35,274 nucleotides of DNA from Bacteroidales bacterium (GTDB taxonomy: Bacteria; Bacteroidota; Bacteroidia; Bacteroidales; UBA1715): NCBI GenBank assembly GCA_012519815.1, contig JAAYPM010000129.1, forward strand, positions 1 to 35,274. The letters are read 5' to 3'. Every line of letters begins with the position of its first letter. Positions within the stretch are counted from its first letter, which is position 1. The notes under the pieces are model-generated. The model saw only the letters and a list, made by a program, of their open reading frames with translations. It did not search any database and had not been told where the DNA came from. Below, piece after piece: positions 1 to 35,274 of the stretch. Made by a program: the position numbers and the translations under genes.

Positions 1-2
1 AT

Positions 3-263
3 TTTGATGAGGTGTTTACAGGAAAAAATATACACGAAAATTATAAAATTTTATTCTCTAAAGTTCGTGAACGAAAAGTAAATATCCCACCGCTTATTAA
101 TTCATATGTTAATTTGAGTGAAACTATGAAAACGTTTGGCACCGCTCTTAATACGAGTTTTGGCAATGTTGAAGAAACAGGCATTCTTGTAACAGTTCGT
201 GAAATAATTGAAGAGAAATATGAGCGTTATATTAATTCATACGACCCTAAAAATGTAAAATAA
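3..263 (+). CDS. C-terminal part of a hemolysin-type acyltransferase (5'-truncated by window edge)
   Basis: The open frame runs in from the left edge, so only the last 86 residues are present; the GTG at position 12 is not a credible start because the frame is open upstream. The piece contains PPLINSYVNLS, a FGTALN segment and VEETGILVTV, which match my recollection of the C-terminus of the Bacteroidota 'putative hemolysin' acyltransferases (GNAT or lysophospholipid-acyltransferase-like, related to ornithine-lipid synthesis). The substrate cannot be told from this fragment. It is followed after 2 bp by the YgjP-like gene, so the two are probably cotranscribed. Family assignment is by recalled similarity only. 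Confidence 0.55.
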   Translation, partial: FDEVFTGKNIHENYKILFSKVRERKVNIPPLINSYVNLSETMKTFGTALNTSFGNVEETGILVTVREIIEEKYERYINSYDPKNVK

Positions 264-265
264 CG

Positions 266-973
266 GTGTATTCCAAAGAGTATTCTTATATAGGAACGGT
301 TCGATATGTTTTTAATCCTCGTGCAAAACGTGTAATTCTTAAAGTTAAACCAGACGCATCTGTTTGGGTAACATTACCTCCTTTTTATGAGTTGCATAAA
401 GCCGAAGCGTTTTTGTTAGAACGAAGTGCATGGGTTCAAAATGCACAAAACAAGGTGCAAAAAAAATCCACTGCACAACAATTATTTCTTGAAAATGGTG
501 CATTTACTCATTTTCATACCATAGAATTTTTTACACAAAACGTTTCAGTTGTTTCTGTAAAAATTCATAAAACATCGGTACATATTACTGTTCCTATTAC
601 AATAAATCGTGAAGATTCTGAATGCCAGAATGTTGTTCGCAAGGTATATATGCAGGTTTTACAAAACGAAGCTCGTGCGTATTTGCCACAGCGTGTAAAA
701 GAATTAGCATATAATCATGGATTTATATATACCTCTGTACGTATTACTTCTGCCAAAACTCGTTGGGGAAGTTGTTCTGTAAAAAACGCAATTAATTTTA
801 CGTGGCATATTATGAAATTGCCTTTACATCTTATTGATTTTATTATTCTTCATGAGCTTTGCCATACGGTTCATAAAAATCATGGTGAAAAATTTCATGC
901 TTTATTAGACAGATGTACAGCAGGCAAGGAAAAGGCGTATTCAAAAGAACTACGTACTTTTTCTATTTTGTAA
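266..973 (+). CDS. YgjP-like zinc metallopeptidase (DUF45)
   Basis: 235 residues. The C-terminal half carries a clear metallopeptidase signature: a KTRWGSCS block near residues 167-174 followed by HELCH at residues 196-200 and a downstream NHGEKFH. Together these are the hallmark of the YgjP/DUF45 (M48-like, SprT-related) family, in which the two His of HExxH and a later His bind zinc. The N-terminal half (about residues 1-130) is the variable beta-rich part of the family. It is predicted cytoplasmic, with no signal peptide. The physiological substrate is unknown in the family. The GTG start at 266 is chosen because it lies 2 bp after the preceding stop and no ATG occurs early in the frame. 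A strong terminator follows. Confidence 0.85.
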   Translation: MYSKEYSYIGTVRYVFNPRAKRVILKVKPDASVWVTLPPFYELHKAEAFLLERSAWVQNAQNKVQKKSTAQQLFLENGAFTHFHTIEFFTQNVSVVSVKIHKTSVHITVPITINREDSECQNVVRKVYMQVLQNEARAYLPQRVKELAYNHGFIYTSVRITSAKTRWGSCSVKNAINFTWHIMKLPLHLIDFIILHELCHTVHKNHGEKFHALLDRCTAGKEKAYSKELRTFSIL

Positions 974-987
974 TGATATAATTCTAT

Positions 988-1028
988 AAAAAAAAGAGGT
1001 TGTCAAAATTATGACAACCTCTTTTTTT
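988..1028. terminator. Bidirectional intrinsic terminator between ygjP-like gene and pckG
   Basis: A 15-bp perfect inverted repeat (arms about 991-1005 and 1012-1026, core AGAGGTTGTCA / TGACAACCTCT, 6-nt loop) is flanked by an A-run on the left and a T-run on the right. It can therefore stop transcription from both convergent genes. Confidence 0.92.
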
Positions 1029-1047
1029 ATTGTGTATGCGAAAAAAA

Positions 1048-2841
1048 TTATGCTAAACTAACTTCTAATTTCGCAAGTTCATCTTTCAATTCTTGTGGAA
1101 GATTATTAAAACGAGCATAATGTTCTTTAATTAATGCTACTTCATCTTTCCATAAGTTTTTATCAACAGTAAGTAGTTCTTTCATATCATCTTTTGATAC
1201 ATCAAGTCCATTCGTGTTAATAGCATCTTCTTTTGGTAATAATCCAATTGGAGTTTCAACAGCTTCAGCTTTTCCATCGCAACGATCAAATACCCATGCA
1301 AGAACACGAGAATTTTCTCCAAAACCTGGCCATAACCAACGTCCACTTTCATCTTTTCTAAACCAGTTAACATTGAAAATTTTTGGAAGTTTTGCTTTAT
1401 CTGGTGCTGTTTTTCCAATATTTATCCAATGTCCAAAGTATGCGCCCATATCGTATCCGCAAAATGGTAACATTGCAAAAGGGTCTCTACGAACACCTGC
1501 TGCTAACCCAATAGCTGCTGCGGTAACTTCTGAGCCTACAATTGACCCCATAAATGTACCATGATTCCAATCGCGAGCTTCATATACAAGAGGTACAGTA
1601 GAAGGACGACGACCTCCAAATAAAATTGCTGAAATTGGCACACCTGCTGGATTTTCCCATTCTGGGTCGATACATGGGCAGTTGCTTGCTTTTGCAGTAA
1701 AACGTGCGTTTGGATGAGCTACTTGTACATCGCTTCCTTTTTTGTACACTTCACCTTTCCATGAAATAGTTCCATCAGGACAATCCCATCCTATGCCGTC
1801 CCACCAAATATCTCCATCAGGAGTTAAACCAACGTTTGTAAATATAGTATCTCTATCGCATGAATGCATTGCGTTTGGATTTGTTTCTTCAGATGTAAAT
1901 GGTGCTACACCAAAGAATCCAGCTTCTGGGTTAATAGCATATAATTGACCATCTTTTCCAAATTTCATCCATGCAATGTCATCACCTACAGTTTTTACTG
2001 TCCAACCAGGAATAGTAGGAATAAGCATTGCTAAGTTTGTTTTACCACATGCCGAAGGGAATGCTGCTGCAATATATTTTGTTTTTCCTTCAGGATTTGT
2101 TAATCCTAAAATAAGCATGTGTTCAGCTAACCAACCTTCTTGTTTTGCCATATATGAAGCAATACGAAGTGCTAAACATTTTTTTCCTAATAAAGCATTT
2201 CCTCCATATCCTGAACCGTACGACCAAATTTCGTTTGTTTCAGGGAAATGAGAAATATATTTTTCTTCAATTGGAGCACAAGGCCAAGCAACATCTTCTT
2301 GTCCTTCAGCTAATGGAGCACCAATAGAATGCATACAAGGAATAAAATCGTCATTTCCAAGAACATCAAGAACAGCTTTTCCCATACGAGTCATAATTCG
2401 CATGTTTGTTACTACATATGCTGAGTCAGTGATTTCTACACCAATTTTCGCAATGTCAGAACCAAGAGGACCCATGCTAAAAGGAATAACATACATAGTA
2501 CGTCCTTTCATACATCCTTTAAATTTTTCAAGAAGTATGCTTTTCATTTCTTTTGGAGAATACCAGTTGTTTGTTGGTCCTGCATCTTCTTGTTTTTCTG
2601 TACAAATATATGTTCTGTTTTCAACTCGTGCCACGTCACTTGGGTCTGATTGAAAGTAAAAAGAATTTGGACGTTTTGTTTCGTCTAATTTAACAGCAGC
2701 TCCTGCAGCAACCATCATGTCGTTTAAACGATTGTTTTCTTCTTCTGAACCATCACACCAATATACTGAATCAGGCTGGCATATTTCAGCCCACTCGTTT
2801 ACCCAATTAATGAGTTTTTGGTTTTTAGTTAAATTTGTCAT
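1048..2841 (-). CDS. pckG: Phosphoenolpyruvate carboxykinase (GTP)
   Basis: 597 residues, the usual length of the GTP-dependent enzyme. It converts oxaloacetate plus GTP to PEP plus CO2 in the cytosol (gluconeogenesis, or in reverse for CO2 fixation during fermentation). Visible signatures are the P-loop FPSACGKTN near residue 265, with the hyper-reactive Cys characteristic of the GTP class; the kinase-2 motif VGDDIAW; the nucleotide-binding [11 protein letters not shown]; and FGGRRP. The ATG at 2841 begins [10 protein letters not shown] and fits family N-termini. It is a single gene: a terminator follows and a candidate -7 box lies about 70 bp upstream. Antisense open frames inside it are composition artefacts. 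Confidence 0.97.
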
Positions 2842-2910
2842 TGTAAAAATGTATTAGTTAATAAAAATAATTCAATAATTACTTATGTAAAAAAGTAAAT
2901 TTTTTGCACT

Positions 2911-2918
2911 CAAAAGTA
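2911..2918 (-). promoter_or_regulatory. Candidate -7 box for pckG
   Basis: On the minus strand this reads TACTTTTG, matching the Bacteroidota TAnnTTTG consensus, about 70 bp upstream of the pckG ATG. I see no good TTTG -33 element at the expected distance. Confidence 0.45.
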
Positions 2919-3143
2919 TGTGAATTTGTCGGTAAAAAAAAATGTTTTTTATAGGAATATGCATGTCAATATTTGTTCGTTTTTGAGACACGAAAAGATA
3001 TTTTTCGATTTAACGTTTTGATTTTATGTGCTTTAACAGGCTTTGTGAGAATGGTTTTAAACTTGAAAGTTTTGAAAGTCATAAATAAACATGTTAAATA
3101 TCATTGATTTTTGGATAAAAAAAACAAGTCTAATCAATTTCAT
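2919..3143. other. Gene-free interval between pckG promoter and secA terminator
   Basis: Within the 357-bp gap from 2842 to 3198, apart from the pckG promoter and secA terminator listed separately, I see no gene, repeat or convincing RNA structure. Short open frames on both strands here are low-complexity AT-rich translations with no recognisable motif. Confidence 0.5.
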
Positions 3144-3170
3144 AAAAAAAGCCACACATATATGTGTATC
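3144..3170 (-). terminator. Intrinsic terminator downstream of secA
   Basis: The palindrome ACACATATATGTGT at 3154-3167 is followed on the minus strand by GGC and a run of seven T (3144-3150), about 30 bp past the secA stop codon. The plus-strand side also has a T-run, but no plus-strand gene reads into it. Confidence 0.7.
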
Positions 3171-3198
3171 TTTTTTAAGTATAAAGTTGCAGATACTT

Positions 3199-4797
3199 TT
3201 ATTCTGCATTTGCCTTTCCGTGGCAATTTTTATATTTTTTTCCACTTCCACATGGACAATCGTCATTTCTGCCAATTTTCGGACCAACTCGTATTGGATT
3301 TGTTTTTTGTTGCTCTCGTGTGTCGTGTTGGCGAGGGTCAGAGTGTGAATACTCTTCTTTTCTTGCTTCCATTCTGCTTGTCTTTCTATTTTCACGAGCT
3401 TCTGTGGCTTCTGCTTGTAAAGGTATATGTGCTTTTAACACACTCGAAACTACTTCTTTATTCACTTCTTCAAGCATGTTTTGGAATAAATCAAATGATT
3501 CAAATTTATAGATAAGGAGTGGGTCTTTTTGTTCATATGATGCATTTTGAACCGACTGTTTTAAGTCGTCAAGTTCTCGTAAATGCTCTTTCCATGCTTC
3601 ATCAATACTTGCTAAAATAATTGATTTTAAGAATGAACGCACAAGTTCTTTTCCTTCTGTTTTTGCTGCTTTTTCTAAATTAGTCACCACACTAAAAACT
3701 CGTTTTCCATCAGAAATAGGAACAACAATGTTTTTATATGTGGCACTTTGTTTATCAAATACATTTTTAATTACAGGAAATGCTTGTTCTGCAATTGTTT
3801 TTGTGCGTCTATCATAAATAGTAAGTAAATGATTATAAATAGTTTCAACCATATCATTGGCAGAAAGCCGCAAATATTCTTCTTCAGAAACAGGGCATTC
3901 AAGTGAAAGAATTCGAAGTAACTCTATCGTAAAATCTTCATAATCAATAATTCCATGTGCGTTTTCTACAATACTTACACAAGTGTCATACATCATATTT
4001 GCAAAATCCACTGCAATCCGTTCACCAAATAAAGCATGTTTACGTTTTGTATATACCACTTCGCGTTGAGAGTTCATAACATCATCATACTCCAACAATC
4101 GTTTACGAATACCAAAGTTATTTTCCTCTACCTTTTTTTGAGCACGTTCAATAGATTTAGAAATCATGTTATGCTCAATAACTTCGCCTTCTTCAAGTCC
4201 TAACTTGTCCATGATTTTAGCAATTCTATCAGAACCGAACATTCTCATTAAATCATCTTCTAAAGACACATAAAAATCAGATGTTCCTGGATCTCCTTGT
4301 CGTCCTGCACGTCCTCTAAGCTGCCTGTCAACACGGCGAGAATCGTGTCGTTCTGTACCAATTATTGCCAATCCTCCAGCATCTTTTACTTCAGTTGTGA
4401 GTTTAATATCGGTACCCCTACCTGCCATATTTGTAGCAATAGTCACAGTTCCGGGTTTGCCCGCTTCGGCAACAATGTCTGCTTCTCGTTGATGAAGTTT
4501 TGCGTTAAGTACATTATGTGTAATTTTTTCACGAGTAAGCATACGTGATAATAATTCAGAAATTTCCACCGAAGTTGTTCCAACCAATACAGGTCGTCCT
4601 TCTTTTACAAGTTCTTTAACCTGATCAATTACCGCATTATATTTTTCACGTCTTGTTTTATAAACACGGTCGTTGTGGTCGTTTCTAATAATAGGTTTAT
4701 TTGTAGGTGTAACAATAACATCTAATTTATAAATATCCCAAAATTCTTTCGCTTCAGTTTCCGCAGTACCCGTCATTCCTGCTAATTTTTTATACAT
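3199..4797 (-). CDS. secA: SecA preprotein translocase ATPase, C-terminal part (downstream of in-frame TAG)
   Basis: This 532-residue open frame is the C-terminal half of SecA. It begins at the Met of [13 protein letters not shown], but SecA-like sequence continues unbroken upstream for 16 codons ([16 protein letters not shown]) to a TAG at 4846-4848. It contains the rest of the first nucleotide-binding fold, NBD2 with [10 protein letters not shown], the [12 protein letters not shown] and [14 protein letters not shown] helicase motifs, the helical scaffold/wing domains, and a C-terminal zinc-binding SEC-C tail ([14 protein letters not shown]). SecA drives post-translational protein export through SecYEG. 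Initiating here would give a protein without the Walker A/B motifs and preprotein cross-linking domain, so it should not function alone. It is in the same frame as the upstream half; the intact protein would be about 1,102 residues, normal for this phylum. Confidence 0.93.
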
Positions 4798-4845
4798 ACG
4801 GAAATAATTCTGAAGCGTAATAGTTGCGTGAGTTTGCGATGCCGC

Positions 4846-4848
4846 CTA
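4846..4848 (-). other. secA: In-frame TAG inside secA at a conserved Gln position
   Basis: Read on the minus strand, the codons are GTA AAA GTT TAG GCG GCA TCG CAA. No base is lost or gained: SecA-like sequence continues in the same frame on both sides. The expected codon is CAG, one transition away. Confidence 0.95.
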
Positions 4849-6507
4849 AACTTTTACCCGTTCTTTTGCCTCAATAGCCTGATGTAATCCATCAGAATAC
4901 CGGCGACCTTCCATAATACGCCCAGTTTGTTCATCAACAATTTTCACTTTATTGTCAATTACCACATATTCAATATCTTTTTCGAAAACCGTATATGCTT
5001 TTAATAGTTGATTGAGCGTGTGAACACGTTCTGATTTAACGGAATAATCTTGTGTTAAAGCATCTTTTTTTTCTGCTTTTTCAAGGGGTGGAATATCTAA
5101 TTTTTCAATTTCTGCAATTTCGCCACCAATATCGGGTAAAATAAAAAAGTCTTTATCATTGGTGTCGTCAGATAAAAAGTCAATTCCTTTATCAGTTAAT
5201 TCAATAGAATTGTTTTTTTCTTCAATAATAAAATACAGCTCAGCGGTTGCCAAGTGCATGTTTTTATTGTTTTCAGCCATATAGAAATTCTCCGTTTTTG
5301 TAAGGAGTGATTTCATGCCTTGTTCACTTAAAAATTTAATAAGTGCTTTGTTTTTCGGCAATCCTTTATGACATTGCAAAAGAAGTCGAGCACCTTCTTC
5401 TGCTTCTTTTTTATCTTCACTGGCAATAAGTTTTTTTGCATCAGCCAATTGCCGTGTAATGAGTGCTCTTTGTGCATTGTAGAGTTTTTCAACTTTTGGT
5501 CTAAATTCAACAAATAGTTCGTCTCCATTTGTTTTTCGAGAAATTGGACCAGAAATAATGAGAGGAGTACGGGCATCGTCAATAAGCACCGAGTCAACCT
5601 CATCAACAATGGCAAAATTATGTGTTCGCTGCACTAAATCTTCGGGGCTTATAGCCATATTATCTCGAAGATAATCAAAGCCATACTCATTGTTTGTTCC
5701 GTATGTGATATCTGCTGCATAGGCGTTTCGTCGAGCGTTAGAATTTGGTTCATGTTTGTCGATACAATCAACACGCAAGCCATGAAATTCAAATAAAGGT
5801 CCCATCCATTCAGAGTCACGTTTTGCTAAGTAATCGTTTACTGTTACTATATGCACACCTTTACCAGCAAGGGCATTTAAAAACACAGGTAATGTTGCCA
5901 CCAATGTTTTTCCTTCTCCCGTAGCCATTTCGGCAATGTTTCCTTTATGCAGAATATAACCACCAATAAGCTGCACATCGTAATGCACCATGTCCCATGT
6001 AATATAATTACCTCCCGCTTCCCATGAATTTGACCAAACAGCAGTATTATCTTGAATTGATACATAGTCTTTTTTTGTAGCTAAATCTCTATCGTACTCA
6101 GTAGCTTGTACCGTAATTTTAGTTTGCTCTGTAAATCTTCGTGCGGTTTCTTTTACAACAGCAAATGCTTCGGGTAAAATTTCTTCTAATGTTGTTTCTA
6201 TTTGCGTATCAATTTGTTTGTTGAGTGCATCAATTTCATCATACAATTTTTCTCTTTCTCCAAAAGAAAGCGAATCATTTTCATCGAGTTCGTGTTGATT
6301 TTTCTGAATCTGTTGTTCAAAAGTTGCAATAGAATCAGCAATAACCTTTTGTAATCTTATTGTTGCAGCACGCAGTCCGTCAGCAGATTCTTGTGAGAGT
6401 TTTTGTTCAAACTCTTTAACTTTTTCAACAATTGGGAGGGCGTTTTGTATGTCTCGTTCAGATTTATTTCCAACAAAAATTTTTAGTATAGAATTAAGTA
6501 AACTCAT
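4846..6507 (-). CDS. secA: SecA preprotein translocase ATPase, N-terminal part (ends at premature TAG)
   Basis: 553 residues beginning [19 protein letters not shown], the usual SecA start, and ending ...[10 protein letters not shown] immediately before a TAG. It carries the Q-motif region, Walker A ([14 protein letters not shown]), [11 protein letters not shown], the Walker [14 protein letters not shown] segment and the enlarged preprotein-binding domain typical of Bacteroidota. In other SecA proteins this region continues as [19 protein letters not shown], so the stop replaces a conserved Gln. A CAG-to-TAG transition (plus-strand G to A at 4848) explains it exactly. A -7 box lies 34 bp upstream and the gene appears monocistronic. 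Because SecA is essential, this is a sequencing error, a suppressed nonsense mutation, or one of two secA copies. Confidence 0.95.
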
Positions 6508-6540
6508 ATATGTTTTTTTTAGCGTTTTTTTTTATGTTGA

Positions 6541-6548
6541 CAAATGTA
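6541..6548 (-). promoter_or_regulatory. Candidate -7 box for secA
   Basis: Minus-strand TACATTTG matches TAnnTTTG and lies about 33 bp upstream of the secA ATG. The same octamer occurs upstream of the DUF1573 gene and of the GH5 gene. Confidence 0.6.
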
Positions 6549-6655
6549 ACGAAAAAATATTATTATGGTATGTGTTGCTGATGTTTTGTATGGTGTTTTT
6601 GAAAGAAAAAAGGTTTTGCGTAAAATAATGTGTTTGTAAATTCATATATATATTT

Positions 6656-7057
6656 TCACCATTCAATTCCAGTAGCATCTTCGGGCTTAACAGGACGACC
6701 ATTTTTTAGGCATACTGCTATTATTTTTGCGTTTATTATGCGTGTGTTGTTTGGTATGCGTTCAATCCATTGATTAAAAACAATACGGAGATGTCCTTCT
6801 TTTTTTGCTTGCAACTTTACTACAAATCTATCTTGACTTTTGAGAGGAGATTTATAATCTATTTCGATACGAGACACAACCAAGTCTATGTTTTGTTCAT
6901 GCAATGCGGCAAAATCAATATGTTTTGAAATAAGAAATTCGTGCCGTGCATGTTCTAAATAATTTTGATACACGGAATTGTTTACAATGCCCTGTAAATC
7001 AAGTTCGTAATCGCGAACCTTACATTCTATTTCAAAATCTGCAATTTCTGTATTCAT
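6656..7057 (-). CDS. 4HBT-fold acyl-CoA thioesterase (YbgC/FadM-like)
   Basis: 133 residues from the ATG at 7057. A longer reading from a TTG at 7108 adds 17 residues not expected in the family, so the ATG start (MNTEIADFEIECKVRDYELD) is preferred. The hot-dog-fold signature is clear: VRDYELDLQGIVNNSVYQNYLEHAR near residues 13-37, with the catalytic Asp in the D-x-x-G-x-V-N-N region, then IDYKSPLKSQDRFVV and a C-terminal AKIIAVCL strand. Members hydrolyse acyl-CoA or acyl-ACP thioesters in the cytosol; the acyl chain preference cannot be read. It lies 63 bp downstream of the DUF1573 gene on the same strand and may share its transcript. Confidence 0.88.
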   Translation of the reverse strand: MNTEIADFEIECKVRDYELDLQGIVNNSVYQNYLEHARHEFLISKHIDFAALHEQNIDLVVSRIEIDYKSPLKSQDRFVVKLQAKKEGHLRIVFNQWIERIPNNTRIINAKIIAVCLKNGRPVKPEDATGIEW

Positions 7058-7120
7058 AAGCACATTGTTACGCACTGTGCATTTTACTGTGTTTACAATC
7101 AGCCACAAAACAATTGGCTG

Positions 7121-8218
7121 TTATTCTGTAGGTACTTCAACAAATCCTTTAATATATAGTTGCATAGTAGGATTTGCAGGATCGTTTGTAATTAATGTTA
7201 TTCGTTGATTTTGTTGATTTCGTTTGCCTTGCGTGCGAAATGTTACCTGTATAGTGCCCGTTTCATTTTTTGCATATACTTTTTTATCTAATTGTCCGGC
7301 AGTACATCCGCATGTTGTACTAATTCTTCTGATAATAAGGTTAGATTTTCCTGTATTTTTAAATGTAAATTCGCAATGTACTTCTTTTCCTTGTTGAATT
7401 GTATCAAAAGAAAATTCTGTAATTTCCATAAAAATTTTTGGAGCACGTTTTAATTGTCGTTTTGTATAATTACTAAAATCTTCACTAATATTTGCAGAAA
7501 TTACAATTTGTTGTGTTTTGTTTGAACCTTTTCCTTGATGTGTAAGCCAAAGGTAATCTTGCACCCAACCAAAATTATCTGTTTTTGTTGCGTCATAATG
7601 AACAATACATTTACTTTCTTGTTTTGATTGTATTTCTGCACTTGGAATAAATTCAACACGAATGTGTTCCGGTACATTTTCGGCAATAATAGTAATAGCA
7701 GTATCTTGAGGGTTATATATGCCTATAGTATCTTGTATTTTAGTTGTAACATCAATTGCAGCAAAATTAATTGATTTAGCGTCATATCGCAATGCTCCTA
7801 AAGAATATGGGTATTGTTTGCTTTTTTCTTGTTCCTTGTTTACTACAACACCGCGAATAATTAACACTATGTTTTCTTGTTGTATATCGTTAGATGAAAC
7901 CGAAATGCTTTTTGCAAACACACTGCTATATCCTCGTGGATTAAATTGTGTGGTAATAAATCCTCGCCCTCCCGGAGCAATAGAATCTTTTGAATAATCA
8001 GTTGTTGTACAACCACAACCGGGCTTAACGCGTGTTAAAATGAGAGGTTTTGTACCAGTGTTTGTAAATTCAAAGGTGTGTGTTGCAAAACCAGCATCGT
8101 CGTAAATATTTCCAAAATCATGCGTGGTTGTGTCAAATAACAGTTCTTGTGCGTGTGAATTTTGAAATGTTGCACATAAAAAGAGTGCAATAGCTAATGA
8201 AAATTTTAAGGCTTTCAT
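7121..8218 (-). CDS. Secreted tandem-DUF1573 protein
   Basis: 365 residues with an N-terminal signal peptide (MKALKFSLAIALFLCATFQNSHAQ). Two DUF1573 modules are visible, one near residues 25-110 (HDFGNIYDDAG, FEFTNTGTKPLIL, PGCGCT) and one near residues 265-360 (FSFDTIQQGKEV, FTFKNTGKSNLII, TTCGCT). DUF1573 is an immunoglobulin-like domain related to the ASH/MSP fold and is common in Bacteroidota exported proteins. Both modules keep the C-G-C pair whose role is not established. The middle 110-260 region is probably a third, diverged beta domain. It is likely periplasmic or outer-membrane-exposed; the function is unknown. A -7 box lies about 38 bp upstream. Confidence 0.9.
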   Translation of the reverse strand: MKALKFSLAIALFLCATFQNSHAQELLFDTTTHDFGNIYDDAGFATHTFEFTNTGTKPLILTRVKPGCGCTTTDYSKDSIAPGGRGFITTQFNPRGYSSVFAKSISVSSNDIQQENIVLIIRGVVVNKEQEKSKQYPYSLGALRYDAKSINFAAIDVTTKIQDTIGIYNPQDTAITIIAENVPEHIRVEFIPSAEIQSKQESKCIVHYDATKTDNFGWVQDYLWLTHQGKGSNKTQQIVISANISEDFSNYTKRQLKRAPKIFMEITEFSFDTIQQGKEVHCEFTFKNTGKSNLIIRRISTTCGCTAGQLDKKVYAKNETGTIQVTFRTQGKRNQQNQRITLITNDPANPTMQLYIKGFVEVPTE

Positions 8219-8255
8219 TTTTTTAATGTTTTTAAGTGAATAAATATAAGATTAA

Positions 8256-8263
8256 CAAATGTA
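8256..8263 (-). promoter_or_regulatory. Candidate -7 box for the DUF1573 gene
   Basis: Minus-strand TACATTTG, identical to the secA element, about 38 bp upstream of the start codon. Confidence 0.55.
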
Positions 8264-8362
8264 CATATTATAAACATATTAGAAAGAATTTCGTGTTTTT
8301 TTATGTTTTATTATTGTAATATTTTTTTAACGACAATATTTAATTGAAGTAATTTGCCCGTC

Positions 8363-8387
8363 ATTGAATTTATATGAGAAATTCAAT
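8363..8387. other. 9-bp inverted repeat in the DUF1573-FISUMP gap
   Basis: ATTGAATTT (8363-8371) and AAATTCAAT (8379-8387) form a perfect stem with a 7-nt loop. There is no T-run on either side, so it is not a typical terminator. It could be an operator or chance in AT-rich DNA. Confidence 0.3.
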
Positions 8388-8403
8388 ATAATATGTCAAA
8401 ACT

Positions 8404-8430
8404 CAAAAAAAATCGACTACCGCGACGGTA
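8404..8430 (-). terminator. Probable terminator downstream of the FISUMP gene
   Basis: On the minus strand TACCG-TCG-CGGTA (8418-8430) is followed by GTCGA and eight T. The stem is short but GC-rich for this DNA, and it lies about 30 bp past the stop codon. Confidence 0.55.
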
Positions 8431-8461
8431 AATAAACAAATAAATCAAATAATCAAATACA

Positions 8462-9187
8462 TTAATCCCTTACACAACGAATAGAAAGACCAGGATTCTT
8501 ATGGCTGACGTGTCTGAGGACATTGCTGTAATAGTAGGAAATGAAACGGAACCAGGCTCTATTGGCACCGTACTCAGTAGCACTCCACCAGTGACCGTAG
8601 TAAACAACTTTGAAGAAAGAACCATTGCTGTCACGGACGCCACTTGGAAGGGCTGTAAAGCAAGTTTCGTTGGTTGCTCCAGTGTTTGGTTTTTTCCAAT
8701 GTGTAGTGTTTGTTTCTTTTAGTTTACCTCCAGCTACGTTTTCACCTCCCAAATAATCAATTAACTCTGTCCACTCCTCATCGGTAGGTACATGCCAGCC
8801 TGTGGGGCAAAGTTTTTTAGTATTTACGGCGTGCCAATTGTATAATGCTCCATAAATTTTGCCATTGTTTATATCATTATCATACCAACAATAGGCAGCT
8901 GAAGATAGATTTTCCCACTCATCATCGTCAGTAACGTTGGGTATTTTTGTTCCATCATTATATTTCGTGGTTTTTAGATTTTCTGCCATCCAAACTTGCG
9001 TACCAATAGTTACTGTGGTATAAACATTACCGTCAATATCGGTAACAGTATCTTTTTTAATTGTGGTTTCTGTTGGCTCTTGTGTATCTTTTATAATTTC
9101 ATTGTTTTGAGCAAAACTTGTTGCTAAAAATAGTGAGAATGCGGTTATCATGCTTGCCTTAATCCATACTTTACTGTTTGTTTTCAT
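8462..9187 (-). CDS. Secreted FISUMP-domain protein
   Basis: 241 residues with a signal peptide (MKTNSKVWIKASMITAFSLF then LATSFAQ). After a short linker, residues about 48-241 form a Fibrobacter succinogenes major paralogous (FISUMP, TIGR02145) domain: DIDGNVYTTVTIGTQVWMAE, NLKTTKYNDGTKIP, AAYCWYDND, YGALYNWHAV, CPTGWHVPTDEEW, FTALPSGVRD, WWSATEY and the ending LSIRCVRD are all diagnostic. The domain is probably related to the formylglycine-generating/C-type-lectin fold and occurs on secreted and surface proteins; its function is not established. There is no lipobox and no C-terminal sorting domain. It opens the accessory segment of the window. Confidence 0.93.
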   Translation of the reverse strand: MKTNSKVWIKASMITAFSLFLATSFAQNNEIIKDTQEPTETTIKKDTVTDIDGNVYTTVTIGTQVWMAENLKTTKYNDGTKIPNVTDDDEWENLSSAAYCWYDNDINNGKIYGALYNWHAVNTKKLCPTGWHVPTDEEWTELIDYLGGENVAGGKLKETNTTHWKKPNTGATNETCFTALPSGVRDSNGSFFKVVYYGHWWSATEYGANRAWFRFISYYYSNVLRHVSHKNPGLSIRCVRD

Positions 9188-9257
9188 ATTTTTTATGTAA
9201 TCATTTATAGAGGAAATAATATGTGCAATGTATAATTACATTCAATTTTTATAACAA

Positions 9258-9265
9258 CAAATATA
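9258..9265 (-). promoter_or_regulatory. Candidate -7 box for the FISUMP gene
   Basis: Minus-strand TATATTTG matches TAnnTTTG about 70 bp upstream of the ATG. Confidence 0.45.
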
Positions 9266-9287
9266 GATATACTTCTGCTTTTTTGAG

Positions 9288-9668
9288 TTAAAATATTCTT
9301 CTTTTAATTTCAAAGCCAAGTTGATTTCCTTTTTTCCTCTGTTTTGAAGGTGGATTGCTTTTGCATCTACTTTTTTTGTGTAGTTTTTTTATTTCTGTTA
9401 TAGGAGGCAAAAAATTTTCTGGTGTTATTACTTTTTGTCCTATTTTTTGTTCTAATGCATATCGTGCATCTTTTGCAATTTTTTCACCTTTTTTACCTGC
9501 TATTGCATTTTGTTGAATTCCTTTTGCTTTTTCTACTTCAGCAATTTGTCGGGTCGAAAGTTCGGCTAATGCTGTAAAAATAAGTTCAGCTTCGCTCATG
9601 TGGTCACGCAGGTTTTGTGATTCCAGTCCTTTTAAATTCTTATGCTTTTTTATTGTAAGCCTGTCCAC
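9288..9668 (-). CDS. BRO-N antirepressor-like protein, C-terminal part (after frameshift)
   Basis: This frame contains the expected continuation of the upstream gene: LTIKKHKNLKGLESQNLRDH, MSEAELIFTALAELSTRQIA, a helical KAKGIQQNAIAGKKGEKIAK stretch and the terminal NFLPPITE motif. The first residues (MDRL) are not native; real homology begins at LTIKKHKN. The last 30 or so residues after LPPITE are Lys-rich and look unlike the usual short ending, so a further lesion near the end is possible. It overlaps the upstream open frame by 19 bp in a different frame. It is non-functional on its own unless the frameshift is an assembly error. Confidence 0.7.
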   Translation of the reverse strand: MDRLTIKKHKNLKGLESQNLRDHMSEAELIFTALAELSTRQIAEVEKAKGIQQNAIAGKKGEKIAKDARYALEQKIGQKVITPENFLPPITEIKKLHKKSRCKSNPPSKQRKKGNQLGFEIKRRIF

Positions 9669-10207
9669 TCTTGATGGATAATGTTTGTTAAAAAAGCAAA
9701 CTCATCTGATTTTTCAACTCCGTTTTCTTTCCAATAATCGGTGAGTTTATTTCGGGTTTCTTGTCCCGACATTCGCTGTTGTATCCATTTTTCGCTTCGT
9801 CCGAGTTTTTGCCAGTTTTCTCTTGCCCTGTCCAAACTTTGTTCGATATCGGTAATTTCTTGCATACGTTCGTAGCCCACTTTTGCAAGCCATTGTCTAA
9901 ATGGCTCTGCTTTAGGAGAGGGTATTGATTGGATAATACGAAGTAACGTTTCGGTGTTAGCGACATCAGTTTCTCGCATTTTACCGTCTTCGACTCGCAT
10001 TTTCAACCGTACGATTTTATCGTGCACTTCACTTCCTTCTGTTGTCAGTTTCTTTTTTAAATCAGACCAATAGCGTTTCGGAACGCTACTTTCTGTTAAA
10101 ATTTCAATAACATCTATTACAGAGAAATACCATGTTTTCTGTTGTTCGTCCCAATAGGTACGTACGTGCTTATGTTCAAATATTTTTACGGCGTTTTCTT
10201 GGTTCAT
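9650..10207 (-). CDS. BRO-N domain antirepressor-like protein, N-terminal part (frameshifted)
   Basis: 185 residues. The N-terminal 100 or so form a BRO-N/phage antirepressor-like DNA-binding domain (IFEHKHVRTYWDEQQKTWYF, SVIDVIEILTES, a YWSDLKKKL helix). A conserved middle segment follows: AEPFRQWLAKVGYERMQEI, then WIQQRMSGQETRNKLTDYW and EFAFLTNIIHQEWTGL. The frame should continue into LTIKKHKN. The minus-strand DNA reads GGC TTA CAA TAA, whereas restoring one A (GGC TTA ACA ATA) rejoins the two frames, so one base is missing near 9655. Such genes are widespread as chromosomal orphans in Bacteroidota, with no phage needed nearby. A 14-bp palindrome lies just upstream. Confidence 0.8.
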   Translation of the reverse strand: MNQENAVKIFEHKHVRTYWDEQQKTWYFSVIDVIEILTESSVPKRYWSDLKKKLTTEGSEVHDKIVRLKMRVEDGKMRETDVANTETLLRIIQSIPSPKAEPFRQWLAKVGYERMQEITDIEQSLDRARENWQKLGRSEKWIQQRMSGQETRNKLTDYWKENGVEKSDEFAFLTNIIHQEWTGLQ

Positions 10208-10220
10208 CTTTTCTTGAAAT

Positions 10221-10234
10221 TATGTAATTACATA
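10221..10234. promoter_or_regulatory. Perfect 14-bp palindrome upstream of the BRO-N gene
   Basis: TATGTAATTACATA is its own reverse complement and ends 13 bp before the BRO-N start codon. Position and symmetry suit an operator for a dimeric DNA-binding protein, possibly autoregulatory; this is inference. Confidence 0.4.
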
Positions 10235-10394
10235 CATAAAAAGAAAATAGAAACGTACTGCCTATTTTCAAAAAAAGATATACAAAGTACTACTCTTTTG
10301 GGGGATGGTGTAAAATGCCTCACAATTGTTTTTTTGTATGTATAACTTGTCGGTTTGATGCTAAATTACATAATTGTGTAGCTGACAATTTTAT

Positions 10395-10856
10395 TTACTC
10401 AATTATTATACTGCTTTTTGGTTCAATGTTTACATGTTTGTTAAAAATCAGGTCAAAATGTTTTGCATCATCTTTCTCTCCTGTTAAATATTTTTTTAAG
10501 CGTCCGTATTCTTTACCATTTTCGTTAAAAATTTTAATTGTAACTTCTTGGTCAAAGTTATCATTAAAAATAATGTAAGCAGTTAAAATATTGTCAATTG
10601 TAGAGTCTGTTGAATTAATTAAGACTTCGCCCAAATCAAGCCCCTGTGCTTTTAATTGAGCAGATATTTTTACTTCATTTTCAAATGTCTTTTTTACACC
10701 TTTATACACCCCATCTCCAAACTCTGAACCTGTTTTTCCGATAATTTCACCTGTTTTGTGTATCGCTTTTTTAGATTTATCTTTTGTCCAATTGCAAGAA
10801 GTTATTGGCAATGCTAAAATGGAAAATATTATTACTAATGCAGCTGTTTTTTTCAT
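10395..10856 (-). CDS. Small lipoprotein of unknown function
   Basis: 153 residues. The N-terminus MKKTAALVIIFSILALPITSC is a lipoprotein signal with the acylated Cys at residue 21. The next segment is rich in Lys and Gly (KAIHKTGEIIGKTGSEFGDG), like an amphipathic linker. Residues 70-153 alternate hydrophobic and polar in a beta-rich pattern (LTAYIIFNDNFDQEVTIKIF). I do not recognise a family. Its promoter is carried on repeat copy A just upstream; it lies 187 bp downstream of the BRO-N start on the same strand. It is probably attached to the periplasmic or outer-membrane face. Confidence 0.75.
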   Translation of the reverse strand: MKKTAALVIIFSILALPITSCNWTKDKSKKAIHKTGEIIGKTGSEFGDGVYKGVKKTFENEVKISAQLKAQGLDLGEVLINSTDSTIDNILTAYIIFNDNFDQEVTIKIFNENGKEYGRLKKYLTGEKDDAKHFDLIFNKHVNIEPKSSIIIE

Positions 10857-10894
10857 TCATTTATGTTTATATATTATCGTTTTTATTACTCTCA

Positions 10895-10977
10895 CAAATA
10901 TATAAATTCTCCTAAAAATTGCAATTACATTTCTTAAAGTAATTGAAGCATAGTAGTTATTGCGATATGTTACAGCA
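10895..10977 (-). repeat. Promoter-bearing direct repeat, copy A
   Basis: This is one of two copies (the other at 12181-12263). The core 10921-10977 matches 12207-12263 at 52 of 57 positions, and all five differences are transitions. The segment nearest the gene is less similar but ends in both copies with TATATTTG (minus strand, here 10895-10902), a TAnnTTTG promoter element about 38 bp before the lipoprotein start. Confidence 0.85.
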
Positions 10978-11090
10978 TGCTTTCGTATAAAGTCTGCCCA
11001 AGTTTTTATTTGCCAACTATACATAAATACCAAGTCCGAAGAAATTTCTTCGTGTTGGCGTTCAGATGGCTTGTTATATGATAAGGCAAT

Positions 11091-11377
11091 TTGCTCGTTC
11101 TCAAATATTTCTTGTAATTTACGCTGTAATAATTGTTTATTAGGTAATTGTGTCTGATAATCTGATACTGTAAGCTTTTCATTTTTCTGGCGAGTTTAAA
11201 AATTTAAAAACGTAGTTGTCTTTAAACGCTTTTGCAACGTCTGAATTTAATTCTCTCGGCAGTGTTGAGAGTTTTGAATTTCCAATGCAAATTTATTAGT
11301 TCAGAATTTACTGCTCTAATAGCGTTGTTTCTGGAGTTTTTTATAATTTGAATAACATCTAAAAATCTGTTGTCCAT
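11091..11377 (-). pseudogene. Remnant of a DUF1016 (YhcG-type) PD-(D/E)XK nuclease gene
   Basis: Three short pieces of a DUF1016 protein appear in order on the minus strand but in different frames. From the ATG at 11377: FLDVIQIIKNSRNNAIRAVN then SELINLHW, the conserved N-terminal helix. At about 11179-11273: LPRELNSDVAKAFKDNYVFK then FLNSPEK and a stop, the end of the N-terminal domain. At about 11091-11175: VSDYQTQLPNKQLLQRKLQE, which resembles the extreme C-terminus. The full family is about 350 residues, so two large internal deletions have removed the nuclease core. It cannot encode an active enzyme. DUF1016 proteins often accompany restriction or mobile loci, which fits a decaying accessory segment. 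Confidence 0.65.
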
Positions 11378-11392
11378 ACTTTTTCTTAATTA

Positions 11393-11575
11393 CTATGATA
11401 GACTACAATAATAAGAAATATTAGTTGTTTTTGGAGTTTTATTTAGAAAGATATCATTCGCAGGTTTTGCATTCGGGCAGGAAAGTCCGCAGAAACTTTT
11501 ACGTTTGAACGTCAAATTGCCTGATTCCAATTCCTTGTTGGTGATTGTTATTTCTATTTCGCTATTAACTCGCAA
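11393..11575 (-). CDS. Possible small open frame of unknown function
   Basis: A 60-codon frame beginning with TTG and ending with TAG overlaps the end of the secreted-protein frame by 11 bp. It reads NKELESGNLTFKRKSFCGLS and so on, with two Cys, and ends before the YhcG remnant. I recognise no family. It may be a relic of a broken gene; the non-ATG start and overlap argue against a real gene. Confidence 0.2.
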   Translation of the reverse strand: MRVNSEIEITITNKELESGNLTFKRKSFCGLSCPNAKPANDIFLNKTPKTTNISYYCSLS

Positions 11576-12002
11576 GTGTCAAATAATTGTATAGTTTTTT
11601 AGCAAAGTCTGTTAAGTTGTTGTCTGTTTCAAATTTATAGTTGTTGTCTGAATACTGAATAGAAACAGTATAAATGTAACCTATTTTTACTTTGTCTGAA
11701 TACACAACCAAATCAAACCGACTTTGATTAAGTCCTTTTGATTTTCTGTAAAAGCGTGTGTTCAGAAAATATGCGTCTTGTCCGTTTGTCAACTTTATTT
11801 TTTCTTGTCCGTCCTTAAATTTCTTTGGAAACTCCCTGTCTGTATTGCTCCTATAACCGCTTAAACATTTGTTTTTACAATCGTCAAGATTTTTTCCGTC
11901 TTGTTTAACAAAGAAAATTGTTACCATAACAGGTGCACCGTTAAATGTAGCAGGAAGAGCAAGTCCGCTTGGCTTCAAAATATTGTTCAGGTCCTTGTCC
12001 AC
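11565..12002 (-). CDS. Secreted protein of unknown function, C-terminal part (after frameshift)
   Basis: True continuity with the upstream frame begins at SGLALPATFNGAPVMVTIFF; the first residues from the GTG are an out-of-frame read of the upstream gene. The rest is a mixed alpha/beta sequence with a CKNKCLSGY Cys pair, a repeated aromatic pattern (DAYFLNTRFYRKS) and a final amphipathic helix (LTDFAKKLYNYL). The general pattern resembles small exported PsbP/DUF1795-like proteins of Bacteroidota, but I cannot assign a named domain. Confidence 0.55.
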   Translation of the reverse strand: MDKDLNNILKPSGLALPATFNGAPVMVTIFFVKQDGKNLDDCKNKCLSGYRSNTDREFPKKFKDGQEKIKLTNGQDAYFLNTRFYRKSKGLNQSRFDLVVYSDKVKIGYIYTVSIQYSDNNYKFETDNNLTDFAKKLYNYLTLAS

Positions 12003-12150
12003 CTGTTGGAATTTGTCGCCACTTGTATGGAATTTTCAATTCATAATTGTCAGTCGTTACAGTTTTTAAGCTGTCCCAAATTGTTTGGTCAATTTGTCCA
12101 AATACCGTTACGGTCAATATCGTTAAAATAACAGTCAAAATTTTCTTCAT
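11941..12150 (-). CDS. Secreted protein of unknown function, N-terminal part (frameshifted)
   Basis: The start is placed at the ATG at 12150 (MKKILTVILTILTVTVFGQ), which gives a clean signal peptide; an upstream TTG-type start would add 11 unsuited residues. After DQTIWDSLKTVTTDNYELKI and the motif TGGQGPEQYFEA the frame runs into non-native sequence (KRTCSSCYI). On the minus strand GAA GCC AAG CGG should be GAA GCC AGC GGA to join the SGLALP part, so there is one extra base near 11967-11973. The intact protein would be about 195 residues. Its promoter lies in repeat copy B. Confidence 0.6.
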   Translation of the reverse strand: MKKILTVILTILTVTVFGQIDQTIWDSLKTVTTDNYELKIPYKWRQIPTGGQGPEQYFEAKRTCSSCYI

Positions 12151-12180
12151 TGTTTGTCTTTTAAAATTGTTACCAACACA

Positions 12181-12263
12181 CAAATATACAAACTCTACTC
12201 AAAACAACAATTGCATTTCTTAAAGTAATTAAAGCATAGTAATTATTGCGATATGTTATAGCA
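12181..12263 (-). repeat. Promoter-bearing direct repeat, copy B
   Basis: Second copy of the repeat described at 10895-10977, about 30 bp upstream of the secreted-protein start codon. It ends in the same TATATTTG promoter element (12181-12188 on the minus strand). The 12151-12514 gap also holds about 220 bp (12264-12486) in which I see nothing recognisable. Confidence 0.85.
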
Positions 12264-12486
12264 GAATTATGTATAATTTAAGCCATTCTCACAAGTTATT
12301 CGTTGCAAAAACACAGCAAAAATGAGCCGTATGTTATTATATTTGGTTCAAAAAAATATTTTTTAAAAATCTTCTTGTACTGATTCTATCCATATAGTAT
12401 TACACACAATGTTTTGTAACGAAAGGCGGATTGTTGTGAGGATTTTTCTCTTTTCTATTTTATGTTCTTAATTTCAAGTATTTTTT

Positions 12487-12494
12487 TATATTTG
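12487..12494 (+). promoter_or_regulatory. Candidate -7 box for the 12515-15662 gene group
   Basis: TATATTTG matches TAnnTTTG and lies 20 bp upstream of the first ATG of the group. Confidence 0.55.
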
Positions 12495-12514
12495 CAAGCA
12501 TAAAAATAATCTTT

Positions 12515-13021
12515 ATGGTTTTTCATAACGGACAATTCACCAGCAAGCAACAAATTCGCAGTTTTATAAGAACTACTGTTCTTATAGTTTTCATCTTACT
12601 TATGCTTTTTGTTGGTGCTGTTATTCGTGAATTTGGATATGATGTTACGTTTCCATATATATACCGGTTTCTTATAATGCTTGTAGCTGTGGGTGTGTAC
12701 GCATTTTACACATATACAATTATTACAAAAAAATATTTTTACATTTATGTTACCGACGAAGATAAAACTCATTTAGTGTTTCGATTTTATCATATTAAAC
12801 CATTCGGAAAAAAACATATGACATATAAAATTCCACTTATTGCGTTCCATTCATTTAAAATTGAAGAAAATCAAGGTCAAAAGCAATTAGTATTATTTCA
12901 AAAAATGAAAAACAATAAAATAGCTAAATATGCTCCTATAAGTATTTCCTCCTTATCAAAAGATGAAATCATAACACTCACTGAAGCGTTACAACAATAT
13001 TCAATAATTTCTAAACAATAA
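12515..13021 (+). CDS. Two-helix membrane protein of unknown function
   Basis: 168 residues. Two hydrophobic helices, about residues 21-41 (TVLIVFILLMLFVGAVI) and 50-70 (FLIMLVAVGVYAFYTYTII), are followed by a beta-rich cytosolic domain of about 95 residues (YFYIYVTDEDKTHLVFRFYH and onward) and a C-terminal helix. The pattern of two TM segments plus a PH-like beta domain is frequent in Bacteroidota, but I do not recognise this family. It is first in a tight group: 4 bp to the next gene, then 16 bp, then 8 bp to dprA, implying cotranscription. Confidence 0.75.
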   Translation: MVFHNGQFTSKQQIRSFIRTTVLIVFILLMLFVGAVIREFGYDVTFPYIYRFLIMLVAVGVYAFYTYTIITKKYFYIYVTDEDKTHLVFRFYHIKPFGKKHMTYKIPLIAFHSFKIEENQGQKQLVLFQKMKNNKIAKYAPISISSLSKDEIITLTEALQQYSIISKQ

Positions 13022-13025
13022 CACT

Positions 13026-13529
13026 ATGAAAAAGATTCTTTTTGTAAGTTCAATAATTTTACTTACAACATTCTCGGCACATGCACAACGAGGCAATCAA
13101 AAATGGTACAACACCGCTATTGGATTACGTATAGAAGGAGGTGCAGGATCCTCTGGAACATTAGGTCCCACATACGAAAGAGCTTTATCAAGCACAACTT
13201 CGGTAGAAACAATGATACTTACTAATTTATCAACTGGTATTGAAGGTGTTTTTATGCACAAATGGATTAACACTATTCCTGATGTGCCAACCACAGTTAG
13301 ATGGTATTGTGGAGTTGGTTTACACCTTGGTACATGGGGTTCTAAAAGCACGAGTTTTGTTGCTGGTCCTAACGGATTTTTAGGAATTGGGTATTCTATC
13401 CCTGACATTCCTATAAATATTACTCTTGATTGGCATCCAAGCGTTGATGTGAGAATGTATGATGACAATGAAAAAATGCGATTTAACGCTGCAAAATTTG
13501 GATTTAGCGTTCGATATATTGTAGAATAA
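13026..13529 (+). CDS. Small outer-membrane beta-barrel-like protein
   Basis: 167 residues with a signal peptide (MKKILFVSSIILLTTFSAHAQ). The mature part alternates aromatic/hydrophobic and polar residues in short strands rich in Gly (AIGLRIEGGAGSSGTLGPTY, GVGLHLGTW, GFLGIGYSIP) and ends with a strand in an aromatic/aliphatic pattern (FGFSVRYIVE). This is typical of an eight-stranded outer-membrane barrel. The ligand or role is unknown. It starts 4 bp after the membrane protein and precedes a lipoprotein gene. Confidence 0.75.
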   Translation: MKKILFVSSIILLTTFSAHAQRGNQKWYNTAIGLRIEGGAGSSGTLGPTYERALSSTTSVETMILTNLSTGIEGVFMHKWINTIPDVPTTVRWYCGVGLHLGTWGSKSTSFVAGPNGFLGIGYSIPDIPINITLDWHPSVDVRMYDDNEKMRFNAAKFGFSVRYIVE

Positions 13530-13545
13530 CTTTTATAAAAAACTG

Positions 13546-14550
13546 ATGAAAAAAACATATTTCGCATATATCTATTGCTGCATACTTATATTGATTTCGT
13601 GTACAGAAACTGATTCTACCACACAAAAAAGCACTACAAATCTCACCAATCACCTTGTGCAAAACACTATACGTATTAGTTACGAATATGATTTGTATGT
13701 GCCTCAAGAATACTGGTTTATGAAAGGGATTTCAGCACAAGAGTTTATTACCAATCTGTATAAAAAAACTGCTGAAGGTACAGTTCCTGTTTATTTGCCT
13801 CTTTCAAACACTCCGTATCCTCCTGAAGATGCTCAACTATATTTTACAAAACAAGAAAATGGCAAGTATGGAATTCCAATTGAGGAAGTTACCAATATTG
13901 TATTTACTGAAGAATGGATACTTGACACTGCTCTATTTTTAATGGAAAAACGGGTAGTAGAATATTCGCTTGTACGTCAACAAACAAAAGAAATAGAAAA
14001 CGAAAAAAAAGAGCATATTAAAACATTAATTGCTACATATAAGTATCCATATATTTCTAAAAAAGCATATACAGATTTGCAACTCCTCACTACCGATGTT
14101 ACATACGAAGTGCCATTAGACAATCCAATTGTGGCAGATTGGTTAGACCAAATTCCAGTGCCACACGTTGTGCAAGTTGTTCTCGATAAAATTATAGATG
14201 GCACACAGCCTACATACAGTTTTATGGTACGCGATTCTCTTATTGCACTCAGCAACAAAGAAGTGCGAGAAAAATTAGGAGAGCAAATATATTCTACCAT
14301 ATATTATGATGAAGAAACAAATCAAGAAGATGTTTTTTCTGACACACTTTCAATAGATTATTCTGAATGTAAAGGATTTGCATTTATTGAAGATTGGTTT
14401 ATTGATGAATCAAACATGCAAATTTATAAAAAAGTATCGGGCATTGCACCTGTACGAGAATATGCTAAAATTTTAGATCAAGAAGATTATGAGCTGGTTC
14501 GCACCATACCTTGTCTCACATTCTTTTCAAACTATGTTTATAAAAAATAA
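13546..14550 (+). CDS. Lipoprotein of unknown function
   Basis: 334 residues. The N-terminus MKKTYFAYIYCCILILISC is a type II signal peptide, Cys 19 being the predicted lipidated residue (ISC-TE). The mature protein is acidic and mixed alpha/beta, with repeated FxxTEEW / FIEDWFIDE-like stretches (for example IVFTEEWILD and FAFIEDWFID) that suggest an internal duplication. No known domain is recognised. It is third of four closely spaced genes; the following gene is dprA, probably transcribed by read-through rather than functionally linked. Confidence 0.75.
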   Translation: MKKTYFAYIYCCILILISCTETDSTTQKSTTNLTNHLVQNTIRISYEYDLYVPQEYWFMKGISAQEFITNLYKKTAEGTVPVYLPLSNTPYPPEDAQLYFTKQENGKYGIPIEEVTNIVFTEEWILDTALFLMEKRVVEYSLVRQQTKEIENEKKEHIKTLIATYKYPYISKKAYTDLQLLTTDVTYEVPLDNPIVADWLDQIPVPHVVQVVLDKIIDGTQPTYSFMVRDSLIALSNKEVREKLGEQIYSTIYYDEETNQEDVFSDTLSIDYSECKGFAFIEDWFIDESNMQIYKKVSGIAPVREYAKILDQEDYELVRTIPCLTFFSNYVYKK

Positions 14551-14558
14551 AAAAACAC

Positions 14559-15662
14559 ATGCCGCACACAAAAACTCGCTATCTTCTTGCAACTTCAATG
14601 CTTGCAGGGATAGGACCAATACTTGCACGCCAATTAATTTCATATTTTGGAAGTGCAGAAGCAATTTTTACTGAATCTTCAAAAAACATAAAAAAAATTC
14701 CACGAATTGGGACAGTATTAGTTGAGCAACTTGCAAACAATTCTGCACTTGCACAAGCCGATGAAGAAATTGAACGTTGTATAAACGAAAATATAACTAT
14801 TTGCTCATATCATGATGCACATTATCCAGAGCGATTAAAAAATTGTGAAGATGCTCCTTTAGTGTTTTTTTATAAAGGAGAATGTGATTTTAATCATCAA
14901 AAAATTATTGCAATTGTAGGCACTCGAAATGCAACTGAATATGGTAAAAGTTGTTGTGCAGAAATTATTGCAGACCTTGCCCCTCATAATCCCATAATTG
15001 TAAGCGGATTAGCATTTGGAATTGATGTGTGTGCACATAAATCAGCACTCAAGCAAAATTTACAAACAATTGCTGTTATGGGCACATCATTACAAAAAAT
15101 TCACCCAAGCAGTCATTTGAAAATAGCAAATAATATTATGCAACAAGGCTGTGTTTTAAGCGAGTATCATTACAACACAAAGTATGAAAATGCTTTGTTT
15201 GTTCGAAGAAACAGAATAATTGCTGGACTTAGTGACGCTTGTGTGGTGATTGAAAGCAAACAAAAAGGTGGAGCTTTATTTACCGCCGATTTTGCACAAC
15301 AATATAATAGAGATGTATTTGCTGTTCCGGGTGCTATACATACCCCCTACTCTGCTGGTTGTAATACTCTTATAAAAAACCACAAAGCAGCTCTTATTGA
15401 ATCGGCTACAGATATTATTGAAAACCTCAACTGGGATATTAAAGAAGGCACAAAAATTCCTATTCAAAAGCAATTGTTTGTAGAATTAAATCCTGACGAA
15501 ACCTGTTTAATTAATATTCTTAAAAATCACACAACTCTTTCTATTGATGAATTAGCGATAGAAAGTTCTTTTTCTATGAATAAAACCTCGTCTGTTCTTT
15601 TATCACTTGAATTTAAAGGATTAGTAAAATGTCTTCCTGGGAAACGATTTCGTGTATGTTAA
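14559..15662 (+). CDS. dprA: DNA-processing protein DprA/Smf
   Basis: 367 residues, the standard length. DprA binds incoming single-stranded DNA in natural transformation and loads RecA. Domains in order: an N-terminal helix-hairpin-helix region (MLAGIGPILARQLISYFG near residues 14-31); the Rossmann-like core with AIVGTRNATEYGKSC, VSGLAFGIDVCAHKSAL and AVMGTSLQKIHP, then RNRIIAGLSDACVVIESKQK and FAVPGAI; and a C-terminal winged helix (LSIDELAIESSFSMNKTSSV). All core motifs are intact. Its stop is separated by a single base from the stop of the convergent AraC gene, with no terminator between. Confidence 0.96.
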   Translation: MPHTKTRYLLATSMLAGIGPILARQLISYFGSAEAIFTESSKNIKKIPRIGTVLVEQLANNSALAQADEEIERCINENITICSYHDAHYPERLKNCEDAPLVFFYKGECDFNHQKIIAIVGTRNATEYGKSCCAEIIADLAPHNPIIVSGLAFGIDVCAHKSALKQNLQTIAVMGTSLQKIHPSSHLKIANNIMQQGCVLSEYHYNTKYENALFVRRNRIIAGLSDACVVIESKQKGGALFTADFAQQYNRDVFAVPGAIHTPYSAGCNTLIKNHKAALIESATDIIENLNWDIKEGTKIPIQKQLFVELNPDETCLINILKNHTTLSIDELAIESSFSMNKTSSVLLSLEFKGLVKCLPGKRFRVC

Positions 15663-15663
15663 T

Positions 15664-16536
15664 TTACACCACCGAAACATCAGAGGAAATTGCAGCATAT
15701 TCTCGTGGCGTGCATTTTATTTTTGCTTTAAATAATCTATTAAAATGTGACTGATTATTAAAACCACATAAAAGCGAAATTTCTGAAATAGAATATTGCG
15801 TGTCTTTCAACAATCTGCACGCATGTTGCAATCTATAATCGTGTAAAAATTCCACAAATGTTTTAGCTGTTTTTTGTTTAAAAATACGGCTAAACGTAAT
15901 TTCTGTCATATGTAAAAAAGAAGCTATAGATTGTAGAGTTATTTTTTCATGAAAATGATTTTCGATATACGAATATGCCGTATTCATAATAAGCGAACGT
16001 TTATCAAGAGCATCGCATTTTATTGAAGACAAAACAGTGTATTCGCTGCGATTTTTTGATAAAACATGCAAAATTTCCATTAATTGAATAAAAGCATCAA
16101 ATCCTGATTTTTCTGCTAATTCACAAATTTTATCATACACAGCAAGAATTACCTCTTTAGAAAAAGCAACACCTTGCGAAGAATCATGCAACAATTGCTG
16201 AACCGCATGTAAAGCCTTACGTTGCAACAAATCGTCAGAAAATAATTCTCTATGAAACTGAATAGTATATTCCTTTACGTTCACATTTTTGCACACATTA
16301 CGTTTCCATACATGAGGCAAATTTGGTCCTATAAGTACTAATTCTAAATCACTAATTATATGCCGATGGTCGCCAACTATTCGCTGTGCACCTTCTGCAT
16401 TTACAATAAGATTTAATTCATATTCTCTATGAAAATGCTCGGGAAAATCAAATTCTTTATTTTTACGAGCCAACACAAGCAAACAATCAGCTTGCGTTAA
16501 AGGGGTAGATTCATGAAAGGGATGCGAAACGCTCAT
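15664..16536 (-). CDS. AraC-family transcriptional regulator of the mannoside locus
   Basis: 290 residues. The N-terminal 1-140 form a cupin-type sugar-sensing domain (FDFPEHFHREYELNLIVNAE, VGDHRHIISDLELVLIGPNL, PHVWKRN), and the C-terminal 100 residues contain two AraC helix-turn-helix units (KITLQSIASFLHMTEITFSR and SISEISLLCGFNNQSHFNRL, then FKAKIKCTPREY). It is divergent from the GH5-transporter-GH130-epimerase genes across 177 bp, so it very probably controls them in response to a mannoside. This is the sensor type used where uptake is by an inner-membrane symporter rather than an SusCD/hybrid two-component system. No second regulator is seen. Confidence 0.93.
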   Translation of the reverse strand: MSVSHPFHESTPLTQADCLLVLARKNKEFDFPEHFHREYELNLIVNAEGAQRIVGDHRHIISDLELVLIGPNLPHVWKRNVCKNVNVKEYTIQFHRELFSDDLLQRKALHAVQQLLHDSSQGVAFSKEVILAVYDKICELAEKSGFDAFIQLMEILHVLSKNRSEYTVLSSIKCDALDKRSLIMNTAYSYIENHFHEKITLQSIASFLHMTEITFSRIFKQKTAKTFVEFLHDYRLQHACRLLKDTQYSISEISLLCGFNNQSHFNRLFKAKIKCTPREYAAISSDVSVV

Positions 16537-16606
16537 TTTAAATAAATTTGATGTAAATATACAAAAAATTGATAAAATAGTATTAGTTCCTATTTTTTAT
16601 AATTTT

Positions 16607-16614
16607 TACATTTG
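16607..16614 (+). promoter_or_regulatory. Candidate -7 box for the mannoside operon
   Basis: TACATTTG matches TAnnTTTG about 100 bp upstream of the GH5 start, inside the 177-bp divergent region with the AraC gene. The leader between it and the ATG is very AT-rich. No clear AraC half-site pair could be picked by eye. Confidence 0.4.
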
Positions 16615-16713
16615 TACATATTTATAGTAGATTTATTTTTAATTCAACATTATAAAACATGATTTTCTATAAAAATTGTATATTTCACCTTTAATACATA
16701 AATACATATTTAC

Positions 16714-17841
16714 ATGAAACAAAAACTTTTTCCTATTGTATATATTATGGCTCTTCTTTCTATTAATTCTTGTTCTGAACAAACAAAAAAATCTGATGCA
16801 CACAACAAAAACGCACACATTTCTATTGAAGGGAATGCGTTTGTTTGTAATGGTACAGAAATATATTTAAATGGTGCAAACACTCCATGGGACAAATGGA
16901 ATGACTTTGGCGGAGAATATGACAGTGTGTTTTGGGAACAAGAAATGAAAAATCTTGCAGACAACGGAATGAACAGTACGCGTATTTGGATTAGTTGTGA
17001 TGGTGAGGGACAACCATTTATAGCTGAAAATGGAAGATGCGAAAAGCCTACTGAAGCATTTTGGAACAATCTTGACCACATGCTGTTTCATGCAGAAAAA
17101 AATGGCATATACATTATGGCAGCTATTATGTCGTTTGACCACTTTAAAGACGAAAATGAAAATTACAAAGGTTGGAGAGCTATGATTATGGATAGTGCTA
17201 ACATTCAACTTTTTATAAAAAATTATGTATTAGAACTTGTTTCTCGTTATTCTCATAATCCGTATTTTTTCTCTATTGATTTATGTAACGAACCCGAATG
17301 GATTCATGAAAACAAAGAATGTGGACAAATTCCTTGGAAACATTTACAACAATATGCGGGATTATGTGCTGCTGCTATTCATAAAACACAAACTCCTATT
17401 TTGGTTTCAATAGGTGCCACTTCGGTAAAATGGGCAAGCGATGTATATGAAAATGGGAATATTTGGAGCGATGAAAATTTGCAACTTCATACAAACAATG
17501 ACTCTTTGGCATATATGGATTATTGGCATATACATTATTATAGTTGGATGCGAGATTTTTTTAGTAGTCCTTTTGAAAAATCCCCAAACGATTATGCACT
17601 CAACGATAAACCTGTAATAATTGGAGAAACTCCCGGCAGAGCAGAGTATTATGGATTTGATATTTCGCTCGAAGAAATATTTGAAAAACCCTATACATTA
17701 GGATATTCTGGTGTTATGGTATGGACTTCAAACGACGCTGGAATTGGCGATTTTGGGAGTCTTTCTACATTTGGACACGCCTCAAAAGCTTTTGCCGAAA
17801 AATACCCGCAGTTAATTCATAAAAAAAATCAAAATAATTAA
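16714..17841 (+). CDS. GH5-family endo-beta-mannanase-like lipoprotein
   Basis: 375 residues. The signal peptide ends in INSC with Cys 20 as probable lipidation site, so the enzyme is membrane-anchored outside the cytoplasm. The rest is a single (beta/alpha)8 glycosidase domain of the GH5/clan-A type: NGANTPWDKWNDFGG, NSTRIWIS, SIDLCNEPEW with the acid/base Glu at 193, DYWHIHYYSW, and VIIGETPG with the nucleophile Glu at 305. The product most likely cleaves beta-1,4-mannan or glucomannan to oligosaccharides. The mannan assignment rests mainly on neighbours (GH130 pair, epimerase), not on subfamily motifs; cellulose-like glucan is the alternative. It is 11 bp from the transporter gene. Confidence 0.82.
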   Translation: MKQKLFPIVYIMALLSINSCSEQTKKSDAHNKNAHISIEGNAFVCNGTEIYLNGANTPWDKWNDFGGEYDSVFWEQEMKNLADNGMNSTRIWISCDGEGQPFIAENGRCEKPTEAFWNNLDHMLFHAEKNGIYIMAAIMSFDHFKDENENYKGWRAMIMDSANIQLFIKNYVLELVSRYSHNPYFFSIDLCNEPEWIHENKECGQIPWKHLQQYAGLCAAAIHKTQTPILVSIGATSVKWASDVYENGNIWSDENLQLHTNNDSLAYMDYWHIHYYSWMRDFFSSPFEKSPNDYALNDKPVIIGETPGRAEYYGFDISLEEIFEKPYTLGYSGVMVWTSNDAGIGDFGSLSTFGHASKAFAEKYPQLIHKKNQNN

Positions 17842-17852
17842 AATCACACCTC

Positions 17853-20129
17853 ATGAAAAATTATCTTCCGTTTCGAGAAAAAATTGCATACGGCTTTGGC
17901 GACTTAGCATCGGTTTTATATTGGCAAACATTTATGCTGTATTTTACCTTTTTTTATACTGATGTTTTTTTAATGCCCGCAGTAGCAGCTGCAACTATGT
18001 TTTTAATTTCCCGCTTATTTGATGGCTTTAATGACCCAATTATGGGAATTATTGCCGACAGAACCAATACCCGATGGGGAAAGTTTAGACCATATTTACT
18101 ATGGTTTTGCGTGCCTTTCGCCATTGTTGGCGTACTCACATTTACCGTACCCGATTTTGAACATCAAGGCAAAATGATTTGGGCATACAGCACATTTATT
18201 CTTATAATGGTGCTCTATACAATTATAAATATTCCATACACTTCGCTGCTTGGTGTAATTTCTCCTAATTCTGCTGAACGAACAACGGTTTCGTCGGTGA
18301 AATTTATTTTTGCCTTTGCAGCAGGAATTATTATTTCGGCAACATTATTACCTATGACTCAATATCTTGGAAAGAATGACGAAAGCATAATGGTTGCTAA
18401 AATTCAAAATGATTCTATTATTATTAGCGAACAAAAAAGAGGCGTTTCTACATTTTTACTTACAGCAAAAGATGATAAAGAAAACACAACTCTGCATGAA
18501 ATTCGCTTTACCGTTATTCCCAATGATAACAATACGCCGCGTGTAGCAAAAACACCACAAACTATTATTACAGACAAGCAGTTTGAAGATATACATATTC
18601 CTTGTACCGACATTTTTTTCGGCACGGTTCATTCAAATTTCACCTATCAGGTAACAAGTTCAAATCCTGATTTTGTTTCCTGCAAAATTACACAAGATAC
18701 ACTGCTGAAAATTTCAAAAAAATCAAATCAAGAATTAGGATTTGCAGATATAACCCTAAGTGCAATAGATAAAAAATGGGGCGAAACATCTACCTCGTTT
18801 TCTTTTCATGTGTCTGAAAACACAAATTCTTTTCCAAAAGTAATTGATTCTGTAAAAACAAAAATACTCTCCATAGGATTTGCAAAACACAGCATTGATG
18901 TTGCTCAACTCTTTAGCGATGATGATAATGATAAATTAACATATTCGGTGGTTTCAAACAATCCAGATATTTTAGATCCAATACTTACAAATTTATCAAT
19001 TCTTGAGTTAGATGAGTTAAAAAGTGGTGTTGCTGATATTACCATTACAGCAAATGATTTAAAAGGCGGAAAAGCAGAGCATACAATTCGCTTTTTTATA
19101 GCAGATTCACAAAACAATGCTCCTTTTGTAATTGAAAAAGAAATTGGATTTGAAGCACTCGAAGGATTTGGTTCTGACACATTATTGTTATCTGATTTCT
19201 TTTATGATATTGAAAATGACGCTATTTCATATGAACTTGTGGTTGTAAATGAAGCAAAAGGCTGGTCTCGCTTTTTCATGATTATTGGAGTTGCAGCTAT
19301 TATCTTCTTTTTAATTGCTTTTAAAGGAACCAAAGAACGCGTGCAACCTCCAAAAGGACAAACATCTTCAATAAAAAAAGATTTATGGCAGTTAATAACT
19401 AACAAACCATGGCTTATAATGTTAGCAACAACTATTACATTTATTTTATTTGTTGCCATTCGAGGAAGTGTTACTGTTCACTATTTTAAATATATTATTG
19501 GTCATCAAGTGCTTGATTTACCTATTTTGGGTAAAAAAACATACGATTTTAATGTATTAACTTCTATTTATAACACTATAGGTCAGGTGGCGTCGTTGCT
19601 TGGCGTGTTTGCGGTTGGTTGGTTTGCAAAATCATTTGGAAAAATTAAGGTATTTATTACATTTTTTATAATTGCCATTATTTCAACGGCAAGTGTGTTT
19701 TTTTTAGATGCCGATAATTTAGGATTAATTTACTTTTTACAAATTACAGGCTCGTTTACTGGTGGACCATTAAGCGTGTTGCTTTGGGCAATGTATGCTG
19801 ACATTGCCGATTACTCGGAATGGAAAAATGGCAGACGTGCCACTGGACTTATTTTTTCGGCATCTACTATGTCGCAAAAAATTGGCTGGGCTGTAGGGGC
19901 GTTTTTAGCTCTTACGCTTATGGCACAAGTTGGATTTGAACCAAATCAATTACAAACAGCAGAATCTACTCGCGGATTATTACTTTTATTTACGCTTATT
20001 CCTGCAGGAATTGGTATTGTTTCTATTCTTATTATTTTGTTGTATCCGCTTAATGATACACGAGTAAAAGCAATGGAACTTGAACTAATGCAACGTAGAG
20101 ATGAAGAAAATAATATTATAACAACTTAA
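17853..20129 (+). CDS. GPH-family sugar:cation symporter with a large periplasmic insertion
   Basis: 758 residues; family members are usually about 450-480. TM1-TM5 occupy residues 1-170 with the cytoplasmic MFS-like motif ADRTNTRWGKFRP between TM2 and TM3. TM6 begins near residue 470 (WSRFFMIIGVAAIIFFLIAF), followed by GTKERVQPPKG, and TM7-TM12 follow with DIADYSEWKNGRRATG. Deleting residues 177-468 leaves a normal transporter of about 460. The family imports di- and oligosaccharides with H+ or Na+. Placed 11 bp after the GH5 gene and 11 bp before a GH130 gene, it should import mannobiose or mannosyl-glucose. The insertion is described separately. Frame and base composition are continuous through it, so it is not an assembly join by any sign I can see. 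Confidence 0.9.
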   Translation: MKNYLPFREKIAYGFGDLASVLYWQTFMLYFTFFYTDVFLMPAVAAATMFLISRLFDGFNDPIMGIIADRTNTRWGKFRPYLLWFCVPFAIVGVLTFTVPDFEHQGKMIWAYSTFILIMVLYTIINIPYTSLLGVISPNSAERTTVSSVKFIFAFAAGIIISATLLPMTQYLGKNDESIMVAKIQNDSIIISEQKRGVSTFLLTAKDDKENTTLHEIRFTVIPNDNNTPRVAKTPQTIITDKQFEDIHIPCTDIFFGTVHSNFTYQVTSSNPDFVSCKITQDTLLKISKKSNQELGFADITLSAIDKKWGETSTSFSFHVSENTNSFPKVIDSVKTKILSIGFAKHSIDVAQLFSDDDNDKLTYSVVSNNPDILDPILTNLSILELDELKSGVADITITANDLKGGKAEHTIRFFIADSQNNAPFVIEKEIGFEALEGFGSDTLLLSDFFYDIENDAISYELVVVNEAKGWSRFFMIIGVAAIIFFLIAFKGTKERVQPPKGQTSSIKKDLWQLITNKPWLIMLATTITFILFVAIRGSVTVHYFKYIIGHQVLDLPILGKKTYDFNVLTSIYNTIGQVASLLGVFAVGWFAKSFGKIKVFITFFIIAIISTASVFFLDADNLGLIYFLQITGSFTGGPLSVLLWAMYADIADYSEWKNGRRATGLIFSASTMSQKIGWAVGAFLALTLMAQVGFEPNQLQTAESTRGLLLLFTLIPAGIGIVSILIILLYPLNDTRVKAMELELMQRRDEENNIITT
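18381..19256 (+). other. Cadherin/Ig-like insertion domain in the symporter's TM5-TM6 loop
   Basis: Residues 177-468 of the symporter, predicted periplasmic. The repeating pattern is F(S/Y)DxxNDxLTYxVxSxNPD...GxADITxTAxDxxG....xxFxV. Four pieces are seen: residues 177-226 carry only the second half of the unit (VSTFLLTAKDDKENTTLHEI); 227-328 are complete though diverged (FTYQVTSSNPDF, GFADITLSAIDKKWGE); 329-420 are complete (DVAQLFSDDDNDKLTYSVVS, GVADITITANDLKGG); 421-468 carry only the first half (LLLSDFFYDIENDAISYELV). The first and last pieces together would make one unit, so the block may close on itself with both ends at the membrane. Confidence 0.72.
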
Positions 20130-20140
20130 ACTTAAAGAAA

Positions 20141-21130
20141 ATGGCTACAATTATTGGAAACGATTTAGGAAATATTCCTTGGGAAGAAAAACCGCAGGCA
20201 TGTAACGATGTTATGTGGCGATACAGTAAAAATCCTATTATTAATTGGAACCCTATTCCAACCGCTGCACGCGTATATAACAGTGCAATGGCTCCCTACA
20301 AAGATGGATTTGCAGGAGTATTTCGGGGTGATCAAAAAAATGGACGAGCTACTCTTTTTGCGGGTTTTAGCAAAGATGGTATTACCATTGATTTGAATCC
20401 CACTCCAATTGCATGGGTTGACGAACAAGGAGCGCCTGCACCAACAAGTTATTCATACGACCCACGAGTTGTGGAAATTGACGGTGTGTTTTACATTACA
20501 TGGTGCGACGATATGCAAGGTCCTTCAATTGGTTTAGGAAGAACAACCGACTTTAAAACATTTATCCGTATGCCAAATCCACTTATGCCTTATAATAGAA
20601 ATGGCGTATTGTTTCCTCGGAAAATCAACGGAAAATATTTCTTATTAAGTCGTCCAAGCGACACAGGGCACACTCCTTTTGGTAATATTTTTATAAGCGA
20701 TAGTCCTGATATGATTCATTGGGGAAATCATGCCTTTGTTATGGGAAATGGCGGACAAGGTTGGTGGCAAGGTACTAAAATTGGTGCTGGTCCGGTTCCT
20801 ATTGAAACAAAAGATGGTTGGTTGTTGTTTTATCATGGCGTTTCTAACACATGCAACGGGTTTGTGTATAGTATAGGTGCTGTTGTTTTAGACCTCAACA
20901 ATCCACGTAAGGTGTTGTACAGAACACGCGATTATCTGTTAACACCCGAAAAACAATATGAAACTGTTGGATTTGTGCCAAATGTTGCATTTCCATGTGC
21001 AAACATATATGATGCAAAAACTGGAAGAATAGCTATTTATTATGGTGCTGCAGATACATATACGGCAATAGCATTTTGTCAAGTAGATGAAATTTTAACA
21101 TATATAAAAGCTAATTCAGAAGTTTTTTAA
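20141..21130 (+). CDS. GH130 beta-1,4-mannooligosaccharide phosphorylase-like protein
   Basis: 329 residues, the short form of GH130 (subfamily 2-like by length and motifs). A five-bladed beta-propeller is suggested by repeats such as YNSAMAPYKDGFAGVFRGD, SYDPRVVEIDGVFYITWCDD, GVLFPRKINGKYFLLSRPSD, GAGPVPIETKDGWLLFYHGV and CANIYDAKTGRIAIYYGAAD. Asp 107 in SYDPRV is the expected general acid. Family members phosphorolyse beta-1,4-mannooligosaccharides from the non-reducing end to release mannose-1-phosphate, and this is the best guess here; some relatives act on mannosyl-N-acetylglucosamine. There is no signal peptide, so it is cytosolic. It lies 11 bp after the transporter gene and 66 bp before a second GH130. 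Confidence 0.9.
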   Translation: MATIIGNDLGNIPWEEKPQACNDVMWRYSKNPIINWNPIPTAARVYNSAMAPYKDGFAGVFRGDQKNGRATLFAGFSKDGITIDLNPTPIAWVDEQGAPAPTSYSYDPRVVEIDGVFYITWCDDMQGPSIGLGRTTDFKTFIRMPNPLMPYNRNGVLFPRKINGKYFLLSRPSDTGHTPFGNIFISDSPDMIHWGNHAFVMGNGGQGWWQGTKIGAGPVPIETKDGWLLFYHGVSNTCNGFVYSIGAVVLDLNNPRKVLYRTRDYLLTPEKQYETVGFVPNVAFPCANIYDAKTGRIAIYYGAADTYTAIAFCQVDEILTYIKANSEVF

Positions 21131-21196
21131 ATCAACACCTTAAAATCATATAAAACACTATTAATCACATTTTTACATATAATAATCACAAAAAAT

Positions 21197-22366
21197 ATGT
21201 TTTCAAAATCAGCAAGTGAAGTTATTTCTATTTTAAAAAATGAATACGAAACTATTATACGGCAGCCAAATAGTCCGGTAGCAGAATATAATGGTATATA
21301 TACACGATACAAAAATCCTGTTCTTACCGCACAACATATTCCATTATCATGGAAATATGATTTTAACACTACACGAAATCCATATATGATGCAACGTATC
21401 GGTGTTAATGCTGTATTTAATGCAGGAGCCATGAAATTCAATGGTAAATATATTTTATGTGCTCGTGTTGAAGGCTGGGATAGAAAATCATTTTTTGCGA
21501 TTGCCGAAAGTGATACGGGAATTGATAATTTTACATTTTGGGACGAACCAATACAATTGCCACAAACGAACGAACCCGATGTGAATGTGTATGATATGCG
21601 TTTAACACAACATGACGATGGTTTTATATACGGCATTTTTTGTACAGAACGGAAAGACCCCAATGCACCGCAAGGAGATACAAGTGCTGCAATTGCAAAT
21701 GCCGGTATAGTACGCACAAAAGATTTAAAACAATGGGAACGCCTTCCCGACCTTATTTCAAATACTGGTCAGCAACGCAATGTGGTAATGCATCCTCATT
21801 TAATAAACGGAAAATACGTGGTTTACACTCGTCCACAAGACGGCTTTATTGAAGTAGGCTCTGGTGGAGGCATTGGAATAGGATACATTACTGACATGAA
21901 AAATCCTGTGGTGGAACAAGAACATATTATTCATAATAAACAATACCATACGGTGTATGAATTAAAAAATGGACTTGGACCAGCACCAATTAAAACTCCA
22001 AAAGGATGGCTGCATTTAGCTCATGGGGTTAGAAACACTGCCGCTGGACTGCGATATGTGTTGTATATGTTTATGACCGATTTAAAAAATCCTGATAAAA
22101 TAATTGCAACTCCTGGCGGATATTTTTTAGCTCCCGAACAAGATGAACGCATTGGCGATGTGTCAAATGTTGTTTTTTCAAACGGCTGGATTGTTGATGA
22201 CAATAACACCGTTTTTATATATTATGCATCATCAGACACACGCATTCATGTGGCGGTTTCTACCGTTGAAAGATTAGTGGATTATTGCATAAATACACCT
22301 CAAGACAGCTTTAAAAGCAGCGATTCTGTGCAAAAAATTAGTACACTTATTCATAATAACAAGTAA
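21197..22366 (+). CDS. GH130_1 4-O-beta-D-mannosyl-D-glucose phosphorylase
   Basis: 389 residues, the length of GH130 subfamily 1. It has the long N-terminal extension of that group (residues 1-60, with YIARYKNP-like TRYKNPVLTA), the Asp 133 general acid in VYDMRLTQHDDG, and the phosphate/sugar-binding blocks MHPHLINGKYVVYTRPQDGF, GGGIGIGY, GLGPAPIKTPKGWLHLAHGV and FIYYASSDTRIHVA. The characterised enzyme of Bacteroides fragilis phosphorolyses mannosyl-glucose to mannose-1-phosphate plus glucose. It is cytosolic. The directly following epimerase gene supplies its substrate from mannobiose, the same gene pair as in known mannan catabolic loci. It has a different subfamily and function from the GH130 just upstream, so it is not a recent duplicate. 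Confidence 0.93.
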   Translation: MFSKSASEVISILKNEYETIIRQPNSPVAEYNGIYTRYKNPVLTAQHIPLSWKYDFNTTRNPYMMQRIGVNAVFNAGAMKFNGKYILCARVEGWDRKSFFAIAESDTGIDNFTFWDEPIQLPQTNEPDVNVYDMRLTQHDDGFIYGIFCTERKDPNAPQGDTSAAIANAGIVRTKDLKQWERLPDLISNTGQQRNVVMHPHLINGKYVVYTRPQDGFIEVGSGGGIGIGYITDMKNPVVEQEHIIHNKQYHTVYELKNGLGPAPIKTPKGWLHLAHGVRNTAAGLRYVLYMFMTDLKNPDKIIATPGGYFLAPEQDERIGDVSNVVFSNGWIVDDNNTVFIYYASSDTRIHVAVSTVERLVDYCINTPQDSFKSSDSVQKISTLIHNNK

Positions 22367-22416
22367 AATACATATTGACCCAAAGCATTTTATAGTGATT
22401 TTAAATTTATTGACGT

Positions 22417-23622
22417 ATGCTTCTTAAAGATGTAGTATATTATAAAGAACAGTTGCAAAATGAGTTGCATGCTATTTTAAAATACTGGAGTTCCGAAACA
22501 ATTAACCCAAAAACAGGACAGTTTTATGGAGAAATTTCCGGGGTTGGCGTGCCTGATATATATGCATCAAAAGGTATTATTATGTATGCCCGTATTATGT
22601 GGACTTTTTCGGCTGCGGCACAGTTTTATAATGATACACAATATAGTAAAACCGCAAATATTGCACGTGAGTGTATTGAAAATTCGTTTTTCGATAAAAA
22701 AAACGGAGGGTATTATTGGGAAATATCACATGATGAAAAACCAGTTGTTACAAAAAAACAAGTGTATGCACAGGCTTTTGTTTTATACGCATACGCAGAA
22801 TATTATAAAGCAACAAAACAACAACATGCATTAAATAAAGCATTAGATATATTTCATTTACTCCAAACTCATTGTTACGACTCGGTGCATGGGGGATATT
22901 TTGAAGCTTTTTCAGAAAATTGGGACAAATTAGATGATGTTCGATTAAGTGAACGCGATTTGAATCTCCCAAAAGGGATGAACACAAATTTACATGTACT
23001 CGAAGCATATACCTGTCTTTTACAAGCAACGCAAAATGCAGAGGTTTCTCATGCTCTCGAAAAATTAGTGTCGGTTTTCACAAAACATATAATTGACAAT
23101 AAAGGACATGTAGTTATTTTTTTTACAGAAAATTGGACTCCACAAACCCACGAAATATCATACGGACACGATATAGAAACATCATGGCTTTTATGTGAAG
23201 CATGTAAAACAATAAACAATAAAACGCTAATAGAACGAACTCGCCCCATTGTATTAAAAATGGTAGATATATTTTTATGCGAAGGATATGACGAACAGGC
23301 TCATGCGGTTTTATATGAATACAATACAAAAACAAAACATCTTGATACTGACCGACACTGGTGGGTGCAAGTAGAAGCAATGGAAGGTTTAGCACACGCA
23401 TATACTCTCACACAAAACAAAGAATATCTTACTGTCGCATTTTCTATTTGGGAATACGTATCAACATATTTTATAGATAAAACACACGGCGAATGGTTTT
23501 GGCGGGTTTCACAAAACAACATACCCTATCTTGAAGACCCAAAAATAAGCATGTGGAAATGCCCATATCATTCTGCACGAGCATTAATGCAAATGATAAC
23601 AAAGCTGCGAACAATTTTTTAA
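22417..23622 (+). CDS. Cellobiose 2-epimerase-like (AGE family) mannobiose epimerase
   Basis: 401 residues with an (alpha/alpha)6-barrel pattern of the N-acylglucosamine/cellobiose 2-epimerase family. Visible marks: YGEISGVGVPD, a GGYYWEIS strand, KQVYAQAFVLYAYAEYY, GMNTNLHVLEAYT, SYGHDIETSWLLCEA (His ligand) and DRHWWVQVEAMEG with His 314, and SMWKCPYHSARALM at the end. The enzyme interconverts the reducing-end mannose of mannobiose with glucose, giving mannosyl-glucose for the GH130_1 phosphorylase. It is cytosolic. It closes the mannoside operon; a promoter for the next gene lies in the following 75 bp, so the operon probably ends here though I see no terminator. Confidence 0.93.
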   Translation: MLLKDVVYYKEQLQNELHAILKYWSSETINPKTGQFYGEISGVGVPDIYASKGIIMYARIMWTFSAAAQFYNDTQYSKTANIARECIENSFFDKKNGGYYWEISHDEKPVVTKKQVYAQAFVLYAYAEYYKATKQQHALNKALDIFHLLQTHCYDSVHGGYFEAFSENWDKLDDVRLSERDLNLPKGMNTNLHVLEAYTCLLQATQNAEVSHALEKLVSVFTKHIIDNKGHVVIFFTENWTPQTHEISYGHDIETSWLLCEACKTINNKTLIERTRPIVLKMVDIFLCEGYDEQAHAVLYEYNTKTKHLDTDRHWWVQVEAMEGLAHAYTLTQNKEYLTVAFSIWEYVSTYFIDKTHGEWFWRVSQNNIPYLEDPKISMWKCPYHSARALMQMITKLRTIF

Positions 23623-23667
23623 TAGTATTTTTATCTCATTCAACAAGCAGAATATTTATATTTTACG

Positions 23668-23675
23668 TAAGTTTG
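23668..23675 (+). promoter_or_regulatory. Candidate -7 box for ornithine carbamoyltransferase
   Basis: TAAGTTTG matches TAnnTTTG and lies 22 bp upstream of the ATG at 23698. Confidence 0.45.
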
Positions 23676-23697
23676 TACTGATGTAAAAAAAAATACT

Positions 23698-24702
23698 ATG
23701 GCAGTACAATTATTAGGAAAACATTTCCTTAAACTTTTAGATTTTTCGGCTGAGGAAATACGGAGTTTGTTAGATTTAGCACATGATTTAAAAAAACAAA
23801 AAGCTACAAATACCGAAATTCAACAATTGCAAGGAAAAAACATTGCATTAATTTTTGAAAAAACCTCAACACGTACGCGATGTGCTTTTGAAGTTGCAGC
23901 ACACGATCAAGGTGCTAATGTTACCTATTTAGGACCAGGAAGCACGCAAATAGGTCATAAAGAATCTATTAAAGACACAGCACGTGTTTTAGGTAGAATG
24001 TATGACGGCATTGAATATAGAGGATTTGGGCAAAACATTGTTGAAGAACTTGCACAATATGCTGGCGTGCCTGTGTGGAATGGACTAACCGATGAGTTTC
24101 ATCCAACGCAAATTCTTGCCGATTTTATGACAATGGAAGAACATTGCCCAAAACCCTTGCAACGAATATCGTTTTGTTATATGGGCGATGCACGAAACAA
24201 CATGGCAAACTCGCTCATGGTTGGTGCTGCAATTATGGGTATGGATATTCGTTTGGCTGCCCCAAAAACAGTGCAACCAAACGAAGAGTTTGTGCAAATA
24301 TGTCGTGATATTGCTAAAAAATCAGGTGCAAGTATATGTATAACCGAAGATATAGCTCAAGCAGTAAAAAATGTTGATTTCTTATATACCGACGTTTGGG
24401 TTTCTATGGGAGAACCAAAAGAAGTATGGAAAGAACGCATTGCTTTATTGCATCCGTATCAAATAAATGCTCATGTTGTTGCACTTACAAATAATTCACA
24501 GGTTAAAGTTTTGCACTGTTTGCCCGCGTTTCATAACAGAGAAACAAGCGTAGGCGAACAAATGTATCAAGAATTTGGGCTTGAAGCACTTGAAATAACC
24601 GAAGATGTATTTGAATCAGAAGCGTCAATTGTGTTTGATGAAGCCGAAAATAGATTACACTCTATTAAAGCAATAATGGTGGCTACTTTAGGAAACTTGT
24701 AA
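23698..24702 (+). CDS. Ornithine carbamoyltransferase (catabolic ArcB/ArgF type)
   Basis: 334 residues. All family motifs are present: carbamoyl-phosphate-binding STRTR at residues 57-61 in [19 protein letters not shown] at 135, DVWVSMGEP, and HCLPAFH at 273. The reaction is ornithine plus carbamoyl phosphate to citrulline plus phosphate, reversible in the arginine deiminase pathway. The tight match to the 334-residue ArcB/ArgF class, and the fact that many Bacteroidota make arginine with N-succinyl- or N-acetylornithine transcarbamylase instead, suggests a catabolic or accessory role. The neighbour ftcD, 12 bp downstream, points to amino-acid degradation. No arcA or arcC is in the window. 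Confidence 0.93.
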
Positions 24703-24714
24703 ACATGTATAGAT

Positions 24715-25722
24715 ATGGAAATTATTGAATGTGTTCCCAATATAAGTGAAGGGAAAAATGAAGAAACAATTACAAATATTGCAAATGTTATACGAAGTGT
24801 TGAAGGGGTACATCTTTTAAATATTGATTCAGGAAAAGATGCAAACCGAACAGTATATACATTTGTAGGTTTTCCTGAAGCGGTACTCAAGGCGGCATTT
24901 CAAATATACAAATATGCAGTAACAAACATTTCAATGGAAAATCACAAAGGAAAACACCCTCGTATGGGAATTGTAGATGTATGCCCACTCATTCCTATTC
25001 AGGATACAAACCTTGAAAAGGTTGTTGAATATGCCAACAAACTTGCATATCGTGTGGGTACAGAACTCGAAATTCCGGTATATCTGTACGAAGCAAACGC
25101 AACACAATCATATAGAACCAGATTAGAACAAATACGTGCAGGAGAATACGAAAAATTCGCACAAAAAATTCAACTATACGATTGGAAACCTGATTACGGA
25201 CCACAATGTTTTAATCCTATAACGGGAGTAACTGCAATTGGTGCTCGAAATTATTTAATAGCATATAATGTAAATCTTTCTACAAAAAATGTAGAGATTG
25301 CAAAAAACATTGCAGCTCAAATTCGAGAGTCTGGTGGCTCATACACAGACCCTCAGGGAGTTAAACATACAAAAAAACCGGGATTATTACAAGGAGTTAA
25401 GTCTATTGGTTGGTACATTGACGATTTTGACATGGTGCAAGTATCAACAAATATTACCAATTTTAAAATTATTGGTTTGGCACGAGTGTATGAAGAAGTA
25501 CAAAAATTAGCTCAAGAATATGGCATAGACGTATGCGGCTCTGAACTCATAGGACTTGTACCACACGATGCTTTGCTCGAAGCAGGCATGTATTTTCAAC
25601 ATAAACATCATATCGTTAACAAAGATGTTCTTGAAAGTGCCGTTGAATATTTAGGTTTAAACACAATAAAATCTTTTGACAAACAAAAACAAATACTTGA
25701 ATTTGTGGCACAACTTCAATAA
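24715..25722 (+). CDS. ftcD: Glutamate formimidoyltransferase
   Basis: 335 residues beginning MEIIECVPNISEG, the signature N-terminus. Further marks: VHLLNIDSGKDANRTVYTFV, HKGKHPRMGIVDVCPLIP and ITGVTAIGARNYLIAYNVNL, plus LLQGVKSIGWYIDDF. It transfers the formimino group of N-formiminoglutamate (from histidine breakdown) to tetrahydrofolate. Only the transferase domain is present: the C-terminal cyclodeaminase domain of the fused vertebrate/bacterial enzyme is absent, as is common in bacteria where fchA encodes it separately. It is cytosolic, and probably cotranscribed with the carbamoyltransferase (12 bp upstream) and the CPBP protease (2 bp downstream). No hutH or hutU is in the window. Confidence 0.93.
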   Translation: MEIIECVPNISEGKNEETITNIANVIRSVEGVHLLNIDSGKDANRTVYTFVGFPEAVLKAAFQIYKYAVTNISMENHKGKHPRMGIVDVCPLIPIQDTNLEKVVEYANKLAYRVGTELEIPVYLYEANATQSYRTRLEQIRAGEYEKFAQKIQLYDWKPDYGPQCFNPITGVTAIGARNYLIAYNVNLSTKNVEIAKNIAAQIRESGGSYTDPQGVKHTKKPGLLQGVKSIGWYIDDFDMVQVSTNITNFKIIGLARVYEEVQKLAQEYGIDVCGSELIGLVPHDALLEAGMYFQHKHHIVNKDVLESAVEYLGLNTIKSFDKQKQILEFVAQLQ

Positions 25723-25724
25723 TC

Positions 25725-26636
25725 ATGAAAAAACAATTTTATTCTTTATCTATACATAAAAGATTTCTTATAGGAATTGTTGCCGCAATTATTGGGTCAA
25801 TTATTGGGTCAATTATATGTAATCAAATACTTGCATTGTTTCATTCTATGAGCGTTGCCGAATATAAAATACAAGTACAACAAGCTACACTTCATTTAAA
25901 CAATATTACTCTTATACAAACAGCACTCATAAAACAAGCAATAGTTATATTTTTAATACCCGCAATTATTTTATTATACGCATACACAAAGCGTCCTTTT
26001 TATTTTATTGGGATAACAAGTGCAATAAATATACGCACATTAGGCTTGTTTTTAGGAGTTATGATTCTTTTTATACCCGGAATTAATCTCCTTTCTTCAA
26101 TTAATTTTTTAGCTGCCGACCACATATTTGCAAAAGAATCTCTCTTTTTTAAAATGTATCAGCAAAATGAAAAACTATTAGAATTTATAACCCAACATCC
26201 TTCATCAGGAAATATTCTATTGCAATTGTTTATAATGGCAATAATACCTGCCATTACCGAAGAGTTTTTTTTCCGCGGAATGTTACAAACATATTTTATT
26301 CGTCTATTTACCAATAAACACTTTGCCATATTTTTTACCGCAGCAATTTTTAGTATTCTGCATGCTGATATTTATAATTTTATTCCACGCACAATTATAG
26401 GTTGCATGTACGGATATATTTTTATTTGGCACGGCAGCTTATGGATACCAATAATTGCTCATTTTATGCACAATGCAAGTGTGGTAATCGTTTTGCATTT
26501 TATTTCAAAAGGAACATTACCCCAATCTGTGGAAACAATTGGCGAACTTTCAAACAATTGGGTACTTGGAACGGTAAGCGTTCTGTTTGTGTCATTTGTA
26601 AGTGTTCGTGCTTTACAAAAACAAAATAAACAATGA
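25725..26636 (+). CDS. CPBP-family intramembrane glutamic-type protease
   Basis: 303 residues, largely hydrophobic, with about seven or eight transmembrane segments. The CPBP (Abi/Rce1-like) motifs are present: EE at residues 179-180 in ITEEFFFRGMLQ with Arg 184, a following FSILHADIYNF, and HFMHNASVVIV near residue 247. These correspond to motifs 1, 2 and 3 of the family, which includes prenyl-protein proteases and bacteriocin-immunity proteins. The bacterial substrate is unknown. It starts 2 bp after ftcD. An in-frame 12-bp tandem duplication near the N-terminus (25787-25810) repeats Ile-Ile-Gly-Ser in the first TM helix. Confidence 0.92.
   Translation: MKKQFYSLSIHKRFLIGIVAAIIGSIIGSIICNQILALFHSMSVAEYKIQVQQATLHLNNITLIQTALIKQAIVIFLIPAIILLYAYTKRPFYFIGITSAINIRTLGLFLGVMILFIPGINLLSSINFLAADHIFAKESLFFKMYQQNEKLLEFITQHPSSGNILLQLFIMAIIPAITEEFFFRGMLQTYFIRLFTNKHFAIFFTAAIFSILHADIYNFIPRTIIGCMYGYIFIWHGSLWIPIIAHFMHNASVVIVLHFISKGTLPQSVETIGELSNNWVLGTVSVLFVSFVSVRALQKQNKQ
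25787..25810 (+). repeat. 12-bp tandem duplication inside the CPBP gene
   Basis: AATTATTGGGTC occurs twice in a row, followed by AATTAT. It is in frame and gives a GSIIGSII glycine-zipper-like pattern in TM1. Confidence 0.8.
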
Positions 26637-26711
26637 TTTTACAAATCAATATATTACATGAAAACTCAAAGAATCAATAATATACGTAATGATTTTTATA
26701 TAAAAAAAACT

Positions 26712-28166
26712 ATGAAACAATTATTTTTATCTTGCACACTTATTTTTAGTTCATTTTTAGTACTGGCACAAGAAACAAAAGTGGACACGCCTATTGCCAC
26801 AAAATCGCAGTTAGTTATAAACGGAAAAACTATTCAATACACTGCTCACACAGGATACATACAATACAAAAATACCGAAGGGAAACATACTGCAAACATG
26901 TTTCATGTTTCATATATTAAACAAAACGAACCCAACAAAAAAAATCGTCCTGTTACATTTGTTTTTAACGGAGGACCTGGTTCTTCGTCAGTGTGGTTAC
27001 ACATGGGAGCTATAGGTCCACGACGAATTAAAATGGCAGCCGATGGCAACGCAATAGAAAGTCCATATGCAATTATTCCCAATGAATATTCGTGGCTTGA
27101 TTTAACCGATTTAGTTTTTATTGACCCCGTAGGCTCAGGTTTTAGCCGTCCTGTTGAAGGAGAAAAAGCAGAACAATTTTATGGTTATGACAATGATATT
27201 AAAACAGTAAGTGAATTTATTCGTCTTTGGACCGTGCAAAATAACCGATGGGGTTCGCCAAAATATATTGCAGGCGAAAGTTATGGAACAACACGTGCAT
27301 GTGGGGTGACAGATTATCTTATGACAGAATATGGTATGTACATAAATGGCATATCCCTTATATCTGCTGCTCTTGATTTTCAAACATTACGTGAATTTCA
27401 AAATAACGACAAACCGTATATATTTAATCTTCCGGTATATACCTACACTGCACAATTTCATAAAGTTTTTAATGATGAAAGAAATATTGATACGCTTCTT
27501 GTAAAAAAAGCAGAAACATTTGCAATTCAAACATATTCAGTAGCCTTATTAAAAGGCGATTTACTTTCGGCAGAAGAAACAATGGAAATTGCTCAAGAAT
27601 TATCGTATTTTACCGGTATTTCTACCGAAACATTTTTGAAACATAATTTGCGAATTCCATCGTGGATGTTTCGAAAATTACTGCTTGAATCTCGCAAACA
27701 AATAATAGGGCGATTTGACACACGCCTTACAATGCCCGACCCTTTACAACAAAGAGATTTTGCAGCCGAAGACCCAAGCTTTACGCTTATAAACAGTGCC
27801 TTTGCTACAGCATTTAACGAATATGTACAAACAGAATTACAATACACAAACGAACTTCCTTTTTATACAATTGGCAATGTGCATCCATGGAAATATGGCG
27901 ATGGAAAATATTTAAATGTTACCCCACAACTCCGAAATTCATTATATAAAAATCCATATATGAAAGTGTGGATTGCTAATGGAAAATATGATTTAGCAAC
28001 CTCATATTTTGGAGCAGAACATGCTATTTCGCAATTGAATATTCCAAAAGAATTACAAAAAAATATTCACTGGACATATTATAATGCGGGACATATGATG
28101 TATTTATTAGAATCAGAACTTGTATCATTACGAAAAGATGCTGAATTGTTTTTCAAAAAGAATTAG
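26712..28166 (+). CDS. Secreted serine carboxypeptidase-like protein (peptidase family S10)
   Basis: 484 residues from the ATG at 26712, chosen over the ATG at 26658 because it gives a normal signal peptide (MKQLFLSCTLIFSSFLVLAQ). The alpha/beta-hydrolase fold of family S10 is clear: FNGGPGSSSVWLHMGAIGPR (oxyanion region), AGESYGTTRACG with nucleophile Ser 190, WIANGKYDLAT (catalytic Asp) and YYNAGHMMYLL (catalytic His). Members cleave C-terminal residues from peptides. It is probably periplasmic or secreted. The stop codon is TAG, the only clear terminal TAG among the well-supported genes here; downstream in-frame codons do not look like protein. It is separated from the CPBP gene by 75 bp. 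Confidence 0.94.
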   Translation: MKQLFLSCTLIFSSFLVLAQETKVDTPIATKSQLVINGKTIQYTAHTGYIQYKNTEGKHTANMFHVSYIKQNEPNKKNRPVTFVFNGGPGSSSVWLHMGAIGPRRIKMAADGNAIESPYAIIPNEYSWLDLTDLVFIDPVGSGFSRPVEGEKAEQFYGYDNDIKTVSEFIRLWTVQNNRWGSPKYIAGESYGTTRACGVTDYLMTEYGMYINGISLISAALDFQTLREFQNNDKPYIFNLPVYTYTAQFHKVFNDERNIDTLLVKKAETFAIQTYSVALLKGDLLSAEETMEIAQELSYFTGISTETFLKHNLRIPSWMFRKLLLESRKQIIGRFDTRLTMPDPLQQRDFAAEDPSFTLINSAFATAFNEYVQTELQYTNELPFYTIGNVHPWKYGDGKYLNVTPQLRNSLYKNPYMKVWIANGKYDLATSYFGAEHAISQLNIPKELQKNIHWTYYNAGHMMYLLESELVSLRKDAELFFKKN

Positions 28167-28264
28167 AATTACTACATGTTATAGCTATGTAAACCGTGAA
28201 TAACACGTTAATAACTCTCTAAAAAAACAAGATAAAAACACACATTATTTCTGTATGTTTGAAC

Positions 28265-28867
28265 ATGCAAAATGAAACATATAAAACAATAACACGGCTT
28301 AGCGAAAGTATTTACAAAGAAAAAGGCAGCAAGTTTATTGCGTTTGCATATCCTATTAACTCAAAAGAACAAGCACTATCAATTATTGATACAGTAAAAA
28401 AACAGCATCACTCTGCTCGACATCATTGTTGGGCATACCGATTAGGGTACGATGGAAGTGAATATAGAGTGCATGATGCTGGAGAGCCTACAAACACAGC
28501 AGGCAAACCAATTTTAGGTCAAATTGATGCATTTTCGCTCACACACATTTTACTCCTTGTGGTTCGGTATTTCGGAGGAACACTTTTAGGAGTTGGAGGA
28601 TTAATTCAAGCATATAAAGCTGCAGCAAAAAACGCCCTCGAAGCTGCTGAAATTCAAACAAAACACATTCCATATAACGTTTCAATTACATGCAATTACG
28701 AAGATCTTCCACATATTATTGATTACATTTTACAACAAAATGGTACAATCATATCGCAATCATATCAAGAGAATTGTGAACTTATGTGCGAACTCACAAA
28801 ACAACATTATGAACAATTATCAAAGTATTCATCAAAATATTCATCTTTGATTCTACAATTATTATGA
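28265..28867 (+). CDS. YigZ/IMPACT-family protein
   Basis: 200 residues from the ATG at 28265 (MQNETYKTI); a TTG two codons earlier is possible but unnecessary. The IMPACT/UPF0029 N-terminal domain is diagnostic: YKEKGSKFIAFAYPI, HHSARHHCWAYRLG, VHDAGEPTNTAGKPILGQI and LLVVRYFGGTLLGVGGLIQA. The C-terminal third is the DUF1949 domain (YNVSITCNYEDLPHIIDYIL). The family is implicated in translation regulation or proline-dipeptide metabolism, but no firm role is established. It is cytosolic. The stop overlaps the next start as ATGA, so the two genes are translationally coupled. Confidence 0.95.
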   Translation: MQNETYKTITRLSESIYKEKGSKFIAFAYPINSKEQALSIIDTVKKQHHSARHHCWAYRLGYDGSEYRVHDAGEPTNTAGKPILGQIDAFSLTHILLLVVRYFGGTLLGVGGLIQAYKAAAKNALEAAEIQTKHIPYNVSITCNYEDLPHIIDYILQQNGTIISQSYQENCELMCELTKQHYEQLSKYSSKYSSLILQLL

Positions 28868-29802
28868 AAGATTTGCAATTACTCCAAAAACTCTGCGAAA
28901 TACACGCTCCATCTGGAAACGAAAGTGCTATTACGCAATTTATATATTCGTATGTAGAAAAATACAGTTTTACGTGGAAAACAATACCACGCATGTATTT
29001 TGGTAATAATTTTCATGATTGCCTTATTCTTGTATTTGGCAAACCAAAAACGGCTATATATGCACATATTGACAGTGTTGGATATATGGTTGGATATAAT
29101 AAAAAATTACATCCTATAGGAACTCCAAATGCAAAACAGGGCACACAATTGGTGGGAAAAGATTCCTTAGGTGATATTTGCTGTTCTCTTGAAATTGAAG
29201 AAACGAACGATGCTCGTTCTAAAAAAAATATAACATATCAATTTCACAGAAATATTGAACGAGGCACAACACTCACCTACAAACCTTATTTCAATAAAGA
29301 AGGGAATCATATATATGCCAATAATCTTGATAATCGTGCAGGAGTTTGGATGGCTCTGCAATTGGCAGAAACTCTTGAAAATGGAATAATTGCATTTACA
29401 ACCTACGAAGAACATGGCGGTGGAGCAACGCAATTTATACAACGTTTTTTATATAAAAAATATAGAATTCGTCAGGCTTTAATAGCAGATATTACATGGA
29501 TTACCGAAGGCATACTCGAAGGCAAAGGCTGTGCAATTTCATTACGAGATTCTCATATTCCACGAAAAACATATGTAAATAGAATTGTGGATATAGCAAA
29601 ACGTGCTCAAATTCCCTTTCAACTTGAAGTAGAAGAAACTGGCGGAAGCGACGGTTCTGTTTTGCAAAATTGTGCATATCCTATCGATTGGTGTTTTGTT
29701 GGTGCTCCAGAATACGATCCGCATAAACCAATAGAAAAAATTCATGTTGACGATTTGCAAAATATGCTAAAACTATATTCTGTACTTATAAAAGAATTAT
29801 AA
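28864..29802 (+). CDS. M42-family-like aminopeptidase
   Basis: 312 residues, a little short for the family (about 340-360). Metal-binding motifs in order: AHIDSVGY with His 68, NNLDNRAGVWMAL with Asp 156, TTYEEHGGGAT with Glu 182-183, and a later ADITW Asp. These fit the M42/M28/M20 co-catalytic zinc peptidases. The usual PDZ-like insert is reduced. EETGGSDGSVLQN and the ending HVDDLQNMLKLYS are typical of M42. It probably removes N-terminal residues from oligopeptides in the cytosol. Its start overlaps the YigZ stop by 4 bp and its stop overlaps the next ATG by 1 bp (TAATG), a tightly coupled trio. Confidence 0.85.
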   Translation: MKDLQLLQKLCEIHAPSGNESAITQFIYSYVEKYSFTWKTIPRMYFGNNFHDCLILVFGKPKTAIYAHIDSVGYMVGYNKKLHPIGTPNAKQGTQLVGKDSLGDICCSLEIEETNDARSKKNITYQFHRNIERGTTLTYKPYFNKEGNHIYANNLDNRAGVWMALQLAETLENGIIAFTTYEEHGGGATQFIQRFLYKKYRIRQALIADITWITEGILEGKGCAISLRDSHIPRKTYVNRIVDIAKRAQIPFQLEVEETGGSDGSVLQNCAYPIDWCFVGAPEYDPHKPIEKIHVDDLQNMLKLYSVLIKEL

Positions 29803-32800
29803 TGATGTGTAAATATTTTTTTCGATTTCTTTTTCTTGTGGTATTTATGAGCCTATACGGTTTCTTAAATCCAGAATCAGACACTTTACTACAAAAACAA
29901 CCACCTCTTTTTGCAACAACAGATGAAACATGGGCTGATTCGGTATTTGCAAGCATGAGTTTAGATGAAAAAATTGGACAACTATTTATGGTCTCTGCAT
30001 ATACAACTGCTGAACAATGTAACAAAAAACAAATTGAAGAGCTTATACAAAACTATCATATTGGTGGTGTTATTTTCATGAAAGGAAATCCTATTCGTCA
30101 AGTTGAAAACACCAATTTTTTTCAATCTATTTCAAAAATACCACTCATGTTTGCAATTGATGGTGAGTGGGGATTGGCAATGAGATTAGATAGCACTATT
30201 GCATTTCCAAAACAAATTATGCTCGGTGCAATTCAAGACAATGCATTGCTCTATAAAATGGGTATGGAAATAGGAAGACAATGCAACAGAATGGGATTAC
30301 ACATAAACTTTGCTCCTGTTGTGGATGTAAATAACAATGCACAAAACCCTGTTATTAATTTCCGTTCGTTCGGCGAACAAAAACATAATGTGGCTGTAAA
30401 AGGACATTATTACATGGCAGGCATGCAAGAAATGAATATTATTACCACAGCAAAACATTTTCCCGGACATGGCGACACCGACAGTGATTCACATCATAGT
30501 TTACCAAAAATTCCATATACCAAACAACGCCTTGACACTCTGGAATTATATCCGTTTAAATATCTCATAAACAACAATCTTACAGGAATGATGGTAGCAC
30601 ATCTCTCTGTTCCTGCCTTAGACAAAACAAAAAATCAAGCTTCAACCCTCTCGCATAAAATTGTAACTACATTATTGAAAAAGGATTTGGGGTTTGAAGG
30701 ATTGATATTTACCGATGCTCTTAACATGAAAGGCGTTGCCAAATATTTTTCGCCAGGCGAATTGGAAGTAAAAGCACTGCTCGCCGGAAATGATGTGTTA
30801 CTCTTTCCCGAAGATGTTTCAACAGCAATAAAAGCTGTCAAAAATGCTGTGGCACAAGGTACTATACCTCTGGATTTAATTGAAACACGATGTAAAAAAA
30901 TTCTTCGTGCTAAAAAATGGGTAGGATTAGATTCTGTGCAATCAATAAAAACACAAAATCTATATAATGATTTAAATACACCGCAAGCAGAACAACTCAA
31001 AAAACAGTTGATTCGTGCTGCTATTACGGTTGTAAAAGATGAAAACAATCTGTTACCCTTTTATCGATTAGATACATGTAAAACAGCTTTTGTATCGTTC
31101 AAATCAACCATAGACACATGCTATGTTGCAGCAAAAAACTACACATCAATAGACCATTTTTCTCTGTCTGATTTCACAAATCAAAACAAAAAACAAGCAT
31201 TACTCGACACTCTCGCTCTGTACAATACAATACTAATAAATGTTGAAGGTAGCAGTATGTACGCATCACGAAAATATGGTATAAAACACGATGTGATTGA
31301 ATATACAAAGCAAATTGCGTTGCAAAATAGTAATGTCATACTCATTATTCATGCAAATCCATATGCCTTAGATTTTTTGGCTGATGTTGTTCCTCATGTT
31401 TCTACCATTGTTGTTGGCTACGACTTCAATAATGAAACACAGTTTGAAACAGCACAAGTTATATACGGAGCTTACGGTGCACAAGGAAAACTTCCTGTGT
31501 CTGCAGGTGGATTTGCTGCAGGAACAGGCGTTTCATACCCTGCAATTCAACGACTCAAATATACAGTTCCTTTTGAAGCAGGACTCAATGATACAATTTT
31601 GCAGAATATTGACACAATTGCAGAATTTGGTGTTTCACAACAGGCATTTCCTGGTTGTCAAATACTTGTAGCTCGAAAAGGACAGGTGGTATTTCAAAAA
31701 TCATATGGAAATTTTTCATATGACAATACAAGTCAAAAGGTTACAAATGATGTTTTGTACGATATTGCATCTATAACAAAATCGCTTGGCACCACGCTTA
31801 GTCTTATGAAATTATATGATAATCATCTATTTGATTTGAATCAACCTTTGCGAGACTTTATTGATATACCTGGAATTGACACCACAGGGAAAGACACCAT
31901 TACAATCGCTAATATTTTAACTCATCAATCGCAATTGCAATCGTGGATTCCGTTTTATCAATACATGATACAAGATTATTTTAATCCTAAGGTTACACAT
32001 CTACGTTCACGTAAAAAATCTGCACAATATCCATATCGCATTGGAAATTCATTATATCTCCACCACTCATATCAATTTATTGACAGCAGTATTTCAAATG
32101 TACAATCAGAGTTATATTCTGTGCAAGTTGCCGATAATGTATATATTACAAAAGCGTACAGCGACACTATTATTGCAAAAATTATGGCATCACCTCTTTC
32201 TGACAAAAAAGAAGTGGTGTATAGCGATTTAGGATTTTATTTGTTTCCACGAATGATTGAAAAATTGTCAGGAAAATCAATTGATGAGTTTTTATATTCT
32301 GAATTTTACAATACGCTTGGTGCTCACAATATATGTTACACGCCATTACATCGTTTTTCGAAACAGCAAATAGCACCTACCGAAAAAGATGAAGTATTTC
32401 GCAAGCAAATCATTCAAGGACACGTACACGACCCTGGAGCTGCCATGTTAGGTGGAATTAGCGGTCATGCAGGCTTGTTTTCAAATGCAAACGACATTGC
32501 TAAAATATCACAAATGCTTTTAAATGGTGGTTCATACGGAGGAATACAATACATTTTACCTGAAACAATTTCTTTATTTACCTCCTGCCCTTTTTGTGCC
32601 GAAAATAACAGAAAAGGATATGGATTTGACAAAGCATGGCAAGACACAACCAAACTTGACCCTACATGCAAATGTACTTCATCTGCAAGTTTCGGGCATT
32701 CGGGTTTTACTGGAACTATCTTTTGGGTCGATCCAGTTCACGAAATTATATACGTATTTCTTTCAAACAGAGTACACCCTGATGCGGAAAACAATAAAAT

Positions 32801-32861
32801 TGGTACGCAAAAAATTCGTCCCGCTATTCAAAAAATTATATATGAAGCTATTATACCATAA
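29802..32861 (+). CDS. GH3 beta-N-acetylhexosaminidase-like / serine hydrolase fusion
   Basis: 1,019 residues with a signal sequence (MMCKYFFRFLFLVVFMSLYG). Residues about 40-380 are a GH3 N-terminal domain of the NagZ type (IGQLFMVSAYTTAEQ, GVIFMKGNP, AIDGEWGLAMRLD, TTAKHFPGHGDTDSDSHHSL near 218-235, FEGLIFTDALNMKG with the nucleophile Asp). Residues about 400-590 are the GH3 C-terminal domain. Residues about 600-1019 are a class C beta-lactamase/DD-peptidase-like domain with SITK (Ser 657), YSDLGFYL and HSGFTG. Such fusions are known in Bacteroidota and are expected to act on peptidoglycan-derived muropeptides in the periplasm. Both active-site sets look intact. Confidence 0.94.
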   Translation: MMCKYFFRFLFLVVFMSLYGFLNPESDTLLQKQPPLFATTDETWADSVFASMSLDEKIGQLFMVSAYTTAEQCNKKQIEELIQNYHIGGVIFMKGNPIRQVENTNFFQSISKIPLMFAIDGEWGLAMRLDSTIAFPKQIMLGAIQDNALLYKMGMEIGRQCNRMGLHINFAPVVDVNNNAQNPVINFRSFGEQKHNVAVKGHYYMAGMQEMNIITTAKHFPGHGDTDSDSHHSLPKIPYTKQRLDTLELYPFKYLINNNLTGMMVAHLSVPALDKTKNQASTLSHKIVTTLLKKDLGFEGLIFTDALNMKGVAKYFSPGELEVKALLAGNDVLLFPEDVSTAIKAVKNAVAQGTIPLDLIETRCKKILRAKKWVGLDSVQSIKTQNLYNDLNTPQAEQLKKQLIRAAITVVKDENNLLPFYRLDTCKTAFVSFKSTIDTCYVAAKNYTSIDHFSLSDFTNQNKKQALLDTLALYNTILINVEGSSMYASRKYGIKHDVIEYTKQIALQNSNVILIIHANPYALDFLADVVPHVSTIVVGYDFNNETQFETAQVIYGAYGAQGKLPVSAGGFAAGTGVSYPAIQRLKYTVPFEAGLNDTILQNIDTIAEFGVSQQAFPGCQILVARKGQVVFQKSYGNFSYDNTSQKVTNDVLYDIASITKSLGTTLSLMKLYDNHLFDLNQPLRDFIDIPGIDTTGKDTITIANILTHQSQLQSWIPFYQYMIQDYFNPKVTHLRSRKKSAQYPYRIGNSLYLHHSYQFIDSSISNVQSELYSVQVADNVYITKAYSDTIIAKIMASPLSDKKEVVYSDLGFYLFPRMIEKLSGKSIDEFLYSEFYNTLGAHNICYTPLHRFSKQQIAPTEKDEVFRKQIIQGHVHDPGAAMLGGISGHAGLFSNANDIAKISQMLLNGGSYGGIQYILPETISLFTSCPFCAENNRKGYGFDKAWQDTTKLDPTCKCTSSASFGHSGFTGTIFWVDPVHEIIYVFLSNRVHPDAENNKIGTQKIRPAIQKIIYEAIIP

Positions 32862-32963
32862 AATAAGGAATCAGGGGCTTCGTCATGTTTTTTTGTGTGC
32901 TATTTCATATCATTAGGCGGTTGCTTGTATTTTTGTTATAGTTTTAAACATAATAAAAAACCT

Positions 32964-32971
32964 TACTTTTG
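32964..32971 (+). promoter_or_regulatory. Candidate -7 box for korAB
   Basis: TACTTTTG matches TAnnTTTG about 70 bp upstream of the korA ATG. Confidence 0.5.
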
Positions 32972-33040
32972 TTGCAATAAAAAAAACAGCTTCTACACTC
33001 TATTCAAGATGTAGAGTTCATTAAATTTTCTTTTTTAATA

Positions 33041-34879
33041 ATGAATACAGAACAACATAACACACAGGAAACAGACAATGTAACGATTCGATTTACGGGA
33101 GATTCGGGTGATGGAATGCAGTTGGTAGGAACATTGTTTTCTGATACAGCTGCACTGTTAGGAAATGACATTTCTACATTTCCTGATTATCCTTCTGAAA
33201 TTAGAGCTCCACAAGGTACCATTTCGGGAGTTTCTGGCTTTCAAGTGCATTTTGGACAAAAAAAAATATATACTCCGGGTGATTATGCCGATGTGCTTGT
33301 GGCAATGAACCCGGCAGCATTAAAGGCAAATTTAAAATGGGCAAAACAAGGAGCAACTATTATTGTTGATGCTGACACTTTTTCTGAAAGAAATTTGCAA
33401 AAAGCAGAATACATAACAAATCCTCTTGAAGACGGAAGTTTACGAGGATATAATGTTATAGCAGCACCTATTTCGAGTCAAACACAAAAAACACTTGCAG
33501 ACACAGCTCTTGATAACAAAAGCATACTCCGCTGTAAAAACATGTTTGCTCTTGGTATAACATATTGTATTTTTAACAGACCGCTTGATTTTACAAATAG
33601 TTATTTCGAAGAAAAGTTTGCAAAATATCCTGAGTTAATTTCGGCAAATAAACGTGTGTTACGTGAAGGGTATATTTATGCAGAAAATACTCATGCTCTC
33701 CCTTCTACGCATATAGCTCCTGCAAATATAGAAAAAGGTAGATATCGTACTATTAACGGCAACACCGCAACTGCATGGGGACTGATGGCTGCTGCCGAAA
33801 AAGCAAATTTACCATTATTTCTAGGTTCATATCCTATAACACCCGCATCTGATATTTTACAAGAATTAGCCTGTCATAAAAATTTACGCGTTCGTACGTT
33901 TCAAGCTGAAGATGAAATTGCTGGAATTTGCACAGCTATTGGAGCATCATATGCTGGCAGTCTTGCTATTACCTCCACTTCTGGACCTGGGCTTGCTCTT
34001 AAAACAGAAGCAATTGGCTTAGCGGTGATGATGGAAATTCCATTAGTAATTGTAAATGTGCAACGTGGCGGTCCTTCTACAGGATTACCTACAAAAACGG
34101 AACAAGCTGACTTAATGCAAGCAATATACGGACGAAACGGTGAAGCTCCTTGCATAGTTATTGCGGCAAGCACACCATCAAATTGCTTTGACTATGCGTT
34201 TATGGCGGCTAAATTAACGTTAGAACACATGACTCCAGTAATTCTGCTAACTGATGGTTTTTTAGCAAACGGCTCATCGCCATGGAAAATTAAAAAAATG
34301 GCAGAATTACAAAATATTACGCATCGAATTGTTACCGAAAAAACATCAAATGCAACTGCCTTTGAAAGGACAGACGAAACACTTGCAAGAAATTGGGTGC
34401 TGCCAGGAACTCCTGAACTCATGCACCGAATTGGTAGTCTCGAAAAAGATTTTGTAACAGGACAAGCATCTCATGCTCCTGCAAACCATCAAAAAATGGT
34501 TTCTCTGCGACAAGAAAAAGTTGATCGTGTATCTCAGGTAATTCCAGAATTATACGTTCATGGAGATGCATCGGGAGATTTATTAGTAGTTGGCTGGGGA
34601 GGAACGTATGGGCATCTTATTTCTGCGGTTGAGAGACTAAGAAATCAAGGAAAAAAAGTAAGTCTTGCTCATTTTAATTATATCCATCCTCTTCCAAAAA
34701 ATACAGCAGAGGTTTTTGCAAAATTCAAAAAAATAATTGTTTGCGAACTCAACATGGGGCAATTTGCTAATTATTTGAGGATGAAAATGCAAGATTTTAC
34801 ATACGAACAATATAATAAAGTACAAGGATTACCTTTTACTGTTGAGGAAATTACCGAAGCATGTAGCAAACATGTATAA
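33041..34879 (+). CDS. korA: 2-oxoglutarate:ferredoxin oxidoreductase, fused gamma-alpha subunit
   Basis: 612 residues. Residues 1-190 form the gamma domain (FTGDSGDGMQLVGTLFSDTA, FPDYPSEIRAPQGTISGVSG), fused to the alpha domain from about 230 onward (GNTATAWGLMAAAEKANLPL, YPITPASDILQELA, FQAEDEIAGICTAIGASYAG, TSGPGLALKTEAIGLAVM, RGGPSTGLPTKTEQADLMQA). This is the KorA arrangement of Bacteroidota. With KorB it oxidises 2-oxoglutarate to succinyl-CoA with reduction of ferredoxin, or runs the reductive carboxylation. No separate gamma or ferredoxin subunit gene is visible. It is 11 bp upstream of korB. Confidence 0.95.
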   Translation: MNTEQHNTQETDNVTIRFTGDSGDGMQLVGTLFSDTAALLGNDISTFPDYPSEIRAPQGTISGVSGFQVHFGQKKIYTPGDYADVLVAMNPAALKANLKWAKQGATIIVDADTFSERNLQKAEYITNPLEDGSLRGYNVIAAPISSQTQKTLADTALDNKSILRCKNMFALGITYCIFNRPLDFTNSYFEEKFAKYPELISANKRVLREGYIYAENTHALPSTHIAPANIEKGRYRTINGNTATAWGLMAAAEKANLPLFLGSYPITPASDILQELACHKNLRVRTFQAEDEIAGICTAIGASYAGSLAITSTSGPGLALKTEAIGLAVMMEIPLVIVNVQRGGPSTGLPTKTEQADLMQAIYGRNGEAPCIVIAASTPSNCFDYAFMAAKLTLEHMTPVILLTDGFLANGSSPWKIKKMAELQNITHRIVTEKTSNATAFERTDETLARNWVLPGTPELMHRIGSLEKDFVTGQASHAPANHQKMVSLRQEKVDRVSQVIPELYVHGDASGDLLVVGWGGTYGHLISAVERLRNQGKKVSLAHFNYIHPLPKNTAEVFAKFKKIIVCELNMGQFANYLRMKMQDFTYEQYNKVQGLPFTVEEITEACSKHV

Positions 34880-34890
34880 AAAGTTAAAAC

Positions 34891-35274
34891 ATGACAAAAT
34901 CATATACAGCAAAAGAATTAAAAAGTAGTGTTGGGGTAAAATGGTGCGCAGGTTGTGGCGACCATGCTATTCTTAATGCACTACAAAAAGCTATTCCAGA
35001 AACGGGAGTGGTTCACGAAAATATTGCAATTGTATCGGGAATCGGGTGTTCATCTCGATTACCATATTACATGGAAACCTATGGTATGCACACTATTCAC
35101 GGACGTGCGTCTGCAATTGCATCGGGACTTAAATCTGCAAACCAAAATTTACAAGTGTGGCAAATCACAGGTGATGGCGACTGCTTGGCTATTGGAGGAA
35201 ATCATTTTATTCATGCAATACGCCGAAATATCGACATTAATATTATTCTTTTTAACAATGAAATATACGGTTTA
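34891..35274 (+). CDS. korB: 2-oxoglutarate:ferredoxin oxidoreductase beta subunit (3'-truncated by window edge)
   Basis: The first 128 residues are present and the frame is open at the right edge. It starts [20 protein letters not shown], then the CAGCGDH cluster of the beta subunit, [25 protein letters not shown] and the thiamine-diphosphate motif [16 protein letters not shown], ending in NNEIYGL. These residues bind thiamine diphosphate and the nearby Fe-S cluster. It is coupled to korA by an 11-bp gap. Full length in the family is about 340 residues, so roughly two thirds lies outside the window. Confidence 0.96.

Follow-up and report, generated by a model that had tools for sequence, protein, structure and literature searches.

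The stretch of DNA analysed here (the window, 35,274 nucleotides) contains a gene (17853..20129, forward strand) for a GPH-family sugar:cation symporter of 758 residues, recognized from its open reading frame, profile matches and structural model, whose TM5-TM6 loop carries an insert of Ig/cadherin-like units in a broken register. The insert starts with the second half of a unit, continues with two whole units and ends with the first half of a unit. The two halves very probably make up one circularly permuted domain, according to the structural models, so that the loop would be a ring of three domains. The full explanation that we favor, with a probability of roughly 0.45, is that this closed ring serves as a rigid periplasmic platform for positioning a partner protein.

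Transporter core and insertion site

The 758-residue protein is a member of the GPH family, with a score of 362 bits against TIGR00792 (cut-off 231) and 272 bits against PF13347 (cut-off 27). Both alignments are divided into a stretch covering residues ~10-178 and another that starts at ~466. The first stretch belongs to residues 1-173 of the core (TM1-TM5; 17853..18371, forward strand; model helices 7-38 to 140-173), and the second stretch of PF13347 belongs to residues 469-758 (TM6-TM12; 19257..20129, forward strand). The core is broken after residue 173 by ~295 additional residues and resumes at ~470, while the equivalents of G173 and G470 are separated by 5-37 residues, mostly 6, in 84 of 99 aligned GPH proteins; the initial annotation, which had counted about 290 extra residues, agrees with residues 174-468 being additional relative to these proteins. 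In the AlphaFold2 model, TM5 ends at residue 173 and TM6 starts at 467 (helix 467-492).

The best structural matches of the core were MelB (Z 36-37), and the protein has the 12-helix MFS fold of the MelB type, with one MelB superposition giving Z 36.9 over 441 aligned residues. Residues R54, D57, and D61 of helix II are invariant among the relatives and align with R-x-x-D-x-x-x-D of MelB, a helix II pattern that we take to be the cation site. The core fold is common to both proteins and the insertion point corresponds to the MelB TM5-TM6 loop, but MelB has no insert. Besides, N126 aligns where MelB has an aspartate, suggesting that the sugar site differs. The TM5-TM6 loop is predicted to be periplasmic, because the N-terminus would be cytoplasmic as in MelB. 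Judged by its sequence, the protein is a GPH symporter of the inner membrane, and cation-coupled sugar transport is predicted. Its earlier assignment to the GPH symporters is borne out by TIGR00792, PF13347, and the MelB fold, and the proposed location of the insert, on the periplasmic side between TM5 and TM6, agrees with the MelB-type topology.

Repeat organization of the insert

The training set of a unit profile consisted of both whole units of eight relatives and excluded the window protein. Along the insert, this profile identified the second half of a unit (residues 174-225; 18372..18527, forward strand; profile positions 44-92, 26.3 bits; strands D, E, F, and G at 180-185, 188-193, 197-206, and 212-222), a first whole unit (residues 226-324; 18528..18824, forward strand; positions 1-94, 63.8 bits; seven strands), a second whole unit (residues 325-420; 18825..19112, forward strand; positions 1-94, 82.0 bits; seven strands), and the first half of a unit (residues 422-468; 19116..19256, forward strand; positions 1-46, 11.7 bits; strands A, B, and C at 433-436, 441-445, and 459-465). 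These boundaries lie close to those of the initial annotation (177-226, 227-328, 329-420, and 421-468), which had also regarded the two end halves as complementary. The profile, trained without the window protein, supports this complementarity: the ranges 44-92 and 1-46 adjoin without a gap and amount to exactly one unit, and the two halves, cut out and joined in native order, scored 46.7 bits over model positions 3-92, compared with 31.7 and 15.8 bits when scored separately.

Of the nine three-unit proteins, nearly all are split at model positions 44-47, and this split recurs in the one- and four-unit forms; in one protein (L077), the last half ends at position 38 because the search frame clipped it. 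The scores of the eight relatives were higher but not independent, since their own whole units were in the training set; the window protein was absent from training and therefore provides a clean test. According to a simple estimate for a 95-residue unit, a random cut would give ends that agree this closely about once in 20 cases, a figure for which the relatives, sharing ancestry, do not count as independent trials.

With Big_9 of Pfam, the best score in the window was 15.4 bits, below the cut-off of 23.6 bits, and only one of 16 units reached E below 0.01, the closest being in L077 (22.7 bits). The units are alike in fold to Big_9 and the bacterial cadherin-like repeats of secreted proteins, with weak profile similarity. 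Large secreted proteins contain Big_9-like units, and so does a GH5 enzyme encoded beside the GPH gene of a sister genus. This GH5 enzyme (L069:4206-6635) carries F5/8 type C, He_PIG, Big_9, and T9SS sorting domains, and a one-unit GPH gene lies two genes downstream of it. Profile searches of the insert gave no carbohydrate-binding family above its own cut-off, and no described family with this insert was matched in Pfam, NCBIfam, PDB sequences, or the open-access literature.

Predicted structure and closure of the ring

AlphaFold2 modeled the full protein with a mean pLDDT of 78.8 (19 sequences) and the isolated insert with a mean pLDDT of 86.7 (six sequences, the number that spanned the whole insert). 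Each whole unit consists of seven strands. The split unit likewise has its full set of seven in both models, with A, B, and C from the first half and D-G from the second. Single units superposed on known Ig-like domains with 2.3-2.4 Å over 85-94 residues (Z 9.2-9.9), consistent with a seven-strand sandwich, and the FcnA4 fucoidanase was the top Foldseek match; the Ig/cadherin-like nature claimed for the units in the initial annotation is thereby borne out. In an Ig-like sandwich, strand C is the neighbor of strand F. Strand C is confidently formed (459-465 in the full protein, 288-296 in the isolated insert), so the first half would need strand F from the other half. From these models we infer that the two halves pair with each other; both the strand pairing and the closure are predicted features.

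Compared with rod-like cadherins, the whole insert aligned over 260-290 columns with an rmsd of 21-39 Å and TMq of at most 0.28, and its TM-scores were no higher than the single-domain level, suggesting that the predicted array is bent rather than a rod. Such an array fits a ring, although a bent open chain would also account for this result. The closed loop with its split unit at the membrane, as first proposed, is therefore very probably correct in the models, in which seven strands are formed in the split unit and the array is not rod-like; the first proposal that the ring would lie over the mouth of the transporter is more conjectural, as are the sugar-capture and docking roles suggested with it. 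In the proposed arrangement, the chain would enter and exit the permuted (anchor) domain at the position of the C-D loop, with the ends of TM5 and TM6 in place of that loop, and the two whole units would span the natural ends of the permuted domain, closing the ring of three. In the model, strand C (459-465) passes directly into the TM6 helix (467-492), and the linkers of the anchor domain are short (~7 residues to TM5 and one to TM6), which suggests that this domain is rigidly mounted.

Distribution and number of units

Relatives from about four phyla carry zero, one, three, or four units at the same site, with the phylum names of metagenome-assembled genomes (MAGs) taken as recorded and open to binning errors. 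The insert-bearing proteins counted comprise five one-unit, nine three-unit, and one four-unit proteins; no two-unit form was seen among these 15, a small sample. A second species of the genus of the window has a three-unit form of 757 residues (69% identical), a one-unit form of 562-564 residues occurs in one sister genus (four genomes; L069, L072, L162, and L011), and another sister genus of the same family has an insert-less GPH protein of 473 residues. The one-unit proteins of the sister genus align to residues 5-217 and ~433-754 of the window protein with 58-70% identity. In the one-unit form, the order is second half, linker, and first half, so that one unit is present in circularly permuted form.

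Elsewhere in the order, outside this family, three units were found in four genomes (G331, G402, G403, and G160) and four units in one (G407), the four-unit protein (L159) having 866 residues. Among named genomes, the insert was found in a Phycisphaerae MAG (L077) and two further MAGs (L075 and L076). It is also borne by a Balneolaceae bacterium (L078), whose protein is cut by the contig end, and by Lentisphaera marina (L138), with one unit that matches the profile weakly (21.9 bits). Among 395 genomes sampled across the phylum, no further genome had the insert at E 1e-12, and the full-size insert was present in four genomes of an order-wide sample of 393, indicating that the insert is rare.

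The initial annotation had allowed that the insert could turn out to be a cloning or assembly artefact. This is not the case: the same architecture is shared by independent genomes, and we consider an assembly artefact practically impossible.

Several other irregularities were observed. The insert of the Phycisphaerae protein (L077:8502-9461) has ~24 additional residues in its first whole unit, which resemble a short internal duplication, with KVENQNK occurring twice. In f37, another family of the order, GPH paralogues carry an unclassified insert of ~140 residues (L185:2697-3131, L186:2742-3173, and L187:5034-5471). It looks beta-rich by eye, matched neither Pfam families nor PDB sequences, and was not similar to the unit profile. 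Its location at the same TM5-TM6 site shows that accessory domains have entered this loop on more than one occasion. A 37-residue insert of a different kind is present in the same loop of two GPH proteins from Opitutales/Puniceicoccales (L104 and L112).

Operon and pathway

The symporter gene is preceded by a gene for a GH5-like (apiosidase-type TIM-barrel) hydrolase (16714..17841, forward strand; PF13204 below its cut-off), a probable lipoprotein with LLSINSC near its N-terminus, which has an equivalent position in G001 and G002. Downstream are a GH130 phosphorylase (20141..21130, forward strand; PF04041, 245 bits), a second GH130 phosphorylase (21197..22366, forward strand; PF04041, 94 bits), and a cellobiose 2-epimerase-like protein of the AGE family (22417..23622, forward strand; PF07221 above its cut-off; NF041848 385 bits, below its cut-off of 800). 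An AraC-type regulator (15664..16536, reverse strand; PF12833) is divergent from the operon. A PADLOC search gave no match. Elsewhere in the window, secA (3199-6507, minus strand) has a single in-frame TAG that splits an otherwise open frame, for which a sequence error, a recent mutation, and read-through are indistinguishable.

The substrates are most likely beta-1,4-linked disaccharides (mannobiose, mannosylglucose, or cellobiose), as judged from the adjoining GH130 phosphorylases and epimerase. A mannan route of Bacteroidota consisting of a symporter, mannosylglucose phosphorylase, and epimerase has been described (Senoura et al. 2011, as cited in PMC5217682), and its GH130, epimerase, and symporter functions match the window operon; that account describes no insert in the symporter, unlike the window.

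The sister genus G002 has an equivalent GH5-like/GPH/GH130/GH130/epimerase operon, in which the enzymes are 55-81% identical and the GPH protein is insert-less, so that the insert is optional for the pathway. The gene for the first GH130 phosphorylase is kept next to both insert-bearing and insert-less GPH genes, and at other loci GH94 and GH130 phosphorylases adjoin GPH genes with and without the insert (the GH94 neighbors had no NCBIfam match at E 1e-10). A tie between the insert and a pathway enzyme was rejected, since these neighbors occur irrespective of the insert. The insert is an optional part of what is predicted to be an importer of beta-1,4-disaccharides, and stands outside the logic of the pathway. 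Nor does the absence of SusC/SusD from the window, which the earlier suggestion of a sugar-capture or docking role had taken into account, explain the insert: SusD homologues are present elsewhere in the genome, and in a sister genus the GPH protein of the same operon has no insert.

Evolution and selection

On a core tree built without the insert, the insert-bearing proteins are not monophyletic; a single clade was rejected (AU p 2e-6), and was still rejected after the two most distant proteins (L138 and L068) were removed (AU p 0.001). Presence and absence require seven changes by parsimony, at least three of them forced by well-supported branches, counts that do not distinguish gain from loss. 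The window protein, G001, and the protein from Balneolaceae group together on the insert tree as well as on the core tree, as expected if the insert was inherited vertically in this group and lost in insert-less neighbors. No donor of the repeats was found in the genome of the window (95% complete) at E 1e-5 outside the gene itself. The GH5 neighbor in the sister genus has a weakly related unit (E ~5e-9), which is not specially close to the insert.

Comparison of the window with G001 gave a dN of 0.52 and a dS of 1.42 (dN/dS ~0.37) for the insert, compared with a dN of 0.06-0.13 and a dS of 1.25-1.51 (dN/dS 0.04-0.10) for the core. The insert evolves fast, under relaxed yet still purifying selection. 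Its base halves are 56% and 62% identical between these two proteins, and its distal units 33% and 38%. The insert has no obvious conserved sugar-binding surface: its conserved positions are mostly fold residues, with the exception of W309 in the first whole unit (conserved in eight of nine proteins), the sole candidate for part of an exposed aromatic platform. The scarcity of conserved positions beyond the fold weighs against a conserved site for sugar, and favors a scaffold or a partner surface that changes fast.

Proposed function and alternatives

MFS transporters are mostly bare helical bundles. To our knowledge, the known MFS transporters with Ig-like domains in a loop, PepT1 and PepT2, carry whole domains in tandem, and their insertion loop is TM9-TM10 instead of the TM5-TM6 loop used in the window protein. 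The Ig-like domains of these mammalian proteins likewise lie in an extracytoplasmic loop; they bind the digestive enzyme trypsin, and transport persists after their removal (PMC4597091). The PepT1/PepT2 core belongs to the POT family whereas that of the window protein belongs to GPH, and PepT1/PepT2 have two whole domains in tandem, with no mention of permutation in the main text of that study. By analogy, the ring would be a rigid periplasmic platform fixed to TM5 and TM6 and dispensable for transport itself, which may position a partner near the importer, such as a periplasmic hydrolase or another membrane protein. This docking role is a guess, which we offer tentatively; no partner protein was identified from the gene neighborhoods, which are alike with and without the insert.

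Alternatively, the ring might bind oligosaccharides derived from mannan or cellulose and concentrate them at the mouth of the transporter, a role in keeping with an operon that handles beta-mannosides, with the ~140-residue insert in the same loop of L185, L186, and L187, as if this were a site for accessory domains, and with the Ig-like repeats of carbohydrate-active enzymes such as the FcnA4 fucoidanase. However, there is no conserved exposed aromatic platform apart from the candidate W309, the distal units diverge fast, and no carbohydrate-binding family exceeded its cut-off; sugar capture is unlikely, and less likely than a scaffold or docking role. It is just as unlikely that the insert is a tolerated decoration, that is, a slice from a widespread kind of secreted Ig repeat that sits in a permissive loop, kept since it is foldable and with little or no selected function. 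Its patchy presence on the core tree, its optional status within the same operon, and its fast divergence would all be expected of such a slice, but a dN/dS of ~0.37 together with intact frames in all cases indicates selection, at least for folding, and the insert has been kept through the long descent of the group of the window, G001, and Balneolaceae, on which both trees agree.

Pairing of the halves could also take place between protomers, joining two or more transporters in the membrane as a domain-swapped oligomer. Tandem titin Ig repeats are known to undergo a rare domain-swapped misfolding (PMC4862688), in which the start and the end of the chain likewise combine into a terminal domain, but in titin this is a rare misfold, while the window protein has its cut point encoded in the sequence, and distant genomes share it. 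The complementarity of the halves fits inter- and intramolecular pairing alike, as a swapped dimer would show the same sequence pattern. Against it, the monomer model of the isolated insert has confident strands in both halves, and the linkers of the one-unit forms are long enough for self-closure, so that we regard a swapped oligomer as quite improbable.

The insert looks like an optional add-on. An out-of-phase slice that rebuilds one domain would be a simple route for a repeat array into a loop with side-by-side ends, and would also let the array change its length harmlessly. These transporters may even represent a class with a self-closing Ig-like ring that grows and shrinks by whole units, with its anchor intact and moving with the transport cycle, a proposal that we consider rather doubtful; if it is true, the length of the ring changes (one, three, and four units were seen) without breaking the anchor domain joined to TM5 and TM6. 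The same operon with and without the insert, together with the one-, three-, and four-unit forms, provides natural controls, by which the role of the insert in sugar uptake is directly testable.
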